Of a stretch of 64,000 nucleotides of DNA, positions 1-64,000 are shown piece after piece (the stretch's first letter is position 1; every line of letters begins with the position of its first letter). This DNA comes from Pelagibacteraceae bacterium AG-390-C22 (GTDB lineage Bacteria; Pseudomonadota; Alphaproteobacteria; Pelagibacterales; Pelagibacteraceae). The stretch covers positions 62,001 to 126,000 of the forward strand of contig QCGX01000002.1 of NCBI GenBank assembly GCA_003278125.1. The letters run 5' to 3'. Both the position numbers and the translations under genes were made by a program. The notes under the pieces are model-generated. The model was not told where the DNA came from and ran no database searches. It was given only the letters and a program-made list of their open reading frames with translations.

Positions 1-48
1 TAATGAAGTGACAAAAATTGCTAAAATTATAATATCGCTAGTACCCAT
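1..48 (-). CDS. azlD: AzlD-like branched-chain amino acid exporter small subunit, N-terminal fragment
   Basis: Sixteen codons are visible, starting with ATG at 46-48 on the minus strand and running off the window edge. They read MGTSDIIILAIFVTSL, a hydrophobic start compatible with the first membrane helix of an AzlD-type subunit. The start overlaps the end of the azlC-like gene, and AzlC/AzlD pairs are usually encoded this way. The identification rests almost entirely on position, because too little protein is visible for a family call. Confidence 0.5.
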   Translation of the reverse strand, partial: MGTSDIIILAIFVTSL

Positions 49-742
49 TTTTACCTTCAAATAAAAAAGCAATAGTGCCTGCGATTAAACCAGCAAATAA
101 AATTGCCCATTCTGTTGAAAATAAATAAACTGCTGGCCCTAGCAATGTTCCACCTATTACAGCAATAGAAATGCTAACACTCTTCATTGCATCTATCATC
201 ATACAAAAAAAATAGACAGGATTAACAATTGCAAGGCCAATCATCATATCTTTATTTAAATAGTCAGATAGTAGGTAGCCAATTAAAGTCATTAAAACTG
301 CCGTGGTCCAAGTGCCAAAACCAATGCCCATCCAAAAATCAATTCGATATCTTTGGTCAATTTTTTTATAACTATCTTTTGCGATTAACCAAGATGTAAC
401 TGCTAAAAAGTGGCAAGATAAATAATACTTCCATTTAGGTTGAGATTTATGTTTAAGAAGTGGAAATAAAGAAACCGTCATTGGATAAAGTCTAAAATTA
501 ACTAACCAAACGGCTATAAATATATTTAATAAAGATGCCCCGACCAATAATGACTCGGCCATAACTAATTGGCCAGGAAGAGCATAAGTAAAAAAACTTG
601 AAGCAGCACTTTGTTGTAAATTAAAACCAGCATCTTTTAACAATGCACCTAGCGCAATAAAACATGTGGCTAATGGAATAGCTGGACTTCTTGCTCCTTT
701 AAGAGATCTTAGTCCTCTAAAAAAAACTTTTAAGTTTATCAT
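38..742 (-). CDS. azlC: AzlC family branched-chain amino acid permease, large subunit
   Basis: This 234-residue integral membrane protein has about five to seven hydrophobic segments. An N-terminal RGLRSLKGARSPAIPLA stretch and an internal WLVNFRLYPMTVSL segment match the AzlC layout, in which a conserved Asn-Arg lies after the second or third helix. AzlC works with the small AzlD to export branched-chain amino acids in characterised bacteria. It overlaps livF by 4 bp and so appears to be translated with the uptake transporter. The combination suggests import and overflow export are co-regulated, which is inference. Substrate is not provable from sequence. Confidence 0.75.
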   Translation of the reverse strand: MINLKVFFRGLRSLKGARSPAIPLATCFIALGALLKDAGFNLQQSAASSFFTYALPGQLVMAESLLVGASLLNIFIAVWLVNFRLYPMTVSLFPLLKHKSQPKWKYYLSCHFLAVTSWLIAKDSYKKIDQRYRIDFWMGIGFGTWTTAVLMTLIGYLLSDYLNKDMMIGLAIVNPVYFFCMMIDAMKSVSISIAVIGGTLLGPAVYLFSTEWAILFAGLIAGTIAFLFEGKNGY

Positions 743-1524
743 CCACCTAGGAATAATCTTCCTACGTCAGGATTTTTAAGTAAATCATCACCTTTGCCGG
801 CAATAGCAGTTTGCCCTGAGACTAAAACATATCCGATATCAGCAAACTCTAGTCCTTTTTTTGCATTTTGCTCCACCATAATAATAGTTTTCTTTTCATT
901 TTTTTGAAGCTCTGTAAGTATTTCAAAAACCATATTGATATATCTTGGTTCTAATCCAATAGAAGGTTCGTCCACCAAAAGGATTGAAGGTTTCATTACT
1001 AGTGCTCTAGAAATCTCTAATAATCTTCTCTCTCCTCCTGATAAAACTTTTGCTGGTTGATTTCTTCTATTTCTTAATCTTTCATATTTTTTAAAAATTC
1101 TTTCAGCTTCCTCATAGGCTTCGTCTTGTTTGTCTTTAATGTATCCTCCCATTAAAAGATTTTCTTCTACAGTCATATCTGGAAAAACTGAATTATCCTG
1201 AAGAATATAAGCTATGCCAACTGAATTAAGTTTTTCTGCTGGAGTTAAATTTGTTATTTCTTTTCCATCAATTTCTATTTTTCCTGAAAAAATATTTGTA
1301 AATCCGTAAATAGAATGAAGAATTGTAGACTTTCCTGCACCATTAGGACCTATCAAACATAAAGACTGTGCTTTACTTACTGACAGGTCGAAATTATGGA
1401 GTATTTCCATTTTACCATATCCAGCATTTAACCCCTTTATAGTTAAATGCACATCTTTAGGTGATAGTTTTTTTAAATCTTCTGGTCCTGGTGCTTTTCC
1501 TAAAACTTCATATTGATTTGCCAT
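739..1524 (-). CDS. livF: LivF-type ABC transporter ATP-binding protein
   Basis: This is one of two ATPases of a hydrophobic-amino-acid-type (HAAT) ABC importer. Visible motifs are Walker A GPNGAGKS near residue 58, the signature LSGGERR near 162 and Walker B ILLVDEPSIGLEP. At 261 residues it is about 25 longer than typical LivF because of an N-terminal extension before the first beta strand. It overlaps livG by 1 bp and azlC by 4 bp, which indicates translational coupling. HAAT systems also carry amides and urea, so the substrate is not certain. Confidence 0.88.
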   Translation of the reverse strand: MANQYEVLGKAPGPEDLKKLSPKDVHLTIKGLNAGYGKMEILHNFDLSVSKAQSLCLIGPNGAGKSTILHSIYGFTNIFSGKIEIDGKEITNLTPAEKLNSVGIAYILQDNSVFPDMTVEENLLMGGYIKDKQDEAYEEAERIFKKYERLRNRRNQPAKVLSGGERRLLEISRALVMKPSILLVDEPSIGLEPRYINMVFEILTELQKNEKKTIIMVEQNAKKGLEFADIGYVLVSGQTAIAGKGDDLLKNPDVGRLFLGG

Positions 1525-2258
1525 TATTGTGCTCCTAGATAAGCATCGACTACTCGCTTATCATTTTTAATTTCTTTAGGAGAACCTTCAGCTAGAAGTT
1601 TGCCATGAGCCAAACAGAAAATGCTTTGAGCTAAGCTCATTATTACTTTCATATTGTGTTCTATTACTAATAAAGTTATTCCATAATCTTTATTAATTTT
1701 TATTAACCTGTCTATAATTCCATTGATTAAAGTTGGATTAATCCCCGCAGTTGGTTCATCTAATAATAGCATTTTAGGCTCATTCATTAATGCCATTGCT
1801 AATTCTAAAAGTTTTTGTTGACCAAATGATAAGTCTCCTGCTCTTAAATTTCTTTTTTGATAAAGTCCTACAAAGTTTAAAAGATTTTCTGCTTTTTCAG
1901 TAAGCTCAGCAGGTACTTTTGCAAATATAAATCCCGAGTCACTAGCCTTATGGCTAATTAACATATTTTCTACGCAATTAAGTTTAGAGTAAATTCTTGT
2001 TTGCTGAAATGTTCTCAACAAACCCAGTTTAGCTACTGCAGGGACAGGCATTTCTGAAACCTCAGTATTATTAAAAACGATAGACCCTTGATCAATTGGA
2101 TGAGTTCCAACGATTGAATTAAATAACGTTGTTTTACCAGAACCGTTTGGTCCTATTAAGCCAACTATTGATCCTTGCTCCACAGAAACAGAAATATCTA
2201 CATTGGCTTTTACACCTCCAAAAGATTTGCTTACATTTTTTACTTCTAAAAGACTCAT
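1524..2258 (-). CDS. livG: LivG-type ABC transporter ATP-binding protein
   Basis: This is the second cytoplasmic ATPase of the HAAT importer, 244 residues. Walker A GPNGSGKT lies near residue 36, the signature is LSFGQQKLLE and Walker B is LLLDEPTAGINP. The LivG-specific TAGINP after Walker B and the C-terminal VVDAYLG separate it from LivF. It overlaps livM by 4 bp at the upstream end and touches livF at the downstream end, so it sits inside one polycistronic unit. Confidence 0.9.
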   Translation of the reverse strand: MSLLEVKNVSKSFGGVKANVDISVSVEQGSIVGLIGPNGSGKTTLFNSIVGTHPIDQGSIVFNNTEVSEMPVPAVAKLGLLRTFQQTRIYSKLNCVENMLISHKASDSGFIFAKVPAELTEKAENLLNFVGLYQKRNLRAGDLSFGQQKLLELAMALMNEPKMLLLDEPTAGINPTLINGIIDRLIKINKDYGITLLVIEHNMKVIMSLAQSIFCLAHGKLLAEGSPKEIKNDKRVVDAYLGAQ

Positions 2259-3310
2259 TTTAATTCCACCTGTGCTTTACGATCTTTTTCATCTATAACT
2301 TCTCCAAATCTTTCAGGGTATTTTTCTCTTAGCCAACCCATCAATCCCTCTGGGAAATAAATTACAATTACAACAATCAAAACTCCTAACGCAACATATT
2401 GCCAACCCAATATAAAAGTCCAAAGACCTTCCTTGAAGAAGTGGAATAAAGTTGCACCAATAATTGGTCCCCACAAAGTTCCTTTTCCACCAAGTATTGC
2501 CATTAAGACCATAAACACTCCCATCTCTCTTCCATCAAATGCAACATCTGTTGAATCTATATATCCAATTAATCCACCCATAATTCCACCAGCAAGACCA
2601 CAGAAAAATGCAGATACCATCCAACCAACAATTTTATATTTCATTGTCTGAATGCCCATTGCTTCTGCTTTATCTTCGTTATCTCTTATCGCATTAAGTA
2701 TTAACCTAAATCTAGAACCATAAATGTATTTAACAAAAATAAATGCTAAAACTAATACAAAAAAACTTGTGAAGTAGAAAAATTTTCCTCTTGCTTCAGG
2801 ATCAACTATTTCTGCTGGAAAAGGTGGTGTAGTGAAGCCTTGGCCTGCTCCGATAATTTCTATCCCTCCAGCGATTTCACCTGCCGCAATTCCAAGACCT
2901 AAGGTACAAATAGCAAAGTAATGACCTCTTAAACCTAAAATAGCATAACCAATTGCGCCAGCAACAATGGCAGGTATGATGGCTGCAACTAATAAACCAA
3001 CACCTATTCCTTGAAAATATTGTGCTGTAGTATGCACGAATGTTTTTTCTCCACCACTTTCTGTCCATTCTGCTAATGGAAAAAACATGCCAACTTGAAC
3101 TGATGCAGTTAGGTACATTCCAAGACCATAGAAAAGAATATTTCCAAAACTGTTGTAGCCCATTTCTCCGCCTTGTAAATTCCAAGTCATCGCCAGAACG
3201 ATTAAGACACAAAGGTATGTAAGTTGAACTTTAAAAGCAGAGAATAAAAATGGCGCAGCTAAACCTAGGATAACTAAACCAGAATATAAAATTAAATCTT
3301 TTTGTTTCAT
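2255..3310 (-). CDS. livM: LivM-type ABC transporter permease
   Basis: This is one of the two membrane subunits of the HAAT importer, 351 residues with about nine to ten hydrophobic segments. The conserved LivM region with the coupling sequence SRFRLILNAIRDNEDKAEAMG is visible around residues 205-225. A long extracytoplasmic stretch near residues 80-105 includes TESGGEKTFVHTTAQYFQG and may be specific to this branch of the family. It starts 1 bp after the stop of the glycoside-hydrolase-like gene that separates it from livH. Confidence 0.88.
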   Translation of the reverse strand: MKQKDLILYSGLVILGLAAPFLFSAFKVQLTYLCVLIVLAMTWNLQGGEMGYNSFGNILFYGLGMYLTASVQVGMFFPLAEWTESGGEKTFVHTTAQYFQGIGVGLLVAAIIPAIVAGAIGYAILGLRGHYFAICTLGLGIAAGEIAGGIEIIGAGQGFTTPPFPAEIVDPEARGKFFYFTSFFVLVLAFIFVKYIYGSRFRLILNAIRDNEDKAEAMGIQTMKYKIVGWMVSAFFCGLAGGIMGGLIGYIDSTDVAFDGREMGVFMVLMAILGGKGTLWGPIIGATLFHFFKEGLWTFILGWQYVALGVLIVVIVIYFPEGLMGWLREKYPERFGEVIDEKDRKAQVELK

Positions 3311-3311
3311 T

Positions 3312-4320
3312 CTAAAACTCTATCATTTTTTTTGAGCCGTCTTTCATAACAAATTCAGCTTTTTTTTTTGAGACTAGATTTATAGATTTAAATCCATCAA
3401 CTTCTTGTATAAATTCGTTTAATTTCTTTCTTGCGCCTTTACTCATTTTCATACCAGGGGCATTAGCGCCCACATCTATGATTACTTCTGCTCCATTTGC
3501 AAAAGCGTTAACATAAGTTGGTATAACTCTACATTTGCCCATCATGGCTTCAGTTACCCAAATTGGTTTGTTAATATTTAAATTTTTTAACAAGCTGGAA
3601 AATTCATCTACCCATAGTTCTTTATCACACTTTCCGTCCGGTGGAGTTATGTGGTGTATAGCGGCTATGTCAAAATAATCTTTAATTTTGGGTAAAGCAG
3701 ACTTCCAAAATCTTTTATTTTCTGGAAACATTCCAGCTGCTCCAGCCATTACGATTACTGAATCTTTTTGTTTTGATCTTATTAACTCAGAAGAAAAATT
3801 AAAAATTTCGACAAATTCATCTTCTTTACCTTTAAAAAACATTTTGAACTCTGGTTCATTCATTATTTGCCAATGTTTAATTGGCTTAGTTAATCCTGGC
3901 ATATCGTTTTTTTCCATCACCATCATAACGATCTACTAATTTAGTAAGAAAAATTTTATAATTGTCCATTGAACAAGGTTTGCTTAAATATTTTGTAAAC
4001 TTTCTTCCAAATGGGCTACTAGCCTTTCTTCTTTTGCATGATTTCTGCTCCCAATTCGCGTGAGGCCAGATAGTTGCTAAAGTTTTTTGATTATGCTTTT
4101 GAGCATAAGTTACGTATTTATCTGTTTCCTCCCAAGAAAAAACTCCTTGTTCTTTCTCAATTCCATTCCAAATAAAAGGACCAGGATGAGGTCTTACCCA
4201 CTTACCATCTTTACCTCTCATTCTCTCATCGCGCATTTCAGTCATATCTCCAAATCTAGTCTCGGCATTTGTTGAAAAACTTAAAATTGAGAAAACCAAG
4301 ATAAGTAATAATTTTTTCAT
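3312..4320 (-). pseudogene. Exported glycoside-hydrolase-like protein (clan GH-A type), split by a frameshift
   Basis: Two overlapping reading frames, 4320-3886 and 3926-3312, form one protein of about 335 residues if one base is removed from the seven-A run at 3907-3913. The first half has a signal peptide ending near STNA and a WNGIEKEQGVFSWEETDKY stretch. The joined sequence gives YDGDGKNDMPGL, then QIMNEPEF with a glutamate near 155, and later WVTE with a glutamate near 257. These look like the acid/base and nucleophile of a TIM-barrel glycosidase. Its stop is directly before livM and its start overlaps livH by 4 bp. It may be a pseudogene, a sequencing error or a slippage-expressed gene. 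The substrate is unknown. Confidence 0.7.
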
Positions 4321-5210
4321 TTTAAATACTCTCTTTTTTTTGAAAGTTTAAATCTTCTATAAACTAATATAAAAACAAGCAGCATAAACACTGCACCAAT
4401 TCTAAATTCTGTACCTAAAATATAATCTGCAAACTCTTCGAATAGTCCTAATCCCATTCCTGAAATAGCTACCGCTGGTAAATTGCCAAGGCCTGCTACA
4501 ATAACTATCATGAAAGATCTAACTGTATAAGGAAGTCCTACATAAGGATGAAGAGTAAGAGTGATTGAAATTAGAGCTCCCGCAATTCCACATAACGCAG
4601 CATTAATGCCAAAAGTTGCAGCGTAAACTTTTTCAGTATCTACACCAAGAATTTTTGCAGCTCTAGCATTTTGCGCTGTCGCTCTTATAGCTCGTCCAAG
4701 TCTAGATTTTTTCATGTAAACAACCAAAGCTATTGCATATAAAACGCTTATAAAGGCAGAAAATATTTTTGAATTTGGCAGGGTAACTGAATTATCAAAT
4801 AACATTGTTGTTCCATATTCAGACTGTGCCACAACTACGTCTGCACCAAAAATAAAATTCATTAACTGTTGGAATACAATTGCAATACCGAAAGTTGCTA
4901 AAATTGAAATAAATAAGTCTCGATCCACAACTTTGTTAATTACTAATTTATAAAGTGCCCACCCAACAAAATACATTATAATTGGAGAGACAATAACTCC
5001 CCAAGCTGGATGAATTCCAGCAAGATACATAGTGTATGCAATATAACCTCCAAGTATTACTAAATCACCTTGTGCAATATTGATTATATTCATTACTCCC
5101 CACTGGAGAGCCATTCCATAAGCGATTAGCGCAAATAAAATCCCTAGAAGAATTCCGTCCAATGAAGCTTGGACCATTAACATTGGAGCTTTAAAAATTA
5201 GAAAGTCCAT
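4317..5210 (-). CDS. livH: LivH-type ABC transporter permease
   Basis: This is the other membrane subunit of the HAAT importer, 297 residues with about eight hydrophobic segments. Family landmarks are the N-terminal ALIAYGMALQWGVMNIINIAQG, where the Asn-X-X-GD part is characteristic of LivH, and the cytoplasmic coupling loop KSRLGRAIRATAQNARAAK. It starts about 70 bp after the livJ stop, and a strong hairpin lies in that gap. The permease and ATPase genes are therefore probably transcribed at a lower level than the binding protein. Confidence 0.9.
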   Translation of the reverse strand: MDFLIFKAPMLMVQASLDGILLGILFALIAYGMALQWGVMNIINIAQGDLVILGGYIAYTMYLAGIHPAWGVIVSPIIMYFVGWALYKLVINKVVDRDLFISILATFGIAIVFQQLMNFIFGADVVVAQSEYGTTMLFDNSVTLPNSKIFSAFISVLYAIALVVYMKKSRLGRAIRATAQNARAAKILGVDTEKVYAATFGINAALCGIAGALISITLTLHPYVGLPYTVRSFMIVIVAGLGNLPAVAISGMGLGLFEEFADYILGTEFRIGAVFMLLVFILVYRRFKLSKKREYLK

Positions 5211-5232
5211 AAAATTTTAAAATTTATAAAAG

Positions 5233-5260
5233 AAAAGCCCCTAGTTTTCTAGGGGCTTTT
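5233..5260 (-). terminator. Hairpin between livJ and livH (terminator or attenuator)
   Basis: A perfect 12-bp stem joins 5233-5244 and 5249-5260 around a four-base loop, with GCCCCTAG in the stem and T-rich sequence after it on the minus strand. It lies directly after the livJ stop and before livH. Partial termination here is a common way to give a binding protein more transcript than its membrane subunits. Confidence 0.8.
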
Positions 5261-5279
5261 TCAAATTATTTATAAGCTA

Positions 5280-6521
5280 TTAACTTCTTTCAGACCACTT
5301 AGGAATTGGGTGGTAGAATTTGTCAGATGCCCATTTAGTTGGAGCAACAACTTTATTCTCACACACATCACCTTTGCATCTTACTTGGAACAAGATCATT
5401 GGTTTAGCAACGTTTTGACCGCCAGGACCAAATTTAATGTTTCCATAGAAAGTTTGCATTTCAGTAGTTTTAAGAGCATCTCTTACTTTATCTCTGTCAA
5501 AAGAATTTGCTCTTTCGAACGCATCTTTAAACACTAGTAAAGCAGCAGATGATTCAGCTGATTGGTAAGGTGGAGCATAACCAAACTCTTTTTTAAAGTC
5601 TTTGTCATACTTTTTACCTGAACCAAAAAACTTATCTTTGTAGCTTAAGTTTTTATGCCACTGAGAAGCACACAATGCGTATTCTGATTTCTTTCCATGT
5701 TGTTTAGAAAGTTTAGCAGCATCACAGTGTGTCATCGCTAACATAGGAACATCAACTTTCATTTCAGAAATTTGTCTGATTGCAGTTAATGCACCTTTTG
5801 TGTGACCTGATACAACAAGCACATCTGGCTTAACAGCTTTTACTTTAGCCAATGTAGCTGCCATATCGTTAAGTTCTTTTGGTAGTTTGTCATCAATGAT
5901 GATCTCTGATCCAGTTCTTTTTGCTGCATCCAAGATACCAAGTCTCACGTCTTGTGAGAAAGCGTCTTGTTCAAATGCTTGTGCAATTTTTACTGGCTTA
6001 CCACCATTTTTTTCAACAGCAAGATCAATTGCTACTTCAAGGTATTGGTTAGCAGGTGATAACACTGCAAACAAATATTTGTATCCTTTTGTAAATAAAG
6101 ATCTCGATGCACCATTCGCTTCAACCATAGGAATTTTATATTTCTCGGTTACTGGTGCAATGGCTTTCGTTAAACCTGAGCTGTATGGCCCAAGCATATA
6201 ATGAACGCCATCTTGTTTAATTAATCTTTCAGCTAACTGAGCAGCTCTTTTAGGATTTGATTCATCATCATAATAGATGATTTCAAATTTATAACTTTTT
6301 CCTCCAACTTTTACACCACCCATTTTATTAATTCTTTCAACGGCCATGTTATAACCGTTTTGAGTGTGCACTCCATTAGAAGAATATTTTCCTGTAAGAG
6401 ATATCGCTGAACCTAACACTATGTATTCGCCTTCAACTTTTGCAAAAGAAGAAGAGATACTTGCTAATGTTAAAGTTATAGCTGAAATAAATATAGTAAA
6501 TAGTTTTACTAGTTTATTCAT
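5280..6521 (-). CDS. livJ: LivJ-type periplasmic substrate-binding protein of the HAAT importer
   Basis: This 413-residue protein begins with a signal peptide (a hydrophobic segment after MNKLVKL, probable cleavage after SSFA). It then has the type I periplasmic binding fold typical of LivJ/AmiC: LGSAISLTGKYSSNG near residue 36, GPYSSGLTKAIAPVTEKYKI near 110 and ANGASRSLF. It delivers ligand to LivHM. The start is supported by an AAGGGG ribosome binding site about six bases upstream. Which amino acid, amide or osmolyte it binds cannot be read from sequence. Confidence 0.88.
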   Translation of the reverse strand: MNKLVKLFTIFISAITLTLASISSSFAKVEGEYIVLGSAISLTGKYSSNGVHTQNGYNMAVERINKMGGVKVGGKSYKFEIIYYDDESNPKRAAQLAERLIKQDGVHYMLGPYSSGLTKAIAPVTEKYKIPMVEANGASRSLFTKGYKYLFAVLSPANQYLEVAIDLAVEKNGGKPVKIAQAFEQDAFSQDVRLGILDAAKRTGSEIIIDDKLPKELNDMAATLAKVKAVKPDVLVVSGHTKGALTAIRQISEMKVDVPMLAMTHCDAAKLSKQHGKKSEYALCASQWHKNLSYKDKFFGSGKKYDKDFKKEFGYAPPYQSAESSAALLVFKDAFERANSFDRDKVRDALKTTEMQTFYGNIKFGPGGQNVAKPMILFQVRCKGDVCENKVVAPTKWASDKFYHPIPKWSERS

Positions 6522-6600
6522 TAGTTCCCCTTTGTTAATTAATTAATTAATTTTAAATATTAAAACAAGATATGAGGGTTAAAACAAGAGTAAGAATAGA

Positions 6601-7215
6601 TTAAAAGCTCTGTGTCACAGCAATATAAATTGCTATAATAATTAATACACACGCAGAGATTGTATTTAAAATCTTTGGATTTCCTTTAAGCCATTCTGAA
6701 ACTCTTTCGGCTGCCAAGCCATAAATCATTAAAGTCATAAAATCTAAAATAACATACGTAGACATTAGAATTATAAACTGACCAATATAATTTGTGCTGA
6801 AGTCAATAAATGAACTAAAAATAGTTCCAAAAAATATTATAGCTTTAGGACTTAGGCCTGCAACTAAGAATCCATCTTTATAAAAAGAAAAAGGAGATTT
6901 AGTATCTTTAATTCCTAATTCAATAGATTTAATTTTTGCAGTATATGTATCGTAAGCTAAGTACGCTATATAGAGTATCCCTATCCACTTTAAGATATTT
7001 AAAATTTCAGGATTATTTTTTAAAAAAGTTCCTATTACAAATACAACTAGAATTCCTTGGCAAATATTTGCTGAAATATCTCCAAAAGCCGTCCACACCG
7101 ATCTTCTTAAAGTATAGTTAAGAGTATGAGATACAATAAGTACTCTTGGTGCACCCGGTGTGATAAATAAAAAAAGAATTATTTGTAAGAATATAAAAAA
7201 ATCAGTTGGAAACAT
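6601..7215 (-). CDS. LysE/RhtB family amino acid exporter
   Basis: This 204-residue protein has five to six membrane helices. Near its start is a PGAPRVLIVSHTLNYTLRR segment, in the position of the family's PGP...R motif. The family exports amino acids such as lysine, homoserine and threonine. The gene is transcribed away from the DUF2805 gene, with only 25 bp between the two starts. The second proline of the canonical PGP motif is replaced by Ala-Pro. The substrate is unknown. Confidence 0.8.
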   Translation of the reverse strand: MFPTDFFIFLQIILFLFITPGAPRVLIVSHTLNYTLRRSVWTAFGDISANICQGILVVFVIGTFLKNNPEILNILKWIGILYIAYLAYDTYTAKIKSIELGIKDTKSPFSFYKDGFLVAGLSPKAIIFFGTIFSSFIDFSTNYIGQFIILMSTYVILDFMTLMIYGLAAERVSEWLKGNPKILNTISACVLIIIAIYIAVTQSF

Positions 7216-7240
7216 AAGAAAAGTGATTATATAGAAAACA

Positions 7241-7537
7241 ATGAAGAAGAGAAGTTTAATTCCTCAAACAAAAGTTAAAAATCCAGAACCAAAAGAAAAA
7301 GATGATAATTGGGTTATCTGGGCAGCCTGGGCTGATCGTATTACATTTGAAGAAATAAGAGAAAAAACAGGAAAAACAGAATCAGAAGTTATTAAATTAA
7401 TGAGAAAAAATTTAAAGCCTGCTTCATTTAGGCTTTGGAGAAAACGAGTTCATAACACGAGCATTAAACATAGAAAAAAATTTAAACTTGCGCGAAAAAA
7501 ACTCAGGGAAAAAATTAAAATTACTGATATATTTTAA
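7241..7537 (+). CDS. DUF2805 / TIGR03643 family protein
   Basis: This is a small basic protein of 98 residues. A core from about residue 25 to 85 (WVIWAAWADRITFEEI, then SEVIKLMRKNLKPASFRLWR) matches my recollection of the TIGR03643 family. The spacing of a helix with TGKTESEV suggests a helix-turn-helix-like fold, but its function is not established. It is followed 2 bp later by the glutaredoxin gene and then the exported MsrB, so it is probably co-transcribed with redox genes. Confidence 0.7.
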   Translation: MKKRSLIPQTKVKNPEPKEKDDNWVIWAAWADRITFEEIREKTGKTESEVIKLMRKNLKPASFRLWRKRVHNTSIKHRKKFKLARKKLREKIKITDIF

Positions 7538-7539
7538 TC

Positions 7540-7797
7540 ATGAAAAAAGTAACAATGTATACTGGAGATCCTTGCTCATTTTGTGAAGCAGCTAAAGCCT
7601 TGCTTAAAACAAAAAATGTAGAAATTGAAGAACTAGATATATGGAAAGACCCTGCTAAAGCCAAAGAAATGTTAAAAAGAACAAATGGTGTAAGAACTAT
7701 TCCTCAAATATTTATAGGTAATCACTACATCGGTGGAAATGATAAACTTCAAGAAGCAAATCGAAGCGGTGAATTAGATAAACTTTTATCATCTTAA
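7540..7797 (+). CDS. grxC: Glutaredoxin (GrxC-like, CSFC active site)
   Basis: This is an 85-residue thioredoxin-fold protein. The dithiol site is DPCSFCEAA at residues 12-15, where many GrxC proteins have CPYC. The cis-proline segment GVRTIPQIFIGNHYIGG near residue 50 and the GG-N-D helix start complete the glutathione-binding signature. It should reduce protein disulfides or glutathione mixed disulfides in the cytoplasm. Its stop overlaps the start of the exported MsrB gene. Confidence 0.88.
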   Translation: MKKVTMYTGDPCSFCEAAKALLKTKNVEIEELDIWKDPAKAKEMLKRTNGVRTIPQIFIGNHYIGGNDKLQEANRSGELDKLLSS

Positions 7798-8252
7798 TGA
7801 GAAGAAGTTTTTTAAAAATCCTAGGTTTTTCTCTAGTTTCTTATTTATTAGTTCCGTTGAGCTCAATTTTAGCTGCAACCAAAACTCTTTTTAATAAGAA
7901 CTTAACTGATGAACAGAAAGATATAATGTTCAATGAAGGAACGGAAAGACCATTTTCCAGTGAATTAAATAAAGAGAATAGAAAAGGTTTTTATCATTGT
8001 GCTAATTGCGGTGCTAAACTTTTTGCATCTACATCTAAATTTGATAGCGGGACTGGATGGCCTTCTTTTTCAGAAGCTTTACCGGGAGCTTTTAAAACAA
8101 AAGTAGACCGAAAATTTGGAATGGTAAGGACTGAATATCATTGTGCTAAGTGTGGAGTACATCACGGTCATGTTTTTAATGATGGCCCAAGTAAAAATGG
8201 AAAAAGATTTTGTAATAACGGTCTTTGTTTAATTTTTAAACCTTCAAATTAA
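7797..8252 (+). CDS. msrB: Exported peptide-methionine (R)-S-oxide reductase, MsrB
   Basis: This 151-residue protein has an N-terminal RRSFLK followed by a hydrophobic stretch, resembling a Tat or Sec signal or anchor, then an MsrB domain. Zinc-site pairs CANC and CAKC, the GTGWPSF substrate loop and HHGHVFNDGP are all present. The catalytic region is RFCNNGLCL, with an extra cysteine five residues after the catalytic one. It should repair oxidised methionine in envelope proteins. It overlaps the glutaredoxin stop by 1 bp and the convergent kinase by 17 bp. Confidence 0.87.
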   Translation: MRRSFLKILGFSLVSYLLVPLSSILAATKTLFNKNLTDEQKDIMFNEGTERPFSSELNKENRKGFYHCANCGAKLFASTSKFDSGTGWPSFSEALPGAFKTKVDRKFGMVRTEYHCAKCGVHHGHVFNDGPSKNGKRFCNNGLCLIFKPSN

Positions 8253-9141
8253 TATCTTTTAAAGTTGGCATTGAGTCACCTGCCCCTAACCTTGTAGTAG
8301 AAAATCCAGCAACTTTGTTAGCTATTTCTAAACATTCTTTTATTTTTTTTCCTTTTAATAATGCAAATGAAAATCCTCCATTAAAAGCGTCTCCCGCTCC
8401 AGTAGTATCAACAGCTTTATCTGGAGTTGCTTTCATATAAATTTCTTCCTTACCATCAGAGTAAAATAATCCTTTTTCACCTAAAGTTATTATTACTTTT
8501 TTAATTCCCATATCTATCAGTTTTTTTGCACTAACTTTTGCATCATTTTCATTATTGATTTTTACTCCAGTATAAAATTCAGCTTCAGTCTCATTAGGTG
8601 TAAAATAGTCAACCAACTTAAAAAAATCATTGCTAAGTTTACATGCGGGTGCAGGATTTAATATGTTTATTAAGCCGTATTCTTTTGCAGCTTTTAAGCA
8701 ATGCAAAGTAACTTCTATTGGAATTTCTAATTGTGTTAAAAATATCTTTGACTGTTTAATTAAGTTTGTATCAATTTCCTTTGTAGTTAAAGTTGAGGGA
8801 GCACCTCTAACAACGGTAATTGCATTTTTTCCAGTATTTCTATCTACATGAATACCCGCAACTCCTGTCTTGTGTTTGTTAGAAATAATTATGTTAGAAG
8901 TATCTATATTATCTTTTTTTAGTTTATTAATCGCAAGTTTGCCGTAATCATCATTTCCTAATTTAGAAATAAAATTAACATTTCCTCCCAATCTTGAGAT
9001 TGATATAGCCTGATTACACCCTTTTCCGCCAGGTCCTATATTATAACTATCTCCGAGAATTGTTTCACCAGTAGTTGGAATTTTATTACCTGAAAAGCTA
9101 ATGTCGGCAACAAATATTCCGAGAACAGTTATTTCGCTCAT
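8236..9141 (-). CDS. rbsK: Ribokinase-like PfkB family sugar kinase
   Basis: This 301-residue PfkB fold kinase has the N-terminal signature GPGGKGCNQAISISRLGG near residue 38. The C-terminal signature VDTTGAGDAFNGGFSFAL is near residue 245, with the catalytic aspartate in GAGD. The GGKG(C/A)NQA motif is typical of ribokinases, which phosphorylate ribose at O5. The start overlaps the ccdA stop by 1 bp. No ribose transporter is nearby, so another nucleoside or sugar substrate is possible. Confidence 0.82.
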   Translation of the reverse strand: MSEITVLGIFVADISFSGNKIPTTGETILGDSYNIGPGGKGCNQAISISRLGGNVNFISKLGNDDYGKLAINKLKKDNIDTSNIIISNKHKTGVAGIHVDRNTGKNAITVVRGAPSTLTTKEIDTNLIKQSKIFLTQLEIPIEVTLHCLKAAKEYGLINILNPAPACKLSNDFFKLVDYFTPNETEAEFYTGVKINNENDAKVSAKKLIDMGIKKVIITLGEKGLFYSDGKEEIYMKATPDKAVDTTGAGDAFNGGFSFALLKGKKIKECLEIANKVAGFSTTRLGAGDSMPTLKDINLKV

Positions 9142-9854
9142 TAACCAAGAGTAGTTAGGAATGGAAACGTTGTCAAAATATAATAACTAATCACTTGTAT
9201 TTGATTGGTTGCGATCAAGATGCCTGTAATTAACAAAATGGTACCACCAGTTTTTGTCACTCTATTATAATATTTACTAAAGTTTTTCTTCGAAGTTAAA
9301 AATCTACTCATAAAATAACCCGACAAAATAAATGGGATTGCTAATCCTAAAGAATAAAATGAAAGCAAAAGAATGCCTTTGCTTATCGATGCCTCAGTAG
9401 CTGAGAGAGCCAAAATAGAACCTAAGATAGGTCCAATACATGGTGTCCACCCAAATGCAAAAGCTGCTCCTACAACAAAAGGAAATATATAATTGTCTTT
9501 ATAATCTTTGGTTTCAATTCTTTTTTCTTGATTCAATAATTGAAACTTTAATAAACCTAACATTTGTAATGAAAACAAAATTATTATTATTCCAGCCGCG
9601 ATTCTTAATTCATTTGAAAAAAATAATAAAACACTACCAACTGCAGAAGCGCTGACGCCTAGAGCTATAAAAACTAAAGAAAAACCTAATGAAAAAAGAA
9701 TAGTTTTAATTAAAACTATCTTTTTATCTTGATCAATTTCAGTTAAATTTTTTCCAGTTATGTAAGATATATAGCCAGGTATTATTGGTAATACACAAGG
9801 GGTTAGAAAACTTATAAATCCTGCACCAAAAGCAAAAGCTAGCTTAATAATCAT
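9141..9854 (-). CDS. ccdA: CcdA-type transmembrane thiol-disulfide carrier
   Basis: This 237-residue protein has six hydrophobic segments. The two redox cysteines sit in LTPCVLPIIPGYISYI near residue 20 and in GWTPCIGPILGS near residue 140, as in CcdA and the DsbD membrane domain. It carries electrons from cytoplasmic thioredoxin to periplasmic acceptors, classically for cytochrome c maturation. An exported MsrB and a glutaredoxin lie close by, so it could also feed methionine sulfoxide repair outside the cytoplasm. That link is inference. Confidence 0.88.
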   Translation of the reverse strand: MIIKLAFAFGAGFISFLTPCVLPIIPGYISYITGKNLTEIDQDKKIVLIKTILFSLGFSLVFIALGVSASAVGSVLLFFSNELRIAAGIIIILFSLQMLGLLKFQLLNQEKRIETKDYKDNYIFPFVVGAAFAFGWTPCIGPILGSILALSATEASISKGILLLSFYSLGLAIPFILSGYFMSRFLTSKKNFSKYYNRVTKTGGTILLITGILIATNQIQVISYYILTTFPFLTTLG

Positions 9855-9904
9855 AATCTCTTTATATTTGCCTTTGATACCTCTCGCAATTACAATATTA
9901 ACAC

Positions 9905-10249
9905 ATGATAATTAAATACTTAGGTTTTTTATTTACTCTTTTGTGGTCTTATACATTTATTAAGTCTCAGAGTATTTTTAAAAAGGGATCAGGAATTTTA
10001 ATAACTCTATTTGTATCAAATATTTCTTGGTTAACTTTTCTTGCAGCCTGCTTTTATGGGTTTAAAAATTTCTCATTTTATCAAACATTACTCGGAATTG
10101 TAGTAAGTATAACTTTGATTCACTTAGCATTTTCAAGATTAAGTCTTTATATTAATTCAAAATTTAGTGATAAAAGATATTTAATAATGATTAAAACAAC
10201 TATTGAATATTTAATTATTGGAATTTTTGCCTATTATATTTTTTTCTAA
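9905..10249 (+). CDS. Small four-helix membrane protein of unknown function
   Basis: A 114-residue protein with about four predicted membrane helices: residues 3-20, 30-50, 58-77 and 95-113. I recognise no family. It is separated from ccdA by a divergent 50-bp gap and overlaps the histidine phosphatase gene end by 4 bp in convergent orientation. Tight packing against real genes and a consistent membrane topology argue that it is expressed. Confidence 0.6.
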   Translation: MIIKYLGFLFTLLWSYTFIKSQSIFKKGSGILITLFVSNISWLTFLAACFYGFKNFSFYQTLLGIVVSITLIHLAFSRLSLYINSKFSDKRYLIMIKTTIEYLIIGIFAYYIFF

Positions 10250-10806
10250 TTAGTTAAAATAGTTGAAAGAGTATTAAAATTTTTATCTATGATAACAATT
10301 TCACCAGATCTTGGTACTACATCTGTTATTGCTGTTATTATTACGTAATGGGTTACTAATACTAAGTTGCTGCCATTCCCATTCCATTTTTGAATATAAT
10401 TTTTCAATTCTTTTATTTGTTTCTTGGCATTTTCGTCATAGGGTGGCTGAAAAGTAGAATTCAGTGCTGGAAACTCTTTATAATTTCTAAACGCATATTT
10501 AGCTGTATCTTTACATCTGCACCATTGGCTACTTAAGACTTGATCAATTTTAATTTGATTTTTCTTAAATAACTTTCCAATTTTTTTTGATTGATTTATT
10601 CCCTCCATGCTAAGGTTTCTTTGTGTCTTACAATCTTTAATTTTAAAGCCTGGAGGATCTCCAAATCCAGGGGCTCTTGAATGCCTAATTAATATAATTT
10701 TATCTCCATTTTTTGCTGGTTTCCAATTAGCTTCAGCAGCATGAGTATTTAAAAATAAAAAGAAAAAGATTATAAAAGATGAGAGGGGAACAATGTTTCT
10801 TATCAT
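10246..10806 (-). CDS. Exported histidine phosphatase superfamily protein
   Basis: A 186-residue protein with a signal peptide (cleavage probably after NTHAAEA) and a phosphoglycerate-mutase-like fold. The catalytic histidine is in IILIRHSRAPG near residue 41. The partner arginine is near SSQWCRCKDTAKY, and the second histidine is in LVTHYVIITAI near residue 150. The family removes phosphate from varied small molecules. A periplasmic location would fit phosphate scavenging, but the substrate is not known. Confidence 0.78.
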   Translation of the reverse strand: MIRNIVPLSSFIIFFFLFLNTHAAEANWKPAKNGDKIILIRHSRAPGFGDPPGFKIKDCKTQRNLSMEGINQSKKIGKLFKKNQIKIDQVLSSQWCRCKDTAKYAFRNYKEFPALNSTFQPPYDENAKKQIKELKNYIQKWNGNGSNLVLVTHYVIITAITDVVPRSGEIVIIDKNFNTLSTILTN

Positions 10807-10926
10807 GGTGGATGAAAAGAAAGTTTAACAAATTTATGTTGCCTTGGTCTAGAGGACATGGCAAAAATAATTTTAAACTTCTAGCCAGTTGTATTCAAAA
10901 CACTTGTAAGGTGAGTGTATAACTTT

Positions 10927-11304
10927 TCAACTTTTGGGTTTAAATACTAAACACACGCCATTGTTGCAGTAACGTTTTCCAGTAGGTTTTGGTCCATCAT
11001 TAAAAATATGTCCGTGATGTCCTCCACATTTTTTACAATGATACTCGGTTCTTGGGTAACCAATATTCATATCTGTTTTTTCTTCAAATACATTTGGCAT
11101 TGATTTGAAAAAAGATGGCCAACCAGAACCACTTTCGTACTTACTGCTAGAATCAAATAGTTTAGTTCCACAACCTACACAATAATAAGCCCCTTCTCTC
11201 TTTTCATTATTTAAGTGGCTTGACCCAGGGGACTCCGTTCCTTCTTGTTTTAAAACATAGTTTTGTTCTGGAGTTAAATTTGGGTCCCATTCTTTATTAA
11301 TCAT
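10927..11304 (-). CDS. msrB: Cytoplasmic peptide-methionine (R)-S-oxide reductase, MsrB
   Basis: This 125-residue MsrB lacks a signal peptide. Zinc-binding pairs CVGC and CKKC, the GSGWPSF loop and HHGHIFNDGP are intact. The catalytic region is RYCNNGVCL, sharing the unusual CNNGxC arrangement with the exported copy at 7797-8252. The two genes therefore look like diverged paralogues serving different compartments. The 120 bp between this stop and the phosphatase start hold no gene that I can support. Confidence 0.88.
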   Translation of the reverse strand: MINKEWDPNLTPEQNYVLKQEGTESPGSSHLNNEKREGAYYCVGCGTKLFDSSSKYESGSGWPSFFKSMPNVFEEKTDMNIGYPRTEYHCKKCGGHHGHIFNDGPKPTGKRYCNNGVCLVFKPKS

Positions 11305-11371
11305 CAGTATTTCCTTAGTCTTATCAAATTTAGTTTGACTCTTTATTAGGTGAAAAGCTAAATAATGTCTA

Positions 11372-13804
11372 ATGAAATCAAAAACAAAAGTAGTTGTGGT
11401 TGGTGGTGGAGTAGTTGGTGTTAGTGTGCTTTATCACTTAGCTAAAAAAGGCTGGTCAGACGTTGTATTGGTTGAAAGAAAAGAATTAACATCTGGATCT
11501 ACTTGGCATGCGGCTGGTTTATTACCTTTATTTAATATGAGCTACTCGGTTGGGCAGCTTCATAGATATGCCGTTCAACTTTATAAGTCATTAGAAAAAG
11601 AGACAGGAAAAAACGTAGGCTTTAGTGTTGTATCAAATATTCGATTAGCTCAATCTCAAGATAGAATGGATGAATACCATCAATACGCAGGAGTAGCTAA
11701 AACTATAGGGGTTGATGTAAAGTTTTTAAAACCTGATCAAGTGAAAGAAATTTGGCCATTAATTAATACTGAGGGTTTAGTTGGAGCAATTCAACATCCA
11801 GAAGATGGTTATATTCAGCCTGCAGATTTAACTCAAGCATTAGCAACAGGTGCTAGAAACCATGGCGCTGAAATTTATAGAAACACCACAGTTACAGGAA
11901 TTAAACAAACAAAAGATGGTTGGGTAGTCAATACTGATAAGGGAGATATAGAATGTGAACATGTCGTATCATGTAGTGGAAATTTTGCCAGACAAACTGG
12001 GCGAATGGTTGGTTTAGATATTCCTGTAATTCCAGTTGAACATCAATACATTGTTACCGAACCTCATCCAGAAATTCAAAAAAGAAGGAAAGAAGGAAAA
12101 CCGGAAATGGGAGTACTTAGAGATAGTGATAACTCTTGGTACATGAGAGAAGAAGCTGGTGGATTACTACTTGGTCCTTATGAAAAAGGGGCGCCATGTT
12201 GTTATGTTGATGGTCCTTCTAAAGATAGTGAATATGAATTATTTCAAGAAGATTTAGATAGGTTAGCTCCACATATTGAGGGAGCGATCAAAAGAGTTCC
12301 AGCATTTGGAGAAGTTGGAGTGAAAAAAGTTTATAATGGTGCAATCGCTTACACTCCTGATGGAAATCCCATAGTTGGTCCTGCATGGGGATTAAAAAAC
12401 TTTTGGATTAATGAAGGCCATAGTTTTGGAATTACAGCAGCAGGAGGTGCTGGGTGGCAACTGGCTGAGTGGATAATTGATGGCGAACCAACAATTGATA
12501 TGCTTGGAGTTGAGCCAAGAAGATATGGTTCATACGCAACTAAATCTTATTTAAAAGCCAAAAATGAAGAAGCATATGCAAATGTATTTACAGTTCATTA
12601 TCCTGATGAAGAAAGAGAAGCAGGTAGACCTTTAAGACAAGCTCCATGTTACGATCGTTTAAAAAAATTAGGAGCAGTGTTTGGTGCAAAATTTGGTTGG
12701 GAAAGAGCTAACTTTTTTTCAAAAGAAGGAGAGAAACAAGAAGATGATTGGTCGTTTAGAAGATCTAAATGGTTTAAAAATGTTGAGAGTGAATGTAAAA
12801 ATGTAAAAGAAAATGTTGGTCTTCTTGATATGACTGCATTTGGAAAATGTAGAATTAAAGGTCCAGGAGCAGAAGAATTTTTAGATAAACTTGTTGCAAA
12901 TAAACTTCCTAAGAAAATTGGAAGAATTAATCTTTGTCACGCTTTAAATACTAAAGGTGGCGTTCACTCTGAATTTACTATTATGCGAGAAGCTGAGGAC
13001 AGTTTCTACTTGGTTTCAGCAGGAGCTTACCAAAGGCTTGATCATGATTGGATTCATAAATGGATGCCAAAAGATGGGACAGTTCAATATGAAAATTTAA
13101 CTAACAGTATGGGAGTTTTAGTTGTCTCTGGACCTAAAGCGAGACAACTTATGCAAAAAGTTTCTAGATCAGATTTTTCTAACGAAAGATTTAAATGGTT
13201 AAGCGCTCAAAATATTAATATAGGCTTGGCTCCTTGTAGCGCAATGAGAGTAAACTTTGTAGGGGAATTAGGCTGGGAACTACATCATCCAATCGAATAT
13301 CAGAATCATATCTTTGATCAATTAATGGAAGCTGGAAAAGAATTTGGATTAAAACCTTATGGTATTAGAGCCATGAATAGTTTGAGAGTAGAAAAATCTT
13401 ATAAATTGGTAGGAACAGAATTATCAATTGAATACTCACCATATGAGTCAGGACTTGATAGATTTGTTCATCCAAATAAAGGAGATTTTATAGGACGTGC
13501 GGCATTAGATAAATGGAGAGCCAAAGGCTTTTCAAATAAATTAGTGACCATGGAAATTCATGGAGTTACTGACGCTGATGTTCTAGGAAATAATCCTATA
13601 TACGACAACGGCTCTGTTGTTGGTAGAGCTACTAGTGGAGACTTTGGTTTTAGAGTAAACAAATCTATCGCTTTAGGGATGGTTAAACCAGAATTAGCAA
13701 AAGTGGGACAAAAATTAAAAATAGATATACTCGGTAAAATGCATGAAGTTTCTATTGTAGAGGAGTCTCCATATGACTCTGAGAATAAATTACTGAGAGC
13801 TTAA
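11372..13804 (+). CDS. FAD-dependent dimethylglycine/sarcosine dehydrogenase-like enzyme
   Basis: This 810-residue oxidoreductase has an N-terminal DAO domain (VVVGGGVVGVSVLYHLAKKG, residues 8-27), a GSTWHAAGL stretch whose histidine is a candidate for covalent FAD, and a C-terminal GcvT-like folate domain from about 430. This architecture is found in dimethylglycine and sarcosine dehydrogenases, which demethylate N-methylated glycines, pass methylene groups to tetrahydrofolate and reduce ETF. The etfB start follows its stop directly. Dimethylglycine, sarcosine or a relative is the likely substrate. Confidence 0.85.
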   Translation: MKSKTKVVVVGGGVVGVSVLYHLAKKGWSDVVLVERKELTSGSTWHAAGLLPLFNMSYSVGQLHRYAVQLYKSLEKETGKNVGFSVVSNIRLAQSQDRMDEYHQYAGVAKTIGVDVKFLKPDQVKEIWPLINTEGLVGAIQHPEDGYIQPADLTQALATGARNHGAEIYRNTTVTGIKQTKDGWVVNTDKGDIECEHVVSCSGNFARQTGRMVGLDIPVIPVEHQYIVTEPHPEIQKRRKEGKPEMGVLRDSDNSWYMREEAGGLLLGPYEKGAPCCYVDGPSKDSEYELFQEDLDRLAPHIEGAIKRVPAFGEVGVKKVYNGAIAYTPDGNPIVGPAWGLKNFWINEGHSFGITAAGGAGWQLAEWIIDGEPTIDMLGVEPRRYGSYATKSYLKAKNEEAYANVFTVHYPDEEREAGRPLRQAPCYDRLKKLGAVFGAKFGWERANFFSKEGEKQEDDWSFRRSKWFKNVESECKNVKENVGLLDMTAFGKCRIKGPGAEEFLDKLVANKLPKKIGRINLCHALNTKGGVHSEFTIMREAEDSFYLVSAGAYQRLDHDWIHKWMPKDGTVQYENLTNSMGVLVVSGPKARQLMQKVSRSDFSNERFKWLSAQNINIGLAPCSAMRVNFVGELGWELHHPIEYQNHIFDQLMEAGKEFGLKPYGIRAMNSLRVEKSYKLVGTELSIEYSPYESGLDRFVHPNKGDFIGRAALDKWRAKGFSNKLVTMEIHGVTDADVLGNNPIYDNGSVVGRATSGDFGFRVNKSIALGMVKPELAKVGQKLKIDILGKMHEVSIVEESPYDSENKLLRA

Positions 13805-14554
13805 ATGAAAATCCTTGTAGCTGTTAAAAGAGTTATCGATTACAATGTTCAAATCAGAGTTAAAGAAGATGGTTCTGGGGTTCATACTGATAACGTTAAA
13901 ATGTCAACTAATCCTCCAGATGATAATGCGGTGGAAGAGTCAGTTAAACTTAAAGAGTCTGGCAAAGTTAAAGAGGTAGTTGCTATTTCAATTGGAGAAG
14001 ATAAGGCTCAAGAAAGTATTAGAAAGGCATTAGCAGTTGGTGCAGATAAAGGAATTCACGTTAAGGCAGATAGTTATATCGAGCCTTTGGGAATTGCAAA
14101 AATTTTAAAAAAAATAGTAGAAAAGGAAAAACCTGATATGGTTTTCTTAGGTAAACAAGCCATTGATGATGACTGCAATCAAACCGGTCAAATGCTAGCA
14201 GCGATGCTAAATTGGCCTCAAGCGACTTTTTCTTCAAAATTAAATATTAAAGAAAAATCATTAGAGGTAGTAAGAGAAATTGATGAAGGTTTAGAAACTC
14301 TTGAGATCAATTTACCAGCAATAGTGACTTGTGATTTAAGATTAAATGAACCTAGGTTTGCGTCACTTCCAAACATTATGAAAGCAAAGAAAAAACCTAT
14401 GGAACAATTAAATGCTAAAGACATGGGTGTTGATCTTAAAAATAGGATTGAACAATTAAAAGTAGAAGAGCCGCCAAAAAGAAAAGCGGGTATTAAAGTT
14501 GCAAGTGTAGCAGAACTAGTAAGTAAACTTAAAAATGAAGCGAAGGTAATATAA
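13805..14554 (+). CDS. etfB: Electron transfer flavoprotein beta subunit
   Basis: This 249-residue protein has the EtfB pattern KILVAVKRVIDYNVQIRV at its start, VFLGKQAIDDDCNQTGQML near residue 115 and the recognition-loop helix near RFASLPNIMKAKKKP around residue 185. EtfB binds AMP and, with EtfA, carries electrons from flavoprotein dehydrogenases. It starts immediately after the dehydrogenase stop and overlaps etfA by 1 bp. The dedicated placement suggests it serves that dehydrogenase. Confidence 0.95.
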   Translation: MKILVAVKRVIDYNVQIRVKEDGSGVHTDNVKMSTNPPDDNAVEESVKLKESGKVKEVVAISIGEDKAQESIRKALAVGADKGIHVKADSYIEPLGIAKILKKIVEKEKPDMVFLGKQAIDDDCNQTGQMLAAMLNWPQATFSSKLNIKEKSLEVVREIDEGLETLEINLPAIVTCDLRLNEPRFASLPNIMKAKKKPMEQLNAKDMGVDLKNRIEQLKVEEPPKRKAGIKVASVAELVSKLKNEAKVI

Positions 14555-15507
14555 TGTCAGTGTTGTTAATAGCAGAGCATGATAATTCGAAATTAAAACC
14601 TTTTACATTTAATGCAATTACTGCAGCATCTAAAATAGACTCTGACGTACATGTTTTAGTAGCAGGAACCAGTTGTGAAAATGTTTCAAAAGAAACTGCA
14701 AATATTCCTTTGGTTAAAAAGGTTTTAGTGTGTGACTCTCCAAATTACCAAAATTATCTGCCAGAAAATCTTGCTCCTTTAGTAATTAAAGTTTCAGAAA
14801 AATATGACCATATCGTAGCTTCAGCTAATACTTTTGGAAAAAACTTTATGCCACGAGTAGCAGCTGCTTTAGATGTATCTCAAGTAAGCGATATAATTAA
14901 AGTAAATGGACCAGATACTTTTGTAAGACCTATATATGCAGGTAATGCTTTTGCTACTGTAAAGAGTGGTGACAAAAAGAAATGCGTAACAATAAGACCG
15001 ACTTCTTTCGATGCTGCAGAAAAATCAGGTGGTTCAGCCACAATTGAAAAAGTTGAAGCGGTAGATATTCCTAGTACTTCCAAATTTATTAAAAGGGAAG
15101 AAACTAAATCAGAGAGACCAGAGCTTGGAACTGCAAGAATAGTTGTGTCAGGTGGAAGAGGATTAGAGAGCGGAGAAAATTTCAAACTTATAAATGATAT
15201 AGCTGATAAACTTAATGCAGCCGTTGGCGCATCAAGAGCAGCGGTTGATGCTGGCTACATAAGTAATGACCATCAAGTTGGTCAAACCGGAAAAGTTGTA
15301 GTTCCTGATTTATACATCGCTGTTGGAATCTCTGGAGCAATCCAGCATTTAGCAGGCATGAAAGAGAGTAAGATTATTGTCGCAATTAACAAAGATGGTG
15401 AAGCTCCAATCTTTAGCGTTGCAGATTATGGTTTAGAAGCAGATTTATTTACAGCTCTTCCAGAATTTTTAGCCGAGCTAAACAAACTAAATACTATCCA
15501 AAAATAA
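14554..15507 (+). CDS. etfA: Electron transfer flavoprotein alpha subunit
   Basis: This 317-residue protein has the C-terminal FAD-binding signature split over [20 protein letters not shown], then [16 protein letters not shown] and [18 protein letters not shown]. It forms the ETF heterodimer with the product of the preceding gene. Electrons would pass to the ETF-quinone oxidoreductase encoded at 16160-17767. Only 16 bp separate its stop from the convergent neighbour. Confidence 0.95.
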
Positions 15508-15523
15508 TTAATTTTTTTTAAGA

Positions 15524-16132
15524 TTACTCTTTAGCTTTTTTCTCTTTTTTCAGCTTATCAAGCATATCTTGTATTTGTTCTTCACTTAAACCCCCAAGAT
15601 TAGAAAAAGTTTTCTTAGCCTTAGTTTTTTCTGAAGCAGTGTGTGGTTGGTCTTTACAATCAATTTGAAACTTATAAGTATTAAATGAAAAACCTGTTTG
15701 ATCTACCATTGCATATAAGCTTGTAGGTTTTCCATCAACTATTCTAATAAAATTTTTATATGAATATGTAACCATTTCTCCTTCTTTATCGCCTTTAGCT
15801 TCAATTTCATTTGTGTATCTAATTCCGTTAGCAACCTCTTTAAATTCTTGCAAATCGTTTAGTCCATACATTCCAGTTATCAAAGATAATGCGCTATCTG
15901 ACTCATCGGAAACATCTACAATTAAATTTTTATCTCCTTCCTCTACAGGGTAAAGTATGATTAATTTTATTTCTTTTCCTGCAAATCTTTTATTTTCCTC
16001 TGGTGCTAAATTTGCAGATCGAAGATCAGAAGTTTTTACCAAACAATATGTGTAAATTTCTTTTGCTTTTAAATTGGCTGCGAAAAGAAACCACACTGAA
16101 AAAATAATTAATAAAGATATAAATTTTTTCAT
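15524..16132 (-). CDS. Exported protein of unknown function
   Basis: This 202-residue protein has a clear Sec signal peptide (MKKFISLLIIFSVWFLF, probable cleavage after NLKA) and a charged C-terminal tail (EEQIQDMLDKLKKEKKAKE) that may form a helix. Two cysteines (TYCLVK near residue 30 and IDCKDQ near 160) could form a disulfide. I recognise no family. It is transcribed opposite to the ETF genes on both sides. Confidence 0.6.
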   Translation of the reverse strand: MKKFISLLIIFSVWFLFAANLKAKEIYTYCLVKTSDLRSANLAPEENKRFAGKEIKLIILYPVEEGDKNLIVDVSDESDSALSLITGMYGLNDLQEFKEVANGIRYTNEIEAKGDKEGEMVTYSYKNFIRIVDGKPTSLYAMVDQTGFSFNTYKFQIDCKDQPHTASEKTKAKKTFSNLGGLSEEQIQDMLDKLKKEKKAKE

Positions 16133-16159
16133 TTTAAATTTTTATGATATAACTATTCT

Positions 16160-17767
16160 GTGTCTAGAGAAACAATAAAATATGATGTGGTTATCGTAGG
16201 TGCTGGGCCAGCAGGTTTAACTACAGCTATCAAACTTAAACAACTAGATCCTAATTTAAATGTTTGTGTCCTTGAGAAAGGCGCTGAAGTTGGAGCTCAC
16301 ATTTTAAGTGGTAATGTGTTTGAAACAAAAGCGCTTGATGAATTAATACCTAATTGGAGAAATGAAGGTGCTCCAGTAAAAACAAAAGTTTCAAAAGAAA
16401 AATTCTTATTTTTAGGAAAAAACTCCTCTTTAAGTTGGCCTACATGGCTTTTACCCTCAGTACAAAAAAATCATAGGAACTATATCATTAGCCTTGCTAA
16501 TCTTTGTCGTTGGCTTGCGGAACAGGCAGAAAAATTAGGAGTTGAAATATTCCCAGGTTTTCCTGCTAGTGAGGTTCTTTATAATGATGATGGATCAGTA
16601 AAAGGTGTAGCTACTTTAGACATGGGTTTAGATAAAGAAGGAAATAAAAAAGATACTTACCAAGAAGGAATGGAATTACATGCAAAAGTAACTGTCTTTT
16701 CTGAAGGATGCAGAGGTCATTTAGGAAAACAATTAATTAAAAAATTTAATTTAGATGAAGGAAAAAATCCTCAACAATATGGTATTGGACTTAAAGAAAT
16801 TTGGGAAGTTAGTGAAAAACAGCATCAAGAAGGTTTAGTAATGCATACAGCAGGATGGCCACTTGATAGCAAAACTTATGGCGGAAGTTTCATTTATCAT
16901 GCTGAAAATAGACAAATATATCTAGGGTATGTAATAGGTTTGGATTATCAAAATCCTTATCTATCTCCTTTTGATGAGTTTCAAAGATTTAAAACACACC
17001 CATCTATAAGAAAAATGTTTGAGGGCGGTAAAAGAATTTCTTTTGGTGCTAGAGCCTTAATTGAAGGAGGAATTCAAAGTTTGCCTAAAATGTTTATGCC
17101 TGGTGCATTATTAATTGGATGTGATGCTGGAACTTTAAATATGCCTAAAATAAAGGGTTCACATACTGCGATGAAAAGCGGAATAGTTGCAGCAGAATCT
17201 ATAATTGAAAATATTAAAAATAAAGCTGATCTATCAATTTATGAAAAAAAATTTAAGGAAAGCTGGGCTTATAAAGAATTGTTTACAGCGAGAAATGTGA
17301 AACCTAGTTTTAGTTGGGGTTTAATCCTTGGAATAATATTTACTGGTATAGATCAAATTTTGTTTAGAGGAAGGATGCCTTTTACACTAAAACACAAACA
17401 TGCAGATCACGAAGCTTTAAAACCAGCTAGCCAAATGCCTAAAATTGAATATCCAAAACCTGACGGTAAGCTCACATTCGATAAAACTAGTTCTGTTTAT
17501 TTAACAGGAACTAATCATACTGAAAACCAGCCTGTCCATTTAAGGTTAAAAGATCCTAATTTACCAATTAATTACACTTTAAAAGAGTACGATGAGCCAG
17601 CTAAAAGATACTGTCCTGTAGGCGTGTACGAAATTCAAAAAGAAAAGTTTGTTATAAACTCTCAAAATTGTATCCACTGTAAGACCTGTGATATTAAAGA
17701 ACCCTCTCAAAACATCACTTGGGTTGCACCTGAAGGTGGTGGCGGTCCTAAATACGGTAACATGTAA
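16160..17767 (+). CDS. etfD: Electron transfer flavoprotein-ubiquinone oxidoreductase
   Basis: This 535-residue protein starts at GTG and has an N-terminal FAD fold (VVIVGAGPAGLTTAIKL near residue 10). Its C-terminal cluster region has CPVGVYEI near 490, then CIHCKTCDIKEPSQNITW, supplying the four cysteines for a 4Fe-4S cluster. The ending GGGGPKYGNM is typical of the family. It passes electrons from ETF to ubiquinone at the inner membrane. Its closeness to etfBA and the methylglycine dehydrogenase suggests one electron route. Confidence 0.95.
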   Translation: MSRETIKYDVVIVGAGPAGLTTAIKLKQLDPNLNVCVLEKGAEVGAHILSGNVFETKALDELIPNWRNEGAPVKTKVSKEKFLFLGKNSSLSWPTWLLPSVQKNHRNYIISLANLCRWLAEQAEKLGVEIFPGFPASEVLYNDDGSVKGVATLDMGLDKEGNKKDTYQEGMELHAKVTVFSEGCRGHLGKQLIKKFNLDEGKNPQQYGIGLKEIWEVSEKQHQEGLVMHTAGWPLDSKTYGGSFIYHAENRQIYLGYVIGLDYQNPYLSPFDEFQRFKTHPSIRKMFEGGKRISFGARALIEGGIQSLPKMFMPGALLIGCDAGTLNMPKIKGSHTAMKSGIVAAESIIENIKNKADLSIYEKKFKESWAYKELFTARNVKPSFSWGLILGIIFTGIDQILFRGRMPFTLKHKHADHEALKPASQMPKIEYPKPDGKLTFDKTSSVYLTGTNHTENQPVHLRLKDPNLPINYTLKEYDEPAKRYCPVGVYEIQKEKFVINSQNCIHCKTCDIKEPSQNITWVAPEGGGGPKYGNM

Positions 17768-17813
17768 AAAGACTATTGCTTTTGCCTGTGAGAAAGCATA
17801 ATGGCTTTCCACC

Positions 17814-19136
17814 ATGTATAAAATTATAAAAAATTCTTGGGCTCTTTTCACTGGCTTTGCAGTGATTATGATTTCTCATGGTTTTCAAGGAAACCTTCTT
17901 GGAATTAGAGCGGTATTAGAAAATTTTAATTTTATCGCAACGGGAACAATGATGTCTGGTTATTTTATTGGATATTTCATTGGCGCTAACATCATTCCAA
18001 ATCTTGTAAGTAAAGTAGGCCATATAAGAGTTTTTGCAGCTTTTGCCTCTATGGCTTCTTTAAGTTCTTTGGTTCATGTAGTATTTGTAGATCCAATTAT
18101 TTGGACTTTAGCAAGATTTTTAACAGGCTTTAGTATGATTGGAATTCTTATAATCGTTGAAAGTTGGTTAAATGATAGAGCGACTAACAAAACAAGAGGT
18201 AAAGTTTTATCTCTGTACATGTTTGTTACTTTTTTTGCCTTTGCTTTGGGAAACTTGTTGTTAAACGTAAGTAGTCCTAAAAACTATGAACCTTTTATAT
18301 TAATTTCTCTATTATTTTCTATAGCCTTAATTCCAATACTTCTTACAAAACGAAAACCTCCTACATTCAAAAAAACTGGTTCTATAAAGATTAAGGAACT
18401 TTTTAAAATTTCTCCATTTGGTAGTTTTTCTACATTTTGTTCAGGTTTTATTTTTTCTGCAATGTTCACCATGTTATCTGTTTACGCTGTAACAATGAAC
18501 TTAACAGTATTAGAAATTTCTATATTGCTATTTTCAGTAACCCTAGCAGGTGCGCTATTTCAGTGGCCAATAGGTTCTTTGTCAGACAATTACGATAGAC
18601 GATTAATAATTGTAGGATGTTGTATAGCATCATCTATTTTTGCTATTCTTTCGATAATGGCATCTGGAATTTCTTTTGAGAATCTTTTTGTAGAAGAAAT
18701 GTTTAGATTTAATTATTTTTCAACAGATACGAGCATGGATAAAACAAAATTATTTATTTTTATAATTCTTTTATCTGGAATGACGCTTCCATTATTTGCT
18801 TTAAATCTTGCTCTTGTTAACGATTATATTCCTAAAGAAAAGTTTGTTGCAGCTGGAGCTGGTTTAAACATTATTTTTGGTTTAGGGGCTATAGCAGGAC
18901 CGATTATGTGTTCAGTTTTAATGAGTATTTTTGGACCAAATGGGTTTTTTATTCATCTACTTATTTTTTTCTTTGTAATTACTATTTTTGGAATCTTTAG
19001 AATGAACAAAAGAAAATATGAAGACAATCCAGAGTCAACATTTACTCCTTTGCCAAAAGATATTACCCCGCTAGGTATCGAGCTTGATCCTGATACAGGG
19101 GTGGATTTATCTAATACTTCAAATGATAAAAAATAG
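17814..19136 (+). CDS. MFS transporter (YcaD-like)
   Basis: This 440-residue protein has about twelve hydrophobic segments. MFS landmarks are GHIRVFAAFASMAS after helix 2, the motif-B-like arginine in LARFLTGFSMIG and SDNYDRRLIIVG after helix 8. The MFS group that includes YcaD has similar spacing. The soluble tail after residue 410 is acidic and Asp-rich. A short inverted repeat lies directly before the start codon. The transported molecule is unknown. Confidence 0.8.
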   Translation: MYKIIKNSWALFTGFAVIMISHGFQGNLLGIRAVLENFNFIATGTMMSGYFIGYFIGANIIPNLVSKVGHIRVFAAFASMASLSSLVHVVFVDPIIWTLARFLTGFSMIGILIIVESWLNDRATNKTRGKVLSLYMFVTFFAFALGNLLLNVSSPKNYEPFILISLLFSIALIPILLTKRKPPTFKKTGSIKIKELFKISPFGSFSTFCSGFIFSAMFTMLSVYAVTMNLTVLEISILLFSVTLAGALFQWPIGSLSDNYDRRLIIVGCCIASSIFAILSIMASGISFENLFVEEMFRFNYFSTDTSMDKTKLFIFIILLSGMTLPLFALNLALVNDYIPKEKFVAAGAGLNIIFGLGAIAGPIMCSVLMSIFGPNGFFIHLLIFFFVITIFGIFRMNKRKYEDNPESTFTPLPKDITPLGIELDPDTGVDLSNTSNDKK

Positions 19137-20016
19137 TTCAGCCATACTAATTGTTTTAATTGCAGGACTATTTTGGTCCTTTGGGCCTTTGGTTGTAAGA
19201 TATATAGATGATGCACAATTAATTCCTTGGCAATATCTTTTTTTTAGAGGTTCAGTAATTTTTTTAGTCTTAAACTTATATTTATTTTTAGCTGAGGGTC
19301 TTAAATTTACAAAAAATTATAATAAGATCGGTTTATCTGGACTAATTGGCGGAGTAAGTCTTGGTATTGCTAATATATCTTTTATCCTTTCTATCACAAC
19401 TACTACTGCAGCCGTAACTATGATGATGCTAGCAACTCAACCATTTGTAGCTGCAATTTTAGCTTACATTTTTTTGAAAGAAAAAATTTCAATGACAACA
19501 TTTATAGCAATAGTAGTAGCTGCTGGAGGTATAATATTTATGTCTTTAGATAATACGGGAGAAGGTTCTTTATTTGGTTTGATTAATGGTTTGTTGTCAT
19601 CTTTAGGATTTGCAGGATTTACTGTTTCACTTAGGTGGAGAAAAAAAACTCCGAAATTTACTACTGTAGCTATAGCGGGAATTTTCTGTGCAGCGGTCGC
19701 AATCTTAGTTCTTATATTTAATGATGATAATATTTTTATTTCAGTTAAAAACTCATCTCTCTCTGCTTTACATGGATTTCTGGTTTGTTCTGGGCTTATA
19801 TTATTTTCTATAAAATCAAAAGATTTACCAGCTACAGATTTAACTCTTCTTTCGCTGACAGAGGTCTTAGGCGGAATTTTCTGGGTTTGGTTGCCAATAT
19901 TTGGAATTAATGAAGTCCCAACGGCAAATACATTAATTGGTGGCGCTATTATTATTTTTGCAATAATTTTTTATGGATATAATACTAAGCACAATTTGCA
20001 ATCAAGATATGTTTAG
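19123..20016 (+). CDS. EamA/DMT family transporter
   Basis: This ten-helix permease of 297 residues begins MIKNSSAILIVLIAGLFWSFGPLVVRYID. I placed the start at 19123 rather than at the earlier ATG 19084, because the extra 13 residues do not resemble the family and would deepen the overlap with the MFS gene. Two EamA repeats are visible, each with a conserved hydrophobic core (GGVSLGIANISFIL; GLINGLLSSLGFAGFT). Family members often export amino acids or metabolites. The substrate is unknown. Confidence 0.8.
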   Translation: MIKNSSAILIVLIAGLFWSFGPLVVRYIDDAQLIPWQYLFFRGSVIFLVLNLYLFLAEGLKFTKNYNKIGLSGLIGGVSLGIANISFILSITTTTAAVTMMMLATQPFVAAILAYIFLKEKISMTTFIAIVVAAGGIIFMSLDNTGEGSLFGLINGLLSSLGFAGFTVSLRWRKKTPKFTTVAIAGIFCAAVAILVLIFNDDNIFISVKNSSLSALHGFLVCSGLILFSIKSKDLPATDLTLLSLTEVLGGIFWVWLPIFGINEVPTANTLIGGAIIIFAIIFYGYNTKHNLQSRYV

Positions 20017-20018
20017 TT

Positions 20019-20633
20019 TTAAATCATTTTAACTAAAGTATCATAGACAATATAACAAATTAAAATTGACATAAAAAATATAATAAAAGTATTTATGTAT
20101 CTCCAAGTATTCTTTTTTTTTATATAATTGGAAAACATACTAGACATATAGCCTAAACAATAAAAAAATATAATTGAAGCTAGTGATGCTCCTAAAGCAA
20201 AATTAAATTTATCGATCAATACAAAATTTTTTGAAAGATTGCCTAAAATAAAAACAGTATCCGAGTAAACATGGGGATTTAGATAAGTAAAACTTAGTGT
20301 TTTTATAATTATACTTTTAAAATCTTGAGATCTTTTTATGCTTTTAATTTTATATTTTCTTTTTAAACTTTTAAATTCTTCTTTGATATAATTCATCAAA
20401 AATATAATTAAAATAATATTTAAGATTACTTCTGCCTCTAAAGTTATAAAATTAAATATATGGTAGATAAATATTCCAAGAAAAATGAGTAGAATGTCTG
20501 AAACAGCACAAATTGTTGTTATGGTAAATATAAAATTTTTTTTTAATCCCTGTTCTATTACAAAAAGATTTTGAGGACCTATCACTAATATTAAGCTTCC
20601 TCCTGTTAAGAAGCCCAGTATTAAATTCTCCAT
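20019..20633 (-). CDS. LysE-type amino acid exporter
   Basis: This 204-residue membrane protein has the family's early motif in GGSLILVIGPQNLFVIEQGLKK near residue 11, close to the GPQN of LysE/ArgO. About six hydrophobic segments follow, with a lysine-rich loop near residue 90. It begins 1 bp after the soxG stop, so it is probably transcribed with the sarcosine oxidase genes. Exporting an amino acid product or excess glycine is possible, but that is inference. Confidence 0.78.
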   Translation of the reverse strand: MENLILGFLTGGSLILVIGPQNLFVIEQGLKKNFIFTITTICAVSDILLIFLGIFIYHIFNFITLEAEVILNIILIIFLMNYIKEEFKSLKRKYKIKSIKRSQDFKSIIIKTLSFTYLNPHVYSDTVFILGNLSKNFVLIDKFNFALGASLASIIFFYCLGYMSSMFSNYIKKKNTWRYINTFIIFFMSILICYIVYDTLVKMI

Positions 20634-21154
20634 TATATATTTAAGGTGTCTTTTAAACGTTCTTTAAAATAATCTTCAAAAGATCTATTGCAAGTTACAA
20701 TATATTTGTCTTTCAAATTGTAGATGGAGCAATCTATTTTAGCTATTAAAGTTTGAGCCATCGAAAAAGCTGGAAATTTTTTTAAACGTAAATCAAAATG
20801 TGTTAATTTATTTAAAAATTCATTTCTATTTTTTCCAGAAATTTCAAAATACACTTGACCATAAGAATAATCTGAAGCAAGAATATCATCTTTTGAATTA
20901 ACTTCAGAAATAAAATTTAAAACTTCTTTATAACTTTGTTCCACTAAATAAATTAAACTCCACTGATCAAAAGAATTTTTTGCGAACATAAATTTATCAT
21001 TTATTATTACTTCAAGATTTTTAGATGGAGGAAGTGCTGATATTTCCCGATTTATCATTTGATTAAATTGATCTTTACCATCCCCTCTAATGATGATCTG
21101 TTGAAAATTCCTTTGAGTAATATCTACACCTTGAGAGGATAATAACTGTGTCAT
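20633..21154 (-). CDS. soxG: Sarcosine oxidase gamma subunit
   Basis: This 173-residue protein sits in the soxG position after soxA, which it overlaps by 4 bp. It shows the GcvT-related pattern of the gamma subunit: IFDQ-like positions in DQWSLIYLVE, then YSYGQVYFEISGKNRNEFLNK. Such subunits complete the heterotetrameric enzyme. Sequence conservation in this subunit is low across bacteria, so the call leans on gene order. Confidence 0.75.
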   Translation of the reverse strand: MTQLLSSQGVDITQRNFQQIIIRGDGKDQFNQMINREISALPPSKNLEVIINDKFMFAKNSFDQWSLIYLVEQSYKEVLNFISEVNSKDDILASDYSYGQVYFEISGKNRNEFLNKLTHFDLRLKKFPAFSMAQTLIAKIDCSIYNLKDKYIVTCNRSFEDYFKERLKDTLNI

Positions 21155-24138
21155 GATATAAGCCTCTTATTTTCTGGGTCAATAAAAACAGGGCTAACAA
21201 CCTCGACCGGTATATTTTTATTTCCATAAGTTGAAGAGACAAATAATTTTCTTCCCATCAGTTTATTGCCTCCTTTTAGCATAGCCATAGCAATACAATG
21301 GTTTAAGTTAGGGCTATGATAACTAGAAGAAACATGACCAAGATATTCTACAGGTGTTTTAATTGGTTTTGGCAATCTCTCACATTCTACAACATGTTGT
21401 CCTTCTTCAATAAATTCAGACTTATCTAAAGGAACTATTCCGACTAATTGTTTTCGATCCTCTCTTGAAGTGTCGCGTCTAGTTAAGGATCTTTTACCTA
21501 TAAAATCTTTTTTATTTTTACCAATCATCCAATTAAAATTAAGATCTATAGGTGTCACCGTTCCATCGGTTTCTTGGCCGATTACAACATAACCTTTTTC
21601 TGCCCTTAACAAATGCATGGTTTCTGTTCCGTAAGGAACAAGATCGTATGCTTTTCCGTAATGAAATATTTTTTTCCATAGATCCAAAGCGTGATTAGGA
21701 GTTATATAAATTTCATAACCAAGCTCTCCGGTAAAACTGGCTCTCATAATTCTAACTTTTGTTTCCTTATAATCAAAAACTTTAAAAGTCATAAAAGGAA
21801 AGTTTTCATTACTAAAATCAACATCGGTAAAAACTTTGCTTACTATCTCTCTTGATTTAGGACCGCTAATATTAAAAGTGCTAAATTGTTCTGTAATCGA
21901 ATTCACATAAACTTGAAGATGGGGCCACTCGGTCTGAAGATATTCTTCCATATCAGCTAAAACTTTTGGGGCACCGCCTGATGTAGTAGTTGCTATAAAG
22001 TGTTTATCGTTAAATTTGCATACAATACCGTCATCCTTTATCATTCCATCTTCTCCTAGCATAAGAGCATACCTCGAAGTCATTGGTTTCATTTTAGTGA
22101 ATGCATTTGTGTACATAAGATTCATAAATTCCAAGGCATCTTTCCCTTTAATTTCTATTTTTCCAAGGGTACTTCCATCTAAAATTCCAGCAGTTTTTCT
22201 TGTTTGCGCAGACTCCCGTTGTACGGCTAGATGCATAGTTTCCATTTCAAATTTTTTAAAATACCAAGGTCTTTTCCATTGGCCTACATCTTCAAAAACA
22301 GCTTTATTATCTATGTGCCAATAATGAATTGGAGTTTTTCTTTGAGGGTCATAAAATTCATAAGTGTTTCTTCCAGCAATAGCTGAGAAGCTGAGTGGAG
22401 CATAAGGAGGCCTGTAAGTTGTTGTTCCTACTTCTGAGATTTTCTTTTTTAAAATTTTTGAGACTATACCTAATGAATTTATACTACTAATTTTTCCTTG
22501 ATCAGTGCCCATACTGTTAGTGGTAAAACGTTTTAAATGTTCAATTCTATCAAATCCTTCTTTAACTGCTTGTTTTAAATCTTTTGTCGTTACATCATTA
22601 TGCAAATCTATAAAAGATTTTGACCAATTAGATTTTTTTTCATGCTTTGTTTCCCAAAGTTCTTTTATATTAAAATTATTGGTATCATTCAGTTCTACAT
22701 TAAATCTAATTTTTTTTGCTTTTAAAAAAGATAATTTATTATCAATTTCATCAATTGTTTTTTCATAGTTATAATTTCCACTAACTGATCCCAACGTAAT
22801 AGTATTTTGAAAAGGCACATCTGGTTTGAAAGTAAGTAGCTTATCGTCCCATTTAACTAATCCTTTCGATTGGGTAAATAAATGGATATCAGGATTTATT
22901 CCTCCAGATACACAAAGCATGGAAGATTTTACTTTAATAATTTTATTTTTATTTTTTCTGATTGAAATGGTGTTAATCTTTTTATTTCCATCACAGCCTT
23001 CTACTTCAGAATTTATATAAAATGGAATATCATTTTTTTTTAAATAATTTAAAAATTTGGCTCCTATCTTATTTTTATCTCTAGCATCTACATAGGCTGC
23101 TGGCTTATGACCAAGTTCGATCAAAGATTTTAAAAGAGTAGCTGTTGTTGAGTTATTTGTAAAAATTACTGGATTAGTTTCAGGAACTACTCCAAATCGA
23201 TGTATGTATTTTTCGAAAGATGAAGCTAACATTACTCCTGGCAAGTCATTGTTTCTAAATGAAATAAATCGCTCTATATGTCCATTCGCCAAGATAGTTT
23301 GCGTTGTTCTAATCTTGTGTAGAGTTAACTCTGATTTTTCTTTATCAATTTCTTTTCCTGCACATTTATCCTCTAAAGCAATTAAATGATTTGTAAAATT
23401 ATATGAGGTTACTAAAGAGTTTTTTAATATCTTTATATTTTTTGAAGCTTTTAAAAGTTTTTCTGTTTCCTTGATCCATTTATTTACTTCTGAGTTATTA
23501 ATCTTTTTAATTTTGTTAGAGTTTTTTAATATTCCTCCTAAAAAACTATCTTGCTCTAAAAGCAAAACGTCATATTCAGTATCAATCAGTTTTCTTGCAG
23601 CTATTAAACCGCTTAAACCACCTCCAACTATAACAATATCAACATTATGATTTTGATGAACGCTCTTAGATCTAAATTCTTTGGGTGGTTTTCCAAGTCC
23701 TGCTGTTCTTCTAATTATAGGCTCATAAACTTTTTTCCAAAAACCTTTGGGACCCATAAAAGTTTTATAATAAAAACCTGCAGAAAACATTGGTGATAAT
23801 AAATTATTAATTGAGCCAACATCTAGATTAAGTGATGGCCAACGATTTTGGCTGTTTACTCTTATCCCTTCATAAATTTGTTTTACAGTAGCCCTGGTGT
23901 TAGGTTCGTTATGTTCGTTTAATATCTGCACAATTCCATTAGGCTCTTCTATTCCGCAAGTGTATAAGCCTCTAGGTCTATGATATTTAAAACTTCTAGC
24001 AACTAATCTTACATTATTTCTTAATAAAGCTGAGGCTATTGTATCTCCTTTATAACCAAGATATTTTTTTCCATCAAATTTAAATGAGATTTCTTTATCA
24101 TTTATATAATGAGATTTTTTATTATCAGCTGCACTCAT
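21151..24138 (-). CDS. soxA: Sarcosine oxidase alpha subunit
   Basis: This 995-residue subunit starts with a 2Fe-2S-like fold lacking cluster cysteines (SFKYHRPRGLYTCGIEEPNG), followed by a dinucleotide-binding stretch (VIVGGGLSGLIAARKL near residue 170). The last 380 residues form a GcvT-like folate domain (TAGILDGSTLGKIEIKG, ASFTGELGYEIY). The tetramer oxidises sarcosine to glycine, forming 5,10-methylene-THF. The gene runs soxB-soxD-soxA-soxG with gaps of a few bases. Confidence 0.93.
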   Translation of the reverse strand: MSAADNKKSHYINDKEISFKFDGKKYLGYKGDTIASALLRNNVRLVARSFKYHRPRGLYTCGIEEPNGIVQILNEHNEPNTRATVKQIYEGIRVNSQNRWPSLNLDVGSINNLLSPMFSAGFYYKTFMGPKGFWKKVYEPIIRRTAGLGKPPKEFRSKSVHQNHNVDIVIVGGGLSGLIAARKLIDTEYDVLLLEQDSFLGGILKNSNKIKKINNSEVNKWIKETEKLLKASKNIKILKNSLVTSYNFTNHLIALEDKCAGKEIDKEKSELTLHKIRTTQTILANGHIERFISFRNNDLPGVMLASSFEKYIHRFGVVPETNPVIFTNNSTTATLLKSLIELGHKPAAYVDARDKNKIGAKFLNYLKKNDIPFYINSEVEGCDGNKKINTISIRKNKNKIIKVKSSMLCVSGGINPDIHLFTQSKGLVKWDDKLLTFKPDVPFQNTITLGSVSGNYNYEKTIDEIDNKLSFLKAKKIRFNVELNDTNNFNIKELWETKHEKKSNWSKSFIDLHNDVTTKDLKQAVKEGFDRIEHLKRFTTNSMGTDQGKISSINSLGIVSKILKKKISEVGTTTYRPPYAPLSFSAIAGRNTYEFYDPQRKTPIHYWHIDNKAVFEDVGQWKRPWYFKKFEMETMHLAVQRESAQTRKTAGILDGSTLGKIEIKGKDALEFMNLMYTNAFTKMKPMTSRYALMLGEDGMIKDDGIVCKFNDKHFIATTTSGGAPKVLADMEEYLQTEWPHLQVYVNSITEQFSTFNISGPKSREIVSKVFTDVDFSNENFPFMTFKVFDYKETKVRIMRASFTGELGYEIYITPNHALDLWKKIFHYGKAYDLVPYGTETMHLLRAEKGYVVIGQETDGTVTPIDLNFNWMIGKNKKDFIGKRSLTRRDTSREDRKQLVGIVPLDKSEFIEEGQHVVECERLPKPIKTPVEYLGHVSSSYHSPNLNHCIAMAMLKGGNKLMGRKLFVSSTYGNKNIPVEVVSPVFIDPENKRLIS

Positions 24139-24141
24139 AAA

Positions 24142-24492
24142 TTATTTCTTTACCGTAAAGTTTCCTGAACCAACTTTTGGTTCTCCTGAAGGTGTTTTTA
24201 AAGTGTTTGTAAAACTCTCTTTACTTGGTGGATTTTCATTTAACTTATAAATCTTTAATATTTCGTCAGTAGATGTATTTCTAACAGCATTAAACCATTT
24301 TCTACATCCATGCGTATGAACCCAACGCTCATAAAAAATTCCTTTAGGATTGTCTCGATAAAAAACATATCGTCCCCAGTCTTTATCATTAAGATTTTCA
24401 GAATTTTCTGGTCTTGCTACATGGGCTTCGCCTCCATTTGAAAACTCTGATTGATCTCTTTCTCCACAATATGGACAATTTATTAAAATCAT
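24142..24492 (-). CDS. soxD: Sarcosine oxidase delta subunit
   Basis: This 116-residue subunit has the zinc-site pattern INCPYCGERDQSEFSNGGEA at the start and HTHGCRKWFNAVRNT near residue 58. Those cysteines and histidines hold a structural zinc in the tetrameric enzyme. It is 2 bp from soxB and 3 bp from soxA, consistent with a single operon. Confidence 0.92.
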   Translation of the reverse strand: MILINCPYCGERDQSEFSNGGEAHVARPENSENLNDKDWGRYVFYRDNPKGIFYERWVHTHGCRKWFNAVRNTSTDEILKIYKLNENPPSKESFTNTLKTPSGEPKVGSGNFTVKK

Positions 24493-24494
24493 AT

Positions 24495-25745
24495 CTAATG
24501 TGCTACTGCAGCTGCTCCATGTTCATCTATAAGTCTACCGTCAGAAAATCTCTCTAAATTAAAAGCTGCGTTTATTTTGTGTGGTTCGTCTTTAGCAACA
24601 GTATGTGCAAAAACATTAGCGCTACCAGGTGTTGCTTTAAAACCGCCTGTTCCCCAACCACAATTAAAATACAATCCTTTAACTTCACACTTGCTTATTA
24701 TTGGGCTAGCATCTGGACAGATATCTACTATGCCTCCCCATTGACGTAACATTTTCATTTTCCCAAATATTGGATAAAGCTCTACAATAGCTCTTACGGT
24801 TTCTTCGATAACATCATATCCGCCTCTTTGAGTAAAAGAATTATATCCATCAGTCCCAGCTCCAATAACCAATTCACCTTTATCCGATTGGCTAACATAA
24901 GCATGAACTGCATTTGACATTACAACTGTATTAATTACAGGTTTAATAGGTTCGGAAACCAAAGCTTGTAGAGGTCTACTTTGTAACGGCAATCTTACTC
25001 CTGCAGTTTTTGCTAGTACGCTTGTATGACCTGATGCTACTACTGCTATCTTTTTAGCGTTAATAAAACCTTTGGAAGTTTTAACTCCTTCAACTTTTCC
25101 ATTCTTTGTTTTAATACTTTGAACTTCACAATTTTGAATAATATCAACTCCCATTTCATCTGCTCTCATTGCAAAGCCCCAAGCGATAGCATCATGTCTT
25201 GCTACCCCTCCTCTTGGTTGATAAGCAGCTCCTAATACTGGATACCTCAAATTGTCCGTATTCATTATAGGAACTAATCTTTTAATTTCTTTTGTCTCTA
25301 ACCACTGAGTATCAAGACCGTTAAGTCTGTTTGCGCTTATTCTTCTTTTCATTTCTTTTATATCGTGCTCGTTGTGTGCCAAATTCATTACGCCTCTTTG
25401 ACTAAACATCATATTATAATTTAGTTCTTGAGATAAATTTTCCCATAACTTTACAGAGTGATCATAAAGAAAAGCGCTTTCATTCCACAAATAATTAGAT
25501 CTTATAATTGTAGTATTTCGACCAGTGTTTCCACTTCCTAACCATCCTTTTTCTATTACAGCAATATTTTTTATCCCGTGTTCTTTAGCTAAATAATAAG
25601 CAGTTCCTAATCCGTGGCCTCCACCACCTACTACAATTACATCGTAGGTCTTTTTGGGCTCAGGACTCTTCCACATTTTTTGCCAATTTTCATTATTGGA
25701 CAAAGCGTTTTTTATTAGGGTAAAAATCGAATATTTTTTTTTCAC
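24495..25745 (-). CDS. soxB: Sarcosine oxidase beta subunit
   Basis: This 416-residue flavoprotein has the FAD-binding start [20 protein letters not shown] near residue 36, [18 protein letters not shown] and [11 protein letters not shown]. It carries the catalytic sarcosine oxidation site and the covalent FMN of the heterotetramer. It leads the operon and is divergent from metY, with the roughly 310-bp riboswitch region between them. With the dehydrogenase at 11372 it suggests a full route from dimethylglycine to glycine. Confidence 0.93.
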
Positions 25746-25849
25746 ATCTCAAACTAGCAAAAAAGTGGAAAATAACAAAAGGAATCCAAGGCAAAAAGGT
25801 ATCAATAAACAAGGCTGTTAAGCTTAAAATTCTAGCGTTTATATACAAC

Positions 25850-25878
25850 TTGACAGCAAATAAGAAAGGTAGTTAAGT
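25850..25878 (+). promoter_or_regulatory. Candidate sigma-70-type promoter for the metY leader
   Basis: A perfect TTGACA lies at 25850-25855. The best -10 at 17-bp spacing, TTAAGT at 25873-25878, is a weak match. A start a few bases later would place the SAM-II aptamer at the 5' end of the transcript. Confidence 0.45.
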
Positions 25879-25880
25879 GT

Positions 25881-25940
25881 TTATAGCGCTGATTTAATTC
25901 AAATTGCTGAGCGCTTAACAAATCCAGCTAAAGCGATTAA
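25881..25940 (+). promoter_or_regulatory. SAM-II riboswitch aptamer
   Basis: The segment reads AGCGCT-GATTTAATTCAAATT-GCTG-AGCGCT-TAACAAATC-CAGC-TAAAGCG. The 25885-25890 and 25910-25915 hexamers form the P1 stem, and GCTG at 25906-25909 can form a pseudoknot with CAGC at 25925-25928. The GATTTA, TTGC and GCTAAA blocks match the SAM-II consensus as I know it. The class occurs in alphaproteobacteria before methionine-synthesis genes, fitting metY downstream. It should lower expression when SAM is high. Confidence 0.85.
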
Positions 25941-25948
25941 GTCTCATG

Positions 25949-25977
25949 ACCACCGCTTTAGCCGGTGGTTTTTTTTT
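25949..25977 (+). terminator. Riboswitch-controlled terminator
   Basis: The stem ACCACCG at 25949-25955 pairs with CGGTGGT at 25963-25969 and is followed by a nine-T run (25969-25977). Its loop segment CGCTTTAGC at 25954-25962 is perfectly complementary to GCTAAAGCG at 25927-25935, the 3' end of the SAM-II aptamer. The two pairings exclude each other. SAM binding should free the terminator, while no SAM should favour the antiterminator. Confidence 0.85.
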
Positions 25978-25984
25978 GAAATAT

Positions 25985-26057
25985 TCTCAAATTAAAACCG
26001 GGTATTTGAACTATATTGTACACCCGACATACTGTCGAAGTACTAAAAAGGAGGAAA
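25985..26057 (+). promoter_or_regulatory. SAM-V riboswitch overlapping the metY ribosome binding site
   Basis: After the terminator comes CTCAAATTAAAACCGGGT. A stem joins CGGGT at 25999-26003 and ACCCG at 26022-26026. GTAC at 26018-26021 can pair with GTAC at 26040-26043, beside the conserved ACTAAAAAGGAGG. The ribosome binding site AAGGAGG lies in this last block, so ligand binding would hide it. SAM-V is known from marine bacteria, including SAR11, and resembles SAM-II in its core. An optional GACATACTGTC hairpin sits between the two parts. Confidence 0.8.
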
Positions 26058-26059
26058 AA

Positions 26060-27352
26060 ATGGCTAATTTTAAACATCCGGAAACTATTGGTTTGCATGG
26101 TGGTGAGTATAGAAGCGACCCTGCAACTACAGCAGTAGCAGTTCCGATTTATCAAACTTCTTCTTATCAATTTAAAAATGCTGAAACAGCTGCAAATTTA
26201 TTTGGTTTGAAAGAATTTGGAAATATTTACACAAGGATCATGAATCCGACATGTGATGTTCTTGAAAAAAGAGTAGCGGCTTTAGAGTCAGGATTGGCTG
26301 CGGTGGCAGTTGGTTCAGGTCAAGCTGCCTCAGCGTTTTGTGTACAAAACGTAGCACAAGCTGGTGACAACATCGTTGCTTCAACAGATCTATACGGAGG
26401 AACAGTAAATTTATTTAAAAATACCTTGAGACAACAGGGTATTGAAGTTAGATTTGCAGATCCTGCGGACCCAAAAAACTTCGAGAAATTAACTGATGAA
26501 AAAACAAGAGCTTATTACGGTGAATCTTGTCCAAATCCTTATCTTCGAGTTTTTCCAATTAAAGAGGTTGCAGATATCGGTAAGAAAAAAGGTATACCTT
26601 TAATCATCGATAACACAGCTTCACCTGTGATATGCAAACCTTTAACTCATGGAGCGGCCGTTGTGTGTCACTCTTTAACTAAATACATTGGTGGTCACGG
26701 AACTACGATTGGTGGAATCATTGTTGATGGTGGTAACTTCGACTGGACAAAAGACAGAAAAAGACAACCATTAATGAACGAACCAGATCAAAGTTACGGT
26801 GGTGCTATTTGGGCAGATGCAGTTCCTCAATTAACAGGAGCTAACATTCCTTTCGCAATCAGAGCAAGAGTGGTTTTACTTCGAGACTTAGGTGCTCCAT
26901 TAAGTCCATTCAATGCTTTTCAAATTATTCAAGGTTTGGAAACAGTTGCTCTTAGAATGAAACAACACTGTAGCAATGCAGAAAAAGTTGTGTCTTTCTT
27001 AGAAACGCAAAAGAAAGTTAAAAATGTAATCTACCCTACTAATCACCAAGGTGAGATTAAAGAAAGAGCTAAGAAATACATGAAAGGTGGATACGGTTCA
27101 TTAGTTGGAATGGATGTTGGTACTAGAGAAGCTGGTTCTAAATTCATTGACAATTTAAAGATGCTTTATCACGTTGCTAACATTGGTGATGCTAGAAGTT
27201 TAGCAATACATCCTGCTACTACAACTCATAGTCAACTTAATGATGAGGAATTATTGGCAGCTGGTGTAACACCAGGTTATGTAAGACTATCGATTGGTAT
27301 AGAACATCCGGACGATATCATTGCAGATATAAAACAAGCTTTAGCAGCTTAA
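26060..27352 (+). CDS. metY: O-acetylhomoserine sulfhydrylase
   Basis: This 430-residue PLP enzyme of the Cys/Met family makes homocysteine from O-acetylhomoserine and sulfide. Visible features are GLHGGEYRSDPATTAVAVPIYQT at the N-terminus, SGQAASAF near residue 93 and the PLP lysine in HSLTKYIGGHGTTIGG near 210. I start it at 26060, after AAGGAGG with six-base spacing. The in-frame ATG at 25946 is inside the terminator hairpin region. Tandem SAM-II and SAM-V elements control it. Confidence 0.93.
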   Translation: MANFKHPETIGLHGGEYRSDPATTAVAVPIYQTSSYQFKNAETAANLFGLKEFGNIYTRIMNPTCDVLEKRVAALESGLAAVAVGSGQAASAFCVQNVAQAGDNIVASTDLYGGTVNLFKNTLRQQGIEVRFADPADPKNFEKLTDEKTRAYYGESCPNPYLRVFPIKEVADIGKKKGIPLIIDNTASPVICKPLTHGAAVVCHSLTKYIGGHGTTIGGIIVDGGNFDWTKDRKRQPLMNEPDQSYGGAIWADAVPQLTGANIPFAIRARVVLLRDLGAPLSPFNAFQIIQGLETVALRMKQHCSNAEKVVSFLETQKKVKNVIYPTNHQGEIKERAKKYMKGGYGSLVGMDVGTREAGSKFIDNLKMLYHVANIGDARSLAIHPATTTHSQLNDEELLAAGVTPGYVRLSIGIEHPDDIIADIKQALAA

Positions 27353-27358
27353 ATTTTT

Positions 27359-27380
27359 GCCCCATCACAAAAGGTGGGGC
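27359..27380 (+). terminator. Hairpin after metY
   Basis: GCCCCATC at 27359-27366 pairs with GGTGGGGC at 27373-27380 around a six-base loop. The following sequence TTAAAATT is only weakly T-rich. It lies between the convergent metY and lipoprotein genes, so it may stop transcription in either direction. Confidence 0.65.
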
Positions 27381-27386
27381 TTAAAA

Positions 27387-27833
27387 TTATCTTCTTCTAT
27401 GAATATCTGAATTTTTAGCTAGGTTTTCTATTTTTGAAGATTTAACAATTTTTTTTAAAACAGTTACATCTCTAGTTATATTATTTTTAGGATATTTTTT
27501 CACAATAGCTAACGTTTTCTCTTTTACCGCAACATTCGTTAATGATATTTGTTTATTCAAAATCGTACAAAATTCAGATCTTGTACTTTCAATAAAAGAG
27601 ATGCAAGTTTCTTTCTTTTTCTCAGGATTTTTTTCTTCTGCATATGCAAGAACATGACCGAAGGGAGTTTTTCCTGTTTGTTGTTTAATTCCATAGCTTA
27701 TTGCTGAATTTAAAGAAGATTGAAGCATTTTTCCGCTAGACGCTCCTCCAACTGAACTGCCCAGTAAAGCAACGGATTCAGCACATCCATTGAGCAAAAA
27801 TAGAAATATTAGTAAAAAAAATCCTTTTTTCAT
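27387..27833 (-). CDS. Small lipoprotein, copy 1 of a tandem pair
   Basis: The mature reading begins MKKGFFLLIFLFLLNGCAESVALL, with the lipobox LLNGC placing the acylated cysteine near residue 16. An earlier ATG at 27863 would add ten residues that are not signal-like, so I prefer the ATG at 27833 (148 residues). Residues 17-65 closely match the neighbouring gene at 27976-28377 (SYGIKQQTGK, HVLAYAEEKNPEK), then the two diverge. The protein probably sits in an inner or outer membrane leaflet. Function is unknown. Confidence 0.68.
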   Translation of the reverse strand: MKKGFFLLIFLFLLNGCAESVALLGSSVGGASSGKMLQSSLNSAISYGIKQQTGKTPFGHVLAYAEEKNPEKKKETCISFIESTRSEFCTILNKQISLTNVAVKEKTLAIVKKYPKNNITRDVTVLKKIVKSSKIENLAKNSDIHRRR

Positions 27834-27975
27834 AACTTGTTGGTTTGATGTAATTGATTTCATATATCTTCTTCTTGTTTAAATAAAAGTTAATTGTTAG
27901 CGACAAAATTTTTATTAACACAACCTACGATAGTGAATATTTAAGCTTTCCACCTCAGTTTTTTTCTGAGAGTGT

Positions 27976-28377
27976 TTAATCTAAGTATTTTACTTGAGAA
28001 TTTTTATCTATGCTAGGTTGTAGTGATGATGCAAGATCTTTTAAAGAAGCGTCTGTTGTTTCGTTTTTAATTTTAGATTTAGTTATTTTTAGTTGCTTTT
28101 TTACAATTGCGCAAATTTCTGAATTAGTCTTTTCAATAAAAGATAAGCAAGGTTCTTTTTCTTTCTCTGGATTTATCTTTTCAGCATAAGCTATAACATG
28201 CTGTATCGGGCCCTTGCCAGTTTGTTGTTTAATTCCATAACTTATTGCTGAATTGAAGGAAGACTGAAGAATTTTTCCGTTTGAAGCGGTTCCAGCTGAA
28301 GTGCCTAATAAAGCAACCGATTCAGCGCAACCATTAAGTAACAACATTGTTGTTAATAAAACAAAAATTCTCTTCAT
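27976..28377 (-). CDS. Small lipoprotein, copy 2 of a tandem pair
   Basis: A 133-residue paralogue of the gene next to it: signal MKRIFVLLTTMLLLNGCAES with lipobox LLNGC, then SAISYGIKQQTGKGPIQHV and two later cysteines (PCLSF, EICAIV) conserved in both copies. The conserved half is the N-terminal 100 residues, while the C-terminal tail is not shared. A 112-bp gap separates the pair, enough for separate promoters. Function is unknown. Confidence 0.68.
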   Translation of the reverse strand: MKRIFVLLTTMLLLNGCAESVALLGTSAGTASNGKILQSSFNSAISYGIKQQTGKGPIQHVIAYAEKINPEKEKEPCLSFIEKTNSEICAIVKKQLKITKSKIKNETTDASLKDLASSLQPSIDKNSQVKYLD

Positions 28378-28485
28378 ACTCCCCCTCTTAAATAATTTTA
28401 AGTTATTGAATTTATACTAATATAAATACAATCACTCCGTTCATTATGAGTATATCAAATACAACCTGTAATGGAAGTGATTATG

Positions 28486-29436
28486 TTATGATATTACCCT
28501 TAAAGGCTTGTTATCTAGGCATCCTTCAAGGTTTTCTATCATTTGCGAATAAAACTTTGAGTAATTTTCTGCGGTTACGAAACCTATATGGGGCAGCAAA
28601 AGAGCATTTGTAAGAAATCTTAATTTATGATCTTGAGGGAGAGGTTCTTTATCATAGACATCTAAGCCCACTCCTGCAATTTTTTCATCTTTTAGAGCTT
28701 CAATTAAATCGTCTTCATTTATAATTTGACCGCGTGAAGTATTTATCAAGAAGGATGACTTTTTCATCAACTGAAATTCTTTTTTTGTAATTAAATTTTT
28801 ATATCTGTCTCCTAACACTAAATGTATTGAAATTATATCAGCAGTTTTTAATAAATCCTCTTTACTCATTGGTAAAACTCCAATCTCATTTGCGTGGGAT
28901 AAGTCTAAATTTTCACTCCATGCACAAACTTCCATTCCAAAAGCTTTTGCAACTTTAGCTACTTGTGTTCCAATCTTACCAAGACCAATTAAGCCTAACA
29001 ATTTTCCTTTCAGCTCAAAACCAATTGTAGTTTGCCAATAACCTTGAAACATATTATCAATTTCCAGTCTCATATTTCGATAAAGTCCTAAAATTAAAGC
29101 CCAAGTTATTTCGGCAGCAGGATTAGAATTAATTTCTGTTCCACATACTATTATTTTTTTTTTCTTAGTTGTTTCTAAATCGATAGCTTTATTTCTCATC
29201 CCGGAAGTCATTATGTATTTAAGTTTAGATAAACTTTCTATTAATGTTTTAGTCATTGGTGTTCTCTCTCTCATTATGAATAAAACCTCAAAATCTTCTA
29301 ATTCTACAATTGCTTCTTTCTCGTCAGAAAATGGATTATTAAATATTTTAAAGTCAAATTTATCTTTATATTTTTGAACATCGACAATCTGTCTGAAAAC
29401 ATCTTGATAATCATCTAGTACTGCAATTTTAATCAT
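28486..29436 (-). CDS. D-isomer-specific 2-hydroxyacid dehydrogenase
   Basis: A 316-residue NAD(P)-dependent oxidoreductase with the Rossmann motif LLGLIGLGKIGTQVA near residue 146. The catalytic residues are the arginine in NTSRGQIINEDDL, the glutamate in DVYDKEPLP and the histidine in LLPHIGFVTAEN. Members reduce 2-oxoacids or oxidise phosphoglycerate, so the substrate is open. The start overlaps the EamA gene stop by 8 bp. Confidence 0.85.
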   Translation of the reverse strand: MIKIAVLDDYQDVFRQIVDVQKYKDKFDFKIFNNPFSDEKEAIVELEDFEVLFIMRERTPMTKTLIESLSKLKYIMTSGMRNKAIDLETTKKKKIIVCGTEINSNPAAEITWALILGLYRNMRLEIDNMFQGYWQTTIGFELKGKLLGLIGLGKIGTQVAKVAKAFGMEVCAWSENLDLSHANEIGVLPMSKEDLLKTADIISIHLVLGDRYKNLITKKEFQLMKKSSFLINTSRGQIINEDDLIEALKDEKIAGVGLDVYDKEPLPQDHKLRFLTNALLLPHIGFVTAENYSKFYSQMIENLEGCLDNKPLRVIS

Positions 29437-30322
29437 TGATTTTCTTATTGGATAGATAAATACCAGTTAATATAAAAGCTGCTCCAGTAAAATGGTATAA
29501 TTCAAATTTTTCTTTAAAGATTATGATTGCCATAACTGCACTGAATAAAGGCATCAATTGAACAAACATGGTAGATCTATTTGGGCCAATTATCTGAACA
29601 CCTTTTTGCCAGCAGTAATAAGCAGCAATAGCTGGAAAAACAACCACATAAAAAAGAATCGAAAAAAATGCTTTGTTTAAATTTAGTTCTAGGCCAATAG
29701 ATTTTTCATAAAAAAATTGAGGTATCAAAAAAAGTATCCCAACAGAAACCATTAGCTGAATTAAAGTAAACTGTGAAAATTTAAATTTATGTTTTTTAAG
29801 TAAAGTAGTATAAAGAGACCATGTAACTACACAAACTAGCATCCATAAGTCACCTTTGTTAAAACTTAAAGAAATAATTTTTTGAATATCACCGTTGGAA
29901 ATGATTGATCCAATTCCTACAATTGACAACAACAGTCCAAGAATTTGAAAAATATTTGTTTTTTCAATTTTCATTAAAGACGAAAGCACAATTGTTGCTG
30001 CAGGAATAGCAGCTAACATTAGAACTGCGTTTATTACTTGTGTATAATTTAGTGCAAAATAAACAACGGAGTTAAAAGTACTTATTGTAATTACTCCCAT
30101 GAAGCTGATAACAAGCCAATTTTTTTTTATATAAGGTAAATTGTTGTAAATTTCTTTATATGTAAAAGGTATTAATATAAACCAAACTGAAATCCATCTA
30201 AAAACATTTAAAGTTAGTGGAGGGATTTCAAATAATGTTGCAAACTTTCCAACAATAAAATTACCTGACCAAAACAGTGCTGCCAGCACTAGAAATAAAT
30301 AAGCTAGATAATTTTTTGACAA
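29429..30322 (-). CDS. EamA/DMT family transporter
   Basis: This 297-residue protein has ten hydrophobic segments and the EamA start LFLVLAALFWSGNFIVGKFA. The second repeat begins near residue 150 (KGDLWMLVCVVTWSLYTTLLKK), and the last helix contains FTGAAFILTGIYLS. It lies between a 2-hydroxyacid dehydrogenase and a D-amino-acid-dehydrogenase-like gene with almost no gap. A linked role in D-amino acid or hydroxyacid handling is a guess. Confidence 0.82.
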   Translation of the reverse strand: MSKNYLAYLFLVLAALFWSGNFIVGKFATLFEIPPLTLNVFRWISVWFILIPFTYKEIYNNLPYIKKNWLVISFMGVITISTFNSVVYFALNYTQVINAVLMLAAIPAATIVLSSLMKIEKTNIFQILGLLLSIVGIGSIISNGDIQKIISLSFNKGDLWMLVCVVTWSLYTTLLKKHKFKFSQFTLIQLMVSVGILFLIPQFFYEKSIGLELNLNKAFFSILFYVVVFPAIAAYYCWQKGVQIIGPNRSTMFVQLMPLFSAVMAIIIFKEKFELYHFTGAAFILTGIYLSNKKIND

Positions 30323-30329
30323 AAAACTC

Positions 30330-31589
30330 CTAATTAAATCTTTTTGAGCTGTAAGGAGATAAATCTAAATTAGTTTTTTCTCCAGCAACTATTCCAGAAA
30401 TAATTTTGCCTGTTATAGCTCCAAGAGTCCAGCCTAAATGATGATGACCAAAGGCATAAATGATATTTTCATTTTTTAGAGAGGGTCCAAGGATAGGCAA
30501 GAAATCTGGTAACGTCGGTCTAAAACCTAACCATTCATCTTCATGAGTTTTAAGTTGAGGTAAAAGCTCTTTTGCACATTTTACTATATAGTCAATACGT
30601 TTTTTTGATGGAGGATTTTTTAAGCCTCCTAGCTCAACGGTTCCAACAGCTCTCAATCCTTGATTCATAGGGGTCATTCCAAAACCTCTGTCTAAAAAGA
30701 TAACTGGCCTAGAAATTAAATGCTCCATATCTTTAAAATGAACATGATATCCTCTTTCAGTGTCTAAAGGAATATTTTCTCCTAATTGATCTGTTAAATT
30801 TTTTGAAAAAGCCCCTGATGCAATGACAGTTTTTTCAAAAGCATATTCTTGATTTGCGGATTTAATAATAGTTTGATTCTCACTAATTTGTTTTAAGCTT
30901 AAGATATTCTCTTGTATAAACTTTCCACCCTTATCTATAAAAAGCTTAAATATTTTTTTTAAAATTCCTTGAGGGTCTTTAGCATGCATGGCATTTTCAT
31001 AAATTACTCCTGCATCAAAAACTGGTTTTAAATTAGGCTCTAATTCTAAAATTTCTTTTTGTGTTAAAAGTTTTTGTTCTATACCAAGATCTTTTCTTGT
31101 TTTGATTTCAAGCTCTCTACTTTTAAGATTTTTCTTAGTCCAAACATAAATGATTCCTTTTTTTTGAATTAAATTAGTCATATCAATTTCTTTAAATATT
31201 TCTTCGTAAGCATCGTTAGATAAGCTTAAGATTTGATTCATATACTTTGCTGTATGTAGCATTGATTTTTCATTACAATTTTTTATGTAATGTAAAAACC
31301 ATGGGATCATTTTTGGAACATAATTCCATTTCAATGCTAAAGGACCATAAGAACTAAATAACATTTTAGGGACATCATATAAAATATCTGTTCGATTAAA
31401 TTGTAAAACTGAGTAAGGTGAAAAATGGCCGGCGTTACCATAAGAAGCTGGATGAAAATTTTTTGATAAAGGATCGTTACGATCAAATAAAGTTACGGGA
31501 ATACCTTTTTTAATTAATTGAAGTCCGATACAAACTCCCTGAATTCCAGAGCCGATAATTCCAACAGATTTACATTTATATTTCTCCAT
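30330..31589 (-). CDS. DadA-like D-amino acid dehydrogenase / FAD oxidoreductase
   Basis: This DAO-fold flavoprotein starts MEKYKCKSVGIIGSGIQGVCIG. An in-frame ATG at 31607 adds six residues, but I prefer 31589 (419 residues). FAD-binding GIIGSGIQG is near residue 10. DADA-type landmarks are the SYGNAGHFSP stretch near 52 and the C-terminal FGHHHLGWTLGAITGK, typical of DadA. Such enzymes deaminate D-amino acids and pass electrons to quinone. The true substrate is not certain. Confidence 0.8.
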   Translation of the reverse strand: MEKYKCKSVGIIGSGIQGVCIGLQLIKKGIPVTLFDRNDPLSKNFHPASYGNAGHFSPYSVLQFNRTDILYDVPKMLFSSYGPLALKWNYVPKMIPWFLHYIKNCNEKSMLHTAKYMNQILSLSNDAYEEIFKEIDMTNLIQKKGIIYVWTKKNLKSRELEIKTRKDLGIEQKLLTQKEILELEPNLKPVFDAGVIYENAMHAKDPQGILKKIFKLFIDKGGKFIQENILSLKQISENQTIIKSANQEYAFEKTVIASGAFSKNLTDQLGENIPLDTERGYHVHFKDMEHLISRPVIFLDRGFGMTPMNQGLRAVGTVELGGLKNPPSKKRIDYIVKCAKELLPQLKTHEDEWLGFRPTLPDFLPILGPSLKNENIIYAFGHHHLGWTLGAITGKIISGIVAGEKTNLDLSPYSSKRFN

Positions 31590-31634
31590 AAGAAATTTAT
31601 AATGCAAACTGTAATGATTTTATAGTGCGGTAGA

Positions 31635-32108
31635 TTAGGCTAAAATTTCTGAGTCTTTGTTTAATGATGTTTCAGAGCCACCATTTTCTTTAGGTTTTTT
31701 TTCCTCTTTTGATTTACTGAATAAGAAATCAGGTGCAAGTTTAGATTTTGAGCCATGAGTTTTCTTTATGTACCCATCAATGTCAGCGCCATTTTCTGTT
31801 TTAAGATTATTCGCAAATTCTATATCTCCTTTTACAGTTCCTGTGCTGCCTACAATCACATCTTCGCCTGATATTTTTCCATCCATGTGGCCGTGGATTT
31901 CAACTCTATCTCCTTCGATTGACCCTGTAACTGAACCAGTTTCTCTAATAACAATTTCTTTTGAAATCACTGGTCCTTTAATAAGACCTGCTACATCAAT
32001 AGCTCCAGAACTATTAATTGTTCCTTCAATACTTACTGTTTCACTTATAAGTGACCGTTCAGTATCTCTAATTTTATTTTTTTTATCTCCGAACATGTAA
32101 TTATTCAT
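31635..32108 (-). CDS. Bactofilin (polymer-forming cytoskeletal protein)
   Basis: This 157-residue protein carries the bactofilin core from about residues 20 to 115: SETVSIEGTINSSGAIDVAG and short repeats such as GSVTGSIEGDRVEIHG and DGKISGEDVIVG, which form a beta helix. The tails are charged and probably unstructured. Bactofilins polymerise and help guide peptidoglycan synthesis. It follows rodA and the mre genes, so a shape role is likely here. Confidence 0.9.
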   Translation of the reverse strand: MNNYMFGDKKNKIRDTERSLISETVSIEGTINSSGAIDVAGLIKGPVISKEIVIRETGSVTGSIEGDRVEIHGHMDGKISGEDVIVGSTGTVKGDIEFANNLKTENGADIDGYIKKTHGSKSKLAPDFLFSKSKEEKKPKENGGSETSLNKDSEILA

Positions 32109-32179
32109 AATCTAATCATCTATGAGTTATATTAACAAGTCTTTTTTAAAAAAAATTTCTGCTCATTATAGGTCTTTTT

Positions 32180-33304
32180 TTAGTTAACTGGTGTGTCTTT
32201 ATAAATCTTACAGGACATTGCGATACCTAAACCAAGCATAATTGCCATCATTGATGATCCTCCGTAGGACATAATAGGTAAAGGAGAGCCAACTATAGGT
32301 AATAGGCCTAGTACCATACCCATATTTACTACTACATAAATAAAAAATGCTGTTGCAAAACTATAGCAATAAAGTTTTCCAAAATTACTTCTAGTCATGT
32401 TTCCTATTCTGACTATTCTTGAAACAATTAGCGCGTAAAGCAACAAAATGAATATTGACCCAGCAAAACCGAATTCTTCTGAAAATAAAGTGAATATAAA
32501 ATCTGTGTGTTTTTCAGGTAAATAGTCAAGATAACTTTGTGATCCATTCAAAAAACCTTTTCCAAAAAGGCCCCCAGATCCTATAGCAATTTTAGACTGT
32601 ATAATTTGATACCCGGCGCCTAAGGGATCCTTTTCAGGGTTTAAAAAAGTTAATATCCTTGATTTTTGGTAAGGTTTTAAAAAAGAAATAGCAATTGGTA
32701 GTAGTGCAATAAAAATTAAAATAGAGTAAGCAAAAAACTTCACTCTTACTCCTGCAAGCCAAGCTACTACTAAGCCACCCGCAGCAATCAAAATAGAAGT
32801 TCCAAGATCGGGCTGCATTACAACTAAAAGCACTGGGAAAATTAAAACAAAAATTGGGAGAAATAAAAATTTTAATCTATTTACACTTTCTATAGGAATA
32901 CGATGATAATATTTTGCTAAAAACAAGATTAAACCTATCTTCATTAACTCTGAAGGTTGAAGATTCATAAAGTAAAAATTTAACCACCTTTGAGATCCGG
33001 ATGATGTTAAACCAAAATATTTAACTCCTATAAGAAGAATAAGAAAAGCGAAATAAATTAAATAGCTAGTATCATGCCAAAATCTTATTTGAACAAAAGA
33101 TAAAATTAGAAACATAAAAAAGAAAACAAAAAATCTTAGAATATGGCTTTCTGTATGATATTTAAATTCTCCTCCATCTGTAGAGTACATAGCAAACATG
33201 CTAGTAATTCCTAAAATTAAAATGGAAACAATTAAAACATAATCAAGAGAAAAGAGTTTATCTCTAAAACTTAAGGATGATTGTATAGATCTTGGTTGAA
33301 ACAT
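32180..33304 (-). CDS. rodA: Rod shape-determining SEDS glycosyltransferase RodA
   Basis: This 374-residue protein has about ten membrane helices and SEDS landmarks: NLQPSELMKIGLILFLAKYY near residue 115, QPDLGTS near 166 and the extracytoplasmic loop GSGGLFGKGFLNGSQSYLDY with EKHTDFIFTLFSEEFG. It polymerises lipid II with the class B PBP encoded just upstream, which it touches by 1 bp. It ends about 70 bp before the bactofilin gene. Confidence 0.95.
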   Translation of the reverse strand: MFQPRSIQSSLSFRDKLFSLDYVLIVSILILGITSMFAMYSTDGGEFKYHTESHILRFFVFFFMFLILSFVQIRFWHDTSYLIYFAFLILLIGVKYFGLTSSGSQRWLNFYFMNLQPSELMKIGLILFLAKYYHRIPIESVNRLKFLFLPIFVLIFPVLLVVMQPDLGTSILIAAGGLVVAWLAGVRVKFFAYSILIFIALLPIAISFLKPYQKSRILTFLNPEKDPLGAGYQIIQSKIAIGSGGLFGKGFLNGSQSYLDYLPEKHTDFIFTLFSEEFGFAGSIFILLLYALIVSRIVRIGNMTRSNFGKLYCYSFATAFFIYVVVNMGMVLGLLPIVGSPLPIMSYGGSSMMAIMLGLGIAMSCKIYKDTPVN

Positions 33305-35247
33305 TAAATAGAATCTCCAGGTAAATTGTTTATAGATTGTCTTAAGCTGTGACGCTCTAAAACCTTTTTAATAACTTTTTTTGCTATTGGAGCAGCAGCC
33401 TTACTTCCAGTACCGCCATGTTCTACAATAACGCTAATTGCATACTTGGGGTCGCTTACTGGAGCAAATGCTATAAATAAAGCATGGTCTCGATTTTCAT
33501 ATTTTAATTGTTCTTGCTTCACTTCTGCTTCCCGTTGTGCTTCTGTAAATTTTCTAATCTGAGATGAGCCTGTCTTACCTGCAAAAGTAAATCTTTTATC
33601 TTCTAATCTTGATCTATAGGACGTTCCTCCTGGTTCATTTGAAGATGAGTACATTGCATCTTTAATAATTTTTATATTTTCTTGATTCTTAAATAATGGT
33701 TTTAGATCAAAATTAGATACTAACAGATCTGTTGGTAGTGGTTCACCTGGATTTTCATTTTTAAATTTTAAATAATCTTTTAAATTGTTTTTTGTTTTAT
33801 CAAAAAGTATTCTAGGTTTTATTTCAAAACCTCCATTAGCAATTTGAGCTGTCATTAAGCATAATTGAATTGGCGTACTTTGAAAATAACCTTGTCCAAT
33901 TCCTGAATGCAATGTTTCTCCTAAATACCAGTTTTGGCCGATATATTTTTTTTTCCAGGTTGTGTTAGGTACTACTCCAGAACGTTCTTCAAAAAAATCT
34001 TGTAATACTTTTTTTCCAAGACCAAATTTTTTAGCTGTTTCTGATAAACGATCCACACCTAGTCTTCTTGCAACTTCATAAAAATACACATCACATGATC
34101 TCTTAATTCCATTTCTCATGTTCATTATTCCGTGACCCTTTTTTTTCCAGCAATGAAATTTTTCACCAAATAATTCAATTTTACCTTTACATCTAACGGT
34201 ATCCAAAGGTCGAATTATTTTATTTTCTAAGGCGCTTAACGCTACGATTGTTTTAATAGTTGATCCTGGGGGATATAAACCAGATACAGCTTTATTAGTT
34301 AAAGGTTTTCTTTTATTATTAATTAAATTGTTCCAATAATCTTGTTCTACTCCATGAACAAAAGCATTAGGGTCATAGGATGGAGAAGAAACTAGAGATA
34401 CAATATCGCCATTGTAAATATCCATAACACATACAGATGCAGCTTTATCTCCTAATACTTCTGCTACATATTTTTGAACTTCTAAATCCAACGTAGTTTT
34501 AAAATTTCTTCCTGCTTTTCCTGGATCAACTTTAATCTGTTTAATTCTTTTTCCAAAGGCATTTACTTCGTATCTTTGAAAACCAACTTCACCTATTATT
34601 TGTTCATCTAACCTTCGTTCCAATCCAGTTTTACCTACAGCCATACCAGGAACCGACATTTCTTTTAGATATTTTTTGTTTTTTAAATCCTTAGCGCTTA
34701 CTTGTGAAACGTAACCTAAAACATGCGCTGATGAGTTGTCTTTATATACTCTTGCAACTGATACTATTGGCTCGACTCCTTGCAATTCATGCAAGAATAA
34801 ATTTATTCTGGAGAATTCTGACCAATTTAAATTATCTGAGATAATAATGGGTTCCCAGGGTTTTTGTTTTGCAATTTTTTTCTTTAAAGAAAATATTTTT
34901 TTATCACTTATATTTAATATAGTTTTTAATCTAAAAAATATTTCTTCAATACTTTGAGTATTTTCAGGTATTAAATGTATCTGATAAACTTGTTTATTTG
35001 AGGCTATTTCATTATTGAAATAATCTTTTATCACCCCTCTTTCAGGAGCTAATTTCCATTCTCTAAATCTATTTTTATCCGATAATGTCTTATATTTACT
35101 ACTTTCATTAATTTGAAGTGAAATTAAACGACCCAAAACTCCTACAACAACAACAGCTTTGCTAATCGTTAACAAAAACATTCTTCTACTTATTAGTTTA
35201 GATTTTATAACAGTGTTTCCAGAACCAGTATCAAACATTTTTTCCAA
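33304..35247 (-). CDS. mrdA: Penicillin-binding protein 2
   Basis: This 647-residue class B PBP has one N-terminal membrane helix near residue 25. The pedestal domain contains GVIKDYFNNEIA near 74. The transpeptidase box has the nucleophile serine in PGSTIKTIVAL near 330, the SxN-equivalent in KRSCDVYFYEVA near 386 and the KTG motif AGKTGSSQIRKF near 558. It crosslinks peptidoglycan with RodA and the MreBCD complex. Its start overlaps mreD by 17 bp. Confidence 0.94.
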   Translation of the reverse strand: MEKMFDTGSGNTVIKSKLISRRMFLLTISKAVVVVGVLGRLISLQINESSKYKTLSDKNRFREWKLAPERGVIKDYFNNEIASNKQVYQIHLIPENTQSIEEIFFRLKTILNISDKKIFSLKKKIAKQKPWEPIIISDNLNWSEFSRINLFLHELQGVEPIVSVARVYKDNSSAHVLGYVSQVSAKDLKNKKYLKEMSVPGMAVGKTGLERRLDEQIIGEVGFQRYEVNAFGKRIKQIKVDPGKAGRNFKTTLDLEVQKYVAEVLGDKAASVCVMDIYNGDIVSLVSSPSYDPNAFVHGVEQDYWNNLINNKRKPLTNKAVSGLYPPGSTIKTIVALSALENKIIRPLDTVRCKGKIELFGEKFHCWKKKGHGIMNMRNGIKRSCDVYFYEVARRLGVDRLSETAKKFGLGKKVLQDFFEERSGVVPNTTWKKKYIGQNWYLGETLHSGIGQGYFQSTPIQLCLMTAQIANGGFEIKPRILFDKTKNNLKDYLKFKNENPGEPLPTDLLVSNFDLKPLFKNQENIKIIKDAMYSSSNEPGGTSYRSRLEDKRFTFAGKTGSSQIRKFTEAQREAEVKQEQLKYENRDHALFIAFAPVSDPKYAISVIVEHGGTGSKAAAPIAKKVIKKVLERHSLRQSINNLPGDSI

Positions 35248-35743
35248 TTGTTATAATTGAATTGTAATAAGTAAATAAAAACCAAAAAAATGGAAAAAAA
35301 ATTAAAGTAAAGAAAGTATTATATGATATTTCTGTAAGATTTATTGCTATCTCGGAAAAGTTAGTCAACAAAATAAAAAATATTAAATTTGAAAAGAAAA
35401 TTGAAACAAAAAAAGTAAACCAATCAGTGGTTATTCTTGTGTTAACAGTCATATTTTTTATATAAGTTGCTACTAATGATACTGTTAAATAAGCTAAGGA
35501 ACTTATACATAAAGGAAAACCCATAACAACATCGTTTATCAAACCTGCAAAAAATACATGCCCGCTTCCAAGGATCTCTGGTCTTTTTAAAGCCCAAAAA
35601 TAAATTATGATTAACTGAAGATTAAATGATAAAATTTCAAAATAATTTTCAAAATGACTATCGATTTCACTAACAGATAAATAGTATAACAAAACAAGTG
35701 GTCCGAGGTTTATTATTTTGTTTATTGTTTTAAAATGTAACAT
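35231..35743 (-). CDS. mreD: Rod shape-determining membrane protein MreD
   Basis: This 170-residue protein has five to six hydrophobic segments. It sits between mreC and mrdA, the canonical position of mreD. The segment GHVFFAGLINDVVMGFPLCIS near residue 62 resembles the family motif with a conserved GLxxD. It starts at the base after the mreC stop. Sequence conservation of MreD is weak, so the name rests largely on synteny. Confidence 0.85.
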   Translation of the reverse strand: MLHFKTINKIINLGPLVLLYYLSVSEIDSHFENYFEILSFNLQLIIIYFWALKRPEILGSGHVFFAGLINDVVMGFPLCISSLAYLTVSLVATYIKNMTVNTRITTDWFTFFVSIFFSNLIFFILLTNFSEIAINLTEISYNTFFTLIFFPFFWFLFTYYNSIITIGKNV

Positions 35744-36592
35744 CTAAAAAACCTCTTTATTTTTTTGTGAAAGATCTACTTTAACAAATGATAATTGACT
35801 AGACTCAGAGTATAATCTTACTTCTCCTTTTTCAGTTGTAATTCCAATTGGAGATCCTGGAAAAAATATTCCATCTTTTCCTGATGTGAATACATCTTTT
35901 CCCTCTTCAACTATGTAACCTTCAGGTAAATATTCTAAAATTGGCCTAGATCCTCCACTGCCTTTTAAAATTGCTTGTACACCATCTTCACCAAAAGTAA
36001 CGGGTATTCTGCTGTTTAAATCATTTAGAAGCAAAACTCTTGAAGAAAGATAATTAGTTTCAACCACTCTTCCAATTAAAAAATCTTTATCCATAACTGG
36101 CATTCCTTTTAAAACGCCTGATTTTGATCCTCTATTAATAATAATAGATTTCAAATAAGGGCTACTTTTGTCGATAAGAACTTTTGATAGAATCATGTTC
36201 TCTTGTTTTAAGTAAGACTCTTCCGAATCTATAATTTTTCTTAAGTTTTTGTTTTGATTTGTTAAAAACTTAACGTTAAGTTCTTTTTGTCTATAAACTT
36301 CAAGTTCTTTTTTTAATTTTTCATTTTCTTTTTTTACATTAAATAAATTTGTAATTCCTCCTGTTGCTTGGGGAACGAATCTAGTGGGGGACGAAACAAC
36401 TAGTGTAACCCTATAAATTCCATCATTAATAATAGCTCTTACTGGTTTCATAAAACCAAAACCATAGGAGTCTAAAACAAAAATAATACCTGCAATTATT
36501 ATTAAAAAAACTAAAGAAAATTTTTGTGCTGCCCCTCTTTGTAAAAGGGCTGAACGAAAAGCTATACCAAAATCATCTCTACTAGAGGACAT
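35744..36592 (-). CDS. mreC: Rod shape-determining protein MreC
   Basis: This 282-residue bitopic protein has a membrane segment near 25-42, a coiled coil near 85-125 (NEKLKKELEVYRQKELN) and the periplasmic beta domains with PVMDKDFLIGRVVETNYLSS and LPEGYIVEEGKDVFTSG. It connects the MreB filaments to RodA and PBP2 in the elongasome. It is 17 bp downstream of the mreB stop and contiguous with mreD. Confidence 0.93.
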   Translation of the reverse strand: MSSSRDDFGIAFRSALLQRGAAQKFSLVFLIIIAGIIFVLDSYGFGFMKPVRAIINDGIYRVTLVVSSPTRFVPQATGGITNLFNVKKENEKLKKELEVYRQKELNVKFLTNQNKNLRKIIDSEESYLKQENMILSKVLIDKSSPYLKSIIINRGSKSGVLKGMPVMDKDFLIGRVVETNYLSSRVLLLNDLNSRIPVTFGEDGVQAILKGSGGSRPILEYLPEGYIVEEGKDVFTSGKDGIFFPGSPIGITTEKGEVRLYSESSQLSFVKVDLSQKNKEVF

Positions 36593-36609
36593 TTATCTTT
36601 TTAGATAAA

Positions 36610-39217
<2,608 letters not shown>

Positions 39218-39300
39218 ATATTGATTATGCATATTACAAGTAAAACGAGAATATGCAAATACTTATGCAAAATTAACTTTAATTTTTTGATCAGATTGGG

Positions 39301-40326
<1,026 letters not shown>

Positions 40327-40875
40327 CTAATTAAATATCTTTGCACCTTTTGTCATTGCTACCGAACCTGTTCTAGAGGTGCTTATAAGGCCAAATCTTT
40401 TTAAATCAAGAGCTAATTTATCAATCTCAGGTCTAAGAGCAGTAACTTGTATTACAAAAGATTTTTTTGTTTTATCCAAGACCACAGGATTAAATTTTTT
40501 ACACAATTTTTTTATTTTTTCTTGTTTTTTTGAATTTGCTAGCATTTTAAATAACGCTAGTTCTCTAAATAAAATATCTTTTTCACCACGTTTAAAGTCA
40601 GCTACTTTATGAACAGGAACAAGCTTCTTTAATTGTAAGTTTATCTGCTCAATTACTTGTGGTGTTCCCTCTGTTACAATTGTAATTCTTGATATATGTT
40701 TCTTTTTATCAACTTCAGCAACCGCTAGTGACTCAATATTGTAACCCCTTCCAGAAAATAAACCTGCTATTCTTGCAAGTACACCTGCTTCATTATCTAC
40801 CCAGACAACAATTATATGACGTTCAGTTTTACCAATTTTACCCGGAACACTATATGCTGATTTTGATTTTGGCAT
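40327..40875 (-). CDS. ilvH: Acetolactate synthase small (regulatory) subunit
   Basis: This 182-residue subunit has an N-terminal ACT domain (HIIVVWVDNEAGVLARIAGL, then RGYNIESLAVAEVDKKKHIS) and a C-terminal ACT-like part ending GLISTSRTGSVAMTKGAKIF. It gives valine feedback control and raises the activity of IlvB. It overlaps the ilvB stop by 1 bp. Confidence 0.95.
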   Translation of the reverse strand: MPKSKSAYSVPGKIGKTERHIIVVWVDNEAGVLARIAGLFSGRGYNIESLAVAEVDKKKHISRITIVTEGTPQVIEQINLQLKKLVPVHKVADFKRGEKDILFRELALFKMLANSKKQEKIKKLCKKFNPVVLDKTKKSFVIQVTALRPEIDKLALDLKRFGLISTSRTGSVAMTKGAKIFN

Positions 40876-42641
40876 TAAACTAAGATCTTTCCTTCGTCAG
40901 AAATTTCTTCATCTTCTTCAGGGCCTAAAATCATTTGGTTATGAGGTTTTCCTGATGGTATCATTGGGAAACAATTTTCTGATTTATCTACTACACAATC
41001 AAATATTACCGGCTTTTGAACATTAATCATTTCTTTTATCTTTTCATCTAATTCGTCTGGTGTTTTAGCTCTTATACCAACACAGCCATAAGATTCTGCT
41101 AGCTTTACAAAGTCAGGGAGAGCTGCGGTATAGCTTTCAGAGTAGTTTTTTTCATGCAAAAGTTCCTGCCACTGTCTCACCATACCCATATATTCATTAT
41201 TTAAGATAAATATTTTTATTGGTAATCCATACTGAACTGCTGTCGACATCTCTTGCATGGTCATTAAAACTGATGCTTCGCCTGCTATATCAACAACTAA
41301 CTTACCAGGATTTGCTATTTGAACTCCAATCGCTGCTGGAAGCCCATAACCCATTGTACCTAACCCACCAGATGTCATCCATCGATTAGGTTTATTAAAT
41401 TTATAATGCTGCGCTGCCCACATTTGGTGTTGGCCAACTTCAGTGGTAATAAAAGTATCTTGATCTTTTGTTAGTTGATAAAGTCTCTGAACTGCATGCT
41501 GAGGTTTTATTATTTTATTACTATTAATAAAATTTAGAGATTTTTTTTCTCTCCATTTGTCGATCTGTTCCCACCATTTAGATGTTTTTTGTTTATTAGA
41601 GTTTAAAAAGTTTTTATTCTTTTCCTTAAATCTTTTAATTAAACTTTTTAAAAGTTCTGAAACATCGCTTACTACGGCTAAATCAACTTTAATATTTTTT
41701 CCTATTGAGGAAGGATCTATATCGACATGTATCTTTTTAGACTTAGGTGAAAACTCATCGACCTTTCCCGTAATCCTATCATCAAATCTTGCTCCAATAT
41801 TTATCATCAAATCACAATCATGCATTGCATTGTTTGCTTCAAAAGTTCCGTGCATTCCCAACATTCCTAAAAATTGAGGATCATCTCCAGGATATGATCC
41901 TAGTCCTTGTAAGGTCGAAGTAATAGGAAAACCTGTTAAAGATACTAACTCTCTTAAATATTTACTAGCATCAGGACCAGAGTTTATAACGCCTCCTCCA
42001 GTGTAAAAAATTGGTTTAGATGATTTTTTCATTAGGTCAATAAATTTATCTAACTCTTTATTAGATAACTTGTGCGTAGCTTTGCCATTAAGTTTTTTCT
42101 TTAAGCTATTTTTTATAAATTTATATTTACCTTTTTTAAATTGTATATCTTTAGGAATATCAACTAAAACCGGACCGGGTCTTCCTGTAGTAGCAACTTC
42201 AAAAGCTAAATGTAAAACTCTTGAAAGATCATTTGCATCTTTTACTAACCAATTGTGTTTTGTACATGGTCGAGTAATACCTGTTGTATCACATTCTTGA
42301 AACGCATCCGTTCCAATTAAATGAGTTGGAACTTGTCCTGAAATACAAACTAACGGAACTGAATCCATGTAAGCATCCGTTAAAGCAGTCACTGCATTCG
42401 TTGCACCAGGACCAGAAGTAACAAGCAACACTCCGGGTTTACCGCTAGATCTAGCGTAACCTTCTGCTGCATGACCAGCTCCTTGTTCGTGTCGAGCCAA
42501 AATATGCTTAATAGATTTATGATTTTTTAATTCATCATAAATAGGTAGAACAGCGCCACCAGGATAACCAAAAATATATTCCACTTTTTGATCCTCCAAC
42601 GCTTTAAAAACTATTTCTGCACCACTAATTAATTTAGGCAT
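40875..42641 (-). CDS. ilvB: Acetolactate synthase large subunit
   Basis: This 588-residue ThDP enzyme joins two pyruvates, or pyruvate and 2-oxobutyrate. Landmarks are GYPGGAVLPIYDEL near 26, the catalytic glutamate in RHEQGAGHAAEGYARSSG near 51 and the ThDP/Mg region IAGEASVLMTMQEMSTAVQY near 455, followed by NNEYMGMVRQWQ. It is the first gene of the ilv-leu group, 37 bp after the miaA start region on the same strand. Confidence 0.96.
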   Translation of the reverse strand: MPKLISGAEIVFKALEDQKVEYIFGYPGGAVLPIYDELKNHKSIKHILARHEQGAGHAAEGYARSSGKPGVLLVTSGPGATNAVTALTDAYMDSVPLVCISGQVPTHLIGTDAFQECDTTGITRPCTKHNWLVKDANDLSRVLHLAFEVATTGRPGPVLVDIPKDIQFKKGKYKFIKNSLKKKLNGKATHKLSNKELDKFIDLMKKSSKPIFYTGGGVINSGPDASKYLRELVSLTGFPITSTLQGLGSYPGDDPQFLGMLGMHGTFEANNAMHDCDLMINIGARFDDRITGKVDEFSPKSKKIHVDIDPSSIGKNIKVDLAVVSDVSELLKSLIKRFKEKNKNFLNSNKQKTSKWWEQIDKWREKKSLNFINSNKIIKPQHAVQRLYQLTKDQDTFITTEVGQHQMWAAQHYKFNKPNRWMTSGGLGTMGYGLPAAIGVQIANPGKLVVDIAGEASVLMTMQEMSTAVQYGLPIKIFILNNEYMGMVRQWQELLHEKNYSESYTAALPDFVKLAESYGCVGIRAKTPDELDEKIKEMINVQKPVIFDCVVDKSENCFPMIPSGKPHNQMILGPEEDEEISDEGKILV

Positions 42642-42678
42642 AGATACAATCTAGCCTAGAAATGCCTCCCGTCAAGTT

Positions 42679-43596
42679 TTAGCTGATGACTTTTAAAGTT
42701 TTTTTTAAAAGTATAGAAAAATCTTTAGAATAAAGCTTGTTCCAGTTCTTCATGTGGCCTCTGGCCCAAGTATTTTGTCTCTTAGCATATTGTCTTGTTT
42801 TGATATTTATAAGTTCTTTACATTGATCCATTGAAATCAATCCTTTTAAAAAAGCGTTTATCTCTTGAACCCCAATTAATTTATTGGCTGAAAGAACTTT
42901 ATTTATTCTAAGTGAATTAAATTTTTTTACTTCTTCTATGCACTTATTTTTAAACATTAATTCTGTTCTTTTAGAAATTTTTTTTAACAATTCTTCTCTT
43001 GGGATATCAATAAAGATTTTCTTAATTTCATAGTTAATGAAATCTGATTTAGTATTTATAGTCCAATCAAATAATGATTTTTTAGTTTTTAATATTACCT
43101 CATAAGCTCTTTGAGCTCTCTGAGAGTCAGTGGGTAAAATTCTATTTTTAACTTTTGGATCAATATCCAAAAGTTTTTTGTAAAATTTTTTATATCCTAA
43201 TTTTTTAAAAAGAGTCCTTACAATGGATCTAGTTTTTATATCTATGTTAGGTATTTTGCTTATACCCTTGGTAATAGTATTAAAATATAGACCAGTGCCG
43301 CCAACTATTATTGGAGTCTTTTTAGTTTTGAGGCATTGATTTATTTTACTTTTAGCTGCCTTTAACCAATCTCCTGCTGAAAAATACTTTTTTACCGAAA
43401 TGACTCCATACAAATGGTGTTTGACCTTTTTAGTTTCTTTATTAATAGGTCTAGATGATAAAATTTCAAATTCTTTATAAATCTGCATGCTATCCGCATT
43501 AATGATTTCACCATTTAACTTTTTAGCTAATTGTATTGCTAGTCCAGATTTTCCTGATGCTGTAGGCCCTGCTAAGAGAATTATTTTTTTAGACAA
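42679..43596 (-). CDS. miaA: tRNA dimethylallyltransferase MiaA
   Basis: This 305-residue enzyme adds dimethylallyl to A37 of tRNAs reading UNN codons. Its P-loop is LLAGPTASGKSGLAIQLAKK at residue 6, followed by IINADSMQIYKEF near 33 and GGTGLYFNTITKG near 100. The C-terminal region has RQYAKRQNTW, the conserved tRNA-binding stretch. It begins 1 bp after the degP stop. Confidence 0.95.
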   Translation of the reverse strand: MSKKIILLAGPTASGKSGLAIQLAKKLNGEIINADSMQIYKEFEILSSRPINKETKKVKHHLYGVISVKKYFSAGDWLKAAKSKINQCLKTKKTPIIVGGTGLYFNTITKGISKIPNIDIKTRSIVRTLFKKLGYKKFYKKLLDIDPKVKNRILPTDSQRAQRAYEVILKTKKSLFDWTINTKSDFINYEIKKIFIDIPREELLKKISKRTELMFKNKCIEEVKKFNSLRINKVLSANKLIGVQEINAFLKGLISMDQCKELINIKTRQYAKRQNTWARGHMKNWNKLYSKDFSILLKKTLKVIS

Positions 43597-43597
43597 A

Positions 43598-45007
43598 TTA
43601 ATTTAATTTAACACCAAGATATCTACTTTGATTATTTTTATCGATTACAGAGAGTAATAAATTTTTATCACCTCTTTTTTTAACTTGATTCACTGCATTA
43701 TTTAAATCAGAGGATTTTGTAATTTTTGTTTTTTGAGCTTCAATTATAATGTCATTTACATTTAATAATCCTTTTAAAGGACTTATGTTAGAGATTTCCA
43801 TAATAACTACTCCTTTGGTATTTTTATTTAATTTTCTTGAAGATATATCTTCCTCATTTAAATCTCTAACTGTAATTTTTAAATTTTCAATTTCTACTTC
43901 TTTAGTTTTTTTAATTTTAGGACTTTTTGATTTAAACTCTTGAGAAGATTCTAGTCTTCCTAATATTAATTTTTTAGTAATTAATTTTTTATTCCTCCAG
44001 ATTTTAAGTTGAACATTCTTCCCAACTTCTGTTCCGGCTACAACTTTTGGCAAAGTTCTCATAACATCTATTTTTTTTCCATCAAATTCTAAGATGATAT
44101 CACCTGCTTTGATTCCAGCCTTGTCAGCAGGACTTTTTTCTCCAACACTAGCGACTAAAGCACCTTCTGTTTTTTTAAGTTTGACAGCTTCAGCAATTTC
44201 TTTTGTTACTTCTTGAATACGAACTCCAAGCCAGCCTCTTCTTGTTTCTCCAAAATTAATTAATTGATCAATTACATTTGAAGCTGCATTAGCTGGTATT
44301 GCAAAACCAATTCCTATTGATCCTGCTTGACCTGGCGCAATGATGGCTGTGTTGATTCCAACAACCTCACCTTTTAAATTAAATAACGGTCCTCCAGAAT
44401 TTCCCTGATTAATTGAAGCATCTGTTTGAATAAAATCATCGTAACGAGTTAAATTAATATCTCTATTTCTAGCAGAAATAATTCCTGAGGTTACTGTTCC
44501 ACCTAATCCAAAAGGATTACCAATAGCTACTACCCAATCTCCAACTCTTGCTTTATCTGAGTCTCCAAAGTTTACAGGTTTAAATTTGTCTGTTGTTTCC
44601 ATTTTTAAGACTGCTATATCCATATAAGGATCAGCGCCAATAACTTTTGCTTTGTATTCTTTCGTGTCCACTCTCACTAAAATATCATCTGCATTTGCAA
44701 TGACATGATTGTTAGTGATAACTGTTCCATTCTCTTTAATAATAAATCCTGATCCTAAAGATGATGCTTTTCTTTCTGTTGGTCTTTGAAATTCTTTAAA
44801 CATTTCTTCAAATGGAGAACCCGGGGGAAATTGAAATGGAAACTGGTTTGAAGATGTTCTTACTGTCTGAGTTGTTGAAATATTAACAACAGAAGGCATA
44901 AGTTTTTCTGCTAAGTCAGCAAATGATTCTGGAACAGCCTTAACATTGGTAAAAGAGCTAAAATTAAAAATAAATAAAATTAAAAATATTTTTTTAAAGG
45001 ATTTCAT
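43598..45007 (-). CDS. degP: DegP/DegQ-type periplasmic serine protease
   Basis: This 469-residue protein has a signal peptide and a trypsin-like domain with the triad histidine in VITNNHVIANADDIL near 107, aspartate in PYMDIAVLKMET near 137 and serine in ASINQGNSGGPLFNLKG near 212. Two PDZ domains follow (RGWLGVRIQEVTKE near 255 and a weaker one near 375). It degrades or refolds damaged envelope proteins. hflKC and this gene form a quality-control block. Confidence 0.93.
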   Translation of the reverse strand: MKSFKKIFLILFIFNFSSFTNVKAVPESFADLAEKLMPSVVNISTTQTVRTSSNQFPFQFPPGSPFEEMFKEFQRPTERKASSLGSGFIIKENGTVITNNHVIANADDILVRVDTKEYKAKVIGADPYMDIAVLKMETTDKFKPVNFGDSDKARVGDWVVAIGNPFGLGGTVTSGIISARNRDINLTRYDDFIQTDASINQGNSGGPLFNLKGEVVGINTAIIAPGQAGSIGIGFAIPANAASNVIDQLINFGETRRGWLGVRIQEVTKEIAEAVKLKKTEGALVASVGEKSPADKAGIKAGDIILEFDGKKIDVMRTLPKVVAGTEVGKNVQLKIWRNKKLITKKLILGRLESSQEFKSKSPKIKKTKEVEIENLKITVRDLNEEDISSRKLNKNTKGVVIMEISNISPLKGLLNVNDIIIEAQKTKITKSSDLNNAVNQVKKRGDKNLLLSVIDKNNQSRYLGVKLN

Positions 45008-45193
45008 TTAATTTTTTATATACCAAATTATTAAAAAACCTATAATCAAAAAAAAAACGCCAAAAGTCCTTAGCTTACTTTCTGGTGTGTTTTTGATTAG
45101 TTCTAACATACTTTTGATTCTTGACGGGAAAATGGCAATTAGTAAACCTTCTATAAAAAAGATTAATCCTATAGCAGTAATAAGATCTTTCAC
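45008..45193 (-). CDS. DUF2065 small membrane protein
   Basis: A 61-residue protein with two hydrophobic segments (residues 3-22 and 42-58) separated by PSRIKSMLELIKNTPESKLRTFG. This layout matches my recollection of DUF2065 proteins, which often lie near hflKC. It is contiguous with degP and 12 bp after hflC. Function is unknown. Confidence 0.8.
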   Translation of the reverse strand: MKDLITAIGLIFFIEGLLIAIFPSRIKSMLELIKNTPESKLRTFGVFFLIIGFLIIWYIKN

Positions 45194-45205
45194 GATTGAA
45201 TTAAG

Positions 45206-46075
45206 CTATCTTTTTTTGATAGCAGTTCCAGCAGATTTTCCAAAAAATTTGAAGAATTCACTGTCAGGAGATAAGACTAAAGAAGTTTCTCCACCTATTA
45301 GGGCTTTTTCATAAGCCTGCATTGCTCGGTAGAAAGCAAAAAATTGAGGGTCTCTTCCAAAAGCATTAGCAAATATATTATTTCTTTTTCCGTCTCCCTC
45401 ACCCTTCATGATTTCTGATTTTTTGTTTGCGTTAGCTAAAATTACAGTCACGTCTTTGTCTGCAGTAGATCGTATTTTTTGTGCAATCTCAGCTCCTTGT
45501 GCTCTGAATTCTTTTGCTTCTCTTTGTCTTTCAGTTTGCATTCTTGAATAGATAGCTTCACTGTTAGCTGGAGGTAAATCAGCTCTTTTAATTCTTACAT
45601 CTACAATCTGAATACCAAAATTTTCTGCCTCAGTATTTACATCGTTTTGAATGATTGACATTTGTTTTGCTCTATCAGTTGACAATAATGTTGCTAGTTC
45701 TTGTTTTCCTAATACACCTCTAATTCTAGAATTTATAATTGTTGAAAGTCTAGATCTTGCAACTCTTTCATTCCCAACTGAGATATAAAATTTTAAAGGG
45801 TCTACAATCTTAAATCTTGCTATCGCATCTACGATTAATCTTTTTTGGTCTGCAGCTATCACTTCCTCTGGAGCGCTATCTAAATTTAAAATTCTTTTAT
45901 CTAGATAAACCACGTTTTGAATAAAAGGTAATTTAAAGTTTAAGCCAGCTTTGGTTATAATCTTTTTAGGATCTCCAAATTGAAGTACTATGGCTTGGCT
46001 GATCTCTTGTACAATAAATACAGATTGAAATATAACAACACCAATTACAATAATTATAGGAACGATAATTCTCAT
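45206..46075 (-). CDS. hflC: HflC, band 7 (SPFH) membrane protein
   Basis: A 289-residue SPFH protein with an N-terminal membrane anchor (IIVPIIIVIGVVIFQSVF) and the prohibitin-like domain from EISQAIVLQFGDPKK. The coiled-coil region near 180-235 is rich in RMQTERQREAKEFRAQG. With HflK it forms a large periplasm-facing ring that modulates the FtsH protease. It overlaps the hflK stop by 1 bp. Confidence 0.94.
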   Translation of the reverse strand: MRIIVPIIIVIGVVIFQSVFIVQEISQAIVLQFGDPKKIITKAGLNFKLPFIQNVVYLDKRILNLDSAPEEVIAADQKRLIVDAIARFKIVDPLKFYISVGNERVARSRLSTIINSRIRGVLGKQELATLLSTDRAKQMSIIQNDVNTEAENFGIQIVDVRIKRADLPPANSEAIYSRMQTERQREAKEFRAQGAEIAQKIRSTADKDVTVILANANKKSEIMKGEGDGKRNNIFANAFGRDPQFFAFYRAMQAYEKALIGGETSLVLSPDSEFFKFFGKSAGTAIKKR

Positions 46076-47181
46076 TAGTTTTGAGCTCCTGATTTTTTTA
46101 ACTCTGGTAAAGGTAAGTAAGGTACTACTCCTGAACCTGAATTTTTATCTATGATTACTTTATCAATGTCTGCTAAAACTTTTTCCATTGTCTCTAAATA
46201 CATTCTTTCTTGTGTTACTTGTTTTGCATTTTTGTATTCATTATAAATTGCTAAAAATCTACTTGCTTCACCTTCAGCTTTTGCTACCACTTCTTTCTTA
46301 TACGCTTCAGCTTGTTGTAATACTTGTTCTGCTTCTCCTCGAGCCCTTGGAATTACATCGTTGGCATAAGCTTCGGCTTCATTTTTTGATCTTTCTCTGT
46401 CTGCTCTTGCAGCTTGCACATCTCTAAAAGCATCAATAACTTGTGCGGGAGGGTCAGCTTGTTGTGTTTGAACTTGTGTGATTTGAATTCCAGAACCATA
46501 TTCATCTAAAATTTGTTGAGTAATTTCTTGAACTTCTATTTCAATGTTTGATCTTCCTTCGGTTAAAATTGTTTGAATTTCATTTTTGGCTATCACTTCT
46601 CTCATAGCAGTTTCTGAAGTAGCTTTTACTGTTTCGACTGGGCTTTGAATATTAAATAAAAACTTTTGTGCGTCTTTGATTACCCAAAATACAGAATAGT
46701 TTATATCAACGATATTTTCATCTCCTGTTAACATAAGACTCTCTTCAGGAACATTTCCTACACCAGTTGATCTGCCGCTATCACTTGCTGGTCTAAAACC
46801 AACATCAACTCTATTAACTTTTGTAACTTTAGGAGTTAAAACACGTTCAAAAGGTAAAGGCAGATGGTAATGTAAACCTGGTTGAGTTGTATGTACATAT
46901 TTTCCAAATCTTAAAACTACACCCTGTTCATCTGGTAAAACTCTGTAAAGACCACTTGCAACATAAAGTAACGCTAGAATTATTAAACCTAAAATAAAAG
47001 GTCTAGATCCGCCAGATTTTCCTCCAGAAAATTTATTAATAGTTTTTTGAAAATTTTTTATAATATCGTCTAAGCTCGGAGGTTCTCTTCTGGTACCTGA
47101 CCCATTTCCGCTAGGTCCCCCTCCGCCAGGAGGTGTCCCCCATGGAGACTGATTATTCAAGATTTTGTCTTTAAAACTCAT
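46075..47181 (-). CDS. hflK: HflK, band 7 (SPFH) membrane protein
   Basis: A 368-residue partner of HflC. The N-terminal 50 residues are Gly/Pro-rich (WGTPPGGGGPSGNGSG), typical for HflK, then a membrane helix near 62-82 and the SPFH domain starting VLPDEQGVVLRFGKYV. A coiled-coil stretch covers roughly 240-320. It begins a long minus-strand run extending to the bactofilin gene, with 54 bp between it and the divergent Mrp gene. Confidence 0.94.
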   Translation of the reverse strand: MSFKDKILNNQSPWGTPPGGGGPSGNGSGTRREPPSLDDIIKNFQKTINKFSGGKSGGSRPFILGLIILALLYVASGLYRVLPDEQGVVLRFGKYVHTTQPGLHYHLPLPFERVLTPKVTKVNRVDVGFRPASDSGRSTGVGNVPEESLMLTGDENIVDINYSVFWVIKDAQKFLFNIQSPVETVKATSETAMREVIAKNEIQTILTEGRSNIEIEVQEITQQILDEYGSGIQITQVQTQQADPPAQVIDAFRDVQAARADRERSKNEAEAYANDVIPRARGEAEQVLQQAEAYKKEVVAKAEGEASRFLAIYNEYKNAKQVTQERMYLETMEKVLADIDKVIIDKNSGSGVVPYLPLPELKKSGAQN

Positions 47182-47235
47182 GACACTTTATATAGTGACT
47201 TTTTATGCAAAAACAAGTTAAGAAGGAGCGGTATT

Positions 47236-48063
47236 ATGACCGAAAAAAAAGAAGAAATAGACCGAGCAACGAAAGAAAAGCTAAAGCCGAAGCAATTCGT
47301 TAAAAATCCCATTAATGGAACAAAATTTACTTTGTTAATTTCAAGTGCAAAAGGTGGAGTTGGCAAATCTACAGTTGCAGTAAACTTAGCTTTCGCTTTG
47401 CAGAATCTAGGATTAAAAATTGGTATATTGGATGCAGATGTTTATGGGCCTTCTCTTCCAAAATTAATTAGTTTGAATGAAAAACCTAAGAGTGAAGATG
47501 GTAAAGCTTTAATTCCTCTTGAGAAGTATAAAGCCCAATGTATGTCCATGGGTTTTTTAGTTGAAGAGCAGACTCCAATGATATGGCGTGGGCCTATGGT
47601 TATTAGTGCTCTTAAAACTATGACTCAAAAAGTTTTATGGAAAGATTTAGATATTATCGTAATTGATATGCCTCCAGGCACGGGTGATACTCAGCTAACT
47701 TTTGCTCAAGAAGTAAAGGTTGATGGTGCTATTATAGTTTCAACTCCTCAAGACTTAGCATTGCTAGATGTAAAAAGAGGAATACAGATGTTTAATAAAA
47801 CTGGAGTAAAAACATTAGGTCTTATAGATAACATGAGTTTTTTTAAAGGCGATGACGGTAAGGAATATAAAATTTTTGGAGAGAGCGGCGTCGAAAAAAC
47901 TGCAAAAGAATTTAATAAAGATTTTTTAGGTAGTATTCCTTTAAGTCAGGACTTAAGAAATTCTGCTGACAATGGTAATCCATTAACTCATGCTGTACCA
48001 AATCATGAGGTGTCTGTAATATTTAAAAGTATAGCAAAAAAAATTAAAGACTCTTATCTATAA
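47236..48063 (+). CDS. Mrp/ApbC-type P-loop ATPase lacking the usual CxxC
   Basis: A 275-residue protein with the deviant Walker A SSAKGGVGKSTVAVNLAFAL near residue 37, the switch IGILDADVYGPSLPKLI and Walker B-like IIVIDMPPGTGDTQLTFAQE near residue 137. Family members bind a bridging Fe-S cluster through a CxxC between DNMS and IFG. Here that region reads NMSFFKGDDGKEYKIFGESG and has no cysteine. There is also no N-terminal MIP18-like domain. An Fe-S carrier role is therefore doubtful. It overlaps the convergent gene by 20 bp. Confidence 0.88.
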   Translation: MTEKKEEIDRATKEKLKPKQFVKNPINGTKFTLLISSAKGGVGKSTVAVNLAFALQNLGLKIGILDADVYGPSLPKLISLNEKPKSEDGKALIPLEKYKAQCMSMGFLVEEQTPMIWRGPMVISALKTMTQKVLWKDLDIIVIDMPPGTGDTQLTFAQEVKVDGAIIVSTPQDLALLDVKRGIQMFNKTGVKTLGLIDNMSFFKGDDGKEYKIFGESGVEKTAKEFNKDFLGSIPLSQDLRNSADNGNPLTHAVPNHEVSVIFKSIAKKIKDSYL

Positions 48064-49162
48064 TAATTTTTTTAAGATCCGACGGATTTAGTTCTATAGG
48101 ATTATTTGAAAGTCTAAGCATGTTCACGCCTGAAATAATTTTCGAATAATCATTTTTAATATCAATACCTAAATTTTTAAAATTATTTTCTAACTTTGCT
48201 TTACTTTTTAAATTATCTAAAAACTTATCAAAATCGTTAATGTTATTTAGTTTTGCTACATCAAATATTATTTTAAATCTTTCCTTTAAATCAAAATTAC
48301 AATTTGCATCTTTCATATTTGCATAATTAAATTTCAAAAATTTATTTAGAGTAAGGGAAACTGCATGACCGTGGCTTACACCATACATTGAGGTAAAAGG
48401 ATAAGAAACTGCATGTGGCGCAGTTGTTTTTGAAATACTAATTGCCTCTCCCGCTAAATTTGCTGCAAAACACATTGCTGAAGTATTTTCAATATTTGGA
48501 TTATTTAAATAATTTAAATAGTTCTTAAAAGAAATCTCAAGCGATTGTTTGGCAAAGCTTACACTTTTATCATTAGATTTTTTTGAAATTAATGACTCTA
48601 TAGCTTGTGCTATCGCATCAAATCCAGCAGAAGATTTTATTTTATTTGATCCTGTTATAACTAATTCCGGTATTAAGAAAAAAAAGTCAGGTCTCAAAAA
48701 TTTTCCCTCAACTGAATATTTTATTTTATCAATATATATAACTGCATTAGAGGTAACTTCAGCACCAGAGCCAGCAGTAGTCGGAATTACAGCTAATTTA
48801 GTAAATTTTTTTTTAATCTCATAATTAGAATTTAAAATTTCATTTTTTAGGTTTTTGCTTTTAGTTAAAACATTTGCTGTTTTAGCATAATCAATAACTG
48901 ATCCACCTCCCACAGCTAAAATTAAATCTGGAGAAAAGTCTTTTAAGATTTCTATAATTTGATCTAATTCATTTAACTCAGGATATGAAAATTTTTTCTT
49001 AAATATTTTTAATTCTTTTTTTTTTAATAAATCTTTCAATATTTTACTTGCGCCTGATGCTTCAAATGAATTTTTTCCGCATACCAACAAGATTTTTTGA
49101 AAATTTTTTTCTTTTAGCAAAACTTTAAGTTCATTTACAGATGAGAAGGAAATATTAGACAT
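48044..49162 (-). CDS. Iron-type alcohol dehydrogenase, probable phosphonoacetaldehyde reductase
   Basis: A 372-residue Fe-ADH-family protein with ILAVGGGSVIDYAKTANVL near residue 87 and the metal site TTAPHAVSYPFTSMYGVSHGHA near 240. In the DAIAQAIESL segment the residue before AIES is Gln. The gene is contiguous with phosphonopyruvate decarboxylase and PEP mutase genes. Phosphonate clusters often have such a dehydrogenase that turns phosphonoacetaldehyde into 2-hydroxyethylphosphonate (PhpC-type). That assignment is context-led. Confidence 0.75.
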   Translation of the reverse strand: MSNISFSSVNELKVLLKEKNFQKILLVCGKNSFEASGASKILKDLLKKKELKIFKKKFSYPELNELDQIIEILKDFSPDLILAVGGGSVIDYAKTANVLTKSKNLKNEILNSNYEIKKKFTKLAVIPTTAGSGAEVTSNAVIYIDKIKYSVEGKFLRPDFFFLIPELVITGSNKIKSSAGFDAIAQAIESLISKKSNDKSVSFAKQSLEISFKNYLNYLNNPNIENTSAMCFAANLAGEAISISKTTAPHAVSYPFTSMYGVSHGHAVSLTLNKFLKFNYANMKDANCNFDLKERFKIIFDVAKLNNINDFDKFLDNLKSKAKLENNFKNLGIDIKNDYSKIISGVNMLRLSNNPIELNPSDLKKIIIDKSL

Positions 49163-50262
49163 TAATTGATCATAAATTTTTCTTTAATCTTAATTAAATT
49201 TTTTGGCCTGGATAGATTTTTTAAAGATCCATTTCTAATTTTTACTTCTAAAAGGCTTGGTCCTTTTGACTTAATAAATTTTTTAATGTTTCCTTGTATC
49301 CCAATTAAATTAGTAATTTGAAAGTACTTTTTGTAACCAACGCTATAACTTAGTTGTCTAAAATTTATACCCTTGGCATTAGTTGATTGCCCACCTACAG
49401 ACTCATGAGAATTATTATTTAAAATAATATGCTTAAAATTATTATTCTTTAAATAACCTGAAGTTCTTAATGAACCAAGATGCATTAATATGGACCCGTC
49501 GCCATCTAAACAAAATACTTGTTTTTTTGAATTTAAAGCATAGCCAACAGCAACACTTGATGCATGTCCCATGCCACCCACCATATAAAAGTCTTTTCCT
49601 TTATTTAAATTAAATTTTTTTCTTAGTTCCATTAATTCTCTAGATGTATAGCCAGTCGTGGATATAACTTTGCTTTTATTTGGTATTAAGCTTATGAAAT
49701 TTTTTATAAAATCAGATCTAAATAAATTTCCGTTTGTTTTTTCTTTATTCTTTTTAAATATCTCAAGAGTATCTTTTTCAATCAAACAAGCAACTATAGA
49801 TTTATTTTTTTTAGATTTAAGAATTAGTTTTTTAATTTTTTTTAAATCTTTTTCATTTCTCAATATGCAATAATCTATCTTTAAAAGTTTTAGAAGATTT
49901 AAAGTAATTTTACCTTTAGCTTTATGTTGAGGTTCATCTGGTTTTTTCGGTGAACCTCTCCAACCAATAATTAAAAATAGTGGTATTGAGTAAACATCTT
50001 TACTGGCAATTGATATCAAAGGATTAATAGCATTGCTTAAACCTGAGTTTTGTAAGTAAATACATGGAACCTTTTTGGTTGATAAATAATTGCCAATGCC
50101 CATTGAAATAGCTGCTCCCTCGTTTGTTGCAATTACATGATTTTTATGGGGATATTTCTCAAGATAATTGGATATACCTTTTAATATACTATCAGGAACG
50201 CCAGTAAAAAAATTTATTTTATTTCTTTCTAAAACCTTAATTAAATTTTTTACTTGTATCAT
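49162..50262 (-). CDS. ppd: Phosphonopyruvate decarboxylase
   Basis: A 366-residue ThDP enzyme with an N-terminal pyrimidine domain including VIATNEGAAISMGIGNYLS near residue 43. The pyrophosphate domain has FCLDGDGSILMHLGSLRTSG near 248 and ILNNNSHESVGGQSTN near 280. The SHESVGGQ motif is characteristic of the family. It makes phosphonoacetaldehyde and CO2, pulling the unfavourable PEP mutase step forward. It lies 2 bp from the mutase gene and overlaps the dehydrogenase by 1 bp. Confidence 0.9.
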   Translation of the reverse strand: MIQVKNLIKVLERNKINFFTGVPDSILKGISNYLEKYPHKNHVIATNEGAAISMGIGNYLSTKKVPCIYLQNSGLSNAINPLISIASKDVYSIPLFLIIGWRGSPKKPDEPQHKAKGKITLNLLKLLKIDYCILRNEKDLKKIKKLILKSKKNKSIVACLIEKDTLEIFKKNKEKTNGNLFRSDFIKNFISLIPNKSKVISTTGYTSRELMELRKKFNLNKGKDFYMVGGMGHASSVAVGYALNSKKQVFCLDGDGSILMHLGSLRTSGYLKNNNFKHIILNNNSHESVGGQSTNAKGINFRQLSYSVGYKKYFQITNLIGIQGNIKKFIKSKGPSLLEVKIRNGSLKNLSRPKNLIKIKEKFMIN

Positions 50263-50264
50263 TT

Positions 50265-51566
50265 TTATTTAATTAGGTTAATTACCTCTTTTACAGAGCT
50301 GATTTTTTTTTCTAACTCAAAAGATCTTTGATTTTTTAAGATTGTAAGTCCAACATTTTGCATAGCTGGATATGCTGCTCTCAACATATGGTTTGCATAA
50401 ATGACTATCTTAAATCCATTTTTTATTAATTCAGACTCTTTTGTTTTTGAATAAGTCGATGGAACAGAAACTAATGGTTTATACCATTTTGTTTTTTTGA
50501 AAATTTTGGAAAATGAAAAAATTTCCTTTGGCGTTTTTTCTTTACTATGAATTAAAATTAAATCAGCCCCAGCCTCAGAGTATGCTTTTGCTCTTTTTAA
50601 ACCGTCTTGTAAGCCTTTTCCAAGTATAAAACTTTCAATTCTTGCTCCTATTAAAAAATCTTTTGAACTTCTTGTTTTTTTAATTAAATCAATTTTTTTA
50701 CAAAAATCTTTAATAGTGTCCTGCTTTGCGTCCGATTGATCTTTAAAAAGTGAATTTTTTTTTAAACCAACTTTATCTTCGATCATTACTGCTGAAACTC
50801 CCAAACGCTCTAATGTTCTAATGGTAAATGGAAGATGTTCTAACCTGCCTCCATTATCTGCATCGAAAATTAAAGGTTTTGTTGTAACATCTAGTAAATC
50901 TCCTAATCCATTGAATCTTGAAGAAAAATCTAAAGCTTGATTATCAGGTTTTCCTTTAATGCTCGAGTCAGTTAGACTTGAGGACCACATCGCATCAAAT
51001 TGTTCTATGTTTTTGTTTTTTTTTATTTTCATATTTTCAACGATTAAGCCAGACAATGGACTATGAGACTCAAGAACCCTTATAATTTTTTTATTTTCTA
51101 AAATTCTTTTTAAAAATGATACTCTTGAAGTTGGGGTAAACTTATTTATTAACTCAGATTTTATTGAAGAAGATGAAATATTTTTTGTATATTTAGGTTC
51201 AATTAATTTGCCTTTCCACAATCTAAGAGTTTTAATTACTTGGGTTCTTGTTTTTTTTTGAACTCCAGTTTTCCAATCATCTCCGTGAACTACAAAATTT
51301 GGTTTGATAATTTTGAGATTAGGTCTGTAATCTAGGGTATGCTGAGGAATTACTTTTTTTACTAGCTTAATATTTTTTAAAACCACTTCTCTTTGTTTAT
51401 ATGTTAATGTGGGTATATTTTTATAAGAGGCAATTGCTTTATCAGTTAATAAACCAACTACCACTTTGCCATATTTATTAGCAGTTTTTAATATATTTAT
51501 ATGGCCTTCATGAAGTATGTCTGCTGACAATCCAACATAAACAATTTTTTTTTTATTTTTTTTCAT
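50265..51566 (-). CDS. pepM: Bifunctional cytidylyltransferase-phosphoenolpyruvate mutase
   Basis: A 433-residue fusion. Residues 1-135 form a nucleotidyltransferase domain with GLSADILHEGHINILK (HxGH), then VVHGDDW and NISSSSIKSEL. Residues 155-433 form a PEP mutase domain with EQFDAMWSSSLTDSSIKGKPD, then DADNGG and the diagnostic VMIEDKVGLKKNSLF. The mutase makes phosphonopyruvate by forming a C-P bond. A similar fusion in the fosfomycin pathway (Fom1) makes CMP-hydroxyethylphosphonate, which suggests an activated phosphonate here. Confidence 0.9.
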   Translation of the reverse strand: MKKNKKKIVYVGLSADILHEGHINILKTANKYGKVVVGLLTDKAIASYKNIPTLTYKQREVVLKNIKLVKKVIPQHTLDYRPNLKIIKPNFVVHGDDWKTGVQKKTRTQVIKTLRLWKGKLIEPKYTKNISSSSIKSELINKFTPTSRVSFLKRILENKKIIRVLESHSPLSGLIVENMKIKKNKNIEQFDAMWSSSLTDSSIKGKPDNQALDFSSRFNGLGDLLDVTTKPLIFDADNGGRLEHLPFTIRTLERLGVSAVMIEDKVGLKKNSLFKDQSDAKQDTIKDFCKKIDLIKKTRSSKDFLIGARIESFILGKGLQDGLKRAKAYSEAGADLILIHSKEKTPKEIFSFSKIFKKTKWYKPLVSVPSTYSKTKESELIKNGFKIVIYANHMLRAAYPAMQNVGLTILKNQRSFELEKKISSVKEVINLIK

Positions 51567-51603
51567 ATATTAAGGCCACTAAATACTTGCCATGTGAAAT
51601 AAA

Positions 51604-52551
51604 CTATACGATTTTATCTTTAAAACTGAAAGAGTTCATTAGCTCATTCCACTCTCTTTTAGATAGATCGGAGTTTTCAAATTCACATTTTTCGCCTTTA
51701 ATCATCTTTTGAATTACTTTTTTTCCTTTAGAAGAAACATGAACCGCTCCTACTCTATAGTCTAAAAAAGCAGCATGTGTAATTGGCACCCATTTCTTAA
51801 CAGTGTCTAACATTGTTTCTGCGTAAACTCTTATTTCATATTGAGCATGCTTATCCGCTCTTAAAAATAAAAAATTTAATAAGTTTAATAAATCTGTTTT
51901 CCAGTACCACTGTGTGTAAGAATTTAAAGTTAAATTCATTCTTGCCAATTCTCTTGCGAGACCAGATTTATTTTCATCTATTGTCGTTCCATCAAATTTT
52001 TCATTAAGCATTTTTTCATAGTTATCGTAAGTTCTAGTAGCATCATCTTTTAAAATTCTAAGAACTTCATCTGCTTGTTCACCAGTTATTAGGTCTCCTC
52101 TTCCTTGTCTGTTTATTGTTGATTGTGCTGATAACTGTTCTTTTGATGGAATATAAAATTCTTTATCTAAAATAGAATATCTTGCTGAATATTCATTAAC
52201 ATTCGCTGTTCTATGTCTTATCCATTGACGAGCAATAAATATTGGAAGCTTAACATGATATTTAATTTCACACATTTCAAAGGGAGTGGAATGCCAATGT
52301 CTCATTAAGTATTTAATTAGTCCTTCATCTGTTGAAACTTTTTTAGTTCCTTTTCCATAAGAAACTCTAGCCGATTGAACTATAGAAGTATCATCACCCA
52401 TATAGTCAACTACTCTAACGAATCCATGATCTAAAACAGGTAGGGCCTCGTAGAGGATTTTTTCTAGCTCAGGTGAAGTTACCCTTTTTGTTTGGTTTTT
52501 CTGGGACCGTTGATCTGCAATTTCTTGCTTCTGTTCATTTGTTAGTTTCAT
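51604..52551 (-). CDS. thyX: Flavin-dependent thymidylate synthase
   Basis: A 315-residue FDTS that makes dTMP from dUMP with methylene-THF and FAD. The signature [15 protein letters not shown] fits RHRx7S, near residue 113. Other landmarks are [23 protein letters not shown] and the DARN-like [19 protein letters not shown] near 225. It uses one-carbon units of the kind the sarcosine genes produce. The start is about 50 bp from the ssrA start. Confidence 0.95.
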
Positions 52552-52565
52552 TTTGAATAAACTTA

Positions 52566-52593
52566 TTGAATCTCTTTATAAGAGTTTTATATT
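52566..52593 (+). promoter_or_regulatory. Candidate ssrA promoter
   Basis: TTGAAT at 52566-52571 and TATATT at 52588-52593 are separated by 16 bp, giving a start near 52600, just before the first hairpin of the acceptor piece. Confidence 0.5.
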
Positions 52594-52773
52594 AATAGTG
52601 TTGGTTTTCCAACTATGACGATAAACGAATTTCGTAATAAACATTACGGACGTGGGGGCAGTACCCACCACCTCCACCAATTACAACTTACGGGGGTGAA
52701 TTAGGATCGACGGATGTCTAAAGGCTATTCTTTCGTACGAGATGGTTCCGACGTAACGGGCCAAATTACAAAT

Positions 52774-52803
52774 GCTAACGAAAGTTACGCACTTGCAGCT
52801 TAA
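52774..52803 (+). other. tmRNA tag reading frame (ANESYALAA)
   Basis: The codons GCT AAC GAA AGT TAC GCA CTT GCA GCT TAA follow the short unstructured region ACAAAT. The ALAA ending is the usual protease tag recognised by ClpXP. The resume codon is presumably GCT. Confidence 0.88.
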
Positions 52804-52832
52804 TTAACTTTGTTAATTAAGTAACGGGGTTT

Positions 52833-52860
52833 GGGGCACCTGGCAACAGAACGCCCCTTT
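52833..52860 (+). repeat. Repeat R1: 3' hairpin of ssrA coding piece
   Basis: GGGG and GCACCTGGCAAC followed by AGAACGCCCCTTT form a hairpin (GGGGC pairing with GCCCC) at the end of ssrA. This is the parent copy of three further copies at 53186, 54255 and 54748, all in the same orientation. It may also terminate ssrA transcription. Confidence 0.9.
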
Positions 52861-52873
52861 ATAAATAAAATAT

Positions 52874-53179
52874 ATGAGTGATAGGAGTGTTATAATAAGA
52901 GAATTTGAAAATGAAATTGCTTCATATTCAGATTATCTGAGTGAGACTTCAGATAAAATTATGTATCGGGAGTATATCACTCCAAAAAAAGGTAAAGAAA
53001 TTATACCTGGAATGGAATATGAAGAGTACGTTGATATTGATAAGAAAAATTTAAACGGTATAACTTTTGATCAAATTCATAATTTTCTCAAAGATACAAA
53101 ACCAGAGAACCGAATTGATAATCTAAAAAAATTCTTAAAATTTAATAATATTTCTTATGAAACAGGTCTATGGAATTAA
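52874..53179 (+). CDS. Orphan protein in segment 1 downstream of ssrA
   Basis: A 101-residue acidic protein (MSDRSVIIREFENEIASYSD...) with no motif or family I recognise. It starts 14 bp after R1 and ends 6 bp before R2, so it fills almost the entire 350-bp unit. There is no clear ribosome binding site before the ATG. The tight fit to the repeat borders is the main evidence that it is a carried gene. Confidence 0.55.
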   Translation: MSDRSVIIREFENEIASYSDYLSETSDKIMYREYITPKKGKEIIPGMEYEEYVDIDKKNLNGITFDQIHNFLKDTKPENRIDNLKKFLKFNNISYETGLWN

Positions 53180-53185
53180 TATATT

Positions 53186-53209
53186 GCACCTGGCAACAGA
53201 ACGCCCCTT
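53186..53209 (+). repeat. Repeat R2: copy of the ssrA 3' end
   Basis: Twenty-four bases identical to 52836-52859: GCACCTGGCAAC followed by AGAACGCCCCTT. The flank to the left is TATT rather than the GGG of R1, so the copied segment starts at GCACC. Segment 1 lies between R1 and R2. Confidence 0.93.
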
Positions 53210-53254
53210 CCAAAGACTCAAAACTCACGTTAAATAATAGTTTTTAAAAAAGTG

Positions 53255-53274
53255 GTCACACTGGTGTCACAGTG
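53255..53274. repeat. Short direct repeat GTCACACTG/GTCACAGTG, 11-bp period
   Basis: Two nine-base copies with one mismatch lie at 53255-53263 and 53266-53274, one helical turn apart. They sit 46 bp inside segment 2, in the 93-bp gap after R2, where I see no gene. A protein binding site is possible but unproven. Confidence 0.4.
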
Positions 53275-53302
53275 AGAAAAGAAATTTTAATGTGGGGAGT
53301 AT

Positions 53303-53815
53303 TCAGTATCCAAATATAGTTAGACTATCTAAATTAATATAGTTTTCTTTTAAAAAAAATAGTCCTAGTCTTTTTGAGCTATAATTAAAACAATTTGGGG
53401 TATGACTCACATCTTTTGGTATAACTAAAAATAAATGGTTCGCTTCTTTGCATATATGACACTTCCAAACATCTAATAAATCCATATTATTTTTTAAAGT
53501 TTTGCCTCTTTCAACTTCAAGTATGATGCCACTTTTTTTTAATTTTTTATAATAATCAGGTCTTAATTGAGAATTATAATTTTTGAACAAACCTTTTTTC
53601 TCACTTTCAAACCCTGCTTCTTTTAAATGACTTATAAATACATCTTGAATTTTCTGACTACTGTTGCCCATAGTGTGAATAGACTTCAATTTTTTAACTA
53701 TGTCTTTATTATTTAAATAAATAAAAAATTTTTTAGATATTAATTTAACAATTTTAAGTTCCTCTGGGTCTGCTTTTTTGTTAACAAATCTTTTAAATTC
53801 AATTTCTTTTGACAT
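53303..53815 (-). CDS. PD-(D/E)XK-nuclease-like orphan protein in segment 2
   Basis: A 170-residue protein. Residues near 85-107 read LRPDYYKKLKKSGIILEVER followed by GK, giving a PD then E-x-E-x-GK pattern like the core of PD-(D/E)XK nucleases, though the usual lysine follows an arginine-glycine. No full family match was recognised, so a nuclease role is a hypothesis. It overlaps the gene at 53799-54146 by 17 bp and the two read as a unit. The gene lies between R2 and R3. Confidence 0.6.
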   Translation of the reverse strand: MSKEIEFKRFVNKKADPEELKIVKLISKKFFIYLNNKDIVKKLKSIHTMGNSSQKIQDVFISHLKEAGFESEKKGLFKNYNSQLRPDYYKKLKKSGIILEVERGKTLKNNMDLLDVWKCHICKEANHLFLVIPKDVSHTPNCFNYSSKRLGLFFLKENYINLDSLTIFGY

Positions 53816-54146
53816 CTTGTGATACTTTAAAATTTAATTCAGCGCTTTCAAGATAATAGCATCTCCACCCAAAGTTCAATACTTTTATACCGTCATTTTT
53901 TGATAGGTGTATTTGAGGATATTCACCTTTATAAAAATGTTTTTGTCCTGAATCCGTATAAGTGATATCTCCGTTTTTTAAAACTTTATCTACTTTCCAT
54001 CCATCATAAACGTATCGATATAAATCTTTTTCATCTGAACATTTAACCCATTCACGGTCATGAGGTACAAAAATTAAAGCTAAAACAATTGCAATAAAAA
54101 ATGAAAGAAAAATTGAGAAGAAAAAGTACTTAAGTATTTTTATCAC
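53799..54146 (-). CDS. Membrane-anchored orphan protein in segment 2
   Basis: A 115-residue protein with one N-terminal hydrophobic anchor (residues 5-26) and a soluble, probably external part with conserved-looking aromatic positions (YVYDGWKVDKVLKNGDITYTD). I recognise no family. It precedes the nuclease-like gene, overlapping it by 17 bp, so the pair may be translated together. Confidence 0.55.
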   Translation of the reverse strand: MIKILKYFFFSIFLSFFIAIVLALIFVPHDREWVKCSDEKDLYRYVYDGWKVDKVLKNGDITYTDSGQKHFYKGEYPQIHLSKNDGIKVLNFGWRCYYLESAELNFKVSQDVKRN

Positions 54147-54182
54147 TAATTATTTTTAATTTTTAAGTTGGGCACAATTAGG

Positions 54183-54195
54183 GTCCAATTTGGAC
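54183..54195. repeat. Perfect 13-bp palindrome in segment 2
   Basis: GTCCAATTTGGAC is a perfect inverted repeat around one central T. It lies in the 108-bp gap between the anchored orphan and R3, where I see no gene. It could be an operator for the minus-strand pair. Confidence 0.4.
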
Positions 54196-54254
54196 ACAGC
54201 CGCCAAAGAAATTTGAGTATTTTAAACTCTAAAATTGTTGTATAACGTTAAAAG

Positions 54255-54286
54255 GTTAAGGGCACCTAGCAACAGAACGCCCCTTT
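54255..54286 (+). repeat. Repeat R3: copy of the ssrA 3' end
   Basis: GTTAAGGGCACCTAGCAAC and AGAACGCCCCTTT. It differs from R1 and R2 by one base (A for G in CACCTAGC) and shares the GTTAAGG left flank with R4 but not R1 or R2. Confidence 0.9.
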
Positions 54287-54317
54287 AAAAGTTGTTATTT
54301 ATATATTATAAGAAATT

Positions 54318-54752
54318 ATGAATTTTCAAACTTCAGTTAAAACATGTTTTAAAAAGTACGCTAAATTTGATGGGCGTGCATCGAGATCAGAATTTTGGTA
54401 TTTTTACTTATTTACTTATGGTTTATACGCAATATTAATAATCAGCGCTATAAACATTGCGTCTATATTTGGCTGGTTATTAGTTGGATTTTTTTTAGCT
54501 ACCTTTATTCCATTCTTAGCGGCAACTGCCAGAAGATTACATGACATTAATAAAAGTGGTTGGTTTCAAATACTTCCACTTCCATTTAGTTTTGTTGATA
54601 GATTATTAGAAAGATCACAACAAGATGTAGGTTTATCAATACTTTTTGGATTAATCACGATAGGATTGTATATATATTTGATTGTTCTGTATTGCACAGA
54701 AGGCGAAAAAAAGAAAAATAAATACGGTCAGCCAATAAAATTCAAGCGTTAA
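54318..54752 (+). CDS. DUF805 family membrane protein in segment 3
   Basis: A 144-residue protein with the DUF805 start FKKYAKFDGRASRSEFWYFYLF and the later ARRLHDINKSGWFQIL motif, with four hydrophobic segments. The family is common in bacteria and often horizontally moved; its function is not settled. It is about 30 bp after R3, preceded by a TATATATTATAAG promoter-like stretch, and it ends inside the left flank of R4. Confidence 0.88.
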   Translation: MNFQTSVKTCFKKYAKFDGRASRSEFWYFYLFTYGLYAILIISAINIASIFGWLLVGFFLATFIPFLAATARRLHDINKSGWFQILPLPFSFVDRLLERSQQDVGLSILFGLITIGLYIYLIVLYCTEGEKKKNKYGQPIKFKR

Positions 54753-54780
54753 GGGCACCTGGCAACAGAACGCCCCTTTT
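54748..54780 (+). repeat. Repeat R4: copy of the ssrA 3' end, 4 bp before selO
   Basis: GTTAAGGGCACCTGGCAAC and AGAACGCCCCTTTT. It marks the far end of the three-segment region. The stop codon of the DUF805 gene lies within its left flank (54750-54752), and the selO start codon follows at 54785. Confidence 0.92.
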
Positions 54781-54784
54781 AAAT

Positions 54785-56245
54785 ATGTTAAGAAATAAAA
54801 TTGGTTGGAAATTTGATAATACATACTCAAGCTTGTCAGAAAGTATGTTATCAAAATTAAATCCAACGCCTGTTAAAACTCCAGAATTAGTTCTTTTTAA
54901 TGAAAAATTATCAAAAGAAATTGATTTAGACTTTTCTCAGATAGATAACAAAGAATTAGCTTTAATTTTTTCAGGCAATCAATTGCCTAACGGATCAGAG
55001 TCAATAGCCCAAGCTTATGCAGGTCATCAGTTTGGACACTTTACAATTTTAGGAGATGGACGAGCTCTCATAATTGGAGAGCATTTAGATAGAAATAAAA
55101 ATCGTTATGATATTCAATTTAAAGGTTCAGGAAAAACTCCTTACTCTAGAAATGCTGATGGAAGAGCTGCTTTAGGTCCAATGCTTAGGGAGTATTTAAT
55201 TAGTGAAGCGATGCATAGTTTAAAAGTTCCAACTACAAGAAGTTTAGCGGTTATTAAAACTGGAGAGGATGTAATTCGTGAGTCAATTTTGGAAGGAGCA
55301 ATTTTGACTCGTGTCGCCTCTAGCCATATTAGAGTTGGTACTTTTCAGTATGCATTAATTTCTAAAAACAAAGATGACTTAAAAACTTTATTTGATTATA
55401 CTCTTAATCGTCATTACTCTGATTTAAAAAAATCAAAATTTCCCGCTACAGATCTTCTTAAAGTAGTTTTAGAAAAACAAATTGATTTAATTTGTAATTG
55501 GATGAGAATTGGATTTGTTCACGGAGTAATGAACACAGATAATATGACGATTTCAGGAGAAACTATTGACTATGGTCCTTGTGCGTTCATGGACAAATAT
55601 GATCCTGAGACTGTGTTTAGTTCAATAGATCATCAAAGAAGATATTCATATTTTAACCAACCTAGAATCGCTAAATGGAACTTAGAAAGATTTGCGGAGT
55701 CCTTGCTACCTTTAATAAATGATAATAGCAAAGTAGCAATAGAAGTTGCTACTGAAGTGTTAAAAGAATTTCCAAAAAAATATAAAAGCAAGTGGTTAGA
55801 AATGATGAAAAAAAAATTAGGTCTAGTTGGTGACGATCGCAATGATGAGCAATTAATAATTGAATTATTGTCGTGGATGCATAAAAACAAAGCTGATTAC
55901 ACAAATACTTTTTGTTTTTTAATGAACGAATATAAATGCAAAAAAGAAGTTTATAGTGAAAAACAGTTTATTTTATGGAAAAAAAAATGGGTAGATCGAA
56001 TTAAGTTAAACAATAACTCTCAAGAAAAATCATTTAAAATCATGCGTGAAGTAAATCCTCTAATTATTCCAAGGAATCATTTAGTAGAAGAGGCATTAAA
56101 GTATGCAACAGAAATGAATGATTTAAGTAAAGTTCAAAAATTAATAAAAGTTTTGCAAAATCCTTATGATGAAATTTCTACAACTTCTGCTTACCAATCA
56201 GTACCATTTTCCCATGAAAATTATATCACTTACTGTGGTACTTAA
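54785..56245 (+). CDS. selO: Protein adenylyltransferase SelO (YdiU)
   Basis: A 486-residue pseudokinase-fold protein that transfers AMP to proteins in the known family. Landmarks are GWKFDNTYSSLSESMLSKL at the start, YAGHQFGHFTILGDGRA near 76, GKTPYSRNADGRAALGPMLR near 115 and GVMNTDNMTISGETIDYGP near 240. The start is 4 bp from R4 with no obvious ribosome binding site. A promoter therefore must lie in the DUF805 gene or R4, or the RNA is nearly leaderless. E. coli SelO ends in a selenocysteine motif; here the C-terminus reads YITYCGT. Confidence 0.93.
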   Translation: MLRNKIGWKFDNTYSSLSESMLSKLNPTPVKTPELVLFNEKLSKEIDLDFSQIDNKELALIFSGNQLPNGSESIAQAYAGHQFGHFTILGDGRALIIGEHLDRNKNRYDIQFKGSGKTPYSRNADGRAALGPMLREYLISEAMHSLKVPTTRSLAVIKTGEDVIRESILEGAILTRVASSHIRVGTFQYALISKNKDDLKTLFDYTLNRHYSDLKKSKFPATDLLKVVLEKQIDLICNWMRIGFVHGVMNTDNMTISGETIDYGPCAFMDKYDPETVFSSIDHQRRYSYFNQPRIAKWNLERFAESLLPLINDNSKVAIEVATEVLKEFPKKYKSKWLEMMKKKLGLVGDDRNDEQLIIELLSWMHKNKADYTNTFCFLMNEYKCKKEVYSEKQFILWKKKWVDRIKLNNNSQEKSFKIMREVNPLIIPRNHLVEEALKYATEMNDLSKVQKLIKVLQNPYDEISTTSAYQSVPFSHENYITYCGT

Positions 56246-56262
56246 TAAAAAAATTATTAATT

Positions 56263-56343
56263 CTAAAATATATACTTGTCAGCTAAATAAAGAATAAGCC
56301 CAATACTAATTCCGGTTAATACCCAAAAATAATTTTCTTTCAT
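56263..56343 (-). CDS. Possible 26-residue single-helix membrane peptide
   Basis: The frame MKENYFWVLTGISIGLILYL-ADKYIF starts in a TAATG that overlaps the mazG stop codon and ends 17 bp before the selO stop in convergent orientation. It is hydrophobic with charged ends, like known small membrane proteins. The stop-start overlap suggests translational coupling with MazG. It is too short to prove without expression or conservation data. Confidence 0.5.
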   Translation of the reverse strand: MKENYFWVLTGISIGLILYLADKYIF

Positions 56344-56714
56344 TATGCAACAAATTTATTCAGATTTGGTTTAAAATAATCTGGTCCTTTCATAACTTTT
56401 CCTTGCTCATTATAAATTGGTTTTCCATCTGATCCTAACTTACTCATATTAGAATTTTGTACTTCCTCAAAACATTTATCCAAATTGATACCAAATGCGT
56501 GCCCTGCTCCATAAGTCACATAAAGTATATCCGTTAAAGCATCGGCAACTTCTTTTATGTCTTTTTTTTCTACTGCTTCTTTTAATTCTGATAATTCTTC
56601 TCTTATAAGATCAAATCTTAAGCCAATTATTTTATCATTTGGGAATCCAGCTTTGGTCCTTACTTCTTGACCGAAAGTATGCATGAATTTTTTTACACTT
56701 TCAAAGTTTGTCAT
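56343..56714 (-). CDS. mazG: MazG-like nucleotide pyrophosphohydrolase
   Basis: A 123-residue all-alpha protein with the EExxE...ExxD metal site in LIREELSELKEAVEKKDIKE and VADALTDILYVTYGAG near 35-70. The size and the C-terminal KPIYNEQGKVMKGPDYFKP resemble the phage-like MazG group that hydrolyses dNTPs or ppGpp-like nucleotides. It is divergent from fumC. Its exact nucleotide is unknown. Confidence 0.85.
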   Translation of the reverse strand: MTNFESVKKFMHTFGQEVRTKAGFPNDKIIGLRFDLIREELSELKEAVEKKDIKEVADALTDILYVTYGAGHAFGINLDKCFEEVQNSNMSKLGSDGKPIYNEQGKVMKGPDYFKPNLNKFVA

Positions 56715-56767
56715 ATTTTCTCCATATAAATTTTATAATATAGGTGTATTATATCAAAGAATCACAA

Positions 56768-58156
56768 ATGAAATATAGAATAGAGTTCGATAGCATTGGT
56801 AAGATAAAGGTACCTGGTGATAAGTATTGGGGGGCATCGACTGAAAGATCAAGAAAATATTTCAATATTGGAGATTTTCTCGTTAGACCAATTGTTATTC
56901 ATTCTATCGCGATAATTAAAAAAGCAGCAGCAATTGTAAATGCAAAAAATAAAGATCTAGATCCTAAATTAAGCAGATATGTAATCAAAGCTGCAGAAGA
57001 AGTAATTAAAGGAAAACACAACGATCATTTTCCTCTAAAAGTTTGGCAAACTGGATCTGGCACTCAAACGAATATGAATGTTAATGAAGTTATAGCTAAT
57101 AGAGCAATTGAAATGATGGGAGGTAGAATGGGAACAAAAAAACCTGTTCATCCAAATGATCATGTAAATAAATCACAATCAACAAATGATGTTTTTCCTA
57201 CGGCAATGCATATTTCTATTGCTATTAAAACGAAGGAAAAACTACTGCCATCATTAAAATTATTAGAAAAAGAATTAGCAAAAAAAGCAAGAGAATTTAA
57301 TAGTATTGTTAAAGTTGGAAGAACTCATTTACAGGACGCTACTCCTTTAACTTTAGGTCAAGAATTTTCAGGTTATCAATCTCAATTAAAAAAATGCATA
57401 ATTAGAATAGAAAATGCTTTAAAAGAAATACATAATTTAGCACAAGGTGGTACAGCTGTAGGAACAGGACTAAATACAAGAAAAAATTTTGATAAAAAAG
57501 TCATAAAAGAAATAAGTAAAATCACTAAGTTGCCATTTAAGCCCGCAACAAATAAATTTGCAGCTTTAGCAGCACATGATGAAATTGTTAACTTTTCTGG
57601 AACATTGAATACTACAGCAGTATGTTTGATGAAAGTTGCTAATGATATAAGATTTTTAGGATCTGGTCCTAGAGCAGGTTATGGAGAATTAATTTTACCT
57701 TCTAACGAACCAGGTTCATCTATTATGCCTGGTAAAGTTAATCCCACTCAATCAGAAGCAGTAACAATGGTTTGTGTTAAAGTAATAGGAAATCATAATG
57801 GTATAACTATGGCTGGTTCACATGGTCATTTTGAATTAAATGTTTTTAAACCCTTAATCATTCATAACATTTTACAATCGATTAGTATCATGAGCGACTC
57901 TGCAAAGACATTTGCTCTGTATTGTATAAAGGGGATTAAGGCAGATAAAAAAAGAATTAAATATCTTCTTGATAATTCACTTATGTTAGTTACAGCTTTA
58001 GCCCCAAAAATTGGATACGATCGAGCCGCTTCAATTGCAAAAAAAGCACATAATAATGGAACAACTTTAAAGCATGAAGTTATTAAAGCTGGGTTAATAA
58101 ATGAAAAAGAGTACGAGAGAATAATGAGTCCAATTAGAATGACTAAACCGAGATAG
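56768..58156 (+). CDS. fumC: Class II fumarate hydratase
   Basis: A fumarase of 462 residues, counting from ATG 56768 (an upstream GTG at 56744 would add eight unrelated residues). Motifs are [17 protein letters not shown] near 95, [18 protein letters not shown]-like at [17 protein letters not shown] and the signature [16 protein letters not shown] near 315. It hydrates fumarate to malate in the TCA cycle. Its stop is 2 bp from the convergent AsmA-like gene. Confidence 0.95.
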
Positions 58157-58158
58157 AA

Positions 58159-59565
58159 TTAAATTATTTCTAGAATAAATTCTTTAATTTTATCTTTTTT
58201 AAACATACTAAAAAAATTATCATCAAATAAAATATTTTCAAAAGTTTGTTTGAAATAACTTAAATCCTCTTTTTTGCTATTATCACTTTTTTTGTCGATA
58301 ACTATTTTTTTAAAATTTATTTTTTTATTGAAAAGATTAAGAGATCCAATAACATTTAAATGCAAAGAATTCTTATCTAGTTTTTTCGATATAGAAAAAT
58401 TTTTTAAAAAGTTTTTGTTATTTTTTAAATCAAAAGAGCAGTCAAAATAAAGTCTTGGATATTCTTCAATTAATAAACTATCACCTTTACAATTAATTAT
58501 TCCTCCTGGAATAGATGTTTTGTTAAAGAAAACTAATCTCCCATGAGCAAGATTTAGTTCAGAAAAATGACTTTTAATTAAACTGTTATATGATCTTTTC
58601 CTAACATAGGAGACTTTATTGTTGCTATTAAACTTTTTTAATATTTCAATGTTGCTAAGAACTTTTTCTAAACTGATAATATTAATTAGGTTATTATCCA
58701 TCATATTAATTTGAATATCTGAATTTATCTCAAAAAAAGGGTTAAATTTAATTAAACTGTCAAAAGAAATTGACAAATCCTTATTTCTTAAATTAGCTTT
58801 TGTAATTTCTACTTGTTTATTTTTGATTAAGAAGTTTGATTTTAAGTAATTATTTAAAACACTTATTTTTGATGATCCGCCTATTGTCCCAACTTTATTT
58901 TTTTCATCAAACTTAAAATTTGCCTTGATTCCAGTTTGTAAAATTTTAAGTTTTATATTTTTATAATCGTTATCCAAATGAGCTTTAAATTTTTTACCAA
59001 AAATTTTCCCATTAATTTCATTTTTTTTATATCCGTAATTAGAGAAATGAATTTCTCTTATAGCTATAATAGAGCTTTCTTTTCTTCTTAAATTTAAATT
59101 AAGTTTTTGAATATCTAATTCATATTTTAATTTTACAAAATAATTAAATAAATCTTTAGTTGTATCTATATCTAAATTAATTTTATTATCATTTAATAGT
59201 ATTTTTCGTCCTATAAAATCATCAAAATTGTAAATATTTTTAAGTTTTAAAAAAATGTTAAAATTTTTTGTATTAAAAAATATAGGTTGATTTTTAACTT
59301 TTAAGTTTACGTCTTGAATAGCTAAGTTTGGGAGCGGAAAAACTTTAAACTTAATTGAGCTATAATTATTAAGCTCGAGATCATAATAGCTAATTAAATA
59401 TTCTTTTATAATCTCTTGTTTTTTTTCATAATCAAAAAATTTAGGTATTGAAATAAATGAAACTATGGCGATTAAAAATATCCCAATTACATACCTCAAA
59501 AAGAAAAAAAAATTGAAAAATTTTGAATACTTATTGTGAATTCTTTTATAGATATTATTAATCAT
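58159..59565 (-). CDS. AsmA-like envelope protein
   Basis: A 468-residue protein with one N-terminal membrane helix near 22-42. It has AsmA-type features: SSIKFKVFPLPNLAIQDVNL near 70, alternating beta-rich stretches and a late NCKGDSLLIEEYPRLYFDCS. Such proteins span the periplasm and are tied to lipid transport between membranes. Many residues are Lys/Asn because of low GC. The exact subfamily is uncertain. Confidence 0.72.
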   Translation of the reverse strand: MINNIYKRIHNKYSKFFNFFFFLRYVIGIFLIAIVSFISIPKFFDYEKKQEIIKEYLISYYDLELNNYSSIKFKVFPLPNLAIQDVNLKVKNQPIFFNTKNFNIFLKLKNIYNFDDFIGRKILLNDNKINLDIDTTKDLFNYFVKLKYELDIQKLNLNLRRKESSIIAIREIHFSNYGYKKNEINGKIFGKKFKAHLDNDYKNIKLKILQTGIKANFKFDEKNKVGTIGGSSKISVLNNYLKSNFLIKNKQVEITKANLRNKDLSISFDSLIKFNPFFEINSDIQINMMDNNLINIISLEKVLSNIEILKKFNSNNKVSYVRKRSYNSLIKSHFSELNLAHGRLVFFNKTSIPGGIINCKGDSLLIEEYPRLYFDCSFDLKNNKNFLKNFSISKKLDKNSLHLNVIGSLNLFNKKINFKKIVIDKKSDNSKKEDLSYFKQTFENILFDDNFFSMFKKDKIKEFILEII

Positions 59566-59609
59566 TTTTTTTATTTTTATAACTAGTGTATAAATGAAAT
59601 TTTTCTAAT

Positions 59610-61658
59610 ATGAATAGCATAGATAAATTAATTGAAAACTTAAACAAAGAGCAAAAAGAAGCAGTATTAAATATAGAAGGACCGAATCTAATTGTAGCGG
59701 GTGCCGGATCAGGAAAAACAAGAGTTTTAACAACAAGATTAATTCATATAATTAATCAAAAAAAAGCATGGCCAAATCAAATTTTGTGTGTGACCTTTAC
59801 TAACAAAGCTGCAAAAGAAATGCAGAATAGAGTCATGACCCACATAAAAGGCAATTCAAATGCGGTTCCTTGGTTAGGAACCTTCCACTCAATTAGTGTT
59901 AAATTTCTTAGAAGACATGCAGAAGCTTTAGGTTATAAAAGTAATTTCACTATTTTAGACACTGAAGATCAAAAAAAATTAATTAGAAACATAGTCAAAG
60001 GTGAAGATTTAGATGCAAAAAAATTCTCCCCTCAGTTAATCATGTATCATATTGATCAGTGGAAAAATAAGGGCATTTTACCTAAAGATATCAAAATTCA
60101 AAAACAAGGATCAATTATTAAATCAATTTTGAAGGTATATGAAATCTATCAAAAAAAAACAAAAGATTTAAATGCTTTTGATTTTGGTGATTTAATTTTA
60201 TTTTGTGTAAAAATTTTTGAAGAGCACAAAGACATAAGAGAAATTTACCAAAAACACTTTAAATATATTTTGGTTGATGAGTTTCAAGATACAAATTTCA
60301 TTCAAAATAAATGGTTAAATTTATTAGTTAATGAAAAACAGAATATTTGTTGTGTTGGTGACGATGATCAATCTATTTACAGCTGGAGAGGAGCAGAAAT
60401 AAAAAATTTTTTAACTTTTGACCAAATCTATAAAGATTGCAAAGTTTTTAAGTTAGAGCAAAATTACCGATCTACAAAAAATATTTTAGCTTCAGCATCT
60501 AAGCTTATTTCCAATAATTCTAATAGAGTAGGAAAAAAATTATGGTCTTCTGCAATTCAAGGAGAGCCGGTTAAATTGAATTGTTATAAAACTGGAAAGG
60601 ATGAAGCTCAAGGAATTAGTGATATTATAGAACATACCCTGAAAAAAAAATATTCTCTTAATGATGTTTCAATATTAGTTAGAGCTATTTATCAAACAAG
60701 AGAATTTGAAGAAAGATTTTTACAAGTGGGTATTGGTTATAGAGTGTTAGGTGGAATTAAATTTTATGAAAGAGCTGAGATAAAAGATGCAGTTTCCTAC
60801 CTGAGAATTATTAATCAAAAGTATGATGATTTAGCTTTAGAAAGAGTTATCGGATCCCCAAAAAGAGGTGTAGGGAACAGCACTTTAAATCAAATTTATC
60901 TTTTTGGTAACCAAAACAAACTTTGTTTAGAGGACTCTATAATAAAAATTTTAGAAAAAGGGGACTTTAAGCCAAAAATCAAAAATACTTTAAAACAATT
61001 AATTAATATGATTCATAAATGGCGAAAAGACTCTGCGAATATGAAGCATTACGATCTACTGAAATTGGTCTTAGATGAGTCTGGATATTCCACGATGTTG
61101 AAAAATAAGAAGGATTTAGAAAATGAAAATAGATTGGAGAATTTAAAAGAATTACTAAGAGCCATGCAAGATTATGAGAATTTACAAAATTTTTTAGAGC
61201 ATGTTGCTTTAGCAACTTCAATAGATCAAGAGTGGGAAGGAGCTAAGGTGAATTTAATGACTATGCACGCTGCAAAAGGATTAGAGTTTGATGTTGTTTT
61301 TTTGCCAGGTTGGGAAGAGGGATTATTTCCTCATCAAAAATCTCTAGAAGAAAAAGGAGATTTTGCTTTAGAAGAAGAAAGAAGGTTGGCATATGTTGGG
61401 ATCACAAGAGCAAAAAAAGAAGCTTATCTCTCGTTTGCAATGAAGAGAGCTTATCATGGTGATTGGATGGAGGCTTTACCATCTAGATTTATAAATGAAA
61501 TTCCAGAAGAAGGTGTTGAAAGAAATGAAATAAATATTGATAAAACAATTGATGATTTTGAGTTTAATCAGGATAACTCAATTGAATTCGAGGAAGAATA
61601 TAGAAGTCCAGGATGGGATAGATACAAAAAAAATAAAATTTTAAAATGGAAAAAATAA
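59610..61658 (+). CDS. uvrD: UvrD/PcrA-type 3'-5' DNA helicase
   Basis: A 682-residue SF1 helicase with motif I VAGAGSGKTRVLTTRLI near 30, motif II ILVDEFQDTNFIQ near 222, motif III GDDDQSIYSWRGA near 250, and motifs V and VI LMTMHAAKGLEFDVVFLPG and RRLAYVGITRAKKE near 550-600. It works in repair and replication restart. The end of the frame overlaps pepP by 13 bp, and it is divergent from the AsmA-like gene. Confidence 0.95.
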   Translation: MNSIDKLIENLNKEQKEAVLNIEGPNLIVAGAGSGKTRVLTTRLIHIINQKKAWPNQILCVTFTNKAAKEMQNRVMTHIKGNSNAVPWLGTFHSISVKFLRRHAEALGYKSNFTILDTEDQKKLIRNIVKGEDLDAKKFSPQLIMYHIDQWKNKGILPKDIKIQKQGSIIKSILKVYEIYQKKTKDLNAFDFGDLILFCVKIFEEHKDIREIYQKHFKYILVDEFQDTNFIQNKWLNLLVNEKQNICCVGDDDQSIYSWRGAEIKNFLTFDQIYKDCKVFKLEQNYRSTKNILASASKLISNNSNRVGKKLWSSAIQGEPVKLNCYKTGKDEAQGISDIIEHTLKKKYSLNDVSILVRAIYQTREFEERFLQVGIGYRVLGGIKFYERAEIKDAVSYLRIINQKYDDLALERVIGSPKRGVGNSTLNQIYLFGNQNKLCLEDSIIKILEKGDFKPKIKNTLKQLINMIHKWRKDSANMKHYDLLKLVLDESGYSTMLKNKKDLENENRLENLKELLRAMQDYENLQNFLEHVALATSIDQEWEGAKVNLMTMHAAKGLEFDVVFLPGWEEGLFPHQKSLEEKGDFALEEERRLAYVGITRAKKEAYLSFAMKRAYHGDWMEALPSRFINEIPEEGVERNEINIDKTIDDFEFNQDNSIEFEEEYRSPGWDRYKKNKILKWKK

Positions 61659-63364
61659 ATAAACTTAAAAAATTATACAGTTACTATAATTTAGATGGGT
61701 ATATAGTGCCAAAGAATGATGAATTTTTTGGTGAATATATTCCTCCAAACCAAGATAAATTAAAATTTATAAGTAATTTTTCTGGATCTTATGGTTTAGC
61801 TTTAATTTTAAAAAATAAAAATTATCTATTTGTTGATGGCAGGTATACATTGCAAGCTAAAATTCAAAGTGGAAAATATTTTCAAATTATGACTATCCCA
61901 CATAAATTTCCATCAGATATATTGAAAAATAAAAGATTAAAAATTGGTTTTGATCCAAAGTTACATACACAAAAATCATTAAAAATATTTTTCAATAAAA
62001 CTAATTGTAAGCTTACTCCCATCAATCAAAATCTAATTGGTCAATTATGGAACAGAAAAAATGAAAATAATCCTAAAAAATTTTATGTTCTTCCAAAAAA
62101 AGCAACTGATCAAAATTATAAAATAAAGATTAATAAAATAATCAAAGTGTTATTGAGAAAAAAAGTAGATTTTCAATTTATCTCAGCAAGTGAGAATATT
62201 GCATGGCTTCTAAATATAAGAGGTCAAGACTCAGAATTTACTCCAATTCCTAATGCTTATTTAGCAATAGACTCAAATAAAAAAATCAATTTATTCTGTA
62301 ATTTAATGAAAATTGATAATAATTTTGAAAAAAAATTTAAAGATATTAGATTTATAGATATTAGATACACAGGTTTATTCCTTTCAAAAGTTAAAAATAA
62401 AAAAATTTTAATAGACTCCTCTTCTTGCTCAATTTATTTTGAAGAGATTCTTAAAAGAAATAATAAGATTACTAATTTCTTAGATCCTATTTATTTTCTC
62501 AAATCAATAAAATCTAAAATTGAAATTAAAAATACTATAAAATCACACATTTATGATGGTGCTGCTCTTACGAAGTTTTTATTTTGGATTAAAAAAAATT
62601 ATAAGAAACATAATGTTAATGAAATCAGTGCTCAAGAAAAATTATTACAATTTAGAAAAAAAAATAAGGATTTCAAATTTTTAAGTTTTCCAACTATATC
62701 AGGATCAGGTCCTAATGCTGCAATTATTCATTACAAAGCTTCAAATGAAAGTAATAGAAAATTAAAGAAAGGTGATATCTATTTAGTTGACTCTGGAGGG
62801 CAATATAAATTTGGAACAACAGATGTTACTCGTACAATTTCTTTAAATAGTGAAAATAAAAGAATTAAAAATATCTTCACTAGAGTTTTGAAAGGCCACA
62901 TCGCAGTGGCAAGCTATAAATTAAAAAAAAATACATGTGGTGCTCATATTGATAGTGCAGCAAGAAAACCATTAAAAGAGATTAATTTAGACTATGCTCA
63001 TGGGACTGGTCATGGTGTTGGATATTTTTTAAACGTTCACGAAGGTCCTCAAGCAATATCAAAAAATAATAAGGTAAACTTTCAAGAAGGCATGATAATT
63101 TCAAATGAGCCCGGATATTATGAGAATGGTAAATTTGGAATAAGAATTGAGAATCTTGTTAGAGTAAAAAAAGATAAAAAGGGCTATTCATTCAATAATT
63201 TAACAATGGCTCCAATAGATAAATCATTGATTAATAAAAATATTCTTAAAAAAAATGAAATTATTTGGCTAAACAATTATCACAAAAATGTTTTTTATAA
63301 ATTAAAAAAATTTATGAATAAATCGGAGTTGAGTGATTTAAGACAAGCTTGCTCAAAGATTTAA
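61646..63364 (+). CDS. pepP: Xaa-Pro aminopeptidase (M24)
   Basis: A 572-residue creatinase-like enzyme. The C-terminal catalytic domain has metal ligands in IYLVDSGGQYKFGTTDVTRT near 382, HGTGHGVGYFLNVHEGPQ near 455 and ISNEPGYYENGKFGIRIEN near 490. The N-terminal and middle domains (near 1-300) are creatinase-like. It cleaves N-terminal residues before proline. It overlaps uvrD and the convergent ligA end. Confidence 0.92.
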   Translation: MEKINKLKKLYSYYNLDGYIVPKNDEFFGEYIPPNQDKLKFISNFSGSYGLALILKNKNYLFVDGRYTLQAKIQSGKYFQIMTIPHKFPSDILKNKRLKIGFDPKLHTQKSLKIFFNKTNCKLTPINQNLIGQLWNRKNENNPKKFYVLPKKATDQNYKIKINKIIKVLLRKKVDFQFISASENIAWLLNIRGQDSEFTPIPNAYLAIDSNKKINLFCNLMKIDNNFEKKFKDIRFIDIRYTGLFLSKVKNKKILIDSSSCSIYFEEILKRNNKITNFLDPIYFLKSIKSKIEIKNTIKSHIYDGAALTKFLFWIKKNYKKHNVNEISAQEKLLQFRKKNKDFKFLSFPTISGSGPNAAIIHYKASNESNRKLKKGDIYLVDSGGQYKFGTTDVTRTISLNSENKRIKNIFTRVLKGHIAVASYKLKKNTCGAHIDSAARKPLKEINLDYAHGTGHGVGYFLNVHEGPQAISKNNKVNFQEGMIISNEPGYYENGKFGIRIENLVRVKKDKKGYSFNNLTMAPIDKSLINKNILKKNEIIWLNNYHKNVFYKLKKFMNKSELSDLRQACSKI

Positions 63365-64000
63365 AATTTCGTACCATTCATCCTCTAAAATAATCTTAAT
63401 ATTTAAACTTTTGGCATTTTCAATCTTTTTTTTCGTTGGTTTGGAGTTGCCTATTACTAAAATATCTAACTTTTTTGAAATTGCTCCCAGAACTTTTCCC
63501 CCGTTGTTTTCAACTAATGTTTTTGCCTCGGATCTGCTCATTTTTTCAAATCCACCTGTGAACATGATAGTCTTATTAGAAAATTTTCCTTTTTTATTTT
63601 GAACTTTAAAATTTTTTATTTTCAATTGATTGATTAATTGTCTCACAATTTCAGTATTTGTATTAATTGAAAAAAAATTATTAATCGACTCAATTTGAAT
63701 TTCGCCAATTCCATCAAGTTCTATTAGATTTACTAAAATTTTTTTTCTGCCTTTACTATTAAATAAATCCTTAAATTTACTAATTGATTGAAAAAAACCC
63801 GCTAAAATTTTTGCATTTTCTTGTCCTATATGCCTTATCCCTATTGAAAAAATGAATTTATCTAGCTCTATAATCTTCGAGTTATCAATGGCTTTTTTAA
63901 GATTATTTATTGATAATTCTCCCCATCCATCAAGGTTTTTAATCGTGTTATAATTAATTGTAAAAATATCTGATGGCTGTCTAATTAATTTTATTTCCCA
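63353..64000 (-). CDS. ligA: NAD-dependent DNA ligase LigA, C-terminal part (runs off the window)
   Basis: The minus-strand frame stays open to the window edge, giving 215 residues of the LigA C-terminus: a helix-hairpin-helix stretch FSIGIRHIGQENAKILAGF near 63790-63850 and a BRCT domain from FSNKTIMFTGGFEKMSRSEA to the end. The 97-residue frame starting at an internal ATG (63646) is only this tail. LigA seals nicks in DNA replication and repair. It overlaps pepP by 12 bp. Confidence 0.92.
   Translation of the reverse strand, partial: WEIKLIRQPSDIFTINYNTIKNLDGWGELSINNLKKAIDNSKIIELDKFIFSIGIRHIGQENAKILAGFFQSISKFKDLFNSKGRKKILVNLIELDGIGEIQIESINNFFSINTNTEIVRQLINQLKIKNFKVQNKKGKFSNKTIMFTGGFEKMSRSEAKTLVENNGGKVLGAISKKLDILVIGNSKPTKKKIENAKSLNIKIILEDEWYEILNL

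Follow-up and report, generated by a model that had tools for sequence, protein, structure and literature searches.

An integron consists of the integrase gene intI, the attI site and cassettes carrying attC sites. SAR11 bacteria, which have streamlined genomes, rank with the most abundant bacteria in surface seawater, and how they gain genes is poorly understood. Wilhelm and colleagues did not find attC at the hypervariable regions of SAR11 and described an integrase gene in HVR2 (PMC2217521).

The closest described arrangement is that of Dehalococcoides, where direct repeats of the ssrA 3′ end (11 of them in strain VS) delimit tandem segments downstream of the gene (PMC2764846, PMC3146451). 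There, the vcrABC islands measure about 12 kb, a serine-integrase module was present in 16 of 31 islands and insertion takes place in the T-loop. In the SAR11 locus analysed here, tandem segments are likewise delimited by such direct repeats of the ssrA 3′ end, but they are small (median 845 bp), the site is the 3′ hairpin of a coding piece from a permuted tmRNA, and the host belongs to a different phylum. Whereas about half of the described Dehalococcoides islands carry the serine-integrase module, PF00239 was matched in only 2 of 169 SAR11 genomes of the genus.

Other systems share some traits with the SAR11 locus. In the additive flexible genomic island fGI-2 of Methylopumilus the final 20 bp of tRNA-Lys recur as repeats (PMC10872708), and additive flexible islands of Alteromonas gain and lose cassettes via site-directed recombination (PMC5217437). 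In SAR11, too, 3′ ends of a stable RNA stand among variable genes and cassettes are gained and lost; the site is tmRNA in this case, and cross-species sharing, growth direction, empty sites and terminal repeats were tested here. In Acinetobacter, gene modules between short dif sites are moved in trans by the host XerC/D (PMC7399989). SAR11 has modules between short sites as well, but its core is not dif-like by eye and the dif/Xer system was reported absent from P. ubique in 2009 (PMC2731167). Tycheposons, which integrate at the tRNA genes of marine bacteria with streamlined genomes, are described as 4–200 kb long with a tyrosine recombinase, whereas SAR11 cassettes are mostly shorter than 2 kb and no tyrosine recombinase accompanies them in the regions fetched. 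The SAR11 cassettes may belong with cis-mobilizable and accretion elements, which keep attachment sites, lack a recombinase and are moved in trans or with a neighbour; the sites are kept in SAR11, and a tyrosine integrase is absent from the fetched regions.

Like an integron, the SAR11 array holds small cassettes with one site each, all in one direction, appears from close pairs to grow at the end of the fixed site and decays with distance from it. Unlike in an integron, an integrase gene was not found beside the array, the core has a constant sequence that also belongs to an RNA gene, and 212 of the 261 cassette ORFs of at least 95 aa lie on the strand opposite to ssrA. As regards folded sites of the attC type, the hairpin stem is complete in 44 of 204 core copies outside ssrA. 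The array is a variant of ssrA islands, additive islands, dif modules and integrons, and no description of it was found in the literature listings and passages searched.

We propose, with a probability of roughly 0.8, that SAR11 bacteria have an integron-like cassette array whose entry site is ssrA. The core in which the coding piece of ssrA ends would recombine with a small cassette bearing one core copy; the insertion would rebuild the tmRNA end and place the newcomer beside ssrA, and older cassettes would be pushed away from the gene and then decay. The crossover would fall inside AACAGAACGCCCC, circles would be the mobile form of the cassettes and the recombinase would work in trans. Such an array in many species would provide a tractable source of the flexible genome and a marker of strain differences.

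The tmRNA gene and its repeats in the window

The window, a stretch of 64,000 nucleotides from a contig of Pelagibacteraceae bacterium AG-390-C22, contains a permuted alpha-type tmRNA gene encoding the tag peptide ANESYALAA. The 22-mer GCACCTGGCAACAGAACGCCCC, termed the core, occurs four times on the plus strand as part of copies of the tmRNA 3′-end sequence (22–24 bp); the coding piece itself has the first copy, R1, as its 3′ end. The features are as follows.

52562-52860, plus strand: ssrA, permuted tmRNA gene (RF01849, 224.6 bits; ARAGORN 52584-52894); its 3′ end is R1, the fixed site of the array
52836-52857, plus strand: core R1, inside ssrA
52858-53207, plus strand: cassette 1, 350 bp; ORF 52874-53179 (plus strand, 101 aa, without Pfam match) and core R2
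53186-53207, plus strand: core R2
53208-54283, plus strand: cassette 2, 1,076 bp; ORFs 53303-53815 and 53799-54146 (both minus strand) and core R3
53254-53271, plus strand: direct repeat at the start of cassette 2, two copies of GTCACA with a spacing of 11 bp (repeat test)
54170-54198, plus strand: imperfect end repeats of cassette 2, GGGCACA, GGGTCCA and GGACACA, at 11-bp pitch (read from the sequence; they do not pass the strict exact-repeat test)
54262-54283, plus strand: core R3, one mismatch
54284-54776, plus strand: cassette 3, 493 bp; ORF 54318-54752 (plus strand, 144 aa, DUF805 type) and core R4
54755-54776, plus strand: core R4, the last core recognised
54785-56245, plus strand: selO, variable content in the array slot; no core recognised on its right side
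56263-56343, minus strand: 26-aa ORF, with its 3′ end forming the constant edge on the right of the slot (read from the sequence; edge aligned across regions)
56343-56714, minus strand: mazG-like gene, right flank (name assigned without a family search)

A sequence-only reading of this DNA had claimed four copies of the ssrA 3′ end in the same direction, which was confirmed, as were the identity of the 24-mer ending in TT in R1, R2 and R4 and the single mismatch in R3 (CCTA for CCTG). Copies of a 23-mer with up to three mismatches were absent from 100 dinucleotide shuffles. In the genome itself (27 contigs, 90% complete), a 15-mer search allowing one mismatch found four core copies, all of them in this array.

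The repeats might be transcription terminators, or tmRNA-like hairpins kept for RNA structure, since the core forms the 3′ hairpin of tmRNA in ssrA and U-rich sequence often follows downstream. However, the four copies in the genome all lie at one locus and not, as for ordinary terminators, at transcript ends elsewhere. Moreover, all 101 ssrA copies have the complete 5-bp stem, compared with just 44 of the 204 other array copies, and R2 is missing most of the 5′ arm of the hairpin. With copies confined to the array in this genome and stems mostly broken outside ssrA, the terminator reading was rejected as highly improbable; what recurs is a DNA core and not, as had been supposed, a hairpin. 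Nor is the GTTAAGG flank, on which a proposed kinship of R3 and R4 was based, special to these two copies: it precedes 39 of the 204 non-ssrA cores across all arrays compared.

The segments of 350, 1,076 and 493 bp, which had been read as an orphan gene, a two-gene unit and a DUF805 gene, agree with our sizes and ORFs. The two ORFs of cassette 2 encode 170 and 115 aa. The DUF805 match belongs to one of 48 proteins in a batch that included the window ORFs and was assigned to the 144-aa ORF by presumption. By the repeat test, end repeats were found neither in cassette 1 nor in cassette 3. Cassettes 1 and 3 consist of a gene and a core and nothing else. The gene selO had been regarded as a constant flank; it was present in only 10 of 101 regions and is thus variable content too. 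The nearest full-length relatives of SelO are 80–88% identical (one 76%) and come from Pelagibacteraceae, Pelagibacterales and Pelagibacter genomes, which places the window in SAR11.

Variable arrays between mostly constant flanks

The 15-mer, with at most one mismatch, was found in 340 of 397 family genomes (own genome counted), with up to eight copies per genome, and the reversed pattern had no match in any of the 397. Using RF01849, ssrA was placed in 135 of 169 genus genomes, in 131 of them above the cut-off. From these 131 regions, 100 were fetched, picked mostly for contig room downstream, giving 101 regions with the window; the sample contains one genome per species, and many genomes are incomplete. 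In all 100 fetched regions the repeats run in the direction of ssrA, and opposite-direction copies with up to three mismatches were found in none. Counting cores with at most four mismatches, or the 15-mer with one, there were 305 cores in 101 arrays of one to nine cores. The resulting 204 segments entered the tests as 203 (at least 60 bp), 201 (at least 100 bp) or 162 (at least 350 bp).

Content between the repeats was as variable as predicted: the 173 segments of the 101 regions bounded by cores with at most three mismatches (10th–90th percentile of size 263–2,007 bp) formed 137 sequence clusters at 60% length overlap, 114 of them with a single member. Nor do all relatives carry the same segments and repeats as the window. 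The nearest one compared, L166 (fumC identity 91.1%), has the last core and selO in common with it, and the other segments are absent there save for short cassette-end pieces. The slot carries genes for restriction-modification, for superoxide dismutase and for methyltransferases, along with many whose proteins have no Pfam match. The Pfam scan covered 198 representatives (at least 95 aa) of 253 ORF clusters from the cassettes and the stretch right of the last core; one resolvase domain (genome G257) was found among the families listed, which were all families for batches A3 and A4 and the commonest 25 of 66 and 25 of 45 for A1 and A2, so that a rare domain may have escaped notice. The PF00589 and recombinase-profile searches described below are independent of this list.

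The gene order is thyX-ssrA, array, 26-aa ORF-mazG-fumC, and the flanks are mostly constant: thyX lies to the left of ssrA in 85 of the 101 regions, and a mazG-like gene and fumC lie to the right in 91 and 90. Empty sites with one core copy, as anticipated by the sequence-only reading, exist in L167, L175 and L199, where the only core, that of ssrA, directly adjoins the conserved 26-aa ORF before mazG at its 3′ end. In seven further regions the last core abuts the right edge (a decayed core in L107). Sequence in which no core was recognised, in some cases with selO, separates the last core from the right flank in 81 of the 91 regions with a mazG-like gene, so that many cassettes must have lost their right core or arrived otherwise; decayed cores may be one explanation. 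For the same reason, about 20 single-core regions, where such sequence lies between core and flank, are not empty sites.

The position at which arrays change was examined in 20 pairs with at least 90% fumC identity. Beyond the edge itself, content in common was mainly distal. The whole stretch of L117 (one cassette) aligns with the distal end of L154 (four cassettes), leaving three cassettes between ssrA and the common part in L154; fumC is 98.4% and the common stretch 90.8% identical. L109 and L167 (96.7%) differ by one 409-bp cassette, the latter being empty. In both pairs, the alignment begins at the first base following a core. L140 and L148 (97.5%) have the last 2.4 kb in common, starting at the last core. 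Several pairs share only the final few hundred bases, with a left end that is not at a recognised core. These alignments support the idea that close relatives agree distally and differ beside ssrA, with junctions in the clearest pairs that are exact at the repeat.

Core mismatches increase with rank from ssrA (Spearman 0.33, p = 1.8 × 10−6, n = 204), from 0.84 in the first to 1.94 in the last non-ssrA core (p = 0.001, 51 arrays). Such a trend would be expected if the first core alone were preserved by tmRNA function. In hybrid cores the left half is diverged and AACAGAACGCCCC is constant, suggesting a crossover within the latter.

Cassettes also recur between species. Among 201 cassettes of at least 100 bp, 52 were found in other genomes when 80% length overlap was required. 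They form 89 cross-genome pairs, a large share of which are copies of the 409-bp cassette (11 arrays, ranks 1, 2, 5 and 6). Cassette identity exceeded fumC identity in 53 of 65 pairs, by at least five points in 31, and the cassette was no more alike than fumC in 12. Cassette 1 of the window is 95.7% identical to a cassette of L135 (fumC 77.9%), and L187 and L197 have a cassette in common at 99.6% (fumC 77.2%). A 1,330-bp cassette is 99.2% identical between L156 and L169, where it is fifth of six and first of five (fumC 81.8%). For random pairs, the fumC median was 79.3 and the 95th percentile 82.7 (150 pairs).

Homologous recombination through flanking core genes or short repeats could in principle shuffle segments without any site-specific recombinase, as the flanks are common and cassette ends of the same class share about 100 bp. 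Against this, near-identical cassettes occupy different ranks in genomes with fumC at 77–82%, junctions are exact at the 22-bp core and variation is mostly beside ssrA; we therefore regard this explanation as improbable. The cassette-like accumulation of genes at ssrA that the sequence-only reading had suggested is supported by the 100-region comparison, which revealed that arrays vary in content but keep one direction, that some sites are empty, that junctions fall at the core, that growth is apparently on the ssrA side and that distant species have the same cassettes at other ranks.

Cassette ends and candidate recombinases

Many cassette ends can be grouped into classes by a stretch of similar sequence ahead of the core, up to about 100 bases long, which ssrA is without; sorted by the last 30 bases, 84 of 173 ends lie outside the three classes. 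The end stretches contain direct repeats at 10–12 bp pitch whose letters vary between cassettes. Such repeats were detected in 56 of 162 cassettes of at least 350 bp, compared with 1.0% of shuffled sequences and 2 of 162 stretches from the middle of cassettes; the other 106 failed the strict test. In 32 of the 56, the cassette also begins with the motif of its end (2,000 permutations gave a mean of 7.3 and a maximum of 17), and in 24 no matching start motif was found. With one cassette per motif, the start matched in 17 of 34 (permutation mean 3.8; 17 reached in 0 of 5,000). By class, matches were 15 of 23 in A (0 of 5,000 permutations) and 10 of 17 in B (2 of 5,000), and in D, with 4 of 11, no better than chance (1,349 of 5,000). 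The matched end repeats look like arm sites of tyrosine integrases, a likeness that is not proof.

In an alternative explanation, phage or island integrases that target ssrA would have inserted elements which then lost the integrase, the repeats being leftover attachment sites and a helper being needed for movement. Matched repeats at both ends with letters differing among cassettes resemble arm sites of several integrases, and the 15 of 31 Dehalococcoides ssrA islands without integration module were explained in this way (PMC3146451). On the other side, PF00589 had no match on the contig stretches of the 100 fetched ssrA regions, and no tyrosine integrase was found on the core-bearing contigs listed for a second set of 80 family genomes. 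The claim that no integrase lies at the array was thus upheld for tyrosine integrases in the fetched regions.

Furthermore, with the patterns tried, no phage attP was detected in IMG/VR or in a phage collection. Exact core 23-, 17- and 16-mers matched 8, 57 and 14 IMG/VR stretches. All eight 23-mer matches contain tmRNA genes, the 17-mer matches are mostly tmRNA-type hairpins (by ARAGORN, otherwise by eye) with a few chance-like ones, and the six new 16-mer matches are chance-like in GC-rich sequence; all were rejected as attP. The 37 of the 57 17-mer records that were searched contained no PF00589, and two arm motifs matched no stretch in viral sequence. In a distant search of the phage collection, the matches in the 20 of 80 records listed were weak (lowest listed E 4), some 24 bases long, and did not involve the core. 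Accretion of defective islands is a serious contender, to which we give slightly less than even odds.

A resident enzyme acting in trans is the other possible engine, and a tyrosine recombinase elsewhere in the genome, as the sequence-only reading had expected, was found. PF00589 was matched in 120 of 169 genus genomes (many incomplete), with one match in 110, mostly in frames of 308–327 codons, and in 68 of 80 genomes of the second family set, 56 with one match. The candidate is a SAR11-specific tyrosine recombinase of 318 aa (L005:1135-2091). It is orthologous in 18 of 18 loci fetched, 17 of which have the same left neighbour family, and the right-hand genes differ; it has no orthologue at two further loci, which were fetched as longer integrases. 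Residues R158, R159, K185, H266, R269, H292 and Y301 are invariant, and we take them to be the expected active-site residues with a putative catalytic role. The protein scored 77 bits against the XerD model (cut-off 330), far below the XerC cut-off too, and 32 bits against the integron-integrase model (cut-off 265). In a class scan of 289 genomes, three SAR11 members were 58–100% identical and the best others 36–40%. Its SAM-like domain lies close to the beginning of the protein, which leaves little sequence ahead of it and no evident arm-binding domain.

Given the reported absence of Xer/dif in P. ubique (PMC2731167), the SAR11 recombinase is a natural suspect. A single dif-like 22-mer pattern, from which a divergent dif may differ, had no match with three mismatches in the window's genome (90% complete). 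The profile of the SAR11 recombinase had no match at E 1 in the 101 regions, and no core-like site with up to six mismatches lay near the recombinase gene in 18 loci. PF00239 occurs inside an array in one of its two genomes, as a serine recombinase in the long first segment of L180 (G257). Overall, the SAR11 recombinase is the best single candidate for the engine of the array, at a confidence just under one half, and a helper integrase of a phage or island using the end repeats is nearly as likely.

More tentatively, and with somewhat greater doubt, we suggest a cassette-capture system unlike integrons, in which ssrA is the fixed site and a single tyrosine recombinase, which the family has kept at a constant distant place despite the reported loss of Xer/dif, would serve in trans both the ssrA arrays and secondary sites such as the tRNA-Thr 3′ end. 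The array would then offer a possible role for this unexplained SAR11 core recombinase.

Core copies outside the array

In the 385 class-wide genomes searched, the 17-mer with one mismatch was found in 30, some of them SAR11, and no array was found outside the family; G603 has two single copies on two contigs. Within SAR11, 19 genomes were looked at for extra copies, and some contain core copies outside the array, in part at gene ends. One copy follows the 3′ end of tRNA-Thr in G124 (L252), and others lie near a tRNA-Leu gene in G018 (L251) and G315 (L253). G036 and G064 have the same two copies at a spacing of 272 bp. The ends of the 272-bp cassette in L251 are nearly identical to those of cassettes in L187 and L197, and secondary sites therefore seem to be used.

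Cassette content and a shared N-terminus

A 159-bp cassette is common to two genomes (ssrA regions L120 and L135; 97.1%). It carries end repeats and lacks an evident gene, and in this form looks like a minimal element. Different minus-strand ORFs in cassettes of several arrays have in common an N-terminus similar to MKKLLAIVVLGLLLSGN, as if the cassettes retained a common promoter and signal-peptide start while the remainder was swapped.

A second array and recombinase genes

In genome G124, the tRNA-Thr 3′ end marks the beginning of a second array, which lies away from ssrA (locus L252):
L252 2429-14219, minus strand, tRNA-Thr array; segment lengths approximately 2.6, 8.5 and 0.6 kb

The SAR11 tyrosine recombinase (L005:1135-2091; further loci L279-L296) occupies a fixed place, and the genes on its right are variable. 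A serine recombinase (PF00239, 253-codon frame) is located within the long first segment of the ssrA array of genome G257 (L180).

Viral-filed contigs and a riboswitch

Many IMG/VR contigs filed as viral (L202-L250) carry tmRNA-type genes, in which the loop of the 3′ hairpin is the 17-mer of the core; the stems are other than that of the core, and their arms match. The window itself also contains a riboswitch:
25991-26056, plus strand, SAM-V riboswitch aptamer (71.3 bits)
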